From the NCBI RefSeq assembly GCF_902506605.1, contig NZ_LR733979.1:1437712-1501711 (forward strand): a stretch of DNA of 64,000 bases, written 5' to 3'. Numbering within the stretch: position 1 is the first letter of the stretch; the number at the start of each line of letters is the position of its first letter. This document shows, in pieces, positions 1 to 64,000 of the stretch. The notes below the pieces were generated by a model. It made no database searches. It saw only the letters and a list, made by a program, of their open reading frames with translations, and was not told where the DNA came from. Both the position numbers and the translations under genes were made by a program. The stretch is from Sphingomonas sp. AX6 (GTDB lineage Bacteria > Pseudomonadota > Alphaproteobacteria > Sphingomonadales > Sphingomonadaceae).

Positions 1-788
1 GCGCCGGTTTCGGGAAAGACGCGCTGGAGCGGCGCAAATCCCGGCGGCGGATTTTCGGTGACGAACGGCACCATCGCGCCCGCCGTCACGCTTTGCTCGC
101 GAAAGTCGGTCTTCGCATAGCTGCCGTTGATCAGGATGCCGACATCGCCGATCCCGGTTTCCCACCGCTTGCTGATCAGCGCGGACAGGTTGGGATTATA
201 GCTGTCGGCCTGTTCGTTGTAGATGCCGCGCGCGACTCCCGATATCGCGAAATCGTCGAAGTCGAACGGACGGCGCGTGAACACGTCGATCTGGCCCGCG
301 ATTCCCGTCTCGATCTGCTCGGCGGCGCGCGTCTTATAGACGTCGATCCGGCGGACCAGATTGGCGGGGATGTCCTGCAACGCAAAGGCGCGGCCCGATG
401 CGGTGAAGATGTTGCGACCGTTCATCGTCGTCAGCGCATCGGGCAGCCCGCGGATCGAGATGCCCGAGGCTTCGCCCGCGCCGCGATTGGTGACCTGGAT
501 CCCGGTAACCCGCTGCAAGGCTTCGACGACATTGTTGTCGGGCAGCTTGCCGACATCCTCCGCAACCACCGAATCGACGATCTGAACCGATTCGCGCCGG
601 ATGTCGATCGCTTCGGTGATCGCCGCGCGGATGCCGGTAACAACGATGTCGCTGCCCTCTTGCGCAGGCGCGGGCTCGCCCTGCGCGGGCGGTGGCTGGG
701 TGGTGCTGGTCTGTGCCTTTGCCGAGGCGGAAGTCAGGGCCAACGTCGTCAGCGACGCGGCACACAGGATTGCGGCCTTGCGATTCAT
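1..788 (-). CDS. TonB-dependent receptor, N-terminal part (cut by window edge)
   Basis: Outer-membrane active transporter; only the first ~262 residues lie in the window and the barrel is off the left edge. The start at 788 (MNRKAA) is preceded by AGGGG at a good distance; a second in-frame ATG at 797 is less well placed. A signal peptide ends near AKAQT, followed by a Pro/Gln-rich linker, the TonB-box-like segment SDIVVTGIR, and a plug domain with NVVEALQRVTGIQV and the isolated GISIRGLP motif typical of Sphingomonadales sugar receptors. It is divergent from the arabinose catabolic operon and shares TGTCTGAG sites with it, so arabinan or arabino-oligosaccharide uptake is the likely role (inference). 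Confidence 0.9.
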   Translation of the reverse strand, partial: MNRKAAILCAASLTTLALTSASAKAQTSTTQPPPAQGEPAPAQEGSDIVVTGIRAAITEAIDIRRESVQIVDSVVAEDVGKLPDNNVVEALQRVTGIQVTNRGAGEASGISIRGLPDALTTMNGRNIFTASGRAFALQDIPANLVRRIDVYKTRAAEQIETGIAGQIDVFTRRPFDFDDFAISGVARGIYNEQADSYNPNLSALISKRWETGIGDVGILINGSYAKTDFREQSVTAGAMVPFVTENPPPGFAPLQRVFPETG

Positions 789-840
789 CGGTTCCATCCC
801 CTGGGTCGCGGCGCAGACTTTTGATGCTGCGCTCTTATTA

Positions 841-848
841 CTCAGACA
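841..848 (-). promoter_or_regulatory. TGTCTGAG site 1, upstream of TonB receptor
   Basis: CTCAGACA on the + strand (TGTCTGAG on the minus strand), 53 nt upstream of the receptor start, flanked by A/T runs. It is one of four identical copies, all in the arabinose gene promoters. Operator function is inferred. Confidence 0.5.
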
Positions 849-896
849 AAAAGCTATCGCGGGCGATTGCGGGATGCAAGCGCTTATTCCGTAATT

Positions 897-904
897 CTCA
901 GACA
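897..904 (-). promoter_or_regulatory. TGTCTGAG site 2, divergent arabinose promoter region
   Basis: Second minus-strand copy of the 8-mer, 56 nt from site 1 and in the same orientation, with A/T-rich flanks on both sides. The spacing of just over five helical turns would allow cooperative binding on one face (inference). Confidence 0.5.
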
Positions 905-1030
905 TTTCGATTTTCGGCAGCGCGTAGATCCGAAATGCTGCCGGTATTGCTGGGTTTTCGGTTAGAGCTGGCATTTGGTAGTGCGATAGGATTGGAGATG
1001 GCGGGTTGATCGAACATCCTGCCGTCGATA

Positions 1031-1038
1031 TGTCTGAG
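1031..1038 (+). promoter_or_regulatory. TGTCTGAG site 3, upstream of arabinose catabolic operon
   Basis: Plus-strand copy ending 17 nt before the start codon at 1056 and just before the ribosome-binding site AGGAGA (1045-1050). Within it CTGA-GTTAA-TCAG is a short palindrome. The position downstream of any likely promoter suits repression. Confidence 0.5.
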
Positions 1039-1055
1039 TTAATCAGGAGAGTGGA

Positions 1056-2630
1056 ATGACCCCAAGTGGTGCTTTGTTCATCGGCCGTGATCGTCCGCGG
1101 ACCGACCAGCTGTTTCAAGCGGTCGATCCGGCGACCGGCGAGATGCTGGAACCGCCTTTCAGCGCCGCGGGGCAGGACCATGTAGAGCGCGCCTGTGCCC
1201 TCGCCGCCGATGCCGCGCGCGATTATGCGGCGACCGACCGTGGGACGCGCGCCGCGTTCCTCGAATCGATCGCCGACAATATCATGGCGCTGGGCGAAGT
1301 TCTGCTCGATCGCGCGCATCGCGAATCGGGATTGCCGCTGGCCCGATTGACCGGCGAACGTGGTCGCACCGTCGGCCAACTCCGCCTGTTCGCTGCGGAA
1401 GTGCGCGACGGCGGTTGGCTGGGCATTCGCATCGATCCCGCCTTGCCCGAACGCCAGCCGCTGCCGCGTCCCGACCTGCGGCTGCGCAAGGTGCCGGTGG
1501 GGCCGGTCGCGGTATTCGGCGCGTCCAATTTCCCGCTCGCCTTTTCGGTGGCCGGGGGCGACACGGCCTCGGCGTTGGCGGCGGGGTGCCCCGTCGTGGT
1601 GAAGGGCCATCCCGCGCACCCCGGCACGTCGGAGATGATCGCGTCCGCCATAGCCGATGCGATTGCGACCGCGGGTTTGCCCGAGGGGGTATTCTCTCTG
1701 CTGAACGGCGTCTCGAACGATCTGGGCGCGGCGCTGGTCGGCGATCGGCGGATCGCGGCGGTCGGCTTTACCGGATCGCGGGGCGGCGGGCTTGCATTGA
1801 TGCGCCTAGCCGCCGAACGCTCGGTGCCGATCCCGGTCTATGCGGAAATGAGCGCGATCAACCCGGTGGTCTTGCTTCCAGCAGCGCTCGACGCGCGGGC
1901 AGAGGCGCTGGGCGCGGGTTATGTGGCGTCGCTGACGATGGGGGCCGGACAATTCTGCACCAATCCCGGCTTGGTGATCGCCATCGACAGCCCCGCACTT
2001 GACCGTTTCGTCGATGCCGCGCGCGGCGCACTGGGTGAGGCACCCGCCAGCGTCATGCTTACTCCCGGTATCCATCAGGCCTATGGTCGCGGCGTCGATC
2101 GGCTGGCAGGCCATCCGCGTGTCTCGACCCTCTCGCGTGGTCAGGCGGGCGATGGTCCCAATCGCGGGCAAGCGGCGATGTTCGCGATTTCGGCCGAGGA
2201 TTTCGACGGCGATGCCGATGTCGCGGAGGAAGTGTTCGGGGCATCGTCGGTGCTGGTGCGATGCCGCGACACGCAAGCCCTCGCACGCGTGATCGCCGGG
2301 CTGGAGGGTCAGTTGACCGCGACGCTTCACCTGGACGACGAAGATTTGTCGATGGCGGCGGACTTGCTGCCGATGCTGGAGGCCAAGGCTGGTCGCATCC
2401 TGGCCAATGGCTGGCCGACGGGAGTCGAGGTCGCCCATGCGATGGTGCATGGCGGGCCGTATCCGGCGACGTCGGACGGGCGATCGACCTCGGTCGGGAC
2501 GCTCGCGATCGACCGGTTCCTGCGCCCGGTTTGCTATCAGGATCTTCCCGACGCGCTGCTGCCGCCCGAATTGCGACAGGGCGGCCAGTCGGGGCTGCCG
2601 CACCGGATGGACGGCACCCACACGCTTTGA
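1056..2630 (+). CDS. 2,5-dioxovalerate (2-oxoglutarate semialdehyde) dehydrogenase, aldehyde dehydrogenase family
   Basis: Oxidises 2-oxoglutarate semialdehyde to 2-oxoglutarate, the last step of oxidative (Weimberg-type) pentose catabolism. The 524 residues fit the KGSADH branch of NAD(P)+ aldehyde dehydrogenases: a Rossmann part with [16 protein letters not shown] and GFTGSRGGG, the general base Glu264 in [10 protein letters not shown], and the catalytic Cys301 in [10 protein letters not shown]. Start is supported by AGGAGA six bases upstream. It heads a + strand operon with the FAH-family, arabinose dehydrogenase and arabinofuranosidase genes, which points to arabinose as substrate source (the araE role in Azospirillum naming). 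A related aldehyde substrate cannot be excluded from sequence alone. Confidence 0.9.
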
Positions 2631-2666
2631 CAACCACGGCGAAGAAACGCTTCACATAAGGGGAGG

Positions 2667-3659
2667 ATGATGGCGATACGCCTGGTTCAATTGCGCGATG
2701 CGGAGGGCACGCGACGGGTCGCAGCGGTGGACGATACGGGCGCGGCGACGCTGGTCGATGGCGTCGACCGCGTGCACGCGCTGGCGCTGGCGGCGATCGA
2801 TGCGGGGCAGTCGCTTGGCGATGCGGTCTCAGCGCGCGCCGGCGCTCCGGTCGATCTGAACGCTGCTGCGCGTGAGGGGCGATTGCTGGCCCCGATCGAC
2901 CATGACGATCCTGCACATCTTTCCATGACGGGGACGGGGCTCACGCATCTCGGCTCGGCCGAAGGGCGCGACAAGATGCACCAGCCTGCATCGGGTGGCG
3001 CGATGACCGACTCAATGCGGATGTTCAACATGGGACTCGAAGGCGGCAAGCCTGCGACGGGCGAACCCGGCGTCCAGCCCGAATGGTTTTACAAAGGCGA
3101 TGGGTCTTGTCTGGTCGGCCCCGGCGCGCCGCTCGTCTCGCCGGAATTCGCGCTCGACGGCAGCGAGGAGCCCGAGATTGCGGGCATCTATATCATCGAC
3201 CGCGACGGCAATCCGCGGCGACTGGGCTATGCCCTCGCCAATGAATTTTCGGATCATATCGTCGAACGCGGCAATTATCTGTGGCTGGCGCATTCCAAGC
3301 TGCGGCCCGCGGCGCTTGGCCCCGAATTGCTGATCGGCGATTTGCCCGATGACGTCCGTGGCACCAGCCGCATCGTGCGCGACGGCGCGGTGCTGTGGGA
3401 AAAGCCGTTCCTGTCGGGCGAAGCGAACATGTCGCACAGCATCGCCAATCTGGAGCATCACCATTTCAAATACGGCCTGTTCCGCCGCCCCGGCGACATC
3501 CATGTCCATTTCCTTGGCACAGCGACCTTGTCGTTCGCCGACGGAATCGAAACGCGCGAAGGCGATGTGTTCGAGGTGGAGGCCGCGCCCTTCACGATGC
3601 CGGTGCGCAATCCGCTGGCGCGCGCCGAGCCCGCGCCCGTGACGGTGACGCCGCTATGA
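2667..3659 (+). CDS. FAH-fold family protein (AraD1/GguC type), probable 2-keto-3-deoxy-L-arabonate dehydratase
   Basis: About 330 residues of the fumarylacetoacetate-hydrolase fold. The C-terminal half carries the acidic metal-ligand region (SEEPEIAGIYIID), then GYALANEFSDH and HVHFLGTATLSF, as in the AraD1/GguC group. Related FAH-fold enzymes such as Caulobacter XylX dehydrate 2-keto-3-deoxy-pentonates. The only missing step in this cluster is dehydration of 2-keto-3-deoxyarabonate to 2-oxoglutarate semialdehyde, so that role is inferred by elimination; no DHDPS-family AraD is present in the window. Two consecutive ATG codons (2667, 2670) follow AAGGGGAGG; the second has better spacing. Its stop overlaps the next start (ATGA). 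Confidence 0.8.
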   Translation: MMAIRLVQLRDAEGTRRVAAVDDTGAATLVDGVDRVHALALAAIDAGQSLGDAVSARAGAPVDLNAAAREGRLLAPIDHDDPAHLSMTGTGLTHLGSAEGRDKMHQPASGGAMTDSMRMFNMGLEGGKPATGEPGVQPEWFYKGDGSCLVGPGAPLVSPEFALDGSEEPEIAGIYIIDRDGNPRRLGYALANEFSDHIVERGNYLWLAHSKLRPAALGPELLIGDLPDDVRGTSRIVRDGAVLWEKPFLSGEANMSHSIANLEHHHFKYGLFRRPGDIHVHFLGTATLSFADGIETREGDVFEVEAAPFTMPVRNPLARAEPAPVTVTPL

Positions 3660-4582
3660 GCGCGACGCGCATTGCCCTGATCGGCATCGGCAAGATCGCC
3701 CGCGACCAGCATGTCCCGCATATCGCCGCCAGCCCCGATTTCGAACTGGTCGCCGCCGTCACCGGTCATACGCCCCCCGAAGGCGTGCCGGGTTTCGCCA
3801 CCATCGCCGAAATGATGGCCGCGATGCCCGACGTGCAAGCAGTGTCGATCTGCACCCCGCCGCGCGGGCGGCTGGCGCTGATCGAACAGGCGGTGGCGCA
3901 CGGGCTGGACGTGATGATCGAAAAGCCCCCCGCCGCGACGCTGAGCGAAGCGCAGGCATCGGCGCGCATCGCCGAGAAGGCGGGCCGTGTCTTCTACACC
4001 ACCTGGCATTCGCGCGAGGCGGCGGCGGTCGAGCCCGCCCGCCTCTGGCTGAGCACGCGCACCCTCCGCCGGGTGGAGGTCAACTGGAAGGAGGATGTCC
4101 GCGTCTGGCATCCCGGACAGGCCTGGATCTGGGAACCGGGCATCGGGGTGTTCGATCCGGGGATCAACGCGCTGTCGGTCATCACCCGCATCCTGCCGCG
4201 GCCCCTGCTGCTGGAGGATGCCGAGTTGCGCTTCCCATCCAACCGGGATGCGCCGATCGCGGCCAGCCTGCGCTTTGCCGATACCGTAGGGGTGCCGGTC
4301 GCGGTCGAATTCGATTTCGACCAGCGCGGCCCGCAAAGCTGGGACATCCATGTCGAAACCGACGACGGCCAACTGACGCTAAGTCTGGGCGCGTCGAAGA
4401 TGGCGGTGGACGGTGCCGCCGTCGATGTCGGCGACGAGGCCGAATATGCGCGGCTTTATCGCCGCTTTGCCCAATGCCTGGCGACACGGACCAGCGACGT
4501 CGACCTGACCCCGTTCGCGCATGTCGCCGACGCCTATTTGCTGGGTCGTCGCGTCGAAGTGGGGCCGTTTCACGAAGCATAA
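3656..4582 (+). CDS. L-arabinose/D-galactose 1-dehydrogenase, Gfo/Idh/MocA family
   Basis: Oxidises the pyranose at C1 to the lactone with NAD(P)+. The 308-residue protein has the N-terminal dinucleotide motif ALIGIGKIARDQHVP, the EKPPAATL segment with the catalytic Lys of Gfo/Idh/MocA enzymes, and a C-terminal half (WKEDVRVWHPGQAWIW, GVFDPGINALS) that closely matches known bacterial galactose/arabinose 1-dehydrogenases (AraA of Azospirillum, Gal of Pseudomonas). ATG at 3656 overlaps the upstream stop by 4 bp, so the two are translationally coupled. Arabinose is favoured by the GH51 and GH127 genes downstream; galactose from galactan side chains may also be used, as the family is often dual-specific. 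Confidence 0.9.
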   Translation: MSATRIALIGIGKIARDQHVPHIAASPDFELVAAVTGHTPPEGVPGFATIAEMMAAMPDVQAVSICTPPRGRLALIEQAVAHGLDVMIEKPPAATLSEAQASARIAEKAGRVFYTTWHSREAAAVEPARLWLSTRTLRRVEVNWKEDVRVWHPGQAWIWEPGIGVFDPGINALSVITRILPRPLLLEDAELRFPSNRDAPIAASLRFADTVGVPVAVEFDFDQRGPQSWDIHVETDDGQLTLSLGASKMAVDGAAVDVGDEAEYARLYRRFAQCLATRTSDVDLTPFAHVADAYLLGRRVEVGPFHEA

Positions 4583-4606
4583 GAACAAGAAAACAGGGAG
4601 CAGGAT

Positions 4607-6145
4607 ATGAAGATGCTGGGCAAAGGATTGGCTGCCCTCGCGGCGATTTCACTGGCGCTGCCCGCGGGCGCGCAGACCGTGCCCGTCACCGTGTCGATCG
4701 ACACGTCGAAGCCCGGACCGGTGATCGAACGCGACGTATATGGCCAGTTCGCGGAGCATCTGGGCCGCGGCATCTATGAAGGCGTGTGGGTGGGTGAGGA
4801 TTCTCCGATCCCCAACACGCGCGGCTATCGCACCGACGTGGTCGAGGCGCTGCGCAAGATCAAGGTGCCGTCGATCCGCTGGCCCGGCGGCTGTTTCGCC
4901 GACGAATATGATTGGCGCGACGGCATCGGTCCGCGCGCTGAGCGCCCGACGCGGGTCAACACCCATTGGGGCGGCGTCACCGAAAACAACGCGTTCGGCA
5001 CCCATGAATTCCTGGACTTCGTCGAGCTGATCGGGGCGGAAGCCTATGTCGCCGGCAATATGGGGTCGATGGACCCGCTCGCGATGGGCCAATGGGTCGA
5101 ATATATGACCTCCGACAGCCAGTCGTCGCTGGCCAACGAGCGCCGCAAGAACGGCCGCGACAAGCCCTGGAAGATCAAATATTTCGGCGTCGGCAATGAA
5201 AGCTGGGGCTGTGGCGGCAACATGCGCCCCGAATATTCGGCCGACCTCCACCGCCGTTACCAGACCTTCGTCAAGGCACCGCGCGAGATGGGGATGAAGA
5301 AGGTCGCGACCGGCGCAAACGTCGCGGATTACAATTTTACCGACGTTCTAATGGACCGCGCACGGGGCCAGATGGATGCAATCAGCCTCCACCATTATAC
5401 CTTCACCACGAGCTGGGAGAGCAAAGGCCCGGCCACCGGCTTCGCCGAGCCAGCCTGGGCATCGGTGATGAAGAATGCGCTGCGCATGGACGAACTGGTC
5501 ACCAAACATTCGGCGATCATGGACAAATATGATCCCGAAAAGCGCGTCGGGCTCTATGTCGACGAATGGGGCACCTGGTACGACAGCGAGCCGGGATCGA
5601 CGCCGGGTTTCCTCTATCAGCAGAACTCGCTGCGCGACGCGCACGTGGCGGCGCTCACCCTCAACATCTTTCACCGCCATACCGACCGGGTGAAGCTCGC
5701 CGCGATCGCGCAGATGGTGAACGTCCTTCAGGCGATGATCCTTACGAATAAGGACAAGATGGTTCTGACGCCGACCTATCATTTGTTCGACATGTATGTG
5801 CCGTTCCAGGGGGCGACCCCCTATCCGGCGACGGTATCGAACGTGCGTTACACCTCGGGCGGGATCGACTTGCCGATGGTCGATGTATCGGCGGCCCGTG
5901 CGACCGATGGGGCGCTGTGGGTGTCGCTTACCAACCTCGATCCCAATCGCGCGACGCGAGTGACCACCAACCTGTCGGGTAGCGCGAGCGGACGCATCCT
6001 GACCGCCAGGGCGATGGACGCGCACAACACGTTCGATCGACCCGAGACGGTCAGGCCCGCGGCCTATTCGGCGAAAAGCGTCGGCGGCAGGTTGAGCTTC
6101 GACCTGCCCGCCAAATCGATCGTGGTGGTCAAGGTCGCCGAGTGA
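4607..6145 (+). CDS. Secreted alpha-L-arabinofuranosidase, GH51
   Basis: Removes alpha-linked L-arabinofuranosyl units from arabinan or arabinoxylan with retention. A Sec signal (GLAALAAISLALPAGAQ) is followed by a 512-residue protein with RWPGGCFADEYDWRDGIGP and GNMGSM, hallmarks of GH51. The acid/base is Glu198 in GVGNESWG and the nucleophile Glu320 in YVDEWGTWY. The C-terminal part is the expected beta-sandwich (NVRYTSGGIDLP onward). The upstream gap is 24 nt with an AGGGAG ribosome-binding site, and the stop codon overlaps the GTG of the GH127 gene. Together they debranch arabinan in the periplasm. Confidence 0.92.
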   Translation: MKMLGKGLAALAAISLALPAGAQTVPVTVSIDTSKPGPVIERDVYGQFAEHLGRGIYEGVWVGEDSPIPNTRGYRTDVVEALRKIKVPSIRWPGGCFADEYDWRDGIGPRAERPTRVNTHWGGVTENNAFGTHEFLDFVELIGAEAYVAGNMGSMDPLAMGQWVEYMTSDSQSSLANERRKNGRDKPWKIKYFGVGNESWGCGGNMRPEYSADLHRRYQTFVKAPREMGMKKVATGANVADYNFTDVLMDRARGQMDAISLHHYTFTTSWESKGPATGFAEPAWASVMKNALRMDELVTKHSAIMDKYDPEKRVGLYVDEWGTWYDSEPGSTPGFLYQQNSLRDAHVAALTLNIFHRHTDRVKLAAIAQMVNVLQAMILTNKDKMVLTPTYHLFDMYVPFQGATPYPATVSNVRYTSGGIDLPMVDVSAARATDGALWVSLTNLDPNRATRVTTNLSGSASGRILTARAMDAHNTFDRPETVRPAAYSAKSVGGRLSFDLPAKSIVVVKVAE

Positions 6146-8460
6146 TCGACCGCCGCGCCTTTCTCGCCTCGGCGAGTGCGGCGGCGCTGCTCGCGCCATC
6201 GCTGGCGCGGGCAAATGCGGATGCCGGGCGGATCAAACTCCGCCCGGTTCCGCTCACTTCGGTTCGGCTGAGGCCATCGATCTGGGCCGACGCGGTCGAG
6301 GCCAATCGCCGCACATTGATGGCGCTTTCGCCTGACCGCTTGCTCCACAATTTCCATGTGAGCGCCGGGTTGCCGCCCAAGGGCGAACTCTACGGCGGCT
6401 GGGAAGCGCGCGGCATCGCCGGGCACACGCTCGGCCATTACCTCTCCGCCTGCGCACTGATGGTCGCGCAGACCGGCGACGTCGCGATCCGCCAGCTTCT
6501 GGCCGACACGGTCGCCGAACTCGCGCGCATCCAGGCGGCGCAGGGCGACGGCTATATCGGCGGAACCACCGTGGAACGCGACGGCAAGACGGTCGACGGC
6601 AAGATCGTCTTCGAAGAAATCCGCCGCGGCGACGTGCGGTCGGGCGGCTTCGACGTCAATGGCGGCTGGGTGCCGCTCTATAGCTGGCACAAGGTCCATG
6701 CCGGGCTGATCGATGCCGAGCGCCATGCCGGGATCGCGGCGGCGCGGCCGGTGATGCTGGGCATGGCGGGCCATCTCGCGACGATTCTGGAGGGGCTGGA
6801 CGATGCGACGATGCAGCGGCTGCTCGCGGCCGAATATGGCGGGTTGAACGACAGCTACGCCGAGACTTACGCGCTGACCGGCGATCCGCGCTGGCTGCGG
6901 CTGGCGCAGCGCATTCGCGACCGCAAGATCCTCGATCCGCTGAGCGCCGGGCGCAACATCCTGCCCGGTCTCCACGCCAATACCCAAATTCCCAAGCTGA
7001 TCGGGCTGGCGCGCCTGTACGAGCTGACCGGCGAACAGCGCCACGCCGACGCCGCGCGCTTCTTCCACGCGACCGTCACGGATAAGCACAGCTATGTCAT
7101 CGGCGGCAATTCGGAACGCGAGCATTTCCGCGACCCCGGCGTCATTGCAGAGGCGATCACCGAGCGGACGTGCGAGGCGTGCAACAGCTACAACATGATG
7201 AAGCTGACCGCGCACCTGCATGGCTGGGCACCCGATGCGACGCTGTTTGACCAATATGAGCGCACCCACCTCAACCACATTTTGGCGCACCAGCATCCGA
7301 AGACCGGGCATTTCGTCTATTTCATGCCGCTCAGCGCGGGCGCGCGGCGGACCTATTCGACGCCCGAGGACAGTTTCTGGTGCTGCGTCGGATCGGGGAT
7401 AGAGAGCCATTCGAAACATGGCGAGGCGGTGTGGTGGCAGGGGGACGACGTGCTCCAGCTCAACCTGTTCATCCCCTCGACGCTTGAGTGGCAAGGCAAC
7501 CAGGTGACGCTCGACACCGGCTATCCGTTCGCCGACGCGGTGACGCTGCGCGTGGAGGCGCTCGACCGCCCACTGGCGATCCGCCTGCCCGGCTGGTGCA
7601 CGCGGCCTACGCTGGCGGTGAACGGCGCGCCCGTCCCGTTAGAGCGTCGCGACGGCTATGCGCTGATCGACCGCGAATGGGCCGCGGGCGACCGGGTGAC
7701 GCTGACGCTGCCGATGGCCTTGCGCGCGGAGGCAACGCCCGACGATCCCGACATGATCGCGTTCGTCCACGGCCCCGTGTTGCTGGCGGCCGACCTTGGT
7801 CCCGCCGACCGTCCGTTCGATCAGCTGCCGCCCGCATTGGTGAGCGATCATCCGCTGGGCCGCGCCCGCGCGGTCGATGCCACCGCGCACCGCTTCACCA
7901 TCCCCGACGCGCGACCCGCGCCGCTGTCGCTGGTGCCATTCTTCGCGCAGTATGACCGGCGCACTGCGGTCTATTTCCCGCGCTTTACCGAAGACCGCTG
8001 GGCACGCGAGGAAAGCGCGTTCGTCGCAACCCAGCGCGAGCGCGCGGCGCTGGAGGCGCGGACGATCGACCAGATCAACCTGGGCGAGATGCAGCCCGAA
8101 CGCGATCACGACTATGCGTCCAACCATAGCGACCTGTTCTCGTTCGCCGGGCGCAGCGCGCGGCAATTGCCGTGGGGCGAGGGGCACTGGCTGGAATTCG
8201 ACATGGCCGTGCGCGACGGCCCACTCGTGTTGCGCCTGCTCTATTGGGGTGAGGAAGTGGACAAGCGCTTCGACATCTCGGTCGATGGGACTTTAATTGC
8301 CAGCGAGCGCCGGGCCGCGAAACCGGAGAAGCGGTTCGTCGGGGTGGACTATCCGCTGCCGGTGGCGCTGACGCGCGGCGATAAAACGGTGCGGGTCCGA
8401 TTCGAGACGCGCGGGACCGATGCCTTCATCTACGAGGTGCGTACGCTGACGGCGGAGTAA
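6142..8460 (+). CDS. Exported beta-L-arabinofuranosidase, GH127
   Basis: Hydrolyses beta-L-arabinofuranosyl linkages. GTG start at 6142 overlaps the GH51 stop (GTGA). The leader DRRAFLASASAAALLAPSLARA has a Tat-type twin-Arg pattern. The 772-residue protein has the (alpha/alpha)6 barrel motifs of the family: GHTLGHYLSA, TCEACNSYNMMKLT and SFWCCVGSGIESHSKHGE. By comparison with the characterised GH127 enzyme HypBA1, Glu345, Cys347, Cys414 and Cys415 would hold the metal, with one of the two adjacent Cys as nucleophile. The C-terminus is a beta-sandwich plus an added module with RFTEDRWARE. Last gene of the operon. Confidence 0.92.
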   Translation: MIDRRAFLASASAAALLAPSLARANADAGRIKLRPVPLTSVRLRPSIWADAVEANRRTLMALSPDRLLHNFHVSAGLPPKGELYGGWEARGIAGHTLGHYLSACALMVAQTGDVAIRQLLADTVAELARIQAAQGDGYIGGTTVERDGKTVDGKIVFEEIRRGDVRSGGFDVNGGWVPLYSWHKVHAGLIDAERHAGIAAARPVMLGMAGHLATILEGLDDATMQRLLAAEYGGLNDSYAETYALTGDPRWLRLAQRIRDRKILDPLSAGRNILPGLHANTQIPKLIGLARLYELTGEQRHADAARFFHATVTDKHSYVIGGNSEREHFRDPGVIAEAITERTCEACNSYNMMKLTAHLHGWAPDATLFDQYERTHLNHILAHQHPKTGHFVYFMPLSAGARRTYSTPEDSFWCCVGSGIESHSKHGEAVWWQGDDVLQLNLFIPSTLEWQGNQVTLDTGYPFADAVTLRVEALDRPLAIRLPGWCTRPTLAVNGAPVPLERRDGYALIDREWAAGDRVTLTLPMALRAEATPDDPDMIAFVHGPVLLAADLGPADRPFDQLPPALVSDHPLGRARAVDATAHRFTIPDARPAPLSLVPFFAQYDRRTAVYFPRFTEDRWAREESAFVATQRERAALEARTIDQINLGEMQPERDHDYASNHSDLFSFAGRSARQLPWGEGHWLEFDMAVRDGPLVLRLLYWGEEVDKRFDISVDGTLIASERRAAKPEKRFVGVDYPLPVALTRGDKTVRVRFETRGTDAFIYEVRTLTAE

Positions 8461-8472
8461 GCTGAATACCCC

Positions 8473-8505
8473 AACTTCGTTTACAAGCTCAGCACGAACG
8501 GGAGG
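8473..8505. repeat. Decayed copy of interspersed palindromic element
   Basis: The short gap between the convergent GH127 and lactonase genes contains CTTCG-TTTA-CAAGCTCAGCACGAACGGG, recognisable as a degenerate half of the element at 43585-43665 (CTTCGACAAGCTCAGCCCGAACGG). No inverted partner is present. Confidence 0.5.
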
Positions 8506-8531
8506 ATCAGGCTGGATTACCCCCATGAGGA

Positions 8532-9416
8532 TCATCCCCCGAATTTCCCCGTCGGCAATCCTCGAACGCCGGACTCCACCTCGAACAAATATCCGGCATG
8601 TTCTTCATGCGGCACCCCGTCAGCAGCGGAGGTCACGAACATGCGGTCGAGATCATCGCCTGCGAAGCAAATGTTTGTGATCTGCGAAGCCGGGAGTTCG
8701 ATCGAGCGGTCGAGCAGGCCATCGGGCGTGAAGCGGCTGATCCGCGAACCACCCCAATGCGCGATCCACAGATACCCCTGTGCATCGACGGTCATGCCGT
8801 CGGGATAGCCCCAGTCCTTCTCAAACCGGATGAACGGCGTCCTGTCATGGGCACCATCGGCATCGAGTGCGAAGCGATAGACCTGCCGTGCAGGCGTGTC
8901 GGTGTGGTAGAGCCAGTCCTGGTCGGGGCTGATCGCGGGACCGTTGGCGACCGAATAGTCGCTGTCGACATGCGTCAGGCTGCGGTCGGGATCGAAGCGA
9001 TAGAGGTTGCCGCTCGGCCGGTCGGCAGTGAGCGGCATCGACCCTGCCCAGATCCGTCCCCATTGGTCGGCCTTGGCATCGTTCAGCCGGTTGTCGGGCA
9101 AATCGGGTTCGGGATCGACGATCGGGATGATCGTCAGCGGATCGAGTGCCGAAGAATCGATCAAAAGTTCGGCGAACCCGCTGCGAAAACCGGCGATGAA
9201 GCCGGGCGCGTTTTGGCGTTCGATCACCCAGCCGATCATCTCGGGCATCGGCCAGCGTGTCACCGCCCCGTCGGCAAGCGACAGCCGGTTGAGCGCGGGC
9301 GCCAGGATGTCGGTCCAATAAACGGCCTGGTCGCGGGCGGACCATAGCAGCCCTTCGCCCAGCAGGTCGCGCGTGTCGCGTTCGACGATGCGGTATTCGG
9401 CCATCCGGCGTTCCAT
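8532..9416 (-). CDS. L-arabinolactonase-type SMP-30/gluconolactonase family protein
   Basis: Opens the sugar lactone made by the 1-dehydrogenase. The 294-residue six-bladed propeller has the expected metal residues: Glu in DLLGEGLLW, Asn in RLNDAKADQWGRIWAG and Asp in YPDGMTVDAQGYLWIAHWGG. ATG at 9416 shares one base with the dehydratase stop (TGATG); a second in-frame ATG at 9404 (MAEYRIV) is possible. It is third in the minus-strand set mutarotase - dehydratase - lactonase and corresponds to AraB in Azospirillum naming. Confidence 0.88.
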   Translation of the reverse strand: MERRMAEYRIVERDTRDLLGEGLLWSARDQAVYWTDILAPALNRLSLADGAVTRWPMPEMIGWVIERQNAPGFIAGFRSGFAELLIDSSALDPLTIIPIVDPEPDLPDNRLNDAKADQWGRIWAGSMPLTADRPSGNLYRFDPDRSLTHVDSDYSVANGPAISPDQDWLYHTDTPARQVYRFALDADGAHDRTPFIRFEKDWGYPDGMTVDAQGYLWIAHWGGSRISRFTPDGLLDRSIELPASQITNICFAGDDLDRMFVTSAADGVPHEEHAGYLFEVESGVRGLPTGKFGG

Positions 9417-11221
9417 CAATGATTATGCCGCGGGACGCCAACATTCTGGGCGAGCTTTTGATATTCTTCCGCGCCTTCCAGGATGGCACCGGTATCGGCC
9501 TGGCCGACGACGCTGCGCTGCATCTCCTGCCACGGCGTCTGGCTCGCGGGGAAGGCGTAGCCGCCCGCCGCATTCAACGCCGCAAGACGCTGGGCCAGTT
9601 CGGCGTCGGACACCAGCATGTTCGCTTCTCCCTTGCGCAGGTCGATCCGCACCCGGTCGCCGGTGCGCAGCAGCGCCAGGCCCCCCCCCGCCGCCGCTTC
9701 GGGTGAGGCATTGAGGATCGACGGACTGCCGCTGGTCCCCGACTGACGCCCGTCGCCGATGCACGGCAGCGCGTGGACGCCCGCTTTGATCAGGTTGACC
9801 GGCGGGCGCATGTTGACGACTTCGGCCGCGCCCGGATAGCCGATCGGCCCGGCACCGCGCATGATGAGAAGCGTGCGATCGTCGATGCCGAGCGCGGGGT
9901 CGTCGATACGCGCGTGATAATCCTCCGGCCCGTCGAACACCACCACCGGTCCTTCGAACGCATCGGGATCGGCGGGATCGGAAAGATAGCGGTCGCGGAA
10001 TTCAGGTGTGATCACCGACAATTTCATGATCGCACTATCGAACAGATTTCCACGCAGCACCGACAGTCCGGCGGCGGGCAGGATCGGGTCATCGAAGCGA
10101 CGGATAACGCGCGCATCCTCGATTTCTGCGTCGCGGCAATTGTCGCCGATGCTGCGCCCGTTGACGGTGAGCGCGCGCTCTTCGATCAGGCCCTGGCCCA
10201 TCAACTGCGCGACCACCGCAGGGACGCCGCCTGCGCGGTAATAATCCTCGCCCAGATATTCGCCCGCGGGTTGCAGATTGACCAGCAACGGCACGTCGCG
10301 ACCATGCACTTCCCAATCGTCGATCGACAGTTCGACGCCCAGATGCCGGGCGATCGCGTTCAGATGGATGGGTGCGTTGGTCGATCCCCCGATCGCGGAG
10401 TTCACCCGGATCGCGTTGAGGAACGCCGCGCGCGTCATCACGTCGGACGGCTTGCGGTCGGCATGGACCATCTCGACGATCTGTTTGCCCGTCAGATAGG
10501 CACATTCCTGACGGTCGCGGTACGGCGCGGGGATCGCCGCCGATCCGGGCAAGCTCATGCCCAGCGCCTCGGTCAGCGAGTTCATCGTCGTCGCCGTACC
10601 CATCGTGTTGCAATAGCCGGTCGAGGGCGCCGACGACGCGACCAGTTTGATGAAGCCCTTATAGTCGATCTCACCCGCCGCGAGCAGTTCGCGCGCTTTC
10701 CAGACGATCGTGCCCGAACCGGTGCGCTCGCCCTTATGCCAGCCGTTGAGCATCGGCCCCACCGACAGCGCGATCGCCGGAATGTTGACCGTCGCTGCCG
10801 CCATCAGGCAGGCAGGCGTGGTCTTGTCGCAACCGATCGTCAGCACGACGGCATCGAGCGGATAGCCGAACAGCAGTTCGACCAGCCCCAGATAGGCGAG
10901 GTTGCGGTCAAGTCCGGCGGTCGGGCGCTTTCCAGTTTCCTGGATCGGGTGGACCGGAAACTCGATCGCGATCCCGCCCGCCTCGCGAATCCCCTCGCGC
11001 ACGCGTTCGGCCAGCACGATGTGGTGGCGGTTACAGGGCGACAGGTCGCTGCCGGTCTGGGCGATGCCGATGATCGGCTTGCCCGATTGCAGTTCGTCGA
11101 GCCCCAGACCGAAATTCATGTACCGTTCCAGGTACAGTGCGGTCATGTCGGCATTGTCGGGATCGTCGAACCAGGCGCGCGACCGGAGCGGTTTGGGGGT
11201 CGTTGGCGAAGAGTCGCTCAT
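9416..11221 (-). CDS. L-arabonate dehydratase, IlvD/EDD family
   Basis: Dehydrates L-arabonate to 2-keto-3-deoxy-L-arabonate. The 601 residues match the sugar-acid branch of the IlvD/EDD family ([26 protein letters not shown] near the N-terminus, in the family's usual layout). Fe-S cluster ligands are visible as Cys63 (LSPCNRHH), Cys131/Cys138 (GCDKTTPAC) and Cys204 (GYCNTMGTA). The gene is 19 nt downstream of galM and overlaps the lactonase start by one base, so one transcript is likely. The assignment to arabonate rather than xylonate rests on the surrounding arabinan enzymes. Confidence 0.88.
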
Positions 11222-11240
11222 GCGGAAAGATGCCTGTCGA

Positions 11241-12368
11241 TCAATTGGCGGCGGTGGAGAAACGCAGCACCATGCGGTTGGAATAGGTTTGGCCGGGGTC
11301 GAGCCGCGCCGAGGGAAAGGCGCTTTGGTTCGGGGCGTCGGGAAATATTTGCGGTTCCAGACACAACCCGTCGCCCTGGCGATAGATCCAGCCGCCCTTG
11401 CCGGTCACCGACGCGTCGAGGAAATTGCCAGAATAGAATTGCACGCCCGGCGCGGTGGTCAGTAATTCCATCACCCGGCCCGATCCGGGATCTTCCAGCT
11501 TGGCCGCGGGGCGCAACGTTCCGATCGCGCCGTCGATCACGTAATTGTGATCGTAACCGTGCCCGATCCGTAACTGGGCATCTTCGCCCTGGCGGATGCG
11601 GCTACCGATCGCGGCACTTCTTCGAAAATCGAACGGTGTGCCGTCCACCGGCGCGAGCGTGCCGGTGGGGATCAGCGTGTCGTTTACCGGCGTATAGCGC
11701 GCGGCGTTCAGCGTCAGCCGCTGCGCCATAACGTCGCCTTTGCCCGCCAGGTTGAAGAAGCTGTGATTGGTGATGTTGACGATTGTCCGCCTGGTCGTCG
11801 TCGCGCGGTAATCGATGGTCAGTTCGTTGCTATCGCTCAACGCATAGGTCGCGGTGACGGTCAGCGCGCCGGGGTAGCCGCCTTCGCCATCCGCACTGAC
11901 ATATTCCAGCACAACGCGTGCGGTGGGGCCGCTTTCGACCGACCGGATCGTCCAAACCCGCTTGTCGAAACCACGCACGCCGCCGTGCAGATGGTTGACG
12001 CCGTCATTCGCCTCCAGCCGATGTGTGGTGCCGTCGAGATCGAATGTGGCGCCGGCGATGCGGTTGGCATAACGCCCCACGGTCGCACCGAAATATTGCG
12101 GCTGGTCGAGATATTCTTGCGCGCTGTCATAGCCGAGCACCACGTCCGCCAGCGTGCCCGCATGGTCGGCGACGTGCAGCGCCTGAAGCGATGCGCCGAG
12201 CGTCATCACTACCGCCTTCGTGCCGCTGGCATTGGTCAACTCGACCTTTTCGATCGCGGTGCCGTCAGACAGTGCGCCGAAGCTCGAACGCACCGCAGTT
12301 CCGGCCAGTGCCGGGGTGGAAACACTCGCCAGAGCCATGAAGATCGCTGCCTTGAAGCCTGTATGCAC
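11241..12368 (-). CDS. galM: Exported aldose 1-epimerase (mutarotase)
   Basis: Interconverts alpha and beta sugar anomers, feeding the 1-dehydrogenase. I choose GTG at 12368: it follows AGGGGG by six bases and starts a clean Sec signal ([21 protein letters not shown]), whereas longer forms add unlikely residues. Mature part has [14 protein letters not shown], the catalytic His motifs [15 protein letters not shown] and [10 protein letters not shown], and the catalytic Glu near [14 protein letters not shown]. Exported mutarotases are common in polysaccharide loci. First gene of the galM-dehydratase-lactonase operon; a TGTCTGAG site lies 20 nt upstream. Confidence 0.9.
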
Positions 12369-12387
12369 ATCCGCCCCCTGTTTTATA

Positions 12388-12395
12388 CTCAGACA
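12388..12395 (-). promoter_or_regulatory. TGTCTGAG site 4, upstream of galM
   Basis: Minus-strand copy of the 8-mer in the 148-bp gap before galM, with the same A/T-rich context (ATTTGTCTGAGTATAAA). It links this operon to the divergent promoter region at 0.8-1.05 kb, 11 kb away. Confidence 0.5.
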
Positions 12396-12516
12396 AATGC
12401 CAAAATTTGCGAGCGTGCACAAGTCGTATGTCGCCAAGGAGAACTTGGATTTTCGTCGGTTCCGGTGCGCGCGGTGCCTCGCGTCGTTCGCGATCGATGG
12501 GTTCGATCGGAAACGC

Positions 12517-13137
12517 TCATCGTGGTTGCGGACCGATCAGGATAACATGAAGGAAGCGCGGGCCATGTGCGCCGCGGATATATTGCCCCTCGATGTCGGT
12601 GGTGCCCGATACGCCGGTGATCCAGAAGCGGCTGCGCGGGATCGCAGCGGGTTCCGGGATGTCCTCTAGCTGAGCGACGAGATCGGCGGCGTGGACGATG
12701 ACGATGTGGTGTAGCGCCAGGAAATGCGCGAGCATCGGGCGGTCGGGACCGGTGTCGATAACCAACGTCCCACTTTCCGCCACCGCGGACACGGCACGCG
12801 CCACCACCACGCCGCCATCGATCGACAAGTGTTGCGTGGTCGCAAGCGGTGCCCAGTCGGTTTCGATCATCGGGCAGGCGATATGGACGAGGGGCGGGAG
12901 GGCGTGTTGGGCCAGATAGCGCGCGACGGCGGCAGGCACGTCGTGGTTGTTCGCAACGTGATCGAAACTGGCCCCGACCGACGGTTTGGCAAGTGCGTCG
13001 GCGAAGGCCTCGGCGAGCATGCCCGCGGGGGCAGGGCGTTCGACCTGCCCGACCAGCGCAGCCGCGTGCGCGGCGATGGCGTCGGGGGTCGCGGTATCGC
13101 CCGACAGTGCCGCCAGGATCGCGTCGCGCGCGGTCAT
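12517..13137 (-). CDS. lutC: Lactate utilization protein C (LUD domain)
   Basis: Third subunit of the LutABC L-lactate oxidising complex, which converts L-lactate to pyruvate. The 206-residue LUD-domain protein has SFDHVANNHDVPAAVARYL, a central GGVVVARAVSAVAESGTLVID and the family-typical end RSRFWITGVSGTTDIEGQ with GPRFLHVILIG. ATG overlaps the lutB stop by 4 bp. Last gene in a chain starting at the rhamnose dehydrogenase; a product of the rhamnose route here is L-lactate, which explains its position. Confidence 0.9.
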   Translation of the reverse strand: MTARDAILAALSGDTATPDAIAAHAAALVGQVERPAPAGMLAEAFADALAKPSVGASFDHVANNHDVPAAVARYLAQHALPPLVHIACPMIETDWAPLATTQHLSIDGGVVVARAVSAVAESGTLVIDTGPDRPMLAHFLALHHIVIVHAADLVAQLEDIPEPAAIPRSRFWITGVSGTTDIEGQYIRGAHGPRFLHVILIGPQPR

Positions 13138-14528
13138 CGCTCGCCCCTGGCATAGCGTTCGACGAAGCTCGCATTCGATTGCGGCGCAGGGAAGTCGCGG
13201 TGACGCGTCCAGCCGCTGGCGAAGGGGATTGCGTGCAGCCAGCGTTTGCCGATCCGCCTGAGCAGCCAGTTGCCCAGCCCGACCGCTCGGCGATAGACCC
13301 AGGGGTGCCCCGCCAGTCGCGACCATGCGCCGATCCCCATGCGGGCTGACACCGGCTCCAGCCCCTCGCGCCAGCTTTTTTCGCGCCAGCCGCGCAGCAG
13401 GGTGGGGAGGGGAATGTCGACCGGGCATACTTCGCGGCACTTGCCGTTCAGCGTGCAGGCATGGGCAAGGTCGCGGGTTTCGGCATTCAGCCCGTCGATC
13501 GCAGGCGTGATGACCGCCCCCATCGGGCCGGGATAGGTGCTGCCATAGGCATGGCCGCCCACTTGGCGGAACACGACGCAGTGGTTCATGCACGCGCCGC
13601 AGCGGATGCAGCGCAGCATCTCTGCCAAGCCGTGGCTGCGCATCCGCGTGCGGCCGTTGTCGACCAGAACGATGTGCATCGCGTCGGGGCCGTCGGCGTC
13701 GGCCGCGCGCTTCGGCCCGGCGTAGAAGGTCGTATATTGGGTCAAGTCCGCACCCGTCGCCGATCGCGCGAGCAGGCGAAGCAGGTGGACGGCGTGGGGC
13801 ATCGACGGCACCAGCTTCTCGATACCCGCGGTGACGATATGCATCCGCGGCGGGACCAGCGAGAGTTCGGCATTGCCTTCGTTGGTGACGGTGCAGACCT
13901 GCCCCGAATCGGCGATCAGGAAATTGGCGCCTGAGATGCCGACATCGGCTGCGAGCATCTTGTCGCGCAGGTGCCGACGCGCACTCTCGGCCATCGCCGC
14001 GATCGTTTCCTCGACATGCGGGTCGGCGTGGCGGGCACGGAACAGCGCGGAGACCTGCTCGCGCGTCTTGTGCATCGCCGGCCAGACGATGTGCGACGGC
14101 GGTTCGTCGGCCAGCTGGATGATGTGTTCGGCAAGGTCGGTCTCGACCCGCTCGATCCCCGCTTCGGCCAGCGCATGCGGCAGGCCGATTTCCTCGCCGA
14201 GCATCGATTTGGAGCGGGCGACGCTTTTCGCGCCTGCCTGTTGGCAGAGATTGATGACGATGCGACACGCCTCATCGGCATCGCGTGCCCAGTGGACGAC
14301 GGCACCGGCCGCGGTCGCGTTGCGTTCGAACTCGACCAGATAGTGGCCGAGATGCTCGATCACATGATCCTTGATCGCGGCGGCGCGCTTTCGGGCGGCG
14401 TCGAAATCGGAGAATGCGGCCACAGCGGTTGCGCGTTTGGCTTCGGCGGTTCCGGCGGTGCGTTCCACCGCGATCTTCAATTGCCGGTCGGCAAGCGCGG
14501 CATCGACGCGGTCGGTGAAGGCGCTCAC
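13134..14528 (-). CDS. lutB: Lactate utilization protein B, iron-sulfur subunit
   Basis: The 464-residue protein combines an N-terminal LUD-like domain (AKSVARSKSMLGEEIGLP) with a C-terminal ferredoxin-like module. Cys ligands for two [4Fe-4S] clusters are seen in CIRCGACMNHC and CTLNGKCREVCP. A final segment (WREKSWREGLEP) is usual for LutB. Start and stop both overlap neighbours by 4 bp. It passes electrons from L-lactate oxidation towards the respiratory chain. Confidence 0.92.
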   Translation of the reverse strand: MSAFTDRVDAALADRQLKIAVERTAGTAEAKRATAVAAFSDFDAARKRAAAIKDHVIEHLGHYLVEFERNATAAGAVVHWARDADEACRIVINLCQQAGAKSVARSKSMLGEEIGLPHALAEAGIERVETDLAEHIIQLADEPPSHIVWPAMHKTREQVSALFRARHADPHVEETIAAMAESARRHLRDKMLAADVGISGANFLIADSGQVCTVTNEGNAELSLVPPRMHIVTAGIEKLVPSMPHAVHLLRLLARSATGADLTQYTTFYAGPKRAADADGPDAMHIVLVDNGRTRMRSHGLAEMLRCIRCGACMNHCVVFRQVGGHAYGSTYPGPMGAVITPAIDGLNAETRDLAHACTLNGKCREVCPVDIPLPTLLRGWREKSWREGLEPVSARMGIGAWSRLAGHPWVYRRAVGLGNWLLRRIGKRWLHAIPFASGWTRHRDFPAPQSNASFVERYARGER

Positions 14529-15286
14529 CGGTCTTCGCCGATCGCGGGGCCGTCGCCCATTCCGGCGATGATCTCGACTGCATGCATGGCGCGGACGGGG
14601 GAACCATCGCGGTGGAGTTTGCCCGCCATGTTCATCAGGCAGCCGAGATCGCCGCCCAGCAATAGTTCGGCACCGCTGGCGGTAATGTCCTCAGCCTTTT
14701 CGCCGACGATCGCGTTAGAGATCGCCGAATATTTGACGCAGAAGGTGCCGCCGAAGCCGCAGCATTTCTCGTCGTTGGTGAGGGGCAGCAGTTCGAGGCC
14801 GTCTATCGCGCCCAGCAACTGGCGCGGCTGGCGCTTGATGCCGAGTTCGCGCAAACCCGAACAACTGTCGTGATAGGTGGCGCGGGTGGAAAGCGAGAGG
14901 CCGTCGGGCTTCCAGCGCATGACCTGGTCGAGAAACGACAGGATTTCCCACGTCTTTGCCGCCAGCGCCTCGGCGCGCGGCCTCCATTCGGGGTCGTCCT
15001 CGAGAATTTTGGGATAATGGACGTGGATCGTCGCGGCGCACGAGCCGCTGGGGATGACCGCATAGTCATAGGGTTCCAGCAGCGCGATGGTGCGGCGCGC
15101 TTGCGCGGCAGCCTCGTCGCGCGCGCCCGAGTTGAGCGCGGGCTGACCGCAACAGGTCTGCGCGAGCGGGACATCGGCGTCGCACCCTGCGGCCTCCAAC
15201 GTGCGCAGCGACGCGAAGCCGACCGACGGGCGCATCGCATCGACCAGACAGGTCGCGAACAAGGCGACGCGTGGCCGCGCGGTCAT
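14525..15286 (-). CDS. lutA: Lactate utilization protein A (CCG-domain Fe-S oxidoreductase)
   Basis: The 253-residue protein has the two cysteine-rich CCG modules of the YkgE/LutA family: TCCGQPALNSGARDEA with upstream FATCLVD, and KCCGFGGTFCVKY with the preceding YHDSCSGLRELG. Gene order lutA-lutB-lutC is the usual one. It overlaps both neighbours by 4 bp. Related CCG proteins serve glycolate oxidase or heterodisulfide reductase, but the LUD partners fix this as LutA. Confidence 0.92.
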   Translation of the reverse strand: MTARPRVALFATCLVDAMRPSVGFASLRTLEAAGCDADVPLAQTCCGQPALNSGARDEAAAQARRTIALLEPYDYAVIPSGSCAATIHVHYPKILEDDPEWRPRAEALAAKTWEILSFLDQVMRWKPDGLSLSTRATYHDSCSGLRELGIKRQPRQLLGAIDGLELLPLTNDEKCCGFGGTFCVKYSAISNAIVGEKAEDITASGAELLLGGDLGCLMNMAGKLHRDGSPVRAMHAVEIIAGMGDGPAIGEDR

Positions 15287-16236
15287 GTCAGCCCGTGGGT
15301 CTTCGCCCAGCCCAGGAAAAGTTCGGGCCAGGGGGAGGGGGCACCCGCCGCCTCAAGCCCGAAGCCGTGGCCGCCGCGTTCGAACAGATGCAATTCGGTC
15401 GGAACGTTCGCGGCGCGCAGTGCCGTCATCATTGCGATGCCGTTTTCAGGCGGCACGACGCGGTCGTCGATGGCGTGCGCCATGAAGGTCGGCGGGGTGC
15501 CGGGGGCGATGCGCGCATCGGCGGCAAAGGGCGCGGCGCGTTCCGGTGCGACGCCCTTGCCGAACATCTCGTCGCGCGATCCGTCATGGACATGCGCGCC
15601 GGTCATCGAGACGACGGGGTAGAGCAGGCCTGCGACTTTGGGCGCGAGCGGCAGGCGATCGGTGGCATCGACGGCGCGAAAGCTCGCGATGTCCTGCCGT
15701 GCAGAGAGGCGCGCGGCCAGATGCCCGCCCGCTGAAAAGCCGAGCACGCCGATGCGGTCGGGGTCGTAATCCTTCGCGCGTGCCCGGACGAGCCTGAGTG
15801 CGCGTTGTGCATCCTGAAGCGGCGCGTCCGGCCCGGCAGCCCAGCCATCGGCAGGCAGGCGATACACCAGGATATGCGTAGTGAAACCGCGCGCCGCGAA
15901 CCATTCGGCGATGGCGAAAGTGCCAAGGCCGACTGCGACCCGGCGATAGCCCCCGCCGGGAATCAGAAGCAACGCCGCACCGTTCGATTTGGCGGGACGT
16001 ACCGTGGTGAGGGTCGGGCGCGTCACGTTGACGAAGGCGGTATCGGCGGCGGGGCCGGTGGGGGAGCGCGGGATTTCGCGTTCGGTGACGGTGACACGCT
16101 CACCACCGGGCGCTGCGCCGGGCCAGAGGGCGATGCGTTCGTGTGTCGCCTGCGCCGCCGCCAAGCGTGCCGCCGCGGGAAGTGCGGCGAGCGACGCGCC
16201 AGCGCCGATTAGCGTGCGGCGGTCGAAACACGTCAC
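15283..16236 (-). CDS. Exported alpha/beta hydrolase, probable carbohydrate acetylesterase
   Basis: Likely removes acetyl groups from sugar residues of pectin or xylan. The leader has a twin-Arg pattern (FDRRTLIGAGASLAALPAAA). The mature enzyme shows an oxyanion motif (LLIPGGGYRRVAVG), the nucleophile Ser in LGFSAGGHLAARL, an acid residue in HAIDDRVVPPENG and the His in FERGGHGFG. This arrangement resembles the BD-FAE/AXE-type esterases annotated as endo-1,4-beta-xylanase-like hydrolases. Coupled by 4-bp overlaps to the CE12 and lutA genes. Exact ester substrate unknown. Confidence 0.8.
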   Translation of the reverse strand: MTCFDRRTLIGAGASLAALPAAARLAAAQATHERIALWPGAAPGGERVTVTEREIPRSPTGPAADTAFVNVTRPTLTTVRPAKSNGAALLLIPGGGYRRVAVGLGTFAIAEWFAARGFTTHILVYRLPADGWAAGPDAPLQDAQRALRLVRARAKDYDPDRIGVLGFSAGGHLAARLSARQDIASFRAVDATDRLPLAPKVAGLLYPVVSMTGAHVHDGSRDEMFGKGVAPERAAPFAADARIAPGTPPTFMAHAIDDRVVPPENGIAMMTALRAANVPTELHLFERGGHGFGLEAAGAPSPWPELFLGWAKTHGLT

Positions 16237-16988
16237 TGGCAGGTCCAGTCGCCCGCAGGCGTCTCTCGCGCGAGTGCAGGACGATCGGCCTTCACGCTCG
16301 ACGATACGGGCAGGTTCAGCCGCGCCAGTTCGCCCGCGATCAGGTTTGCCACCTGACGCGCCCCCAGTTCGCTGAAATGGGTATCGTCGGTGATGCCGTT
16401 CGGAAATGCCGCCTGCTGGCCCTTTTCGTAATGCAGGAAATAGGCCTTGGCCCGCTCCGGACCCGCTTGCGTCAGCCAGCGCCGCGATAGTGTTTCCAGA
16501 TCGAGCAACGTGGTGTTCGTTTCACGCGCGACGACGCGCGCAACCGAGCTATAATCGGCGAAATCGGCCTTGGCCTCCGCACCGTCATAGGAACGGCGGG
16601 CGACCGGAGTCAGGATGACGGGCGTCGCGCCCTTCGCCCGGACATCGGCGACGAAGCGGGTCAGGTGCTGGCGGTAATCGGTGGTAGCGGGCGCATAGCG
16701 TGCCGGGCGATTGCGATTGGCGTCGTTATGGCCGAACTGAATGAGCACGGTGTCGCCGGGCTTCAGGTCGCCGATCAATTTCGCCCAGCGGCCTTCGGAA
16801 ACGAAGGTGCGCGTGCTACGCCCGCCGATCGCACGATTGTCCACCGCCACGCCGTTCAGGCCGCATTGTAGCACCTGACCCCAACCGCTCTGCGGATAGC
16901 GGTCGCGATTATAGGTCTGGGCGGTCGAATCGCTGGCGATGAACACCGTCTGCCCGGCCAGTGCGAGCGCAATGAGTCCGCCGATCAC
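16233..16988 (-). CDS. Rhamnogalacturonan acetylesterase, SGNH/CE12
   Basis: Deacetylates the rhamnogalacturonan I backbone so lyases can act. The 251-residue SGNH hydrolase has block I FIASDSTAQTYN with the nucleophile Ser, block II Gly in GGRSTRTF, block III QFGHNDANR, and block V Asp/His in DDTHFSELGA. A short Sec signal (MIGGLIALALAGQ) precedes it. It overlaps the rhamnose dehydrogenase stop and the next start by 4 bp each. A second CE12-type gene in the window (26209-27438) has an extra N-terminal domain, so the two may act on different ester positions. Confidence 0.88.
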   Translation of the reverse strand: MIGGLIALALAGQTVFIASDSTAQTYNRDRYPQSGWGQVLQCGLNGVAVDNRAIGGRSTRTFVSEGRWAKLIGDLKPGDTVLIQFGHNDANRNRPARYAPATTDYRQHLTRFVADVRAKGATPVILTPVARRSYDGAEAKADFADYSSVARVVARETNTTLLDLETLSRRWLTQAGPERAKAYFLHYEKGQQAAFPNGITDDTHFSELGARQVANLIAGELARLNLPVSSSVKADRPALARETPAGDWTCQ

Positions 16989-17749
16989 TGGAGGTTCACG
17001 AACATGCCGCCATCGACGAGCAACGCTGCGCCGGTGACATAAGCCGCCATGTCGGAGGCGAGGAAGACGATCGGCCCGACCATATCCTCGGGCTGGCCCA
17101 GCCGTCCGAGCGGCACGCGGCTTTCCATGTAGGTGCGCTTCTCGTCGTCGGCGAGGTCGTCCTTGTTGATTTCGGTCAGGATCGTGCCGGGCAGCACCGA
17201 ATTGCAGCGGATACGGTGCTTGCCGAGCGCAATCGCGGTCGACTGCATCAGCGAATGCACCCCCGCCTTGGTCGGGGTGTAGTGCGTCTGATATTCCCCA
17301 CCGACGAGCGCGGATATCGATGACACTGCGACGATCGCACCGCCATCGCCCTGATCGACCATCGCCCGCGCCGCGGCCTGCACCATGTAATAGGCACCGT
17401 GGAGATTGACGCGCAGCGTGCGCTCCAGCGTTTCGGCAGGCATGTCGAGAAAGCCGTGGAACGGGCAGATGCCGGCGTTGGAAACCATCACATCGACGTG
17501 GCCCAGTTCGGCCTTTGCGCGCGCGACGAAATCGGTCGCGGTCGCTGCATCGGCGACATCGCCCTTGATCGCGATGCCCTTGCGACCCAGCCCGCGGATC
17601 GCCTCGACCACGGCCTCTGCATCGTCATCGCGGCTGTGATAGTTGATCGCGACATCGGCACCATGTTGGGCCGCGCCGATCGCCGCGGCGCGACCGATCC
17701 CGGTCGATGCCCCCGTCACGAGCACGGTTTTGCCATCGAGCAATTTCAC
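16985..17749 (-). CDS. lra1: L-rhamnose 1-dehydrogenase, SDR family
   Basis: Oxidises L-rhamnose to L-rhamnono-lactone. The 254-residue SDR has TGASTGIGRAAA, NAG in VSNAGICPFHGFLDMP, catalytic Ser in SSISALVGG, YTPTKAG (Tyr and Lys), and the C-terminus TGAALLVDGGMFVNLQ. These stretches are close to the characterised L-rhamnose 1-dehydrogenase of Azotobacter. GTG start at 17749 is preceded by AGAGGA. The IclR gene ends only 25 bp upstream on the same strand, so both may be on one transcript; this gene opens the series of 4-bp overlaps down to lutC. Confidence 0.92.
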   Translation of the reverse strand: MKLLDGKTVLVTGASTGIGRAAAIGAAQHGADVAINYHSRDDDAEAVVEAIRGLGRKGIAIKGDVADAATATDFVARAKAELGHVDVMVSNAGICPFHGFLDMPAETLERTLRVNLHGAYYMVQAAARAMVDQGDGGAIVAVSSISALVGGEYQTHYTPTKAGVHSLMQSTAIALGKHRIRCNSVLPGTILTEINKDDLADDEKRTYMESRVPLGRLGQPEDMVGPIVFLASDMAAYVTGAALLVDGGMFVNLQ

Positions 17750-17774
17750 AGGCGTCCTCTCCTCACTTATCGTT

Positions 17775-18614
17775 CTACTTCGGTTTGCGGCGGACCGGAG
17801 TCGCTCCCTCCACCCAGCCCAGATCGGTGCTGATCGCGCCCGCGGTCGCCCGCACGTCTGCGCTCAGCGCCGCCATCCGGGCATCGTCCATATATTGCGC
17901 CGCGCTCGACACGCTGATCGCGCCGACGATGCGGCCCGATGCGTCGCGGATCGACGCGGCGACGCAGCGGATCAGATCCTCGTTCTCTTCAAGGTCATAG
18001 GCGCGGTCGGCGGCGACATAGCCCCGCATCCGTTCCGCCCAGACCTTGTAATCGGCTTGCGGCGCGCCGCGCTGGCGATCGGCGTTGAACAGGTTTTCCC
18101 ATCCATTTTCGGGATCGTCGAGCAGCAATGCCTTGCCCAGGCCCGTCGAGGTCAGCGGCTGGCGGTCGCCGACGCGGCTGGAAATTTCGACCCGGCGGCG
18201 ACCCGGAATCTTGTCGAGATACAAAGCCAGATCGGCGTCCCGACGCCCCAGATGCACCGTATCCTCGGTCGCGGCGGCCAGCGATTCGAGATGCGGACGC
18301 GCGAGTTGCACCAGATCGGCCTGGCTCTGCGCGAGGAAGCCCAGATGGAGCAGCTTCGGCCCCAATTGATAGCCTTCGCGCGGTAGAAACGTCAGAAACC
18401 CGCGATCGACCAGGGCATTGGCGAGCCTGTGCGTGGTCGAACGGGTCAATTCCATCCGCGCCGATAAATCCGCAAGTTTGATGGGGCCGTCGATCACTTG
18501 GTCGAGCATGTCGAGGCCGCGAAGCAGCGTCTGGCTGCCCTGCACCTTGTTGCCGCCGGAATTGCCGGTCTCCGAGCCGCTGCTCGAATCTTCGTTTGAC
18601 GCCTGTTGTCTCAT
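17775..18614 (-). CDS. IclR-family transcriptional regulator, likely of the rhamnose/rhamnogalacturonan genes
   Basis: 279 residues: a low-complexity Ser/Gly/Asn N-terminus, a winged HTH (about 25-90; LADLSARMELTRSTTHRLANAL) and the IclR effector domain (about 105-270; STGLGKALLLDD, AYDLEENEDLIRCVAASIRDASG). It faces the rhamnonate dehydratase operon across a 180-bp gap holding a 17-bp palindrome (18705-18721) almost identical to one in the PL11/TonB receptor promoter region. IclR proteins of sugar-acid pathways commonly bind such palindromes; effector (L-rhamnose, rhamnonate or 2-keto-3-deoxyrhamnonate) is unknown. Confidence 0.9.
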   Translation of the reverse strand: MRQQASNEDSSSGSETGNSGGNKVQGSQTLLRGLDMLDQVIDGPIKLADLSARMELTRSTTHRLANALVDRGFLTFLPREGYQLGPKLLHLGFLAQSQADLVQLARPHLESLAAATEDTVHLGRRDADLALYLDKIPGRRRVEISSRVGDRQPLTSTGLGKALLLDDPENGWENLFNADRQRGAPQADYKVWAERMRGYVAADRAYDLEENEDLIRCVAASIRDASGRIVGAISVSSAAQYMDDARMAALSADVRATAGAISTDLGWVEGATPVRRKPK

Positions 18615-18704
18615 CTAGTAATACCCTATCCCATAAAGTGAGAAAGTAAAGCGGTTACGCGATCCAGCGACCGTGACACGGACGTGGCGCTTCTGGCGTC
18701 CTTC

Positions 18705-18721
18705 GTATCATATGCTGGAAC
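18705..18721. promoter_or_regulatory. Candidate rhamnose-regulon operator, copy 1
   Basis: GTATCATATGCTGGAAC matches the perfect palindrome at 29326-29342 in 14 of 17 positions. It lies 74 bp before the rhamnonate dehydratase start and 90 bp from the divergent IclR start. Operator role is inferred. Confidence 0.5.
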
Positions 18722-18794
18722 GAGTGTCCGCGATGCAATTTTACGTATCCTGGCCGTCGGGGGCGGCATGGGAAAATTGAGGGAGGGGCGCCCG

Positions 18795-19988
18795 ATGGGC
18801 GGTGCAGCGTTGCCCAAGATCAAGCAGGTTCGTGCCTATACCGTGCGCGGTGGCGGGGCCGATTACCACGATCAGGGCGAAGGCCACTGGATCGACAATC
18901 ACATCGCGACGCCGATGTCGCGCTATCCCGAATATCGTCAATCGCGGCAAAGCTTCGGCATCAATGTGCTGGGGACGCTGGTGGTCGAAATCGAGGCCGA
19001 TGACGGCACGATCGGGTTTGCGGTGACGACGGGTGGAGAACCGGCGTGCTTCATCGTCGAAAAGCATCTCGCGCGCTTCCTCGAAGGGCGCAGCCCCACC
19101 GAATATGAGCGCATCTGGGACCAGATGTATTTCTCGACCCAATATTACGGGCGCAAGGGGTTGGTCGTGAACGCGATCTCGGGCGTCGATCTGGCGCTAT
19201 GGGATTTGCTGGGCAAGCTGCGCGGCGAGCCGGTCTATCAGTTGCTGGGCGGCGCGGTGCGCGACGAGTTGCAATTCTATGCGACTGGCGCGCGGCCCGA
19301 TATCGCCAAGGAACTGGGCTTTATCGGCGGCAAGATGCCGCTGCACCACGGTCCTGCCGAGGGCATCGAGGGACTGAAGAAGAACATCGCCGAACTCGCC
19401 GAGATGCGGTCGCGCGTCGGGCCGGATTTCTGGCTGATGTGGGATTGCTGGATGGCGCTCGACGTCGATTATGCGACGCGCCTTGCCATCGCCGCGCACG
19501 AACACGGCCTGAAATGGATCGAAGAGGCGATCAGCCCCGACGATTATTGGAGCTATGCCGAATTGAAGCGCAACGTGCCCAAGGGGATGTTGGTCACAAC
19601 CGGCGAGCATGAGGCGACCCGCTGGGGCTTTCGGATGCTGATGGACATGGACTGCTGCGACATTATCCAGCCCGATGTCGGCTGGTGTGGCGGCGTGACC
19701 GAACTGCTCAAGATTTCCGCGTTGGCGGACGCGCGCGGCAAACTGGTCGTGCCGCACGGATCAAGTGTTTACAGCTATCATTTCGTCATCACCCGGCACA
19801 ATTCGCCCTTTGCCGAATTTCTGATGATGCATCCCGGCCCGACGGAAGTCGTGCCGATGTTCCACCCGCAATTGATCGGCGAGCCGGTGCCGGAGAACGG
19901 ACGGCTCAGGGTCACGGCGCTCGACAAGCCTGGCTTCGGGGTCGAGCTGAACCGCGATCTCGACATGCATCGCCCCTATACGCACTAA
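18795..19988 (+). CDS. lra3: L-rhamnonate dehydratase, enolase superfamily
   Basis: Dehydrates L-rhamnonate to 2-keto-3-deoxy-L-rhamnonate. ATG at 18795 is chosen because GGAGGGG sits six bases before it and the protein then starts like known enzymes ([23 protein letters not shown]); longer in-frame starts at 18684 and 18768 lack this support. The 397 residues carry the mandelate-racemase-subgroup acid ligands in [23 protein letters not shown] and [10 protein letters not shown], and the His region [12 protein letters not shown]. First gene of the + strand rhamnose operon. Confidence 0.93.
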
Positions 19989-20001
19989 GGACTGGCTGCC
20001 C

Positions 20002-20859
20002 ATGAAACTCTGCCGTTACGGCGCCGCGGGCGCCGAAAAGCCCGGACTGATCGATGCGGACGGGCGCATCCGCGACCTGTCCGCTCATGTATCCGATATC
20101 GGTCCCGACACGTTGGGCGGCGATATACTAACCAAGCTCGCCGCGATCGACCCGGCCTCGCTGCCTCTGGTCGAGGGCCATGAACGGTATGGCCCCTGTG
20201 TCGGCGGCACGCGCCAGTTCGTCGCGATCGGCCTGAACTATGTCGATCACGCGCATGAATCGAACCTGCCGATCCCGGAAGAGCCGGTGGTGTTCAACAA
20301 ATGGGTCAGTTGCATTCAGGGTCCGAACGACCCCGTGACCATCCCGCGGGATTCCAAGAAGACCGACTGGGAAGTCGAACTCGGAATCGTCATCGGCACC
20401 ACGGCATCCTATGTCGATGAACCGGCGGCGCTGGATCACGTCGCGGGCTATTGCGTCGTCAACGACGTGTCCGAACGCCATTGGCAGACCGAGCGCGGCA
20501 TGACCTGGGACAAGGGAAAGGGCTTTCCGACCTTTGGCCCCGTCGGCCCATGGCTGGTGACGCGCGACGAGGTGGGCGACGTCCAGAACCTGTCGATGTG
20601 GCTGTCGGTCAATGGCAAGCGCGTACAGAACGGCAACACCAAGACGATGATTTTCAACGTCGCGCAGATCGTGTCCTATCTATCGGGCCTGATGACACTC
20701 CTGCCGGGCGACATCATCACCACCGGCACGCCGCCGGGCGTGGGGTTGGGCCAGAAGCCCGAGCCCTGGTATCTGAAGGCCGGGGACGTGGTCGAACTCG
20801 GCATCGAAAAGCTGGGCGAGCAGCGCCAGGACTTCGTCGCATGGAGCGCAGCACGATGA
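20002..20859 (+). CDS. lra6: 2,4-diketo-3-deoxy-L-rhamnonate hydrolase, FAH family
   Basis: Cleaves 2,4-diketo-3-deoxy-L-rhamnonate to pyruvate and L-lactate. The 285-residue protein has the FAH-domain motifs AIGLNYVDHAHE, VVFNKWVSC, DWEVELGIVIG (metal-binding acids), GKGFPTFGPVGPWLVT and ITTGTPPGVGLG. Only 13 bp separate it from the dehydratase and its stop overlaps the following SDR gene. The pairing of this FAH protein with an SDR and LutABC identifies the diketo-hydrolase route rather than the aldolase route. Family members acting on other diketo acids look similar, so specificity comes from context. Confidence 0.88.
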   Translation: MKLCRYGAAGAEKPGLIDADGRIRDLSAHVSDIGPDTLGGDILTKLAAIDPASLPLVEGHERYGPCVGGTRQFVAIGLNYVDHAHESNLPIPEEPVVFNKWVSCIQGPNDPVTIPRDSKKTDWEVELGIVIGTTASYVDEPAALDHVAGYCVVNDVSERHWQTERGMTWDKGKGFPTFGPVGPWLVTRDEVGDVQNLSMWLSVNGKRVQNGNTKTMIFNVAQIVSYLSGLMTLLPGDIITTGTPPGVGLGQKPEPWYLKAGDVVELGIEKLGEQRQDFVAWSAAR

Positions 20860-21602
20860 GCGTGTTTGGGGGGCGCTTTGCCGGGCGCGGGGCGATCATC
20901 ACCGGCGGCGCGTCGGGGCTGGGCTATGCGGTGGCCGAACGGATCATCGCCGAGGGCGGCAAGGTGTCGCTGTGGGACATGAATGGCGGGCTGGAGGAAT
21001 CGCGCGAACGACTGGGCGGAGTCCACGGCGTCTCGCTCGACGTGGCGGACGAGGCTGCGGTCGTTCGCGCCGCGCAGGAAAGCGCCGATGCGCTGGGCAG
21101 TATCGACATCCTGATCTGTTCGGCGGGCATCACCGGCGCCACCGCGCCGGTCCACGAATATCCGCTCGATAGCTGGCGGCGCGTAGTCGATGTCAATCTC
21201 AACGGGTTGTTCTATTGCAACCGCGCGGTTGTGCCGTTCATGCTGGAGCGCGGCTATGGCCGGATCGTCAACGTGGCATCGGTCGCGGGCAAGGAAGGCA
21301 ATCCCAACGCATCCGCCTATTCGGCGACCAAGGCGGGGGTGATCGGGCTGACCAAGAGCCTGGGCAAGGAATTGGCGGGCAAGGGCGTGATCGCTAACGC
21401 GCTGACCCCCGCGACCTTCGAAAGCCCGATCCTGGAGCAACTGCCGCCGAGCCAGGTCGATTACATGCGCTCGAAAATTCCGATGGGGCGGCTGGGCGAA
21501 ATCCACGAAAGCGCCGCGATGGTGTGTTTCATGGCCAGCGAGGAATGCAGCTTCACCACCGCATCGACCTTCGACACGTCGGGCGGACGCACGACCTATT
21601 AG
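20856..21602 (+). CDS. lra5: 2-keto-3-deoxy-L-rhamnonate 4-dehydrogenase, SDR family
   Basis: Oxidises C4 of 2-keto-3-deoxy-L-rhamnonate to give the 2,4-diketo acid. The 248-residue SDR has TGGASGLGYAVAE, CSAGITGATAPVHEY, NVASVAGKEG with the catalytic Ser, and SAYSATKAGVIG with Tyr and Lys. The end (STFDTSGGRTTY) is atypical for general SDRs and seen in this group. ATG overlaps the hydrolase stop by 4 bp. Acting just before the hydrolase in the pathway fits their coupling. Confidence 0.88.
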   Translation: MSVFGGRFAGRGAIITGGASGLGYAVAERIIAEGGKVSLWDMNGGLEESRERLGGVHGVSLDVADEAAVVRAAQESADALGSIDILICSAGITGATAPVHEYPLDSWRRVVDVNLNGLFYCNRAVVPFMLERGYGRIVNVASVAGKEGNPNASAYSATKAGVIGLTKSLGKELAGKGVIANALTPATFESPILEQLPPSQVDYMRSKIPMGRLGEIHESAAMVCFMASEECSFTTASTFDTSGGRTTY

Positions 21603-21609
21603 AATCAGC

Positions 21610-21706
21610 CGTCATTCCCGCGCAGGCGGGAATCCATAATCGATAAGATCAAAGATAGAGGCGCTTCGGTAGCGCATATGGATACCCGCCTTCGCGGGGA
21701 TGACGG
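21610..21706. repeat. Palindromic interspersed element inside the rhamnose operon
   Basis: Two arms (21610-21638 and 21677-21706) are inverted copies agreeing at 26 of 29 positions, with core CCCGC(G/C)...GCGGG; a small perfect hairpin GCGCT-TCGGT-AGCGC lies between. The translated arm gives the well-known PAKAGIH-type string. It lies between the SDR and lactonase genes. Confidence 0.8.
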
Positions 21707-21722
21707 GAGGAGAGGAGGACAG

Positions 21723-22622
21723 GTGAACCGCATCCCCTTCATCGACGCACACGTCCATCTGTGGGATCTGTCGCAGCTCCGCTATCCGTGGTTGACGCCG
21801 CCCTTTGCCGATGATGGTCCCAACGGTTCGGTCGAGGCGATTGCCCGCGATTACGGCCTCGACGATTATCTGGCCGATGCCAGCGGGTGGGACGTGCGCG
21901 GGATCGTCCATGTCGATGCGGGTGCCGATCCGCGTCATGCGCTGCACGAAACGCGCTGGCTGCAACAGATGGCCGATACGCGCGGGATGCCGAACGGTAT
22001 CGTGGCGTTCGCCGACCTGTCCTATCCCGATCTCGACGCGTTGCTTGAGGCGCATACCGCGCACGCCAACGTTCGCGGCATTCGTCACATCGCCAACTGG
22101 CACGCCGATGCAAAGCGGAGCTACACGCCACGCGATTTCACGCAAGACGATGCCTGGCGGCACGGGTTCGCCCGGTTGGCGCATCACGGGCTCAGCTTCG
22201 ACCTTCAGGCCTATCCCGGCCAGTTCGCCGCGCTTGCTGCGCTGTTCGAGCGGCATCCCGACATCCCCGTGATGATCAATCACGCGGGTATGATGCTGCC
22301 GGGAGAGGAAGACGAATGGCGCGTCGGCATCGCGCGGATGGCGGCGCTGCCGCAAGTCGCGATCAAGCTGTCGGGGTTCGGTTTCACCCGTCGCCCATTC
22401 GATGTCGAGATTGCACGCGGCATCATCCTGTCGGCAATCGACGCGTTCGGCACCGACCGCGCGATGTTCGCCAGCGATTTTCCAACCGACAAGCTGTTCG
22501 GCGGCTTCGATGAGATGCTTTCCGCTTATGCCGATATCGTCGGCGATTTCACGGACGGCGAGCGCCGTGCGCTGTTCGCGGGCAATGCCAACCGGCTGTA
22601 CCGACTGGGGATCGCATTATGA
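21723..22622 (+). CDS. lra2: L-rhamnono-1,4-lactonase, amidohydrolase family
   Basis: Hydrolyses L-rhamnonolactone to L-rhamnonate. I choose GTG at 21723, directly after AGGAGG, giving VNRIPFIDAHVHLWDLSQLRYPWL; upstream in-frame codons belong to the palindromic repeat. The 299-residue amidohydrolase-2 protein shows DAHVHLWD (first metal site), GIVHVDAG, ADLSYPD, GIRHIANWH, MINHAGMM and FASDFPTDKLFGGFDE with the final catalytic Asp. Its stop overlaps the rhaT start. Confidence 0.9.
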   Translation: MNRIPFIDAHVHLWDLSQLRYPWLTPPFADDGPNGSVEAIARDYGLDDYLADASGWDVRGIVHVDAGADPRHALHETRWLQQMADTRGMPNGIVAFADLSYPDLDALLEAHTAHANVRGIRHIANWHADAKRSYTPRDFTQDDAWRHGFARLAHHGLSFDLQAYPGQFAALAALFERHPDIPVMINHAGMMLPGEEDEWRVGIARMAALPQVAIKLSGFGFTRRPFDVEIARGIILSAIDAFGTDRAMFASDFPTDKLFGGFDEMLSAYADIVGDFTDGERRALFAGNANRLYRLGIAL

Positions 22623-23677
22623 CGCCCAATCCGCTGATGGGGGTATTCTATCACTGGCTGGGCGGCTTCGCCTCGGCGAGCTTCTATGTTCCCTATCGCG
22701 GGGTGAAAAGGTGGAGCTGGGAAATCTACTGGCTGACCGGCGGTATCTTTTCCTGGCTACTCGCGCCCTGGTTCTTCGCTGCGCTCCAGACCGAGGATTT
22801 GCTCGGTGTCTTCGCGCGAACGCCCGCCGCGACGATCGGTTGGCCGATCTTTTTCGGGCTGCTCTGGGGTTTTGGCGGGCTCGGTTACGGGCTGGTCATG
22901 CGCTATCTCGGGCTGTCGCTCGGCATGGCGGTGGTGTTGGGGCTGTGTACCGTGTTCGGCACGCTGATTCCGCCGATCTTTGCAGGCGAGTTCGCCGAGA
23001 AATTGCTGTCGAGCGTATCGGGGCTGATCATCCTGGCGGGCATCGCGTTGACGCTGGTCGGCATCGTCGTCGTGGCGATGGCGGGCGCCCGCAAGGACGC
23101 GGCGCTGAGCGACGAACAGAAAGCCGCCGCGGTCGCCGAGTTCGATTTCCGCAAGGGTATCATCGTTGCGATCTTTGCCGGGATCATGTCGGCCTGTTTC
23201 GCATTTGGATTGGCAGCGGGCGAGCCGATCAAGGCGTTGTCGGCACAGGCCGGAACGGGGCCGCTGTGGACCGGCCTCCCCGTGTTGTGTCTGGTGATGT
23301 TCGGCGGCCTCATCACCAACCTGATCTGGTGCAGCTTTCTGATCCTGCGCAACAAGACCGCATCCGAATGGGTCGGACGGGGTGGGGCGGTCGGCGCGCC
23401 ATTGGCCCGCAACCTCCTGCTCTGCGCAATCGCCGGCGTGGCGTGGTATTTCCAATTCTTCTTCTACACGATGGGCGAAAGCCAGATGGGGTCGCTCGGC
23501 TTCTCCAGCTGGACGCTGCACATGGCGAGCATCATCATCTTCGGCACGCTCTGGGGCTTCGCCTTTCGCGAATGGAAGGACGCAGCACCCCGTGTCCGGG
23601 CGATGGTATGGGGCGGGGTCGCGATCCTGATCCTGGCGACGGTGATCATCGGATACGGCAATCTTCTGGCATCCTGA
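22619..23677 (+). CDS. rhaT: L-rhamnose/H+ symporter
   Basis: Inner-membrane uptake of L-rhamnose. The 352-residue protein has about ten membrane segments and clear RhaT hallmarks near the N-terminus: NPLMGVFYHWLGGFASASFYVPYRGVK with interruptions, WSWEIYWLTGG, and GLLWGFGGLGYGLVMRYLGLS. A short charged loop (GARKDAALSDEQKAAAVAE) sits mid-protein. ATG overlaps the lactonase stop by 4 bp. It links periplasmic release of rhamnose by the lyases and hydrolases to cytoplasmic oxidation. Confidence 0.93.
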   Translation: MTPNPLMGVFYHWLGGFASASFYVPYRGVKRWSWEIYWLTGGIFSWLLAPWFFAALQTEDLLGVFARTPAATIGWPIFFGLLWGFGGLGYGLVMRYLGLSLGMAVVLGLCTVFGTLIPPIFAGEFAEKLLSSVSGLIILAGIALTLVGIVVVAMAGARKDAALSDEQKAAAVAEFDFRKGIIVAIFAGIMSACFAFGLAAGEPIKALSAQAGTGPLWTGLPVLCLVMFGGLITNLIWCSFLILRNKTASEWVGRGGAVGAPLARNLLLCAIAGVAWYFQFFFYTMGESQMGSLGFSSWTLHMASIIIFGTLWGFAFREWKDAAPRVRAMVWGGVAILILATVIIGYGNLLAS

Positions 23678-23689
23678 CGGAGTGAATTC

Positions 23690-24772
23690 ATGCGCACCCT
23701 GATCCTGTCGGCCATGCTGGCCACCGCCGCGATCCTCCCCGGATCGGCGCAGCAAGCCAATGCGCCAGTCGAGGCGAGCTTGCTGCTCCCCCAGATGCAA
23801 CTCCACGACCCGTGGATCGTCGCGGACGAGGCGACCAAGACCTATTATCTTTTCAACCGGAATGAGACCGCGATGTCGGACGATCCGCGTCTGGGGACGA
23901 TGGTCTATACCAGCAAGGATCTGAAACACTGGACCAAGCCGAAGGTCGTCTTCGCACTGCCGACGAGCGGCGTGTGGGCCAAGGCCGGAAGCTGGGCGCC
24001 CGAAGTCCACCAGTGGAAAGGCAAGTGGTATTTGTTCACCACCTTCCATGACGAGGCCGCGAAACTGCCGGTGCAGGGCAATCGCAAACCCTATCGCCGC
24101 GGCACGGTGATGGCGGTCGCGGACCGGGTCGATGGTCCCTATACGCTGGTCGACAAGGGCGAGCCGGTTGCGCCCAAGGAGTTGATGACGCTCGACGGGA
24201 CGCTCTATGTCGATCGGCAAGGCAAGCCCTGGTACGTCTATGCGCATGAGTGGCTGCAAACGACCGTCGGCACGATCGCGGCATTCCCGCTGACCGAAGA
24301 TCTGAAGCGCGCGGGTGAACCGCGGACGCTGTTCAAGGCGGATGAGGCAAGCTGGGCGCGGGGCCAGCTTCAACCCGATGGCGACCGGGTATGGGTGACC
24401 GACGGGCCGGAGTTTTTTCGGACCAAGACAGGCACCTTGCTGATGCTATGGTCGAGCTATGGCGAGCGCGGTTATGTCCAGTCGATTGCGCGATCGAAAA
24501 ATGACGAGATCGACGGGCCGTGGGAACAGCTAGACCCGCTGGTACGACGCGACAGTGGCCATGGTATGCTGTTCCGCCGGTTCGATGGGCAGTTGATGAT
24601 GGTGCTCCACCGCCCCTTCACCTACGCGCTCGGAAAGCTCTACGAAATGCGCGACGATGGCGACGAGGTGACCGTGGTGCGCGAGGCGACCGAACTGGAC
24701 CTGGAGGCGTATCCAACGCATCCGTGCAGTACCAAGGAATCGCCGACGGGGAATCCGCTGCCCGAATGCTGA
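23690..24772 (+). CDS. Exported glycoside hydrolase, GH43 superfamily
   Basis: A Sec signal (TLILSAMLATAAILPGSAQ) precedes a five-bladed propeller of about 340 residues. GH43-type catalytic positions are visible: Asp in LHDPWIVADEATKTYYLF, a middle Asp in MTLDGTLYVD, and Glu in VTDGPEFFRT. Members cut alpha-L-arabinofuranose, xylose or galactose side chains; here, last in the rhamnose operon (12-bp gap after rhaT), trimming of rhamnogalacturonan I side chains is likely. It converges with the GH28 gene, the stops being 3 bp apart. Confidence 0.82.
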   Translation: MRTLILSAMLATAAILPGSAQQANAPVEASLLLPQMQLHDPWIVADEATKTYYLFNRNETAMSDDPRLGTMVYTSKDLKHWTKPKVVFALPTSGVWAKAGSWAPEVHQWKGKWYLFTTFHDEAAKLPVQGNRKPYRRGTVMAVADRVDGPYTLVDKGEPVAPKELMTLDGTLYVDRQGKPWYVYAHEWLQTTVGTIAAFPLTEDLKRAGEPRTLFKADEASWARGQLQPDGDRVWVTDGPEFFRTKTGTLLMLWSSYGERGYVQSIARSKNDEIDGPWEQLDPLVRRDSGHGMLFRRFDGQLMMVLHRPFTYALGKLYEMRDDGDEVTVVREATELDLEAYPTHPCSTKESPTGNPLPEC

Positions 24773-24775
24773 GCC

Positions 24776-26209
24776 TCAACCCGACGGTTCGGTATCCTCG
24801 TAGAGGATCGGCGCGCGCGCATCGGGTGTGTCGGTCCTGAGCGTGAGCCCATCGACCACCAGCCCGCGGACATGGCGACACCATAGCCCCCAAGCGGGCG
24901 TGGAGCCGAACATGCTGGGTTCGGGATAGGCAGTGGCGAGCAGCGCAGGCGCATCGTCACGCACCGTGCCACCGCCGAGATAGGACAGGGTGATATCGCG
25001 CAGCGTCACGTCCTCGATCCGGTGATCGGGTAACGCGGCGAGCGTCGCGGCGTAGCGCGGGTCGATGCCGGTTGCGCACACGCGCTGAATCGTGATGCGG
25101 CGGATCGCGCCGACGCCTGTCCCGGACGGCCCGCGCCCGCGATCGCCAAGGCGGATGAACAGCGGCGCGGTGGTGACGTCCTCCATGTCCAGGTCGCACG
25201 CTGTCATATCCTCGATCGTCCCGCCGTCCACCGTCTCGATCGCGAGGCCGCGCGAGCGTTCGAAGCGGCAGCGTTCGATCGTGATGTGGCGGAAGTCACC
25301 ATTGCTCTCGGTGCCGATCTTGATGCGGCCGGTCACGCGGTCCCGGTCGGGGGCGAGGTGCTGGGTGCGGCCATAGCTACCGTCCAACATCGTCCGCTCG
25401 TCCCAGCCGCTGACCACGCAATCGCGGATCGCGATATCCTCGCTGTGTCGGATCTCGCCGAGCGCCAGGCTCGATTTGATGCAGATCGCATCGTCGTTCG
25501 GAGTGTTGACGCGACAGCGTTCGATCACCGCGCGACTTGTGCAGTCCAGGTCGATGCCGTCGCGATTGGTATCGATCATGCAATCGCGGATCGCAATATC
25601 CTCGCAACCGCTTGCCAGGATCGCGAAATGTCCGGCGCGGGTGATGGTCAGGTCGGCGATCTGGATGTCGCGGCAATGTTTGAGTGCGATTGCCTTGTTA
25701 CCGCGTCCGATCATGGCTTCAGCGGGCGGTTCAAGGTCGGCGATCTCGGCGTCGCTCATCCCCGCCATCGACAGTGGGCGCTCTCCGGTCTGCGCAGTCC
25801 AGCGCGCGCCTGGGCCGTCGCGAGTCAGGCCTTCGCCGTCGATCGCGCCGGGGCCGAGAATTGCGACGTGTTCGATATTCTCGCCCCAGATCAGGCTGTT
25901 GTGCCAGTGGCTGTGGCCGAAATCCTGGTAAAGCAGGCCCGCGCCGTCCTCCGGTGGGTCATATGCCCCCCCATGTCGGGCCGGATCGGCAGCGACGATC
26001 GTCGCCCCCTCTTCAAGCAGTAAGGTGATGTTACTTTGCAGGCGGATCGAAAAGCTGAGATATCGACCCGGCAGGAAGACCACCGTGCCGCCGCCGGCCG
26101 CTGCGGCAATGGCCGAATTGATTGCCGCCGTATCGAGCGTCCGGCCGTCGCCCACCGCACCATGATCGTGCACGTCGATACGTCGCGCCGTGTGAGCAGG
26201 GAAGGGCAT
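24776..26209 (-). CDS. Glycoside hydrolase family 28 (polygalacturonase-like right-handed beta-helix)
   Basis: Probably cuts galacturonate or rhamnogalacturonate linkages. ATG at 26209 shares one base with the upstream stop (TGATG). The protein starts DVHDHGAVGDGRTLDTAAIN, the usual entrance to a pectin-acting beta-helix, then GGGTVVFLPGRYLS, then the catalytic acids in NRDGIDLDC and NDDAICIKSS, then RIKIGTESNGDFRHI. A canonical GHG triplet is not evident between the DD and RIK motifs. No signal peptide is seen, so it may act in the cytoplasm on imported oligomers, or an upstream start is missed. Third gene of the PL11 - CE12 - GH28 set. Confidence 0.82.
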   Translation of the reverse strand: MPFPAHTARRIDVHDHGAVGDGRTLDTAAINSAIAAAAGGGTVVFLPGRYLSFSIRLQSNITLLLEEGATIVAADPARHGGAYDPPEDGAGLLYQDFGHSHWHNSLIWGENIEHVAILGPGAIDGEGLTRDGPGARWTAQTGERPLSMAGMSDAEIADLEPPAEAMIGRGNKAIALKHCRDIQIADLTITRAGHFAILASGCEDIAIRDCMIDTNRDGIDLDCTSRAVIERCRVNTPNDDAICIKSSLALGEIRHSEDIAIRDCVVSGWDERTMLDGSYGRTQHLAPDRDRVTGRIKIGTESNGDFRHITIERCRFERSRGLAIETVDGGTIEDMTACDLDMEDVTTAPLFIRLGDRGRGPSGTGVGAIRRITIQRVCATGIDPRYAATLAALPDHRIEDVTLRDITLSYLGGGTVRDDAPALLATAYPEPSMFGSTPAWGLWCRHVRGLVVDGLTLRTDTPDARAPILYEDTEPSG

Positions 26210-27438
26210 CAGTCGCCGACGGGACGGGTGTTGCTGCGCGCAATGCTCGGTTCGATCGTCACGGCCTCCGGGAGCGGCGGGCGTGCGGGGTCGAAGCGGG
26301 GAGCGACGACATGTGGCGCGAGTTCCACGATGCCGCGCATCTGTTCGGCGACCGCATTGGCGAGCAACCAAGCGCCGTAATTATTGTGGTGCGTCGCGTC
26401 GCGCCCGCCATCGTTGAAGGCAAGCGGCGCGCGCTGCGGACCGAGCGCTTCGTAGATCGCGGTGCTGGCGGCGTTCAGGTCGATCAGCGGAATGCGTTCT
26501 TCGGCGGCGACGCGTTTTGCTGCGGCGACGTAATCGGCAAGCGTGGATCTGATTCGCGTGCCCTCGAATGTGCGGCGTTCGGGTGAGGTTACCAGCACCG
26601 GATGCGCACCCCGCCGCTGCGCTTCGGCGATATAGGCGCGTAGATAGGCGGGATAGGTGTGGGTGGGGTCGACATGGGTTTGCGGCCACCCTTCCTTCTG
26701 GTCGTTATGGCCGAACTGGATGAACAAATAATCGCCCGGCTTCATCCGCGACAGCACCTTGTCGAACCGCAGGCCGGTCAGGAAGGATTTGAGCGTCTCC
26801 CCCGATTCGGCATGGTTGGCGACCGCGACCCGATCGTCGAGCAGCGCGGGCAGCATCTGGCCCCAGCTTGCCGCCGGTTCGCTGCGCTGGTCGGTCACGG
26901 TCGAATCGCCGACCAGATAGAGGGTGGGGACATCGACCGGTTCGATGCGGAGGGATGCGACAGCGGGACCCCCAAGCCATTCGATCGTCAGTCGGTCGTC
27001 CCAACTCGGACTGCCCGCTTCGCGATCGAACAGGCGGACGCGGTCGCCGCCGGGGGCGTTTTTGGGTGGAGCGGGAAGTGCGGCATCGCGGACGTTGACG
27101 ACGAAGCTGCGCGTTTCGAACTGGCCGCGCCGGGTGCGGATGTTGCGCAGCATCAGCCGCCGTGTCTCCGCCTTGACGCTGGTATCGGCGGCGCGAGCAC
27201 GGTCGCCGATCCGCATCGTCACCCGGTAATTGCCCTCGGGCAGCGCGACCGAGAAAACGCGCGATACGCCATCCGTCGTACCTTCGAACCCGTGATCGCC
27301 GTCATACATCTTGTCGGGCGAAACCGCGGTGCTGTCGCCTGATCCGTCGAAGCTGAAGCTGCGCGGTACGGCCGATTGTGCAGCGGCGGGCACGGCCATG
27401 CCGATCAATGCTGCCACCACGATCGCCCGGCCGATCAT
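26209..27438 (-). CDS. Rhamnogalacturonan acetylesterase with N-terminal beta-sandwich domain (SGNH/CE12)
   Basis: 409 residues: Sec signal (VVAALIGMAVPAAAQ), a beta-rich domain (about 25-150; FSFDGSGDSTAVSPD, GNYRVTMRIGD) like those preceding CE12 esterases, then an SGNH domain with LYLVGDSTVTDQ (Ser), ESGETLKSF (Gly), QFGHNDQKEG (Asn) and DATHHNNYGA (Asp/His). A Pro-rich tail follows. It overlaps the PL11 stop by 4 bp and the GH28 start by one base. It likely deacetylates rhamnogalacturonan before or after PL11 cleavage. Confidence 0.85.
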   Translation of the reverse strand: MIGRAIVVAALIGMAVPAAAQSAVPRSFSFDGSGDSTAVSPDKMYDGDHGFEGTTDGVSRVFSVALPEGNYRVTMRIGDRARAADTSVKAETRRLMLRNIRTRRGQFETRSFVVNVRDAALPAPPKNAPGGDRVRLFDREAGSPSWDDRLTIEWLGGPAVASLRIEPVDVPTLYLVGDSTVTDQRSEPAASWGQMLPALLDDRVAVANHAESGETLKSFLTGLRFDKVLSRMKPGDYLFIQFGHNDQKEGWPQTHVDPTHTYPAYLRAYIAEAQRRGAHPVLVTSPERRTFEGTRIRSTLADYVAAAKRVAAEERIPLIDLNAASTAIYEALGPQRAPLAFNDGGRDATHHNNYGAWLLANAVAEQMRGIVELAPHVVAPRFDPARPPLPEAVTIEPSIARSNTRPVGD

Positions 27439-29306
27439 TCGGTGTTCCCGGCCTCCGTGATCGCGAAGGACGGATGCGGCGGCTGGTTATAGGCGGTGTT
27501 CTGCCATGCGATCGCCTGCGCATATTGCCGGTCCTGCATCAGCCAGGGCAGCGCGATTTTCGTCGGGATCGACGTGGTGTAGATGCGCAGCTCGCTGCTG
27601 TCGTCGCTGCGCAGCACGACCTCCTCGCGCCAGTCGCCCATGATGTCGCCACTCAAAGCAGGCGTCGCTTTGGTGCTGTTGTTCGAATTTGCGCCTTCGG
27701 CCTTCAGCAGCACGACCTCGGCTCCCTTGTTCCAGTCCCATTTGGTGATGGTGTTGCCGCTGAGCAGTTCGCGCAAGGCATCACCGTCCCACCAGACCGC
27801 GAAATTGGCGTTGCGCGGCTTGCCGCCGGGGATCACCCGTCCGCGCACGTCGTGCAGGCCGGGGGTGTTGGATGCCCAGGTTTCGGAACCGGGATGACGG
27901 GGGTCGATGTCGGCTGCCAGCCCGCGTCCGGTGTCGCGCTCGGCAGGTGTGGTCCACAGGATTTCGCCGGTACGCGCGTCGATCATCGCCGCGCCGATCC
28001 CGCCATTGCTGCGCACGCTTTCATGCACGCCGTATTTTTCCAGGCCGGGGCGGGCAGGGTCGAGGTTGCCGACATGCATCGCATCGCCGTGCCCAAGTCC
28101 CGTGGTCCACAACCCCTTCCCATCATCGTCCAGCGCCATCGCGCCATAGATAATCTCGTCGCGGCCATCGCCATCGACATCGGCAACCGATAATTGGTGA
28201 TTGCCCTGACCGCCGAATTTCTCGTTCCCCGGCACCGCGCTGTCGAATAGCCAGCGCATCGTCAGCTTGCCCCCACGCCAATCCCAGGCGGCGACCGTGG
28301 TCCGTGCGTAGTAACCACGCGCGAAAATCCCGCTGGCGCGCTTGCCATCGAGTTGCGCGACGCCTGCCAAATAGCGGTCGCTGCGATTAGCATAGCCGTC
28401 GCCCCAGCGCTTTGTCATCGCCTCTGGGGTCGGGCTGTGGGTGTCGGGGTCGCGCGGTGGGGCGTAGGGTGCGGTGGCGAGCGCCCGTCCGGTGCGGCCA
28501 TCGAACACGGTCATGAATTCGGGGCCGCGCAGGATGCGGCCTTCGAGCGGGGCGACCTGGCGCCCGTCCGCCAGCGTCTTGGCACCGGTGCGGTCCGACT
28601 GCGGGACTTCGCCGGTCGTGCCGCGCCAGTCGGCTTGCGCATCGCCGATCACCTTGCCGGTGCCGTCGATCGTGCCGTCGGCGGTTTTCATCATGATCTC
28701 TGCCCGGCCATCGCCGTCGAAGTCATAGACCATGAATTGGGTATAATGCGCGCCCGAACGGATGTTGCGGCCCAGATCGATGCGCCACAATCGCTTGCCG
28801 CCCATCGTATAGGCGTCGATCAGCGTCTCGCCGCTATAGCCGGGAAAGGCGTTGTCCTTGGAAATCGAGGGGTCCCATTTCACGACGACCTCTAGCGTGC
28901 CGTCGCCGTTGAGGTCGCCGACGCTGACGTCGTTGGCGGTGTAGCCGTAACGCTCGCCCTTGGGGGTGGTCCGGTCGGCGGGCTTGTCGAGCGGGATCGG
29001 GAGATAGCCGCGCGCCCAGGGCGTGAAGGCGGGCGAAGGGTGCCTGCCCTCGACCGCCAGCGTATAGCGGGATTGCGGCGTGCCTTCGGAATCGATGAAG
29101 CTCGGCACGGTAACGCGCGCGATCTGCTTTCCGTCGCGGTTGACGATGAAGCGCTGACCGGGACGATCGGCCTGTAATTTGCGCCAGCTCAGGTGATTGC
29201 CGCCCTCCGATGCGGGGACGGCGACGGGTGCGCGGTCCTGCGCGATCGCGATCCCGGATGTGCTGGCGGCACCCAGCATGATGGTCGCCGAAACGATTGC
29301 CCGCAT
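27435..29306 (-). CDS. Rhamnogalacturonan lyase, PL11
   Basis: Cleaves the rhamnose-galacturonate backbone of RG-I by beta-elimination with Ca2+. The 623-residue protein has a Sec signal (ATIMLGAASTSGIAIAQ) and an eight-bladed propeller with repeated Ca2+-loop motifs: DLNGDGTLEVVVKWD, DFDGDGRAEIMMKTADGT, DVDGDGRDEIIYGAMALDD, plus HGDAMHVGNLDPARPG, as in YesW/YesX. It is first in its operon, facing the TonB receptor gene across 234 bp that contain a palindromic operator candidate. Confidence 0.93.
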   Translation of the reverse strand: MRAIVSATIMLGAASTSGIAIAQDRAPVAVPASEGGNHLSWRKLQADRPGQRFIVNRDGKQIARVTVPSFIDSEGTPQSRYTLAVEGRHPSPAFTPWARGYLPIPLDKPADRTTPKGERYGYTANDVSVGDLNGDGTLEVVVKWDPSISKDNAFPGYSGETLIDAYTMGGKRLWRIDLGRNIRSGAHYTQFMVYDFDGDGRAEIMMKTADGTIDGTGKVIGDAQADWRGTTGEVPQSDRTGAKTLADGRQVAPLEGRILRGPEFMTVFDGRTGRALATAPYAPPRDPDTHSPTPEAMTKRWGDGYANRSDRYLAGVAQLDGKRASGIFARGYYARTTVAAWDWRGGKLTMRWLFDSAVPGNEKFGGQGNHQLSVADVDGDGRDEIIYGAMALDDDGKGLWTTGLGHGDAMHVGNLDPARPGLEKYGVHESVRSNGGIGAAMIDARTGEILWTTPAERDTGRGLAADIDPRHPGSETWASNTPGLHDVRGRVIPGGKPRNANFAVWWDGDALRELLSGNTITKWDWNKGAEVVLLKAEGANSNNSTKATPALSGDIMGDWREEVVLRSDDSSELRIYTTSIPTKIALPWLMQDRQYAQAIAWQNTAYNQPPHPSFAITEAGNTE

Positions 29307-29325
29307 TTCATCCCCTCCGGTTGCT

Positions 29326-29342
29326 GTTCCATATGGTGGAAC
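29326..29342. promoter_or_regulatory. Candidate rhamnose-regulon operator, copy 2 (perfect palindrome)
   Basis: GTTCCA-TATGG-TGGAAC, a perfect inverted repeat 20 bp before the PL11 start and 199 bp before the TonB receptor start. It shares 14 of 17 bases with 18705-18721. Size and symmetry fit an IclR-type operator (inference). Confidence 0.55.
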
Positions 29343-29418
29343 TTAAAACCACAATATACGACAATTCCAGGCTCGACCAGAGGCATCGTGACAGCCAAGT
29401 CAAGTACCAACATACGGG

Positions 29419-29430
29419 ACGACATGTCGT
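29419..29430. promoter_or_regulatory. 12-bp perfect palindrome in TonB receptor promoter region
   Basis: ACGACATGTCGT, continued rightwards as TGTCGTAATAT. An inverted half-match ATATACGACA lies at 29353-29362. Differs from the 17-bp palindrome, so a second regulator may act on this promoter. Confidence 0.35.
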
Positions 29431-29540
29431 AATATGAAAAAATGCTTGCACCCATCCCTTGGGGCATGAAATAACGCGGTCAAATCAGGCGACGTTCGAA
29501 TCGCTAGTCAGACCACAACCCACGAGATGGGAGGGGAAAC

Positions 29541-32270
29541 ATGACCAATCCAATGGCAATGCGTACAGTGCGCTGCACCGCTTCCATGTCGGCGCTGGCT
29601 GCGTCGCTTTTGCTCGCAGCGACATCGTTCGCGCAAACCGCCCAGACCCCGCCGCCCGCTGAAGCGCCAACCGCTCCGCCCCAGGAAGAGGATGCGGGGA
29701 GCGACATCGTCGTCACCGGGATTCGCGCGTCGCTACAAGGGGCGCTCGACGCCAAGCGCAACGCTACCCAGGTGCTCGACGCAATCTCTGCCGAGGATAT
29801 CGGCAAATTCCCCGACAAGAATATCGGCGAAGCGTTGCAACGCGTGACCGGCGTCCAGATCAGCCGCTTTGACGGTGAGGGCGCAGGGGTCACGATCCGC
29901 GGCGCCGATCCGTCGCTGAACCGCGTCGAGGTCAACGGCACCAGCGTACTGTCGACCACGGTCGCGGGCGGTCGCGACGTCGATTTCCGCGACTTGCCCG
30001 CCGAATTCGTCAACCGGCTTGAGGTCGTGAAATCGGTCACTGCCGACATGACCGAAGGCGGTCTGGGCGGCACCGTGCGGATCATCACGCGGCGTCCGTT
30101 CGACAATGGCGGCGAAACCTATCTGGCGGGGTCGGCACAGACGATCTTCAACCAGCTCGCCGAAAGCTTTGATCCCAAGGCCGCGCTGATCGGCAGCACC
30201 ACGTTCGGCGACGGAAAGTTCGGCATCCTGTTGTCGGGCACGTACGAAGATCGAACGGTCGAAAGCCATCAGGCGCGCACCACCGGCTGGCGTCAGATCG
30301 ACGGTAACCCCGCGGTCGCCGGACTTCAGCCGCTCGACCTCGACGGCAACGGCGCGGGCGATTTCTTTCCCGACATTCCCCGCTATGTCATCAATCGGCT
30401 GAATACCGAACGGATCGCGTTCAACGGCATTCTGGAATGGCGCCCCGACGACCGGACCAACGTCTATGTCGAGGGGAATTACACCCAGTCCGATCAGGAA
30501 GTGTCATCGCAATTCCTTCAGCTGTCGACTGCAGGTTCGGGTGTCTCACTCGATCTGGCGAATACGACGATCGGCGAGGATGACACCGTCGACCGCGTGA
30601 CGTTCGTCAACAATCCCGCGGCACCCGCGGGACAGCAGCTTCAGGTCGCGTATCGCAACATCCTCGGTAATATCGAACGCAAGACCTATAACCTCGCGGT
30701 CGGCGGCGACTGGAAGACCGATACCTTGGTGCTGTCGACCAAGATGTCCTACGCCAAGGCCGAGGCGTATAATAACGAGATCAACGCGACCGCCGACGCC
30801 GTCGGGCTGAGCCGCGTCACGATCGATTACAGCAACGACCAGGCCGGGCCGAACATCCAGTTGCCGGTCGATCCGCGCACAACGCAGGGCGTCAATCGCC
30901 TGACCGTGCTGCGCCGCCCGCGCTATAACGACCAGCGCGAATTGGCGGCGAAGGTCGATCTGGAATGGAAGCCGCTGGGCAGCTTCATCACCTCGATGAA
31001 GACCGGCGCACAGGTTCGCGAACTGACTGCAGACAGTCTGTATTTCAACACCTCGACCGTGCTCGACGGCATCGCCCCAGCCAATGCGGCGGTGCGGAGC
31101 AACATCCAGAACATTCTGGCCGCGAACGCAACGCTGGGCGACGTTCCGTTCTTCAAAACGGGCGATCTGGGCTTTGGCGGTCCGGGCACCTGGCTCAACC
31201 TGCTGACCCCGGTCGCCGATGCGGTGGGTGTCCCCGATCCGTTCAACTCTCAGGTGTTCACCGACACCTGGGACGTAACCGAACTGAACATTGGCGGCTA
31301 CGCGCAGGCGGCATTCGCGTTCGATCTGGGTTTCGACTTGACGGGTGTCATCGGTGCGCGCGTCGTCAATACCAAGACGACGAGCAACGGCTTCCGCAGC
31401 GCAGGGACGCCCGCGGTCATCACGCCGGTCAGCTTTGATGGCGAGACCACCGAATTCCTTCCCTCGCTCAACTTGCGCGCGGAAATGATCCCCGACCGGC
31501 TGTTCCTGCGCGCAACCGCGACCGAAGTGATCGCGCGTCCGTTGCCGCAACAATTGGCACCGCGCTTCACGCTCGACGTCGTCGGCCTGTCGGGTTCTCG
31601 CGGCAATCCCGAGCTGGAGCCGTTTCGTGCGCGCCAATATGATGCAGGCGTCGAATATTACATCAACAACACCAGCTTCGCGTCGGTGACCTATTTCCGC
31701 AAGGAGATCGGCTCGTTCATCCAGAATACGCTGGTCCCCGAGGTGATCGACGGCGTCACCTACAACATCAACCTGCCGACCAACGGCACGCAAAAAGTGA
31801 CGATCAACGGCGTCGAGGCCGGGTTGCAACTCGCGCTCGATTTCCTGCCGGGTCCGTTCCTGAACAAATTGGGCGTGATCGCGAACTACACCTATTCGAA
31901 GGACAGCGGTTACGAAGGCCGCGATTTCTTCACCGGCGGCGCGCTGCCGTTTCCGGGCCTGTCCGAGCACAGCTACAACATATCAGCCTATTACGAGGAC
32001 GAGGTGTTCAGCCTGCGCGGCGCGTATAACTGGCGATCGGACTATCTGATCGTGCCCGTCGGGCGCGGCAACAACCCCGAATTCGGCGAGGCTTACGGCC
32101 AGTTCGATGCGTCCGCCAATCTGAACCTGAACGACGACGTGTCGGTGTTTTTGGAAGGCGTCAATTTGACCGATGCGACCCGCGCGGAAAACGCCAACAG
32201 CATCTTCCGGCGGACCATTTTGGAAACATTCGGTCGGCGGCTTTACGCCGGTGTCCGGTTCCGGTTCTGA
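29541..32270 (+). CDS. TonB-dependent receptor, likely for rhamnogalacturonan fragments
   Basis: 909-residue outer-membrane receptor. The Sec signal (SMSALAASLLLAATSFAQT) is followed by a Pro-rich linker, a TonB-box-like SDIVVTGIRASLQGAL, a plug with DIGKFPDKNIGEALQRVTGV and VEVVKSVTADMTEGGLGGTV-like sequence, and a C-terminal barrel ending RRLYAGVRFRF with terminal Phe. A good AGGGG motif precedes ATG at 29541. It is divergent from the PL11 operon and followed by a terminator hairpin. Substrate assignment is from context only. Confidence 0.9.
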   Translation: MTNPMAMRTVRCTASMSALAASLLLAATSFAQTAQTPPPAEAPTAPPQEEDAGSDIVVTGIRASLQGALDAKRNATQVLDAISAEDIGKFPDKNIGEALQRVTGVQISRFDGEGAGVTIRGADPSLNRVEVNGTSVLSTTVAGGRDVDFRDLPAEFVNRLEVVKSVTADMTEGGLGGTVRIITRRPFDNGGETYLAGSAQTIFNQLAESFDPKAALIGSTTFGDGKFGILLSGTYEDRTVESHQARTTGWRQIDGNPAVAGLQPLDLDGNGAGDFFPDIPRYVINRLNTERIAFNGILEWRPDDRTNVYVEGNYTQSDQEVSSQFLQLSTAGSGVSLDLANTTIGEDDTVDRVTFVNNPAAPAGQQLQVAYRNILGNIERKTYNLAVGGDWKTDTLVLSTKMSYAKAEAYNNEINATADAVGLSRVTIDYSNDQAGPNIQLPVDPRTTQGVNRLTVLRRPRYNDQRELAAKVDLEWKPLGSFITSMKTGAQVRELTADSLYFNTSTVLDGIAPANAAVRSNIQNILAANATLGDVPFFKTGDLGFGGPGTWLNLLTPVADAVGVPDPFNSQVFTDTWDVTELNIGGYAQAAFAFDLGFDLTGVIGARVVNTKTTSNGFRSAGTPAVITPVSFDGETTEFLPSLNLRAEMIPDRLFLRATATEVIARPLPQQLAPRFTLDVVGLSGSRGNPELEPFRARQYDAGVEYYINNTSFASVTYFRKEIGSFIQNTLVPEVIDGVTYNINLPTNGTQKVTINGVEAGLQLALDFLPGPFLNKLGVIANYTYSKDSGYEGRDFFTGGALPFPGLSEHSYNISAYYEDEVFSLRGAYNWRSDYLIVPVGRGNNPEFGEAYGQFDASANLNLNDDVSVFLEGVNLTDATRAENANSIFRRTILETFGRRLYAGVRFRF

Positions 32271-32319
32271 GGGCCGGGCAGGCGAATATGCGACGCATCC
32301 ATACACCAATTTTCGGGTC

Positions 32320-33036
32320 GTGAATCTCATCAACCGCTCTCCCCTTGCCCGGTCGTCCTTGTGGCGACCGGGTCTCTTTTTATGGGGCGCAGCGATGGTC
32401 GCGGGATGTGCTCCGGTCGAGCGCGGAACGCCGGGCGAGGCGGTGCCGATGACACAGAGCGCGTGGCGGATCGAAGCGGAATCGCCGGACGCGACGGTTA
32501 CGTTTTCGAGCGGGATCATCGACATCGACACGCCCCAGGGATTGTCGCTCTGGTATCGCCAGCCGGTCACCGGTCCGGTCGAAATCCGCTTCGAGGCAAT
32601 GGCGGTATCCGAAGGCGGACCGAACGATCAGGTCAGTGACCTCAACGCATTCTGGATGGCGACCAACGCCGATGGATCGCCGGTCGACACGCGCCCCCGC
32701 AGCGGCGCGTTCGCCGAATATGACGATCTGCGCACTTACTATGTCGGGATCGGGGGCAATCGGAACACGACGACGCGCTTCCGTCGCTATATCGGCAAGC
32801 CTGGCGATCGCCCGATCCTGCCCGAACACGACCGCAGCGGCGCAAACGATATGCTGGTGCCGGGTCGCTGGACCGAGATCGCGCTCATCGCCGATGGCCG
32901 CCAGATTGCAGTGAAGCGCGACGGCAAGCCGCTGTTCGCACTCGACGATCCCGCGCCCTATGCGCGCGGCCATTTCGCGCTGCGGACGACTTGGAGCCAT
33001 TTGCGCATCCGCAACGTCCACATCACGCCACTTTAA
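32320..33036 (+). CDS. Putative lipoprotein of the DUF6250 type
   Basis: The conserved part (DATVTFSSGIIDIDTPQGLSLWY, NDLNAFW-like VSDLNAFWMATNADGS, YYVGIGGNRNTTTRFRRY, HFALRTTWSHLRIRNV) resembles DUF6250 proteins found in pectin loci; a lectin-like sandwich with a sugar-binding or hydrolytic role is possible. GTG at 32320 gives a 30-residue leader with lipobox VAGC; ATG at 32395 would remove that leader. No clear ribosome-binding site precedes either. The leader coding region overlaps a strong terminator hairpin at 32348-32381, which is odd. It is followed after 24 bp by the PL26 gene. Confidence 0.65.
   Translation: MNLINRSPLARSSLWRPGLFLWGAAMVAGCAPVERGTPGEAVPMTQSAWRIEAESPDATVTFSSGIIDIDTPQGLSLWYRQPVTGPVEIRFEAMAVSEGGPNDQVSDLNAFWMATNADGSPVDTRPRSGAFAEYDDLRTYYVGIGGNRNTTTRFRRYIGKPGDRPILPEHDRSGANDMLVPGRWTEIALIADGRQIAVKRDGKPLFALDDPAPYARGHFALRTTWSHLRIRNVHITPL
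32348..32381 (+). terminator. Rho-independent terminator after TonB receptor gene
   Basis: CCCGGTCG - 9-nt loop - CGACCGGG, an 8-bp perfect stem, followed by TCTCTTTTT. It lies 78 bp after the receptor stop and inside the proposed leader of the next gene. Confidence 0.7.
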
Positions 33037-33060
33037 GCCGAATCTGGGGGAGTCGACGCC

Positions 33061-35712
33061 ATGCACATCAGCCGCCGCGCCGTGATGAAAGGGGCGCTGC
33101 TCACCACCGCCGCCACGATGCTTCCGAGCGAGTTGCTCGCCCAGCGTGCGGCCGCACGTGCGGCGAATATCGGCTGGATCGACGGAGCGACCCCCGAATG
33201 GTCGTCGGGCCAGACCTTTGGCGTGGCATGGCCGCAGGGAAGCGTGCGCGATGCTGCCCGACTGGGTGCGGGTGATGTGCCGGTGCAAAGCTGGGCCACC
33301 GCCTATTGGCCCGATGGCTCGATCAAATGGAGCGCGCATGCGCTGCCCGGCGGCACAACGCCCGATCAGGTGACGATCGCGCCCGGTCGCGCCGCGCGGC
33401 CCCGCAATCCGCTGCGCGTCGAGGAAGGGCGCGACGGCATACGCATCACGAGCGGCGATGCGGTGTGGGACATCGGCAAACAGGGCGCGGCACTGGTCCG
33501 TCGCGCCAGCCGCGATGGGCGCGAAGTGCTCGGTCCCGTCAGGTTGGTCGCCTCGATCGCCAGCGACGACACTGGCGCGAACGCCGCGCCGCTGCAAAGC
33601 GCGATCGAACGCGTGACGATCGAACAGCGCGGACCCATTCGCGCAGTGGTGAAGGTCGAGGGCTGGCATTCAGGGGAGGGGCGGCGGATGCTGCCCTTCG
33701 TCGTCCGCCTGTATGCCTATGCGGGCAGCGACGCGCTGCGCATCGTCCACAGCGTCATCCATGACGGCGACCCGGCCAAGGATTTCGTCGCGTCGCTCGG
33801 CGTCGAGGCGAGCGTGCCGATGGCGGGCGCGATGCACGACCGTCACGTCCGTATCGCAACCAGCGATACCGGACTGTTCGCAGAGGGCGTCCGTCCGCTG
33901 ACCGGGTTGCGCCGCGACCCCGGTCGCGCGTTCCGCGAAGCGCAGGTGGCTGGGCGCGCAGTGCCGCCGCTGGGCGAGATGGCGGCCAGCGTGCGCGACA
34001 CACTGGAGCGGATTCCGACCTGGGGCGATTTCAGGTTGAGCCAGTTGAGCGCGAACGGCGCGACGCTGACAAAGCGCACCAGAGAAGGCCAGGCATGGAT
34101 CGATGGCGACGAAGCCAAGCGCGCGCCGGGACTGGCCTATGTCGGATCGCCTGAGGGGGGTGCGGCGATCGGCGTGCGCTATTTCTGGGAACGGCATCCG
34201 ACCGGCATCGACATCGCCAATGCCGCGAGCGATAGCACGACGCTCACTGCTTGGCTCTGGTCCCCGCAAGCCTCGCCGATGGACATGCGATCCTATCGCG
34301 GGGTCGACGGCATGGAAGGTTATGACGCCCAGAACGAAGGGCTGGACGTCACCTATGAGGATTACGAACCGGGTTGGGACGATGGGCGCGGCATCGCGCG
34401 GACCAGCGAGCTGACCTTGTGGGCGTTGCCCGCAACGCCTGTGTCGGAAGATCTGATGAAGATGGCGCGCGGGGTCGCCACCCCGCCGCAATTGATGGCC
34501 GACCCCGCGCATCTAAAGGCGGCAGGGGTGCTGGGCATCTGGGGGCTGCCCGACCGGACCACGCCCGCACGCGCACGGATTGAGACACAGCTTGCTAACC
34601 TGACCGAATTTTACGCCGACGAGGTCGATCGCCGGTCCTGGTACGGGTTCTGGGATCATGGCGACGTGATGCACACCTATGACCGCGACCGGCGGCAATG
34701 GCGCTACGATATCGGCGGCTTCGCTTGGGCGAACAGCGAACTCTCTCCCGATCTGTGGCTCTGGTATCAGGCGCTGCGCACCCGCGATGCGCGAAGCTGG
34801 CGGCTGGCGGAGGCGATGACCCGCCACACCGGCGAAGTCGATGTCTATCACCTCGGCCGGTTCAAGGGGTTGGGCACGCGCCACGGCGTCCAGCATTTCA
34901 GCGACAGTTCCAAACAGCCGCGCGTCAGCACCGCTGCCTATCGCCGCATCTATTATTACCTGACTGCCGACGAGCGAACGGGCGACCTGATGCGCGATCT
35001 GCTCGAATCCGACGCCATTCTCCAGACTGTCATCATCAACCGCAAGGTGCCCGGCGGCCCGCCCGAAGCGATGCCGCCGGGCGTCGTCGGCATGGCTTTC
35101 GGCACGGTCTGGTGCAGCCTGGCCGCGGCCTGGCTGACCGAATGGGAGCGGACGAAGGATACGCGCTGGCGCGACCGGCTGGTGGCGGGAATGCAGACCA
35201 TCGGTATGATGAAGACCGGTTGGTTTGCCGGTAGTGCGCCGTTCGAACTCGCCACGGGGCGGTTCCGCGACCCAGGCGAGCGGATCAGTTTCTCGCACCT
35301 CAACGCGGTGTTCGGCGCGGTCGAGGTCAATGCGGAGTTGCTGCAATTGCTGGACGTGCCGGGATACCGCAAGGCATGGCTCGATTATTGCCGTTGGTAC
35401 AATGCCCCGCGCGCCGAATTCGAAGCCGCGATCGGGCGACGCAACGGATCGAGCAACCTGCGCGAGGGCCATTCGCGTTTGACTGCCTATGCTGCCCACG
35501 CTGCCGATGATCCGGCGTTGGCCGCGCGCGCAGCGGAGGAATTCTACTCGGGCGATGCGGGATTGGGCATGGCCGATGGGGATCCGCGCGTCGAAGTCGC
35601 GCCCGGCATCGTCGAATGGCCCGGCGTATCGACTAACGCCGCCTCGCAATGGGGACTAGCGGCAATCCAGAACCTGGCGTTGATCCCGGAGGCGCTCGAC
35701 CGGGGCAGCTAG
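33061..35712 (+). CDS. Exported exo-rhamnogalacturonan lyase-like protein (PL26, PcRGLX/YetA-like)
   Basis: 883 residues with a Tat-type leader ([25 protein letters not shown]). The architecture fits the PcRGLX/YetA family: an N-terminal beta domain (about 35-330, [24 protein letters not shown]), a central sandwich, and a C-terminal alpha/alpha toroid (about 500-880) with [30 protein letters not shown] and [22 protein letters not shown]26 members release unsaturated galacturonosyl-rhamnose from RG-I ends. The GGGGGAG ribosome-binding site is well placed. Works with PL11, CE12 and GH28 nearby; the family assignment is from sequence character, not a search. Confidence 0.78.
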
Positions 35713-35998
35713 CGCGCCAGCCACCCGCCATCGACGGCGAGGATGTGACCCTGGACATAAGCGGCGGCGTCGGACGCAAGGAACACAGCTGCACCGCCGA
35801 GGTCTTGGGGATCACCCCAGCGGGCGGCGGGGATACGGTCCATGATCTGGCGGTTGCGGGTCTCATCGGCCTGGAGGGCGGCGGTATTGTTGGTCGCGAT
35901 ATATCCCGGCGCGATGGCGTTGACGTTGATGCCCTTTGCGGCCCATTCGCAGGCGAGCAGCTTGGTCAGCCCGCCAATCCCCGATTTGGACGCGGTAT
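35709..35998 (-). pseudogene. 3' remnant of a KduD-like SDR gene
   Basis: Only the last ~96 codons of an SDR resembling 2-dehydro-3-deoxy-D-gluconate dehydrogenase remain: [36 protein letters not shown] and [11 protein letters not shown]. The Rossmann part, NAG, catalytic Ser and catalytic Tyr (now Asp at 35997-35999) are gone, while the following Lys is kept. Homology stops exactly at the former Tyr codon; beyond it lies the palindrome at 36008-36029. The frame stays open to about 36050 but starts with repeat-encoded sequence, so I do not accept it as a functional gene. Its stop overlaps the PL26 stop on the other strand. Confidence 0.8.
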
Positions 35999-36007
35999 CA
36001 CCCCCGG

Positions 36008-36029
36008 CCCCTCCCCTGAGGGGGAGGGG
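36008..36029. repeat. GC-rich palindrome at the KduD remnant junction
   Basis: CCCCTCCCC-TGAG-GGGGAGGGG, perfect 9-bp arms, about 10 bp from the breakpoint of the SDR remnant and 11 bp past the metF stop. Such SPLPLRGG-encoding palindromes are common in proteobacterial genomes. Confidence 0.75.
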
Positions 36030-36039
36030 TGAAATATCG

Positions 36040-36981
36040 TCAGGCCGCAACCACCCCCGCCAGCCGCTTCACCCGCAGGCCCAGCAGATGACAGATCGCG
36101 AAGCTCAACTCGGCCCGGTTGAGCGTGTAGAAGTGCAGATCACGCACGCCGCCCGCATAGAGTTTGCGGCACATCTCCGCTGCGATCGTGGCGGCGACCA
36201 GCGACCGCGCGCCGGGATGATCGTCGAGCCCTTCGAACAGCCGGTCCATCCAGGCCGGAATCTCCGCCCCGCACATCCCGGCGAATTTGCGTGTCTGCGC
36301 GACGTTCGACACCGGCAATATGCCCGGCACGATGTCAGCGGTGATCCCCGCCGCGGCCGCTGCATCGCGAAACCGGAAAAACGCTTCGGGCGTGAAGAAG
36401 AATTGCGTGATCGCCCGCGTCGCGCCTGCATCGATCTTGCGTTTCAGATTGTCGATGTCCGATGCCTGATCGACCGAATCCGGATGGCATTCGGGATAGG
36501 CGGCGACCGAAATTTCGAACGGGTGCAGCTTCTTCAGTCCCGCCGTCAGTTCGGCCGCATTGGCATAGCCCTGGGGATGCGGCACGAACTTGTCGCCCAT
36601 CGTCGGCGGATCGCCGCGCAGGGCGACGATATGACGTACGCCCGCTGCCCAATACTCCTCTGCCACCGCATCGATTTCTTCGCGCGACGCCTCGACGCAG
36701 GTCAGATGCGCTGCCGCCGCCAGCGAGGTTTCCCGCGCGATCCGCGCCACCGTCGCGTGCGTACGTTCGCGCGTCGATCCACCTGCGCCATAGGTGACGG
36801 AGACGAATTTCGGCCCCAGCGGCTCCAGCGTCTTGACCGCATCCCACAGTGATTCTTCCATCTTCGCGGTCTTGGGCGGGAAGAATTCGAACGACACATT
36901 CAGGTCGCCGGCGACATCGGCGAACAAGGGCGCATCCAGCGCGCGGCGCGCTTCCTCGAGTTGACCCATCGAAACGCTCAT
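36040..36981 (-). CDS. metF: 5,10-methylenetetrahydrofolate reductase
   Basis: Reduces methylene-THF to methyl-THF for methionine synthesis using FAD. ATG at 36981 overlaps the regulator stop by 4 bp. The 313-residue TIM-barrel protein has [62 protein letters not shown] and [17 protein letters not shown]. The overlap with the ArsR-methyltransferase gene shows co-transcription and probably control by S-adenosyl-compound levels. Confidence 0.95.
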
Positions 36982-37937
36982 GCCGCCTTCACCTTCATGT
37001 CCGTCGTATCGGCCTTGCGACCGAGCCATAATTTCACGGTCAATTCCCCGCCTTCCAGCGTTTCGGACCGCACCGGGACCAGCCCCGCGCCCGCGAACCA
37101 GCCGAGCATCTGTTCGTCCGAGAAGCCCAGTCGAGCATGCGCGTCCTGACTGCGAAGTTCCTCGCGTTCATGCGGGGCGAAATCGGCGATCAGCAACCGC
37201 CCGCCCTCACCCAATACCCGTGTGGCCTCTGCGATTGCGGCATCGGGGGCCTGCGCGAAATGCAAGACATGATGGATGATCGCCAGGTCCGCTGCGCCGT
37301 CCTCGATCGGCAGCGCGTACAAATCGGCCTGGCGCAGTTCCGCCTTGTCGAGCCCACGTTCGGACAGCTTCGCGCGCGCCAGCCGCAGCATTTCGGAAGA
37401 CCGGTCGATCCCGATCGCGGCATCGGCACGCGGTGCGAATAATTCGAGCATCCGCCCGGTGCCGGTGCCGATATCGACCAGCCGCCGCACGGGCAGATCG
37501 CCCAGCACCGCCGCCATCGCGGCCTCGACCTCGCTTTCGGCAATGTGAAGCGACCGGATCGCATCCCACTGCCCGGCATTCACCTCGAACCAATGCGCCG
37601 CCGCCGCCGCGCGATCGGCACGCACGGCTGCCAGTCGCGCGGTATCGGCGCGGGTCCAATGGTCTTCCTTGCCAGCATCCCAACCGTCGATCGTCGCCAG
37701 TGCCGCCTCGACCGCCGCCCCCGACTGGATCGCGACGAACACCCAGCTACCTTCCTTGCGGCGTTCGGCAAGCGCGGCATCGCACAGAATCTTGACGTGA
37801 CGGCTGACCCGCGGCTGGCTTTGCCCCAGCACCTGCGCCAATTCGCCGACCGATAACTCCATCCGGCGCAGCAATGCGACGATCCGCAACCGGGTGGGAT
37901 CGGCAAGGGCACGGAAAAGATCGAGCGCGTCGGCCAT
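36978..37937 (-). CDS. ArsR-family regulator fused to SAM-dependent methyltransferase domain (SahR-like)
   Basis: 319 residues: winged HTH (about 5-90; FRALADPTRLRIVALLRRMELSV split by the helix turn, QSQPRVSRHVKIL) followed by a class I methyltransferase domain (about 140-260) with VDIGTGTGRMLELFAP and GIDRSSEMLRLAR. Such fusions beside metF or ahcY are known or predicted regulators of the methionine/SAM cycle that sense S-adenosylhomocysteine. The first gene of the unit; a perfect 24-bp palindrome 8 bp before its start suggests autoregulation. A catalytic rather than sensory role of the methyltransferase domain is not excluded. Confidence 0.88.
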   Translation of the reverse strand: MADALDLFRALADPTRLRIVALLRRMELSVGELAQVLGQSQPRVSRHVKILCDAALAERRKEGSWVFVAIQSGAAVEAALATIDGWDAGKEDHWTRADTARLAAVRADRAAAAAHWFEVNAGQWDAIRSLHIAESEVEAAMAAVLGDLPVRRLVDIGTGTGRMLELFAPRADAAIGIDRSSEMLRLARAKLSERGLDKAELRQADLYALPIEDGAADLAIIHHVLHFAQAPDAAIAEATRVLGEGGRLLIADFAPHEREELRSQDAHARLGFSDEQMLGWFAGAGLVPVRSETLEGGELTVKLWLGRKADTTDMKVKAA

Positions 37938-37944
37938 GTCGACA

Positions 37945-37968
37945 TCATATAAAGATTTCTTTATATGA
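37945..37968. promoter_or_regulatory. 24-bp perfect palindrome, probable operator of the ArsR-methyltransferase/metF operon
   Basis: TCATATAAAGA-TT-TCTTTATATGA, 11-bp perfect arms, ending 8 bp before the start codon at 37937. A/T-rich against a GC-rich background. Position and symmetry fit an ArsR-family dimer. Confidence 0.7.
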
Positions 37969-38145
37969 GGTCAACGTCGTGCGCGTATCCGCATCGAAGT
38001 GGCCGCAATGGAACCGAACGCCGCGGTCACAGTTTTGCCATGTTCTTGCACCGGGCGAAACGAGCGCCTAGCGTCTGCAAGTCGCGCGTCTGTGAGGGGC
38101 AGTCCGAACCGCGCGCGCCACGGGTTTTGATAAAAGGATTTCGTT

Positions 38146-38457
38146 ATGAAAAAGGCTTTCATCCTCGCGACCACCGCCGCCGCCGCACTGGGCCTCGCCG
38201 CCTGCTCGGACAATGCGCAACAGGAATCGGCCGAAGCGGCCAACGCGATGGCAGCCGATACCGAAGCAACGATGGGCGAAGCGGCCGACGATATCGAATC
38301 GGCCACCGATTCGGCGCTGGGATCGGCCGAAGCCGGTATCGATCAGGCTGGCCAGTCGATCGAAAACGGGGCGGATGCGACCGGTCGTGCCGTCGGCGAC
38401 ACGATGAGCGAAGCCGGTCAGGAAATGCAGGAAGCTGGGAACGACGTGGCCAATTAA
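38146..38457 (+). CDS. Small Ala/Glu-rich lipoprotein
   Basis: 103 residues, AAAAGGA ribosome-binding site before ATG. Signal ends in lipobox GLAAC; the mature part is low-complexity, acidic, with repeated heptad- or 11-mer-like units (ESATDSALGSAEAGIDQAG, ENGADATGRAVGDTMSEAG), predicted amphipathic helix. Similar entericidin- or apolipoprotein-like small lipoproteins are frequent in sphingomonads; function unknown. Followed by a strong terminator. Confidence 0.75.
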   Translation: MKKAFILATTAAAALGLAACSDNAQQESAEAANAMAADTEATMGEAADDIESATDSALGSAEAGIDQAGQSIENGADATGRAVGDTMSEAGQEMQEAGNDVAN

Positions 38458-38488
38458 GGCCGTCGTTCTTCGGAACCGAAATCGAAAG

Positions 38489-38524
38489 GGCCGCGTTCGG
38501 GAAACCGGGCGCGGCCTTTTTTTT
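38489..38524 (+). terminator. Rho-independent terminator after small lipoprotein gene
   Basis: GGCCGCG - loop with TTCGG/CCGGG - CGCGGCC followed by eight T. Stem continues partly into the loop. Confidence 0.85.
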
Positions 38525-38546
38525 CTTGTCAGATGGGGGACAATCG

Positions 38547-38720
38547 ATGCGAAACATCCTGCCGTTCGTCCTGCTGGCGCTCGCCGCATGTGGCGGTGCC
38601 GAACCAGTTCCCGGCGGCGTGTCCGCGGACGAGGCCGCCGCCCTCAACGACGCTGCGATGATGCTCGACGCCAACAGCGTATCCGCCGACCAGATCGACA
38701 ATGAAGAGGCCGAAGAATGA
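38547..38720 (+). CDS. Small lipoprotein, 57 residues
   Basis: MRNILPFVLLALAACGG is a compact lipoprotein signal with lipobox ALAAC; the mature part (SADEAAALNDAAMMLD, NEEAEE) is acidic. A GGGGGA motif precedes ATG, and the stop overlaps the aldo/keto reductase start (ATGA), so the two are coupled. No recognised family. Confidence 0.65.
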   Translation: MRNILPFVLLALAACGGAEPVPGGVSADEAAALNDAAMMLDANSVSADQIDNEEAEE

Positions 38721-39658
38721 CGATGCAACACCGCGCGCTGGGTGCCAGCGGCCTGACGATCGCCCCGTTGGTGCTTGGCGGCAACGTGTTCGGCTGGACC
38801 GCAGACAGGGCGACCAGCTTTGCCGTGCTCGATGCGTTCGTCGGTGCCGGCGGCACGATGATCGACACCGCCGATGTCTATTCGGCGTGGGTCGATCGCC
38901 ATAAGGGCGGCGAATCCGAAACCGTGATCGGCGAATGGCTGAAACAATCGGGCAAGCGCGACGATGTGCTGATCGCCACAAAGGTCGGAATGATGCCCGG
39001 CGGGTTACAGCCCGAAACGATCGAGCGCGCGGTGGAGGGGTCACTCAAACGGCTCGGCACGGATCGCATCGACCTGTATTTCGCGCACAAGGATGATGCG
39101 GAAACCCCAATCGATGCGACGCTGGAGGCCTTCTCGCGGCTGATCGATGCGGGCAAGGTGCGCAGCATCGGCGCCTCGAATTACTCGGCGATGCGGTTGA
39201 AGGCAGCGCTCGATGCAGCGAAGGCGTCGAGCCTCCCGCATTACACGGTGCTGCAACCCGAATATAATCTGGTCAGCCGCACCGGCTTCGAAGGCGAATT
39301 GCAGGACCTGGCCGTCACCCAGAACATTGGCGTCATCCCCTATTACGGGCTGGCCTCGGGGTACCTGACCGGCAAATATCGCTCCTCGGACGATTTCGGC
39401 AAAAGCGTGCGCGGCGGCGGCATGGCAAAATTGCTCGAAGGCAAGGGCGGCAAGGTACTTGCCGAAATGGACGCGGTCGCCGCCGACACCGGAGCGACTT
39501 TGGCCCAGATCGCACTGGCCTGGCTGGCGGCACAGGACGGCGTTACCGCTCCGATCGCCAGCGCCACGTCCGTCGATCAGGTCACCGAATTGATGGGCTA
39601 TCTGTCGGTCGACCTGTCGCGCGACCAGATCGATCGCCTCACCAACGCAGGGATTTGA
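38717..39658 (+). CDS. Aldo/keto reductase
   Basis: NADPH-dependent carbonyl reductase of 313 residues. The catalytic tetrad is visible: Asp and Tyr in MIDTADVYSAW, Lys in VLIATKVGMM, His in LYFAHKDD. Further family motifs are SIGASNYSAMRL and GVIPYYGLASGYLTGKY. ATG at 38717 overlaps the small lipoprotein gene; ATG at 38723 is an alternative. Substrate unknown. Confidence 0.92.
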   Translation: MTMQHRALGASGLTIAPLVLGGNVFGWTADRATSFAVLDAFVGAGGTMIDTADVYSAWVDRHKGGESETVIGEWLKQSGKRDDVLIATKVGMMPGGLQPETIERAVEGSLKRLGTDRIDLYFAHKDDAETPIDATLEAFSRLIDAGKVRSIGASNYSAMRLKAALDAAKASSLPHYTVLQPEYNLVSRTGFEGELQDLAVTQNIGVIPYYGLASGYLTGKYRSSDDFGKSVRGGGMAKLLEGKGGKVLAEMDAVAADTGATLAQIALAWLAAQDGVTAPIASATSVDQVTELMGYLSVDLSRDQIDRLTNAGI

Positions 39659-39745
39659 CGAAAGCGGGCGTCGTCGGGATCAAGCCGCCATTCATCCGCG
39701 TTCTCCTATCGGCCCATCGCAGACCGATCAGGAGAAGTCCGCACT

Positions 39746-40504
39746 ATGGCGTTCGCCCGCCCCGACGCCCGCACCCGCATCATCGCCGCCAGCGCCGCCA
39801 TCGCGCTGCAGGCCTTGTTTGCGTGGGTGCTGATTTCGGGGCTTAGCGTGACCTTCGCGGAAAAGCTGAGCGAAAGCCTGAACGTCTTTGACATCGCGCC
39901 CGAACCCGATCCCCCGCCTCCCGTCACGATCGAGCCCAATCCGGTCGCCGACACCCGACCTGAGGGCGAAGCCGCGCCCCCCAATCTTCGCAGCCGCGCG
40001 ACCGAGATCGAGGCACCCGTGCCGATCGTCCAGATCCCCCTGCCCCCTCCCCCCGTCATCACTGCGCCCGTGGCAGCCGTCGGTAACGACGCGTCGTCCG
40101 GCAATGCCGACATTCCCGGTCCCGGCACGGGTGCAGGCGGCGTCGGCGACGGCACGGGCAGCGGCGGCCGCGGCGACGGCGACGGCGCGGGCGGACGCGA
40201 GACCCCACCGCGCCAGATCGGCGGGCGTCTGTCCGACCGCGACTTCCCCCGCGCCGCCGCCAATGCGGGCGCAGGCGGAACGGTCGAGATCATCTTCAAT
40301 GTGGAGGCCGACGGCCGCATCACCGATTGCGGCATCGAGCGATCGAGCGGCAATCGCGAGTTGGACGAAACCACCTGCCGCCTGGTGGTCCAGCGCTATC
40401 GCTACCAGCCCGCCCGCGACGCAAGGGGCCGTCCGGTGCCTTCGACGATCATCGAAAGCCACGAATGGGTCAATCGCGTGGTGCCCGCGGAGCCGGGTGA
40501 ATAG
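39746..40504 (+). CDS. TonB-family energy transducer
   Basis: 252 residues: one N-terminal membrane helix (about 10-32), a periplasmic Pro-rich part (EPDPPPPVTIEPNPVADTRP, PLPPPPVITAPV), a Gly/Asp-rich linker, and a C-terminal TonB domain (about 165-245) with GTVEIIFNVEADGRITDCGIE and CRLVVQRYRYQPARD. It would couple proton-motive force to receptors such as those in this window, although it is not beside exbB/exbD. It converges with the DUF2332 gene and overlaps it by 35 bp. Confidence 0.85.
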   Translation: MAFARPDARTRIIAASAAIALQALFAWVLISGLSVTFAEKLSESLNVFDIAPEPDPPPPVTIEPNPVADTRPEGEAAPPNLRSRATEIEAPVPIVQIPLPPPPVITAPVAAVGNDASSGNADIPGPGTGAGGVGDGTGSGGRGDGDGAGGRETPPRQIGGRLSDRDFPRAAANAGAGGTVEIIFNVEADGRITDCGIERSSGNRELDETTCRLVVQRYRYQPARDARGRPVPSTIIESHEWVNRVVPAEPGE

Positions 40505-41537
40505 GGTCGCTGACCTCCACCCAAGCCCCGTGCGCGTGCGCGAAGCCGATCCGCCTGGCCCCCTCGCCCGGCCATGTCTCCACCCAGATCTCATGTCGTG
40601 CCAGATCGCGGTCCGGCTCCATCCGTACCCAGGCCAGGGGATGCGCTGCATCGGCACGCGAACCCGCCCCCTGCATCGCCGCCGCAATCCGCGCCTGCCG
40701 CTCCGTCCCCAGATATTGCCACACCACCGAATGCATCAGCACCCGCGTCGTCCCCGCTGCCTGCGGTCGGGCGAGCTGCGCCTCCACCCAGTCGGCGGCG
40801 TCGCCCACCTCCAGCGCTACGGGCCGTTTGCGCAGCATCGCGATCGCCGCATCGAGTTTTGCCAACCGTTCGGGCTTTTCGGCCCAGACATAGCTGCGCA
40901 GCCGCGTCGCCTGTGCCGGATCGGTCGCATCGATCGGCGCAACATCGACGCCGCGGATCGACGCGAAGCTGGGTTGCGCGGGTTCGGGGGATGGCCCACG
41001 CCAGTCGGGCGCGATGACGATCGGCAAATCCTGCGGCCCCACCCGCACCCCGCCCAGATCGAAACCGAACCGATCGATCAACAGGTTGAGCCCCGCGCTC
41101 GATCCGATTTCCAGCAACTCGATCGGATGCCCCAATGACCGCGACACCGCCATCAGCCCCAGCATCAGCGCCGCCGACCGCCCGACTTCGTTGGTCTGGG
41201 GCGGTCCGTCGAGCCAGGGCAGGATCGCCGCGTCGTGCCGAGCAAGCACCGCCCGCAACGCCGCGATCGTCTGCGACGGTGAAGTTTCCGCGGCGAACGC
41301 CGCCTGCGCCTCCGCATCACCGCTCAGCCGCATCGCGTTCAGCCCGCCCACCAGCCGCAACGGCAGGGCATCGTCGATCGGTTGCCCCACCCATCCGAGC
41401 ACCCTCCGCCCGGTCGCTGTCGTTCGGTCGAGCGCCCCGGCCAGCGCTTCGCACACCCGCGCGGTGACGGGCGCATCCATCGCCGTGCAGAAATCGCGCT
41501 GGGTCAGAAATGCCTGTCGCACTGCCGCTTCGCCCAA
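40470..41537 (-). CDS. DUF2332 family protein
   Basis: 355 residues matching DUF2332: [24 protein letters not shown] near the N-terminus (in two parts), [20 protein letters not shown], and [12 protein letters not shown]. The middle motif resembles a methyltransferase glycine loop, and the family is a predicted class I methyltransferase-like fold; function unknown. TTG at 41537 is chosen since AAGGAG stands six bases upstream; GTG at 41522 is the alternative. Divergent from hisG. Confidence 0.75.
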
Positions 41538-41627
41538 CGGTCGCTCCTTTGCAAACGGAGCGTTTCGCCGCCCCAGGCGACCCCTTGTTGCGCCGCCGCG
41601 CGTGCCCAAGTAAAGCCCCGCAACCTC

Positions 41628-42290
41628 ATGTCCGATCCGATCCTCCTCGCCGTCCCCAAAGGACGCATCCTCGATGAAGCGCTGCCGTTGCTGGCGGGCG
41701 CAGGAATCGTACCCGAAGCTGCCTTCACCGACCCTGATAGCCGGGCGTTGCGCTTTTCGACCACTCAGCCGCATGTCGACATCATCCGTGTCCGCGCGTT
41801 CGACGTCGCGACCTTCGTGGCGCACGGTGCCGCGCAACTGGGAATCGTTGGATCGGACGTCCTGGCCGAATTCGATTATTCCGAACTTTATGCGCCCGTG
41901 GACCTGGGCATCGGCGCATGCCGCCTCTCGGTCGCTGAGCCCGCCAGCCTGGCCGAAACCGACGATCCACGCGGATGGAGCCATGTCCGCGTCGCCACCA
42001 AATATCCGGGCCTGACCAGCCGGCACTTCGCAGCACGCGGCGTCCAGGCCGAATGCGTGAAGCTGAACGGCGCGATGGAGCTGGCACCGCTGCTGGGCCT
42101 CGCCCCGCGCATCGTCGATCTGGTGTCGTCGGGGCGCACGCTCAAGGAAAACGGGCTGGTCGAGGTCGAGCGGATCATGAACGTCACCAGCCGCCTGATC
42201 GTCAACCGCGCTGCGTTCAAGATGAAGAGCGCCACCCTCGGCCCGCTTGTGGACCAGATGCGGGCGCTGGTCGGGGCGCAGGCAGCATGA
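41628..42290 (+). CDS. hisG: ATP phosphoribosyltransferase, short form
   Basis: First step of histidine synthesis. The 220-residue length is that of the short HisG form, which lacks the regulatory C-domain and usually needs HisZ. Motifs: [43 protein letters not shown], and the PRPP loop [15 protein letters not shown]. Its stop overlaps hisD (ATGA). No hisZ is in the window, so it must be elsewhere. Confidence 0.95.
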
Positions 42291-43576
42291 TCCGCCTGTC
42301 CACCGCCGACGGATCGTTCGAACGCGATTTTCGCGCTCTGGTCGAAGCGCGTCGCGAGCCGGATGTGGATGTGGCGCGCGACGTGCGGATGATCGTCTCC
42401 GCCGTCCGCGACGAAGGCGACGCGGCAGTACGCGCCTTCACTCAGAAATTCGATCGCCACGATCTCGACGCCACAGGCTGGCGAATTGAACGCGCGGATC
42501 TGACCGCCGCGCTCAACGGGTTAGAGCCTGAACTTCGCGCCGCGCTCGAACTCGCGCGCGACCGGATCGCCGCCTATCACGAGAAACAGCGCCCGGCGGA
42601 CAGCGACTCCACCGACGCCGACGGCATCCGCACCGGCGCACGCTGGAATGCGGTCGATGCCGCGGGGCTCTATGTCCCCGGCGGCCGTGCGGCCTATCCC
42701 TCGTCGGTGCTGATGAACGCCATCCCCGCCAAGGTCGCTGGCGTTTCGCGGTTGGTAATGGTGACGCCGACCCCGGATGGCGAGATCAATTCGCTGGTCC
42801 TCGCCGCCGCCGAACTGGCAGGCGTGGACGAGGTGTGGCGGGTGGGCGGCGCGCAGGCAATCGCCGCGCTCGCTTACGGCTCCGGTCGGATCGCGGCGGT
42901 CGATGTAATCTGCGGCCCCGGCAATGCCTGGGTCGCAGAGGCGAAGCGCCAGCTTTACGGCGTGGTCGGCATCGACATGGTTGCAGGACCGAGCGAAATC
43001 CTGGTCGTCGCCGACGGCCGGAACGATCCCGACTGGATCGCCGCCGATCTGCTCAGCCAGTCCGAACACGATCCCACCAGCCAGTCGATCCTGATCACCA
43101 CCGATGCCGGGTTCGCGGATCAGGTCGCGCACGCGGTGGACCGGATGATCGGCACGCTGTCGACGGCGGATGTCGCGCGGCAAAGCTGGGACGCCAACGG
43201 TGCGATCATCGTTGCAGGCAGTTTCGACGAGGCTCCCGCGCTCATTAACGCACTCGCGCCCGAACATCTCGAACTGGCGATCGACGATGCGGAAGCGATG
43301 TTCGCGCGTGTCCGCCATGCCGGGTCGGTGTTCCTGGGACGCCACACGCCGGAGGCCGTCGGCGATTACGTCGCCGGGCCGAACCATGTCCTGCCCACCG
43401 GCCGCCGCGCGCGTTTCGCCAGCGGGCTGTCGGTGCTCGATTTCATGAAGCGCACGAGCTTCCTATCGCTCGACGCCGCGGGTCTGGCGAAAATCGGCCC
43501 CGCCGCGGTCGCGCTCGCAACGGCGGAAGGGCTCCCCGCTCATGCCCGATCGGTCGCGATCCGATTGGGGGACTGA
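42287..43576 (+). CDS. hisD: Histidinol dehydrogenase
   Basis: Zn2+- and NAD-dependent oxidation of histidinol to histidine. The 429 residues include [66 protein letters not shown], the Zn/catalytic region [13 protein letters not shown], and LAPEHLEL with GPNHVLPTG. Coupled to hisG by a 4-bp overlap; a palindromic element follows, then nusB. Confidence 0.96.
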
Positions 43577-43584
43577 ACTCACCA

Positions 43585-43665
43585 CCGTTCGCCCTTAGCT
43601 TGTCGAAGGGCTGTCCTTCTTTCTAAAGAAGAAGTGCAGGGCTTCGACAAGCTCAGCCCGAACGG
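43585..43665. repeat. Palindromic interspersed element between hisD and nusB
   Basis: Arms CCGTTCGCCCTTAGCTTGTC.../...AAGCTCAGCCCGAACGG pair over ~29 nt with few mismatches, and the centre has CTTCTTT-CT-AAAGAAG. This GTTCGGGCTGAGCTTGTCGAAG-type sequence (shown here in parts) recurs, decayed, at 8473-8505. Confidence 0.8.
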
Positions 43666-43689
43666 TCTTTTGTCGAACCGGAACCGAAT

Positions 43690-44148
43690 ATGCCAAGCAA
43701 GACATCGAAAACCCGCACTCAGGCCCGCGCCGCCGCCCGTCTCGGTGCCGTCCAGGCGCTGTATCAGCACGATATGGAGGGGACGGCGATCCCCGCCTTG
43801 CTCCACGAATTTCACCAGCACCGACTGGGCGCGACCATCGAGGACGTCGAATATGCCGACGCCGACATCATGCTGTTCGACGATATCGTGAAGGGCGTCG
43901 ACGCGCGCCGTGACGAGGTCGACGCCGCGATCACTGCACGCCTGGCGTCGGGCTGGACGCTGGAGCGCCTCGACAAGCCTATGCGTCAGATCCTGCGCTG
44001 CGGCACCTACGAACTGATCGCCCGCCACGACATTCCCAAGGCCGCGATCATCAGCGAATATCTCGACGTCGCCCACGCCTTTTACGACCGCAAGGAAGCG
44101 GGCTTCGTCAACGGCGTGCTGGATGCGGTGGCCAAGGCGGTTCGGTAA
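43690..44148 (+). CDS. nusB: Transcription antitermination factor NusB
   Basis: 152-residue all-helical RNA-binding protein acting in rRNA antitermination. RAAARLGAVQALYQHDMEG, ERLDKPMRQILRCGTYEL, HDIPKAAIISEYLDVAHAF and GFVNGVLDAVAKAVR are diagnostic. It follows hisG-hisD across the palindromic element. Its neighbour downstream is the structured-RNA candidate on the other strand. Confidence 0.95.
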   Translation: MPSKTSKTRTQARAAARLGAVQALYQHDMEGTAIPALLHEFHQHRLGATIEDVEYADADIMLFDDIVKGVDARRDEVDAAITARLASGWTLERLDKPMRQILRCGTYELIARHDIPKAAIISEYLDVAHAFYDRKEAGFVNGVLDAVAKAVR

Positions 44149-44167
44149 ACCCCTGCCTCTCTCCCGT

Positions 44168-44244
44168 CCGCTTGTTTCGAGCGAAGTCGAGAAACGTGGC
44201 TCGGCGTTAGGAATGCGTTTCTCGACCTCGCTCGAAACGAACGG
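44168..44244. repeat. Palindromic interspersed element after nusB
   Basis: Inverted arms 44168-44196 and 44216-44244, core TTTCGAGCGAAGTCGAGAAA. It is the same family as 49441-49519, the left arms being identical for more than 25 nt. May also serve to end nusB transcripts. Confidence 0.85.
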
Positions 44245-44289
44245 ATGTTTGAGGACAGCCCAAGGGACGGTTGAAATGTCGTCCAGGTG

Positions 44290-44740
44290 GGGCTGCGAAG
44301 GGTGATCTTTCGAACATCGCAGCGCAGCGTGCTTCCGGCACGTGAGCACCGAAGCGCAGAAAACCGCGCTTCCAAGCTCCGCATGGGCGGCATTGCGGCC
44401 GTCCCATGAAATGAGAGAGGTCGCCGAGGCCGTCTCCCGACGGTCCCGGCGACCCCAAACATGGTCAGCGGCCGGAGAGCTCCAGCCCGGGAGACCATGC
44501 GGACCGCTAATTCAAATGCTTCGATGCGTTGGCTGGAGGAGAATACCTCCCGCATCGTCACGGACGGAGGGCTTCCGTCCGTTGCACCAAATTAGCGGCG
44601 CGTCTCCCGAACGAACTGAACCGACCCCATTGCTGAACCATGAGACATCGGATCACCTCCTTTCGCTAGTTGAAGCTAATGTGCTTGAGCACGGGTAGAA
44701 GGTGAATCAAACCGGCGTGCAGAACAAGTCTTGTTTTACG
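44290..44740 (-). ncRNA. Candidate structured RNA with leader peptide frame
   Basis: Of the 646 bp between nusB and the next gene, this part has its own minus-strand promoter and eight successive stem-loops with 5-9 bp perfect stems: 44560-44582 (9 bp), 44522-44557 (7 + 5 bp nested), 44460-44499 (7 bp), 44419-44454 (8 + 5 bp nested), 44382-44408, 44351-44372 (7 bp), 44328-44342 and 44292-44323 (7 bp). Near the 5' end is GTGCT-CA-AGCAC (44681-44692). No T-run terminator was seen. I do not recognise the family; it could be an sRNA or a regulatory leader without a downstream gene on the same strand. Confidence 0.45.
44592..44648 (-). CDS. Putative 18-residue peptide with exceptional ribosome-binding site
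   Basis: Frame MSHGSAMGSVQFVRETRR then TAA. The ATG at 44648 is preceded, at 6-nt spacing, by GAAAGGAGGTGATCC (44650-44664), which is complementary over 15 nt to the conserved 16S rRNA 3' end. Such an extended match is far beyond what other genes here have. It lies about 90 nt after the predicted transcription start and just before a 9-bp hairpin. It may be a leader peptide or a ribosome-capture device. Confidence 0.45.
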   Translation of the reverse strand: MSHGSAMGSVQFVRETRR

Positions 44741-44746
44741 TCGCGA

Positions 44747-44776
44747 ATTATACGACCTTCATCGGTCTGGGCTGAA
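44747..44776 (-). promoter_or_regulatory. Minus-strand promoter of the structured RNA
   Basis: Perfect -10 TATAAT (44747-44752), 18-bp spacer, -35-like TTCAGC (44771-44776, three of six consensus bases). A 13-bp palindrome AACAAG-T-CTTGTT (44723-44735) lies just downstream of the expected start and could be an operator. Confidence 0.5.
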
Positions 44777-44794
44777 CGATCGGCATCCGCCGCA

Positions 44795-45307
44795 TCAGCG
44801 CCGACAATCCTCCACGACGCGTTGCACCTCGGCCCAGGTCGGCAGGATCAGGCCCGGCGTGCCTGCGACCTCGACCGCGAAACGCCCACGGCTGAATCCG
44901 ATCGCGTCGAGCAAATTGTCGCGCGCGGGCAGCAGCGCGACGACGTTCCCGCCCTGAGCGCGCGCAGGCAGCGCACGCGTTGCACTGGTCGTTCGGATCG
45001 TCATCGCATTCGCGTTCGAACTTCCCGCCCGTTCGAGCGCGATCTGATTACCGCCCGTACAGCGCATCGCAAATTGCGTGCCGAAGCGCGCAACGCTGCC
45101 GCCACCTTCGCGCGCATAACGCCAGTTGCCGGGCGTCGCCGTGCGGTCGGCCCAGTTGGGCGCGGGCGGCGGCGCGGGCACCGGTGCCGGGGCGGGAGCA
45201 GGCGCGGGGCTCGGTTCGGGAGGCGGGGGTGGTTCGGACGGACGCACGCAGGCGGCAAGCAGAACCAGGGGCGCAATGGCGACGAGCGGAGAAAGACTGA
45301 AACGCAT
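44795..45307 (-). CDS. Pro-rich lipoprotein of unknown function
   Basis: About 170 residues. The signal LSPLVAIAPLVLLAAC has a lipobox; next comes a Pro/Ala-rich wall-spanning linker (PPPPPEPSPAPAPAPAPVPA), then a compact domain with WADRTATPGNWRYAREGGGS, FAMRCTGGNQIALER and a closing TWAEVQRVVEDCRR. Two Cys in the domain could form a disulfide. ATG at 45307 fits the signal; 45319 is an alternative. No recognised family. Confidence 0.75.
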   Translation of the reverse strand: MRFSLSPLVAIAPLVLLAACVRPSEPPPPPEPSPAPAPAPAPVPAPPPAPNWADRTATPGNWRYAREGGGSVARFGTQFAMRCTGGNQIALERAGSSNANAMTIRTTSATRALPARAQGGNVVALLPARDNLLDAIGFSRGRFAVEVAGTPGLILPTWAEVQRVVEDCRR

Positions 45308-45397
45308 GGGAACCAGCATGGCCGATGCGCCGCGCGGGCTCAAGCCGCGATCAAGCCTGCGCGACCGAAAGACGCGCGGACGCGACCACCGCCCCCT

Positions 45398-46528
45398 TCA
45401 GCCAAAGGTCGCGTGCGGCAGCTCTAGCCGCACGATCAGCCCCTGCGCATCCCAGCGCCGTGTCATTGCCCCGCCCAGCTGACGCCGGACCACGGTATCG
45501 ACCATGCGCGATCCGAAGCCGCTATGCGTCGGCTCCGCTCCATCGGTCAGCGCCCCGCCACGTTCGCGCCATTCGATCGACCAGGCATCGGCTTCACGCG
45601 CGACCTCGATTTCGATGCTGCCTTCCACTTGGGACAGCGCGCCGTATTTGGCGGCGTTGGTGGCGAGTTCGTGGAACACCAGCGACATCGGCGTGATCAA
45701 GTGCGCGCCCACCGACACGTCTTCCCCGCCGATCCGGTGCCGCAATGCCACCGCATGGCGATAGGGGGCCAGCAACGTGTCGAACAGCGCGTGGAGGCCG
45801 GTTACGCCCGACGACGACGGCCGGTCGGTATCGGTGATCAAACCATGCGCGCGCGCCAAGGCGGCGGTGCGATCGACCAGATCCTGATGACCGCCCGTGC
45901 CATCTGGCTGGCTTGCAGAGAAATGGATCAGGCTCTGGAACAGCGCGAACAGATTCTTGATCCGGTGCGCCAGTTCGTTGGCGATCACGTCGCGCGCATC
46001 GGCATCACGCCGCGCCTCGATGATCGTCATGACGTTGGACGCGAGCACGCGCATCGTTTCCGCCTGGATCGGCGTCAGCCCCGCGCGCGGCACCCGGTCG
46101 ATCACGCACAGCGCTCCCAGCGGAATGCCCGCGGCGGTCACCAGCGGCGCGCCGGCATAGAAACGGATACCGGGTTCGCCGGTGACCAAAGGATTATCGG
46201 CAAAACGCGGGTCGAGCGTCGCATCGGAGACGACCATGATGTCAGGCATCCGCATCGCGTGCGCGCAGAACGACGTCGATCGCGGCGTCGCCTCCACCCC
46301 CAGCCCGATCCGTCCGAGAAAGCGTTGCTCCTCTTCCTCGACCAGGCTTACCAGCACGATCGGTGCGTCGCAAATCTTTGACAACAGCGCAACGACATCG
46401 TCGAACCGCCCGCCCCCGTCCCAATCGTTCAGCCCATGATCGACGATCGCGAGCGCACGCGCGGTTTCGCTTTCCGGAGGGAGCGCCGATGCCGGTGTTA
46501 GGGTAGGGTTGAACTTGTCCGCAGCCAT
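45398..46528 (-). CDS. GAF-domain sensor histidine kinase, HWE type
   Basis: 376 residues: GAF domain (about 30-180; APIVLVSLVEEEEQRFLGR, PLVTAAGIPLGALCVID) and an HWE-family kinase with phospho-acceptor His in NELAHRIKNLFALFQSL, N-box FHELATNAAKYGALS, and GFGSRMVDTVVRRQLGG. HWE kinases often feed the general stress response or light/redox signalling in alphaproteobacteria. ATG at 46528 is chosen; a TTG at 46612 would overlap uvrB. Downstream of uvrB on the same strand with a 64-bp gap. Confidence 0.88.
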   Translation of the reverse strand: MAADKFNPTLTPASALPPESETARALAIVDHGLNDWDGGGRFDDVVALLSKICDAPIVLVSLVEEEEQRFLGRIGLGVEATPRSTSFCAHAMRMPDIMVVSDATLDPRFADNPLVTGEPGIRFYAGAPLVTAAGIPLGALCVIDRVPRAGLTPIQAETMRVLASNVMTIIEARRDADARDVIANELAHRIKNLFALFQSLIHFSASQPDGTGGHQDLVDRTAALARAHGLITDTDRPSSSGVTGLHALFDTLLAPYRHAVALRHRIGGEDVSVGAHLITPMSLVFHELATNAAKYGALSQVEGSIEIEVAREADAWSIEWRERGGALTDGAEPTHSGFGSRMVDTVVRRQLGGAMTRRWDAQGLIVRLELPHATFG

Positions 46529-46592
46529 ACACTCGCGCGCTACACCGGCTTTCGCGATTTGGCTATCCCGCTCAAGGATATGGGCGACAACA

Positions 46593-48782
<2,190 letters not shown>

Positions 48783-48829
48783 CGCTGCCGAATATGGGAA
48801 GGTCGCTGCGCACGCGCAACGCGCGAATG

Positions 48830-48844
48830 AAACATCTAAGGAAC
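48830..48844 (-). promoter_or_regulatory. Candidate LexA box for uvrB
   Basis: Minus strand GTTC-CTTAGAT-GTTT, one base off the alphaproteobacterial consensus GTTC-N7-GTTC, 48 bp before the uvrB start and immediately before the divergent gene at 48850. Confidence 0.45.
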
Positions 48845-48849
48845 ACTCG

Positions 48850-49404
48850 ATGACCCGCGCGCTTGTCCTGGCCCTCCCCCTGTTCGTGCTTGCCGGTTGT
48901 GACAGCCTGGGAATCGGCGAACCCAGTGTCGATCTGTCCAACGCCAGCATGGCCGAGGTCGCTGCCGAAGCGGTCAAGGTTCAGCAGCAGCGCCCCGGCC
49001 AATGGGATGTCACCTCTCAACTCGTGTCGCTGAACGTCGAAGGCGTGCCCGCTGATTCGCCGATGACAGAAATGCTGAAACAGCAAATCGGTCAGGCGCG
49101 TACCGAAAGCCAGTGCCTGACCGAGGAGGACGCGAAAAAGGCGATGGTCCCGCAGGATGTCGATCCGAACAACAGCTGCCGTTTCGCGCATTTCCGCATG
49201 AAGGGCGGCCAGATCGATGCGGAAATGACCTGTGCGGCGCCCGATGGCCCCGGCACGCTGGCGATGACGCAAAAGGGCAGCTATTCGCCCGACAGCTATG
49301 ACGTCACATCAACCCTGACCCGCGCGGGAGGCACCGCGCCGGGTGAGAACAGCACCATGACCATGAAGGTCAGCGCCAAGCGAACGGGTGAGTGCAAGGC
49401 GTGA
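48850..49404 (+). CDS. DUF3617 lipoprotein
   Basis: 184 residues; signal [14 protein letters not shown] with lipobox LAGC. The rest matches the DUF3617 pattern: [49 protein letters not shown] (paired Cys), [15 protein letters not shown] and [13 protein letters not shown]. Secreted or envelope protein of unknown function, widespread in sphingomonads. Confidence 0.85.
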
Positions 49405-49440
49405 GGCAGCATTAAGGCGACTTCACCGCAACCACGCACC

Positions 49441-49519
49441 CCCGCTTGTTTCGAGCGAAGTCGAGAAACGTGGCTTAAGCGCTGGCGACCGTTTCTCGAC
49501 TTCGCTCGAAACGAGCGGG
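49441..49519. repeat. Palindromic interspersed element, same family as 44168-44244
   Basis: Arms 49441-49470 and 49490-49519 are almost perfect inverted copies (core TTTCGAGCGAAGTCGAGAAA). Lies between the converging DUF3617 and MBL-fold genes. Confidence 0.85.
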
Positions 49520-49541
49520 GCAGGAGGACAGATCGAGGGGC

Positions 49542-50717
49542 TTACCGCATCGCCCGCACGGCATCGGTATCGAGACACGCCATCAACGCCGCGCGATCCG
49601 TCGGCGGCGCAATACTCTGGTCCCCCGCCACCGCAATGCGAGCGGCTACCCCGATTGCCACGGTATCAATCGACCGCGGCAATCCCGCACAGGCCGTCAC
49701 CGCATCCAGCAACCGCGGCGGCGTATCGTAAGCCTCCGAAGACAGCCGATACGTGCCCCAATGGATGCCGATCCCGCGGCTCGCGCCCATCCTCCGGAAC
49801 AATTCGACCGCATCGATCGGCCCGATATGCGTCGCCGTCCCCATCTGTCCGGGCACGAAGCGGAACGCACCGATCGGCATCAGCGCCAGCCGCACGGGGC
49901 CGTAGCTCCGCGCCTCATCGGCCCATCGGTAATCCCCCGCGCCGGTATCGCCTGCGAAAAACAGGTTGCCGCCGGGCAGCGTCACGACGAAGCTCGACCA
50001 CAACGCCCGGTTGCGATCGGCGAACCAGCGGCTACCCCAATGATGGTTGCGATTGACGACCACATCGATGCCTGGCGCAACCGGCACCCGTCCGCCCCAA
50101 TCGACCGCGACCGATGGTACCCCGGCCTGCGCGATTACGCTGTCATTGCCAAGCGAGGTTACGACGCGCGGTCGGTCCCGCTCCCACAGTCGCTTCAATG
50201 TAGGCTTGTCGAGATGGTCGTAATGATTGTGGCTGACGAGCACGAGGTCGATCTTCGGCAGATCGTCGAACGCGACGCCGGGGCGCGTCACGCGCTGCGG
50301 CCCGAAAATGCCGAACGGCCCGGCGCGCTCGGCATAGATCGGGTCGGTCAGGATGTTGATCCCGCCCGCCTGCACCAACACCGTCGCATGACCAATCCAG
50401 GTGACCAGCATGTCGTCGCCCATCACCCGCGCGGGTGGCTTCGACTGCGCGACCGCAACGCTGGTCGGCCATTCGGGTCGCCCATCCTGACCGGTCGCCT
50501 GCCCCCAGATGAAGCTGCCGCGACTGCGACCGCCCGGCAGTCGATTGTCGTCCCCTGCATCGTCGGGATTGAAGAACCGCGCGCCGTCGAAATGATCGGT
50601 GACCACGCCCCGATAATAAATTCGGTCCAGAAAACGCGGCACGATCGTCACCGCCAGGCATAGCGCGACCACCAACCACAGCAGCACCGTCCCAGCCCAT
50701 TTCAGTGCGCGTATCAT
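49542..50717 (-). CDS. Membrane-anchored MBL-fold metal-dependent hydrolase
   Basis: 391 residues. An N-terminal membrane helix (WAGTVLLWLVVALCLAVTIVP) anchors a beta-lactamase-fold domain with WIGHATVLVQAGG, the metal motif SHNHYDHLDKPTLK, NRNHHWGSRWF, FAGDTGAGDYRW and GIHWGTYRLSSE. This resembles NAPE-phospholipase D/UlaG-like enzymes, so a phospholipid or phosphodiester substrate is possible. ATG at 50717 is 7 bp after the upstream stop, so it is co-transcribed with 50725-51225. Confidence 0.82.
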   Translation of the reverse strand: MIRALKWAGTVLLWLVVALCLAVTIVPRFLDRIYYRGVVTDHFDGARFFNPDDAGDDNRLPGGRSRGSFIWGQATGQDGRPEWPTSVAVAQSKPPARVMGDDMLVTWIGHATVLVQAGGINILTDPIYAERAGPFGIFGPQRVTRPGVAFDDLPKIDLVLVSHNHYDHLDKPTLKRLWERDRPRVVTSLGNDSVIAQAGVPSVAVDWGGRVPVAPGIDVVVNRNHHWGSRWFADRNRALWSSFVVTLPGGNLFFAGDTGAGDYRWADEARSYGPVRLALMPIGAFRFVPGQMGTATHIGPIDAVELFRRMGASRGIGIHWGTYRLSSEAYDTPPRLLDAVTACAGLPRSIDTVAIGVAARIAVAGDQSIAPPTDRAALMACLDTDAVRAMR

Positions 50718-50724
50718 CCCCGCC

Positions 50725-51225
50725 CTAACGCTCCGCATCGTCGATCGGGCGCGCATCCACCGTCCGCGCCAGAAAATCGAGAATGCGCGCCTCGTCCGTG
50801 CGCGCCGACCGCCTGCCGATCCACCAGATCGCACCCGCCATCGCCAGCATCGCCACCGGAATGGCGAGCATCGGCAGCGCCATCACCAATGGCAGTCGCG
50901 CGAAGATAAAGATCGGCAACCCGCCCAGCCCGAACATCGCCACCAGCCCCATCCAGAACCACAGGAACATCTGCGTCACCACATGCGGCCCCAACCGCCC
51001 GGCAATTACCGATCCTCCGCCTTGCACCTCGATCGATGCCGACAGCACCGATTTGAAGCTGTTGGCGAAATTGGGCCGGTGCGACCAGAGCGTCATCCGC
51101 GCTTCCGTCCCATAGCCCGTCACCTGTTCGGGCGCGCCGCTGGTCATCGTCGGCGGCAGTGCGGCCTTCAACCGCTCAGCAAGCGCGACCGGCGGATAGG
51201 GCGAATGAAGGCGGATGGCAGCCAT
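50725..51225 (-). CDS. Hypothetical membrane protein
   Basis: 166 residues. The N-terminal ~85 residues are soluble (SPYPPVALAERLKAALPP, TLWSHRPNFANSFKSVLSA, GGGSVIAGRLGPHV); two membrane segments follow (VVTQMFLWFWMGLVAMFGL; LPLVMALPMLAIPVAMLAMAG), and the tail is charged. No recognised family. First gene of a pair with the MBL-fold hydrolase. Confidence 0.7.
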   Translation of the reverse strand: MAAIRLHSPYPPVALAERLKAALPPTMTSGAPEQVTGYGTEARMTLWSHRPNFANSFKSVLSASIEVQGGGSVIAGRLGPHVVTQMFLWFWMGLVAMFGLGGLPIFIFARLPLVMALPMLAIPVAMLAMAGAIWWIGRRSARTDEARILDFLARTVDARPIDDAER

Positions 51226-51265
51226 GCCCCCCTTTGCCCGGCTCGTCCCGCAACGTCAAAGCCTC

Positions 51266-51300
51266 TTGCACTTGAACGCGATATGTTGTGTATAAACAAC
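51266..51300 (+). promoter_or_regulatory. Putative promoter/operator of the XRE-membrane protein cassette
   Basis: TTGCAC (51266) and TATAAA (51291), spacer 19. The -10 is embedded in GTTGT-GTATAA-ACAAC (51285-51300), a palindrome suited to autorepression by the downstream XRE protein. Confidence 0.35.
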
Positions 51301-51327
51301 GAATCATCTGGACAAAGCACTCACCAC

Positions 51328-51564
51328 TTGCACAACCGCATCGCCCTGTTCCGCGCAGAACGCGGTCTCTCCCGCAGAGAATTGGCGGATGCGGTCGGCG
51401 TCAATCCGCAAACGATCGGCTATCTGGAACGCGGCGACTACGCGCCCAGCCTGGAGTTGGGCATGAAGATTGCCGCCGCCTTCGACGTCCCCGTGGAGCT
51501 CGTCTTTTCCTTCACCCCCTTCCCCTCGGTTGCAGACGCGCTGCGCCGCGCAGGAGATGTTTGA
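51328..51564 (+). CDS. Small XRE-family regulator
   Basis: 78 residues, essentially one HTH domain: RIALFRAERGLSRRELADAVG, NPQTIGYLERGDYAPSLELG, IAAAFDVPVELVF. TTG at 51328 is the start that matches the family layout; an in-frame ATG at 51283 lies inside the predicted promoter. The stop shares one base with the next start (TGATG). Small YgzD-like regulators are typically paired with membrane proteins, as here. Confidence 0.85.
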   Translation: MHNRIALFRAERGLSRRELADAVGVNPQTIGYLERGDYAPSLELGMKIAAAFDVPVELVFSFTPFPSVADALRRAGDV

Positions 51565-52079
51565 TGGCTGACCCCGCCAACCGCTACGACATGAACCGAT
51601 GGGCCGCCAACGAAGTGGCCCGAATGCCTAGGCGCAAACATTGGCACTGGGCGCTCGGGCTAAGCATGGCGATGACACTGACGATCCCCGCCATCGCTTT
51701 GTTCTCGCCCATCGACCAGGGAGTTCGGTTTAGTCCGGTCTTCGTCTCGTCTCTCTTGCCGCTGATGGTGACTCTGCAACAATCTCCATTTGCTCGAGAG
51801 ATGTGGTTTGGCCGTGACCTTGCGCAGTTGGACGAATTCGAACGAAACGCGCTGCTGATGGCCACGCGCTGCGCGTATCGCATCCTGATGCTACTCATTC
51901 TCGCCCTGTGCGTCTGGCTATGGGCCACAACCGCGCTGGATTGGCCGGGGCCCGCGACGATCGAACAATGGGCGGGCATCGCGATCAGCATGACCGCTAT
52001 CGGAATCGCGCTGCCCATCCTGTTCGCGGAAATCATGGTTCCGCTGCCACCTCCGGGCGACGAAAAGGAAATCGCATAA
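51564..52079 (+). CDS. Membrane protein of XRE cassette, copy 1
   Basis: 171 residues, four predicted membrane segments (LGLSMAMTLTIPAIALFSP; VFVSSLLPLMVTLQQ; ILMLLILALCVWLWAT; AIGIALPILFAEIMVPLP). The motif QLDEFERNALLMATRCAYR recurs in the next protein. Function unknown; translationally coupled to the regulator. Confidence 0.75.
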   Translation: MADPANRYDMNRWAANEVARMPRRKHWHWALGLSMAMTLTIPAIALFSPIDQGVRFSPVFVSSLLPLMVTLQQSPFAREMWFGRDLAQLDEFERNALLMATRCAYRILMLLILALCVWLWATTALDWPGPATIEQWAGIAISMTAIGIALPILFAEIMVPLPPPGDEKEIA

Positions 52080-52574
52080 ATGTCCTACGACCCTATCAAA
52101 TGGGACGCGAACGCGCGCCGGATGCCGCGTCGCCGCAACCTTGCCGCATTGATGGGGTTGGGCATCATCGCTGCAGCACTTGCACCTGCGATCGAGATTT
52201 TCACCGACAGTGAAAGCCCGGATGGGCTGGTGTCACCACTGTTCATGATGTCGCTGCTGCTGATCCTGTCGGTCATCCAGTCTCCCTTCGCGCGCACCAC
52301 CTGGGTACGGGCGAAGGGGCTGGCGGCGTTCGACGAGTTCGAGCGCGCGGCACTGGTCGATGCCACCCAGCGCGCCTTCGCGGTGGTGCTAGTCATGCTC
52401 CTCGCGCTGTTCGCGTGGTTATGGGCGGCAAGCGCGGCAGGCTGGCCCATGCCGGTGCGTCCGCGACAATGGTACGCGCTCGGATGGGCGTTTCTGGTGA
52501 TCGCGGGATCGTTGCCGGTGTTCTTCGCCGAACTGACGATCCCTTTTCCGCCGCGCGCTGAGGAAGAGGAATGA
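52080..52574 (+). CDS. Membrane protein of XRE cassette, copy 2
   Basis: 164 residues, paralogous to the previous gene product: RRMPRRRNLAALMG near the start (compare ARMPRRKHWHWALG), LILSVIQSPFARTTWVRAKG, AFDEFERAALVDATQRAF and VFFAELTIPFPP. Four membrane segments. Starts at the base after the preceding stop. Likely a tandem duplication that has diverged. Confidence 0.75.
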   Translation: MSYDPIKWDANARRMPRRRNLAALMGLGIIAAALAPAIEIFTDSESPDGLVSPLFMMSLLLILSVIQSPFARTTWVRAKGLAAFDEFERAALVDATQRAFAVVLVMLLALFAWLWAASAAGWPMPVRPRQWYALGWAFLVIAGSLPVFFAELTIPFPPRAEEEE

Positions 52575-53086
52575 TGACCCGCAAGACGATCCCCGAACGG
52601 CTCGACGACAGCGTGCGCTGGACCGGCATTCCGAGTGCGCTCGAAGTATTCGAACGTCAGGACGACAGCCAGCGACGCCATCTGCGCTGGCTACCGCTCC
52701 TCTTGCTAGTCGCGTATTCTGCGGGTGCCGGCATGATGTTGTTCGGCGAACGCCCGCAAATCGTGGGGCCGCTGGTGGCGTGGTTCGGATTTCTTGGCTC
52801 CGCGTTCATGCCCATCTTCGGACCCGTAAAGGCATGGGGCAGCCTGACGCTCGACGAATATGACCGCGACGTGCGGCGGCGGGCTTTCCTGTTCGCCTAC
52901 GCCGCCTGCACAATGTTCGCGATGGCGGCGTTCATCGGCATCGCCGCGATCGTTGCGCCGGGCACGCAAGAGCCTCGCCGGATCGTCCATGCGTTGCTGC
53001 TGTCGCCGGGCGCGATCCTGACGATGCAGGCAACCTTGCCGACGCTTTACACGAGCTGGCGCACGCGGCCGGTCGAGGGGGAATGA
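52571..53086 (+). CDS. Membrane protein of XRE cassette, copy 3 (divergent)
   Basis: 171 residues, three or four membrane segments (LRWLPLLLLVAYSAGAGMML; GPLVAWFGFLGSAFMPIFGP; FAYAACTMFAMAAFIGIAAI). TLDEYDRDVRRRAFLFAYA corresponds to the DEFER motif of copies 1 and 2. ATG overlaps the preceding stop by 4 bp. Function unknown. Confidence 0.72.
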   Translation: MMTRKTIPERLDDSVRWTGIPSALEVFERQDDSQRRHLRWLPLLLLVAYSAGAGMMLFGERPQIVGPLVAWFGFLGSAFMPIFGPVKAWGSLTLDEYDRDVRRRAFLFAYAACTMFAMAAFIGIAAIVAPGTQEPRRIVHALLLSPGAILTMQATLPTLYTSWRTRPVEGE

Positions 53087-53096
53087 CGCCCCGCGC

Positions 53097-54617
53097 TCAC
53101 GCCCCCTTCAACAACCCTTCCTTCGCGATCTTCTCCCGCCACACCAGCGGCGCGAGGTGGTGGACGTTTTCGCCCGCCGCATCGACCGCGACCGTCACGG
53201 GGAAGTCCTGCACCTCGAATTCGTAGATCGCTTCCATCCCCAGATCCTCGAACCCGACGACCTTCGATCCCTTGATGGCACGTGCGACCAGATAGGCGGC
53301 ACCGCCCACTGCCATCAGGTACGCGCTCTTGTGGTCGCGGATCGCCTCGGTCGCGGCGGGGCCGCGTTCAGCCTTGCCGACCATCGCGAGCAGACCCTGC
53401 TCCAGCATCATCCGCGTAAACTTGTCCATGCGCGTGGCGGTGGTGGGACCGGCGGGGCCAACCACTTCCTCGCCCACCGGATCGACCGGCCCGACATAAT
53501 AGATGACGCGGCCCGCGAACTCGACCGGCAGCGTCTCGCCCTTGGCCAGCATGTCGGCGATCCGTTTATGCGCGGCGTCGCGTCCGGTCAGCATCTTGCC
53601 GTTGAGCAACAGCCGGTCACCATGTTTCCAGCTCTGCACCACTTCCGGAGTCAGCGTGTCGAGATCGACGCGGATCGCGGCCTTGTCGGGCGTCCAGTTG
53701 ACGTCGGGCCACACGTCGAGCTTCGGCGCTTCCAGATAGACCGGGCCGGAGCCGTCGAGCGTGAAATGCGCGTGGCGCGTGGCGGCGCAATTGGGGATCA
53801 TCGCCACGGGCTTGCCCGCTGCATGGCACGGTGCATCCAGAATCTTGACGTCCAGGATCGTGGAAAGACCGCCCAGCCCCTGCGCGCCGATCCCCAGCGC
53901 GTTGACCTTGTCGAAAATCTCGATCCGCAATGCTTCCAGATCGTTTTGCGCGCCCCGCGCCTTGAGCGGCCCCATGTCGATTTGTTCCATCAGCGACTTT
54001 TTGGCGAGCAGCACGCAATGCTCGGCCGTGCCGCCGATGCCGATGCCCAGCATCCCCGGCGGACACCACCCCGCGCCCATCTGGGGGATCATCTCCAGTA
54101 CCCAGTCGACGATCGAGTCGCTGGGGTTCATCATCTTGAACTTGGACTTGTTTTCGCTGCCGCCGCCCTTTGCCGCGACGTCGATCGATACGGTCGCGCC
54201 CGTCACCATTTCGACGTGCAGGACGCACGGCGTGTTGTCGCGGGTGTTGCGGCGGGTGAAGGCGGGGTCCGCCAGGATCGAGGCACGCAGCTTGTTTTCA
54301 GGATGGAGATACGCGCGACGAACGCCTTCATCGACGACTTCCTGAAGCGACATGTCGGACTCCAGCCGACACTCCTGCCCCCATTTGACGAACACATTGA
54401 CGATGCCCGTATCCTGGCAGATCGGGCGATGCCCCTCCGCGCACATCCGGCTGTTGGTCAGGATCTGCGCGATCGCGTCCTTGGCGGCGGGCGATTGCTC
54501 CGCCTCATACGCCTCGCCCAGCGCGCGGATGTAATCCATCGGATGGTAGTAGCTGATGAATTGCAGCGCGTCGGCGACGCTTTCGATCAGGTCGGCTTCG
54601 CGGATGGTGACGGTCAT
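53097..54617 (-). CDS. fumA: Class I fumarate hydratase (Fe-S)
   Basis: Hydrates fumarate to malate in the TCA cycle. 506 residues in one chain, alpha and beta parts fused: RPICQDTGIVNVFVKWG, NTPCVLHVEMVTG, GGGSENKSKFKMMNPSD, GWCPPGMLGIGIGGTAEH, NCAATRHAHF, then the beta part with HKRIADMLAKGETLPVEF, GPAGPTTATRMDKF and GFEDLGMEAIYEF. The Cys positions fit the [4Fe-4S] cluster. Confidence 0.95.
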   Translation of the reverse strand: MTVTIREADLIESVADALQFISYYHPMDYIRALGEAYEAEQSPAAKDAIAQILTNSRMCAEGHRPICQDTGIVNVFVKWGQECRLESDMSLQEVVDEGVRRAYLHPENKLRASILADPAFTRRNTRDNTPCVLHVEMVTGATVSIDVAAKGGGSENKSKFKMMNPSDSIVDWVLEMIPQMGAGWCPPGMLGIGIGGTAEHCVLLAKKSLMEQIDMGPLKARGAQNDLEALRIEIFDKVNALGIGAQGLGGLSTILDVKILDAPCHAAGKPVAMIPNCAATRHAHFTLDGSGPVYLEAPKLDVWPDVNWTPDKAAIRVDLDTLTPEVVQSWKHGDRLLLNGKMLTGRDAAHKRIADMLAKGETLPVEFAGRVIYYVGPVDPVGEEVVGPAGPTTATRMDKFTRMMLEQGLLAMVGKAERGPAATEAIRDHKSAYLMAVGGAAYLVARAIKGSKVVGFEDLGMEAIYEFEVQDFPVTVAVDAAGENVHHLAPLVWREKIAKEGLLKGA

Positions 54618-54689
54618 GGGCTCGCTCGATTGGCTGGTGTCGCGACGGCCCTACCGCCCAGTGTCGCCGCTGTCCAAACCGCCGACAAT

Positions 54690-54723
54690 TTTTATGGCGC
54701 ATTGAATTTTATGGCGCATTGAA
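54690..54723. repeat. Exact tandem duplication in the fumarase/GGDEF-EAL divergent promoter region
   Basis: TTTTATGGCGCATTGAA occurs twice with no spacer (54690-54706, 54707-54723), 35 bp before the GGDEF-EAL start. Each unit contains a short inverted core. It could be a replication slip or a pair of regulator sites. Confidence 0.75.
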
Positions 54724-54757
54724 GATTTGGCAAACACTTGGCTGCTAATCATCGGCG

Positions 54758-59000
<4,243 letters not shown>

Positions 59001-59035
59001 TGCGTTTTTGCAACGCACCATGACAAAGCCCGTGA

Positions 59036-59083
59036 GCCCCTTGCCCGATGTCACAGAGTCGAAATAAATCGACCCCAAGGGGC
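59036..59083. promoter_or_regulatory. Nested inverted repeat upstream of TonB receptor gene
   Basis: GCCCCTTG (59036-59043) pairs with CAAGGGGC (59076-59083); between them is a smaller hairpin GTCGA-AATAAA-TCGAC. May act in the 5' leader of the receptor mRNA or as an operator; no T-run follows. Confidence 0.35.
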
Positions 59084-59139
59084 CTGCCAGACGGTGAACC
59101 AAACACACCGCTGCTGATTCGCTCCATCAGGGGACTAAC

Positions 59140-61629
59140 ATGCGCACAAAGTTTTTCGTTGGCGTGGCATTTGCCGCGCTCACCATGCCTGCCGCCGCCT
59201 TCGCACAGTCGACCGGCTCGCTCGATTTTGAAGAAGGTGCCGACATCATCGTCACCGGCACTGCCGACCGCGACGTCGGCGGTATCGTCATTCCCGACAG
59301 CCCCAAGTCGAAGGTCCAGGTCGACCGCGAACTGATGCTTCGTCAGACGCCGGGTCAGACCGTCAACGAAATGATCAACCTGGTGCCGGGCGTCAGCTTC
59401 ACCAACAACGATCCGTTCGGTTCGCAGGGCGGCAGCTTCACCATCCGCGGCTTCGGTGCCGACCGCATTTCGCAGACCGTCGACGGCATTCCGCTCAACG
59501 ATTCGGGCAATTACGCGCTCTACACCAACCAGCAGCAGGATCCCGAAACGCTTGATTCGGTGACCGTTGCACTCGGTTCAACCGACGTCGACAGCCCGAC
59601 CGCATCGGCCGTCGGCGGCACGATCAATATCCGTTCGCGCATCCCGACCGACCAGATGGGTGCTTTGTTCAGCGCCAGCTATGGCGACATCGTCGCCCGC
59701 GGCGATCCCGGCAGCCGTCCCTATCACCGCGTATTCGGCATGATCGACACCGGCGACTTTACCGGCTTCGGCACCAAGGCTTGGGTTTCGGCATCCTATG
59801 CCACCAACAAGGCGACCTTTGCCAATTACGGCAAGAACGAAAAGCAGCAATATAACGGTCGCATCTGGCAGGACATCGGCACCAATGGCGATTTCATCGC
59901 GGTGTCGGGCCATTACAACGAGAACCGCAACAACTTTAACGGTTCGCCGACCAGCAACCTGGCATTTGCTGATGGTCCGGAAGATCGTTTCTACACCATT
60001 GCGGGCGGCTTCCCGTGCGAAACCGATGCGCCTCAGACCGGCGTCGTCGATTCGACCAACCTGTGCGGCACGCCGTTCGAGCGTCGTTTCAATCCGTCGA
60101 ACACCGGTAACATTCGCGGTAACTCGCGCTTCACGCTGACCGACGGTCTGACCCTTACGGTCGACCCGAGCTTCCAGTATGTGAAAGCCAATGGCGGCGG
60201 CACGGTTCGTGGTCGCGAGGGGTTCCGCACCATCGGCGGTCGCAATTATCTGGGCTTCATCGGCGGTCAATATTATTTCGGTCGCGACCTAAACGGTGAC
60301 ACCGACCGGCTCGACACCTGCAACACGACCGGCGCAAGCTGCTCCAGCGCGAACCTGACCGGCGTCACGGTGCTGGCACCCAGCCAGACCCAGACCCGTC
60401 GCTATGGCGTCATCGCCAACCTGTCTTACGAACTCGACGATAATAATCGTGTTCGTCTATCGTACACCTGGGATCGTGCCCGTCACCGTCAGACCGGTGA
60501 AGTCGGCTTCCTGTTCCGCAATGGCGAGCCGTTCGACGTGTTCCCGGTCAACGATCCGGTGACCGACGGCAACGGCAATGTCGTACAGAAGCGCAACCGC
60601 TTGTCCTATGCCACGCTACACCGGATCGCTGGTGAGTATCGCGGCGAGTTCTTGGATGACAACCTTGTCGTCAATCTGGGCCTCGGGGCACCGTTCTTCA
60701 CGCGTGATCTGGACGAGCGTTGCTTCACCACCTCGGCTGGCGGTTTCCTCGATTGCGTCGCCGAAGCCGACGTCGCGGCCTATGCTGCAGCCAACCCTGG
60801 CTTTGCAGCACCGCAAGAACGCCAGTACCAGTATGACAAGCTGCTGCCGAACGTAGGCTTCACCTATCGCTTCACGCCCGAAGCGAGCGTCTATGCCAGC
60901 TATGCCAAGAACATCTCGGTTCCAGGCACCGACGCGCTCTATAACTCGCTGTTCTTCGACGAAAGCACGGGCACCGCGCAGCCTGATCCCGAACTGTCGG
61001 ACAGCTTCGACGCTGGCGTTCGTTATCAGAGCGGCATCGTTCAGGCTCAGGTGGGCGGCTTCATGACCGTCTACAACAATCGTCTTGCCAGCGCGTACGA
61101 CCCCGATTGCGATTGCTCGACGCAGCGCAACCTGGGCGAAGTGAAGAAGTATGGCTTCGACGGCAGCGTTTCGGTAACCCCGATTCCCGAGCTGACCGCT
61201 TATGTGTTCGGTTCGTACCTGAAGTCGGAAATCCAGGAAGACGTTCAGGCAGGCGTCGTCAACGGCGTGCCGACCTTCTTCCCGACCGCAGGCAAGTTCG
61301 AAGCCGGCAGCCCCTCGCACACCTTCGGTGCGCGTCTTCAGGGCACGCTCGGTCCGGTCGAGCTGGGCGGCCAGGTCAAGCGGACCGGCAAGCGCTTCCT
61401 GAACGACATCAACACCGTCGAACTGGATGGCTTCACGGTCGTCGACATCGATGTCCGCTACTCGCTGGCGAGTGCAGGCCTGGAACGCAGCTATTTCCAG
61501 CTGAACGTCACCAACCTGTTCGACGAACTCTATATCGGTTCGGCATCGGGCGGCATCACCACCCCGTCGACCTTCGTGAACATCGGCCCGCCCCGCGCGA
61601 TCGTCGGTTCGTTCGTGGTCGGCTTCTAA
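59140..61629 (+). CDS. TonB-dependent receptor
   Basis: 829 residues. Signal GVAFAALTMPAAAFAQS; TonB-box-like ADIIVTGTADRD; plug with QTPGQTVNEMINLVPGVSF, GGSFTIRGFGADRIS, VDGIPLNDSGNYALYTNQ and SPTASAVGGTINIRS; a 22-strand-type barrel ending AIVGSFVVGF with terminal Phe. It differs from the two sugar-type receptors and lacks polysaccharide genes nearby; substrate unknown. Followed by a strong terminator. The codon choice (many GTT, CGT) suggests high expression relative to its neighbours (inference). Confidence 0.92.
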   Translation: MRTKFFVGVAFAALTMPAAAFAQSTGSLDFEEGADIIVTGTADRDVGGIVIPDSPKSKVQVDRELMLRQTPGQTVNEMINLVPGVSFTNNDPFGSQGGSFTIRGFGADRISQTVDGIPLNDSGNYALYTNQQQDPETLDSVTVALGSTDVDSPTASAVGGTINIRSRIPTDQMGALFSASYGDIVARGDPGSRPYHRVFGMIDTGDFTGFGTKAWVSASYATNKATFANYGKNEKQQYNGRIWQDIGTNGDFIAVSGHYNENRNNFNGSPTSNLAFADGPEDRFYTIAGGFPCETDAPQTGVVDSTNLCGTPFERRFNPSNTGNIRGNSRFTLTDGLTLTVDPSFQYVKANGGGTVRGREGFRTIGGRNYLGFIGGQYYFGRDLNGDTDRLDTCNTTGASCSSANLTGVTVLAPSQTQTRRYGVIANLSYELDDNNRVRLSYTWDRARHRQTGEVGFLFRNGEPFDVFPVNDPVTDGNGNVVQKRNRLSYATLHRIAGEYRGEFLDDNLVVNLGLGAPFFTRDLDERCFTTSAGGFLDCVAEADVAAYAAANPGFAAPQERQYQYDKLLPNVGFTYRFTPEASVYASYAKNISVPGTDALYNSLFFDESTGTAQPDPELSDSFDAGVRYQSGIVQAQVGGFMTVYNNRLASAYDPDCDCSTQRNLGEVKKYGFDGSVSVTPIPELTAYVFGSYLKSEIQEDVQAGVVNGVPTFFPTAGKFEAGSPSHTFGARLQGTLGPVELGGQVKRTGKRFLNDINTVELDGFTVVDIDVRYSLASAGLERSYFQLNVTNLFDELYIGSASGGITTPSTFVNIGPPRAIVGSFVVGF

Positions 61630-61656
61630 GCCACTCAGAACGCATTAACAAAGAAT

Positions 61657-61691
61657 CCGCCGTCCCAGCGATGGGGCGGCGGTTTTCTTTT
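61657..61691 (+). terminator. Rho-independent terminator after TonB receptor gene
   Basis: CCGCCGTCCC-AGCGAT-GGGGCGGCGG, 10-bp stem with one G-U pair, then TTTTCTTTT. Confidence 0.88.
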
Positions 61692-61713
61692 GGGCGGTCG
61701 GTCGGGTGACCGA

Positions 61714-62310
61714 TCAAGCGGCTTCGGTCGCCTTGGCATAGATGCTGTTGATCGGGCGCGCGAAGACGCGCTGGACCATCGGTTCGAAGAGGGACAGCGG
61801 CGCGCTATCGTACGCCGGGTCGAACGCCGATTGATCGTACTGGTGGCAGAATTCCGCCGTCGCCTCGAAATGCGGATGGCCGCGAAGGCCTTCGCGCAGG
61901 TCGCGGTCCATCCCCAGATGGTGGAAGAAATAATAGCCCTGAAAGATACCGTGCTTGTCGGCGATCCAGTGCAATTCCTCCGTCACGAACGGCCGCAGGA
62001 TCGCAGCGGCGATTTCGGGGTGGTTATAGCTGCCCAGCGTATCGCCGATGTCGTGCAGCAGCGCGGTGACCACATAGTCCTCGCCGCGCCCATCGCGGTG
62101 CGCGCGGGTCGCGGTCTGCAAGCTATGCTCCAGCCGGTCGACCGGAAACCCTCCATAATCGCCGTCGAGCAGTTTCAGATGCGCCAGCACCCGGTCTGCC
62201 AGCCCGCGCGAGAATTGCCCGAAATGCCCGCCGATGATCGCCCAGTCTTCCTGAGTGCCATGCTCCATCGCGGTAAAGCCCGCGCGGTCGCCGCCATCCT
62301 GATGGTCCAT
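61714..62310 (-). CDS. HD-domain protein, possible di-iron oxygenase-like enzyme
   Basis: 198 residues. HD-type ligands: His in RLEHSLQTATRAHR, HD in TALLHDIGDTLG, and further His in YYFFHHLGMDRD. The short helical layout resembles HD proteins near PhnZ or myo-inositol oxygenase rather than (p)ppGpp hydrolases, but I cannot decide between oxygenase and phosphohydrolase. ATG at 62310 has AGGAG eight bases upstream; ATG at 62349 is possible. Converges with the receptor gene. Confidence 0.78.
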   Translation of the reverse strand: MDHQDGGDRAGFTAMEHGTQEDWAIIGGHFGQFSRGLADRVLAHLKLLDGDYGGFPVDRLEHSLQTATRAHRDGRGEDYVVTALLHDIGDTLGSYNHPEIAAAILRPFVTEELHWIADKHGIFQGYYFFHHLGMDRDLREGLRGHPHFEATAEFCHQYDQSAFDPAYDSAPLSLFEPMVQRVFARPINSIYAKATEAA

Positions 62311-62385
62311 GCCATCCTCTCCTTCTCGTTCGTGGCGAGTATCCGCCATCGCAACCTCGTCCACCAGGCCCCTCCCGGTCGTCCC

Positions 62386-62483
62386 GAGTAGCCTTCGAGC
62401 GAAGTCGAGAAGGCGTATCGAGGGAGGTTCGCCACACGACAGACTGTCTCGATACGAGTTCTCGACAAGCTCGAACCCTACTC
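62386..62483. repeat. Palindromic interspersed element upstream of LytS-type kinase
   Basis: Left part GTAGCCTTCGAGCGAAGTCG... and right part ...CTCGACAAGCTCGAACCCTAC pair imperfectly; inner arms CGTATCGAG / CTCGATACG are perfect. It combines cores seen in the 43585 and 44168 families. Confidence 0.75.
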
Positions 62484-62585
62484 GACACCAACGGGTTGGA
62501 GGGACGTTAGGGGCAGGATGACGCCTTTCTATGGCGCTGTCAGCCGATTTGTGGTTGGGAACCGCGCATGGATTGAAGGACGACG

Positions 62586-63680
62586 ATGCGACCCGGACTG
62601 ATCACCCGCCCGTTTTTCGAGGACAAGGCACGCGCCTTCTGGATGCTCCAGGCGATCGGCTGGTCGGGCTATCTCGTCCTGCGCACCGCCTCCAGCGTGT
62701 CGAACAATTTCAGCGTCGAGGGGCTGATCGCGGTCACGATCGAGGCGATTACCGGCTATTGCCTGACGATGCTGCTGTCGGCGCTCTACGGCTATTACCG
62801 CCGTCTGTCGCGCTGGTCGGGCATTTTCCTGACGATCGCGACGCTGGCCGCCGCGACATTCCTGTTCGCAGTCATCAACGCCTTCGTCTTCTCGCTGATC
62901 CGCAACGCCGATCCGGGGATCACGCTCAACCTGCTGCTGGGCACCGTTTTCCTGTGCTTCATGGTGCTGTCGGGCTGGTCGGCGCTCTATTTCGGGATCA
63001 ACTTCTACCTGATCGTCGAGGAACAGATCGACCGGCTGGAAGCGCTGCAAAGCCAGGCGTCGTCGGCGCAACTCGCGATGCTGCGCTATCAGCTCAATCC
63101 GCATTTCCTGTTCAATACGCTCAATTCGATCTCGACGCTGGTGCTGCTCAAGCAGACCGAGCGGGCCAATGCGATGCTCAGCCGGCTGTCGTCCTTCCTT
63201 CGCTACACGCTCGCCAACGAGCCGACCGCCAATGTGACGGTCGCGCAGGAGGTCGAGACGCTGAAACTCTATCTAGAGATCGAAAAGATGCGCTTCGACG
63301 ATCGCCTGCGTCCCCGGTTCGAGGTCGATCCCAGGGTGGAGCGCGCGCGCCTGCCCTCGCTTCTCCTCCAGCCGCTCGTCGAAAACGCGATCAAATACGC
63401 CGTTACTCCGCAGGAGGAAGGCGCCGAAATCGCGGTCGAAGCGCGGCTCGCCGGGGAACGGGTGCACATCACCGTATCGGACACCGGTCCGGGGTTGATC
63501 GGCCAGAAAAAGCGTCCAACCCTTTCAACCGGAGTGGGCCTTACCAATATCAGGGAACGGCTGATGCAGGCTTTCGGGCCTGATCACCGTATCGATACGC
63601 GATCGAACCCTGGGGGTGGTTTCCGCGTTGAGATTGAGATTCCGCTCCAGATTGAAGAGTCGAAACGCGAGGCAGCATGA
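62586..63680 (+). CDS. LytS/YehU-type sensor histidine kinase
   Basis: 364 residues. Four membrane segments in the first 145 residues, a short coiled linker (EEQIDRLEALQSQASSAQLA), then the His_kinase domain with phospho-acceptor His173 in NPHFLFNTLNSIS and an ATPase domain with LLQPLVENAIKYA, VSDTGPGL and GVGLTNIRERL. Its stop overlaps the response regulator start by 4 bp, so they form a two-component system; the signal is unknown. Confidence 0.92.
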   Translation: MRPGLITRPFFEDKARAFWMLQAIGWSGYLVLRTASSVSNNFSVEGLIAVTIEAITGYCLTMLLSALYGYYRRLSRWSGIFLTIATLAAATFLFAVINAFVFSLIRNADPGITLNLLLGTVFLCFMVLSGWSALYFGINFYLIVEEQIDRLEALQSQASSAQLAMLRYQLNPHFLFNTLNSISTLVLLKQTERANAMLSRLSSFLRYTLANEPTANVTVAQEVETLKLYLEIEKMRFDDRLRPRFEVDPRVERARLPSLLLQPLVENAIKYAVTPQEEGAEIAVEARLAGERVHITVSDTGPGLIGQKKRPTLSTGVGLTNIRERLMQAFGPDHRIDTRSNPGGGFRVEIEIPLQIEESKREAA

Positions 63681-64000
63681 CCATCCGCACTATTCTCGTC
63701 GATGACGAACCCCTTGCGATCCAGGGACTTGAGCTTCGGCTCGCCGCCCATGAGGACGTAGAGATCATCGACAAATGCTCGAACGGCCGAGAAGCGATCC
63801 GTTCGATCAAGACGCACAAGCCCGACCTGGTTTTCCTGGACATTCAGATGCCCGGATTCGACGGTTTTTCCGTCGTTCAGGGGCTGATGGAGGTCGAACC
63901 GCCACTGTTCGTCTTCGTCACCGCCTATTCCGACCATGCGATTCGCGCGTTCGAGGCGCAAGCCGCCGACTATCTGATGAAGCCGGTGGAGGAATCGCGG
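63677..64000 (+). CDS. LytTR-type response regulator, N-terminal part (cut by window edge)
   Basis: The first 108 residues are a receiver domain: acidic pair in LVDDEPLAIQGLE, phospho-acceptor Asp55 in LVFLDIQMPGFDG, Thr in FVTAYSDHAIRAFEAQ, Lys in DYLMKPVEE. That wording is characteristic of LytTR regulators, so a LytTR DNA-binding domain is expected beyond 64000. Coupled to the LytS-type kinase by ATGA. Confidence 0.9.
   Translation, partial: MTIRTILVDDEPLAIQGLELRLAAHEDVEIIDKCSNGREAIRSIKTHKPDLVFLDIQMPGFDGFSVVQGLMEVEPPLFVFVTAYSDHAIRAFEAQAADYLMKPVEESR

Follow-up and report, generated by a model that had tools for sequence, protein, structure and literature searches.

The stretch of DNA analyzed here (hereafter the window; 64,000 nucleotides from Sphingomonas sp. 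AX6, contig NZ_LR733979.1) contains, between nusB and a gene for a lipoprotein-like protein, a region that an initial annotation had described as an independent structured small RNA (sRNA) on the minus strand. The lipoprotein-like protein (44795-45343, minus strand) is fast-evolving, with 31–53% identity in the relatives printed, and no Pfam family scored over its cut-off. A search of 43000-46000 for tRNA and tmRNA genes found none, and no Rfam family reached its gathering score in the window. Comparison with related genomes, together with predicted folding, indicates that the interval from about 44408 to about 44693 on the minus strand is a real, conserved, structured RNA. The features of the locus, listed 5' to 3' on that strand, are:

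44724..44734, minus strand: palindrome ACAAGACTTGT, kept in an alignment of 30 related loci and overlapping a −35-like CTTGTT (44728-44723)
44699..44704, minus strand: putative −10 element CACCTT, seen in the alignments 17 nt past TTGTTC; candidate promoter role
44408..44693, minus strand: RNA of about 285 nt, its probable start placed by promoter spacing and its probable end by the terminator and the loss of conservation beyond it
44681..44692, minus strand: 5' hairpin H1 (GTGC/GCAC), with both-side changes in 5 of 6 pairs among 42 relatives
44650..44664, minus strand: extended Shine-Dalgarno (SD) sequence GAAAGGAGGTGATCC, the complement of the 16S rRNA 3' tail
44592..44648, minus strand: 18-codon ORF MSHGSAMGSVQFVRETRR with stop codon TAA, recognized by in-frame stops in 163/163 loci and by frame comparison
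44632..44642, minus strand: 5' strand of a long-range closing helix, CATGGTTCAGC, in codons 3-6, from partner permutation and the minimum-energy fold
44504..44598, minus strand: domain from the ORF to the 3' strand, CCGCTAATT/AATTAGCGG enclosing hairpins 44581-44561 and 44556-44523, from the predicted fold
44460..44499, minus strand: near-invariant hairpin CATGGTC...GACCATG, which excludes the long-range helix
44460..44469, minus strand: 3' strand of the closing helix, GCTGACCATG, just before the terminator, from permutation and folds
44408..44454, minus strand: intrinsic terminator, hairpin 44454-44419 and tract CTCTCTCATTT, with both-side changes in 12 of 17 pairs

The minus strand of 44285-44740 has a predicted folding energy of −221.8 kcal/mol, compared to a mean of −173.9 kcal/mol in 100 shuffled sequences (z −7.15). 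As both strands beat all 100 shuffles (plus strand z −6.10), folding alone cannot pick the strand, and the minus strand was assigned from the conserved asymmetric features: ribosome-binding site, ORF and terminator. With 44285-44760 as a BLAST query, 35 of 61 genomes gave matches. All 35, the own genome included, belong to the genus, which was represented by 37 genomes; 0 of 24 genomes from other families of the order matched. The alignment of homologues that had been proposed as a check was built from 30 loci of these 35 genomes; five were left unaligned, among them G019, where only query positions 254-316 matched. Nearly all long matches end at query positions 352-363, i.e. about 44409-44398, at the terminator, and the conserved block is closed by a GC-rich hairpin with a CTCTTTTCATTT-like tract. 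The eight stem-loops originally listed from 44582 to 44292 are all present, but those at 44292-44407 were rejected as part of the RNA since they fall outside the conserved block, and query positions 402-439 are a genomic repeat. This repeat (44322-44359), 3' of the RNA end, has four other genomic copies (39–50 bases matched, 86–97% identity) and appears REP-like by eye.

Two wider sets of loci were used alongside those of the genus. The type-A set comprises 165 distinct loci of the family, two of which are incomplete and were excluded from the ORF count. The class set comprises 70 alphaproteobacterial loci, which are the better-scoring part of the matches to the Rfam model RF01867 (CC2171), several of these matches not being included. 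An expression for SD plus start codon matched 65 of the 70, and these 65 entered the helix permutation, GANTC and ORF-frame counts; of the five without a match, four have a TTG start, preceded by the same SD in three and by the variant GAAAGGAGGTGCCC in one, and the fifth is without the motif. Both sets were sought with patterns or models containing the SD, the type-A motif additionally spanning the first codons to CATGG, so that conservation of the SD and first codons in them partly reflects how the loci were chosen. A less biased set is formed by the 30 genus loci, obtained by BLAST with the whole region.

The TATAAT to which a promoter role had been ascribed is present at 44752-44747 (minus strand) but is not kept in the 30-locus alignment, and was ruled out as a promoter for this reason. 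The palindrome that had been noted at the expected transcription start is both present (44734-44724) and conserved; the start itself, however, more likely lies near 44693 than near 44739, as the conserved upstream elements are the palindrome, a −35-like CTTG and a CACATT-like −10, and not TATAAT. The −10-like element reads CACATT in many relatives, and 154 of the 163 complete type-A loci have CAAGNCTTG 5' of the ORF. A GATTC site overlaps the start of the putative −10 CACCTT and is of the GANTC type, the methylation target of CcrM. At least one GANTC is located within −130..−55 of the ORF in 117 of 163 type-A loci, where 0.12 sites per interval are expected, and within −100..−25 in 24 of 65 class loci (expected 0.16). 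The middle base of the sites in type-A promoter-like regions is T in 74, A in 68, C in 41 and G in 8 cases. The palindrome ACAAGNCTTGT and the GANTC sites (44699-44734, and in relatives) may place the RNA under methylation-dependent, cell-cycle control.

For the covariation check, 42 relatives were aligned out of 67 references chosen, and 47 consensus pairs were counted; the remaining 19 of 66 predicted pairs, which make up a predicted SD-ORF hairpin that hardly varies among relatives, were excluded. The 47 pairs were formed in 95.7% of cases, compared to 39–50% with sliding partners, and both-side changes were found in 25 of the 47 as against 14.8 in shuffles; 0 of 500 shuffles reached 25. 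The count carries the reservation that it favors the consensus structure, which had been predicted from the alignment it was scored on. The support resides in the 5' hairpin, the central hairpin and the terminator. Hairpin 44556-44523 showed both-side changes in 8 of 9 counted pairs, hairpin arm 44581-44561 is absent in many relatives, and the outer CCGCTAATT pairing is taken only from the predicted fold of the window RNA.

The extended SD GAAAGGAGGTGATCC is complementary to the 16S tail over 15 nt, reaching beyond the GGAGG core, and the 7 nt from GGAGG to ATG give a proper spacing. A search of 31 genomes recovered the complementary tail GGATCACCTCCTTTC in two, each from a congener. The remaining 29, which include the own genome, yielded no match, and we take this to reflect missing 16S ends. 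The same tail appears in an oligonucleotide in an excerpt of a paper on 16S processing in S. meliloti (PMC6943124). The duplex of GAAAGGAGGTGATCC with the 16S tail is predicted at −29.7 kcal/mol, compared to −12.7 kcal/mol for a made-up plain SD. In the own-genome sequence searched, GAAAGGAGGTGATCC has one exact copy; two more sites appear with two mismatches, which is at chance level since the reversed control also matches once. GCGAAAGGAGGTGATCCGATGTCTCATGGTTCAGCA is unchanged in each of the 30 genus loci in the alignment, for which the BLAST query was the whole region rather than the motif. Within the family, a 29-nt core with up to three mismatches is found in 196 of 249 genomes, representing 81 of 96 genera.

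The ORF that follows (44648-44592, minus strand) is conserved family-wide, and the initial annotation was thus wrong in finding no conserved gene on either strand. In every one of the 163 complete type-A loci, the ORF ends at an in-frame stop after 16-20 codons; the length is exactly 18 codons in 143, and the stop codon is TAA in 88, TGA in 58 and TAG in 17. Codons 1-3 and part of codon 4 are invariant in the type-A loci by construction, as the motif reaches CATGG, and the same first codons are also invariant in the 30 BLAST loci, chosen without that motif. Codons 7-18 vary: close pairs differ by 412 non-synonymous and 93 synonymous single changes, and this ratio of 4.4, set against a site expectation of 2.9 that is rough and with pairs that are not independent, gave no sign of purifying selection on the peptide in codons 7-18. 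An ORF of 14-35 codons was found in frame 0 in 64 of 65 class loci and in 17 of 65 in each other frame, and with one locus per family in 40, 11 and 7 of 41 (frame 0, then the others); the search models for these loci contain the SD, and ORF length is not built into them. In type A, the 14-35-codon range discriminates weakly (158/158 in frame compared to 76 and 101 of 158), and a range of 18-27 codons gives 155 in frame compared to 36 and 62 of 158. The peptides printed across the class have little in common past the initial M-S. What selection maintains in the ORF is its start, frame and length, and apparently not its peptide. In some relatives (L186, L189 and L242) a much longer ORF (55-58 codons) follows an extended SD of this kind, and its beginning is signal-peptide-like by eye; there the product may matter, and the ORF may have been co-opted as a small secreted protein.

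In the minimum-energy fold of the window RNA, CATGGTTCAGC in the first codons pairs with GCTGACCATG. Elsewhere the corresponding pairs are CATTGTCA/TGACAATG (in many loci), CATTGCC/GGCAATG, ATGAGATT/AATCTCAT, CGAGATC/GATCTCG, GTGAG/CTCAC and GTGAA/TTCAC. When partners were permuted among the 65 class loci, native pairs gave 14.1 compared to 10.8 for permuted ones (sd 0.34), with 0 of 5000 permutations reaching the native value. The same was found for 41 families (native mean 14.3, permuted 10.9, sd 0.44; 0/5000) and for the 28 families left after removal of the two commonest start types (12.5, 10.4, sd 0.41; 0/5000), and 9 of the 65 native helices fell below the permuted mean. These permutations show the predicted closing helix to be conserved across families as complementarity, not as sequence. 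In the window's branch, the 3' strand can pair locally with CATGGTC instead, an alternative that is absent in 85 of 159 family loci; this hairpin has no pair with both-side changes and varies too little for covariation. Across family loci the closing helix is predicted unevenly, with probabilities that range from near 0 to 0.91 and average 0.43 in the 74 loci with the local alternative and 0.32 in the 85 without.

The locus could also be read as an ordinary small-protein gene, i.e. a micro-mRNA with a very strong ribosome-binding site and the 18-residue peptide as its product. The conserved start, frame and stop and the strong SD are in line with this, and in an excerpt of a study on S. meliloti, 33% of 54 new translated small ORFs were on annotated sRNAs (PMC10117765). 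On the other hand, codons 7-18 vary freely, with amino-acid-changing differences exceeding silent ones, the class peptides printed share little beyond M-S, and the invariant first codons are accounted for by the closing helix; we regard this reading as rather unlikely.

The initial annotation could not place the RNA in any known family, which holds insofar as nothing exceeds an Rfam gathering score; below threshold there is, however, a full-length match to RF01867 CC2171 (36.3 bits, E 5.1e-5, 44417-44672; the gathering score of 75 is not reached). The alignment spans the full model, 1-159, and the 5' core is nearly identical. When the own genome was searched with RF01867, the window RNA was the best match at 30.8 bits, a small margin over the next at 28.1 bits, and the 3' half of the model was placed at 44535 rather than 44417; the other matches (28.1 bits or less) are presumably chance. 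As the score is weak by itself, the argument rests on the shared 5' core and the closing helix. The two RNAs share the 5' CAAC...GAAAGGAGGUGAUCC-start-UCUCAU core, the pairing of the first codons with the pre-terminator strand, and the terminator hairpin. They differ in that the ORF of the window RNA starts with MSHG and not VSHCH, in that it has GCUGACCAUG and not UGACAAUGG, and in its additional 5' hairpin and large domain between ORF and 3' strand. The RF01867-type pairing of a post-start segment with a pre-terminator segment was recovered from the cmscan alignment, the permutation and the fold. Judging from these likenesses, the window RNA looks like a distant, unannotated relative of CC2171.

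The class-wide search recovered the same core in other families, with a different ORF (VSHCH... in many) and a CAATGGAAGGGCC terminator; three of these relatives exceed the RF01867 gathering score of 75 (L193 with 90.5, L197 with 83.9 and L191 with 79.7 bits). At E ≤0.01, RF01867 matched 96 of 385 alphaproteobacterial genomes, 13 of them over the cut-off. Of 14 named controls, Caulobacter vibrioides and Deinobacterium chartae matched, one of them over the cut-off. D. chartae is an unrelated control that matches at E up to 0.01, and some weak RF01867 matches are due to chance. The motif GAAAGGAGGTGRTCCNNTGTC with one mismatch was found in 85 of 385 class genomes (reversed control 2, G010 and G480) and in 75 genomes of a 398-genome phylum sample (reversed control 1, G010); by a hand count from the kinship column, all 75 are alphaproteobacterial, out of 135 such genomes in the sample, and the 263 other genomes have 0. 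Matched genomes have one copy each, except G010, a member of the window's genus with both kinds: a Caulobacter-like form (L201, G010:C1:805112) and the Sphingomonadaceae form (G010:C1:2922049). The two forms are thus not simply alternative orthologues. Searches of the relatives for other Rfam families gave only SRP RNA and a neighboring tRNA over the cut-offs; below threshold were BASRCII26 at L203 (30.1 bits, gathering score 218, E 7e-4) and BjrC1505 (E 1.4 and 4.8).

CC2171 is reportedly described in Landt 2008. In the literature searched, exclusive of Landt 2008, we found no description of an ORF or of 16S complementarity in CC2171, and in the excerpts this literature comprises, CC2171/RF01867 occurs, coincidental text matches aside, only in a table of the Rfam 15 paper and in an sRNA table of Mesorhizobium huakuii, the latter listing a CC2171 match with RNA-seq coordinates (215 nt; PMC5596092).

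Alternatively, the RNA could be a regulatory sRNA that base-pairs with mRNAs, the ORF being secondary. It is structured and terminated, is without a conserved downstream gene, and belongs with a family entered as sRNA in Rfam. Against this, both strands of the closing helix differ among families, which leaves no shared seed, and what is conserved class-wide is the stretch that faces the 16S tail, although this stretch was also used to find the loci. We deem a base-pairing role distinctly unlikely. The designation as an independent sRNA stood with regard to the structured minus-strand RNA, the promoter-like region and the terminator, but the RNA is most simply read not as a plain antisense one but as organized around ribosome binding and a short ORF.

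Flanks of the 165 type-A loci show nusB downstream only in the own genome. According to crude ORF calls, 87 of 152 type-A loci have a same-strand and 65 an opposite-strand gene downstream, and among 30 class loci the split is 17 to 13, so that no downstream gene is conserved. It is very improbable that the RNA is a cis leader or attenuator of a neighbor gene, which was rejected on these variable downstream genes, or the 3' part of the upstream lipoprotein mRNA: 152 of 165 type-A loci do have a same-strand homolog of the lipoprotein-like gene upstream, yet a conserved promoter-like region separates it from the RNA, which its own terminator ends.

We lean, by a modest measure of confidence, towards a free-standing, terminated RNA of a CC2171-like alphaproteobacterial superfamily that would work through the ribosome. 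The extended SD would capture a 30S subunit via nearly the whole single-stranded 3' tail of 16S rRNA. Since the first codons must be unpaired for initiation, helix closure and ribosome loading would be mutually exclusive, and the RNA would have two states, empty-closed and ribosome-loaded-open, set by ribosome occupancy of the first codons. The short translation cycle, rather than the peptide, would be what counts. Since the sequence conserved class-wide is the ribosome-facing part, the conserved partner would be the ribosome itself, and the RNA would either read the number or kind of free 30S subunits or hold them.

A tentative elaboration, doubtful at present, is that the RNA is such a sensor or store: pairing with nearly the whole mature 16S tail, it would capture only tail-free subunits, and the closing helix would turn this capture into one of two states, open or closed. 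Such an RNA would be widespread and single-copy, and a peptide of no fixed sequence would be translated only for ribosome placement. The start-proximal GGAUC part of the 16S tail may be covered by bS21 or by the assembly factor Era, which binds GAUCACCUCC, the complement of the extended SD site. An excerpt of a structure study argues that bS21 would sterically hinder extended SD-16S pairing in E. coli (PMC13009471), and many Flavobacteriales, according to part of another paper, have an extended SD on rpsU (PMC9976891). With these findings and the Era binding, a sensor of tail-free subunits becomes a tangible possibility. As far as these two sources go, the extended SDs of Flavobacteriales rpsU and of Staphylococcus aureus mRNAs (PMC9976891, PMC13009471) resemble that of the window RNA in pairing past the core, but are on ordinary protein-coding mRNAs, whereas the window RNA is a separate short unit with an unconserved peptide. 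Similarly, rnTrpL/peTrpL of S. meliloti, as presented in an excerpt (PMC10117765), is a short RNA with a small ORF, from which the window RNA differs in that no attenuated gene follows, the ORF is not leaderless and the peptide sequence is unconserved.

The distribution suggests that CC2171, an orphan Rfam entry, is one end of a larger, mostly single-copy RNA superfamily of Alphaproteobacteria, most of it below the Rfam cut-off (exceeded in 13 of the 96 matched genomes) and organized around the 16S tail and a short ORF that keeps its length and not its sequence. An unexplained sRNA would thereby become a testable ribosome-binding RNA. The superfamily might account for some of the "translated sRNAs" of Alphaproteobacteria. 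According to an excerpt of Schrader 2014 (PMC4117421), two predicted ncRNAs of Caulobacter are translated.

Around nusB, two imperfect inverted repeats were seen by eye at 44165-44245 and 43590-43665, CGTTTCTCGACTTCGCTCGAAACAAG-like and CTTCGACAAGCTCAGCCCGAACGG-like, respectively, of a kind that is common in such genomes.
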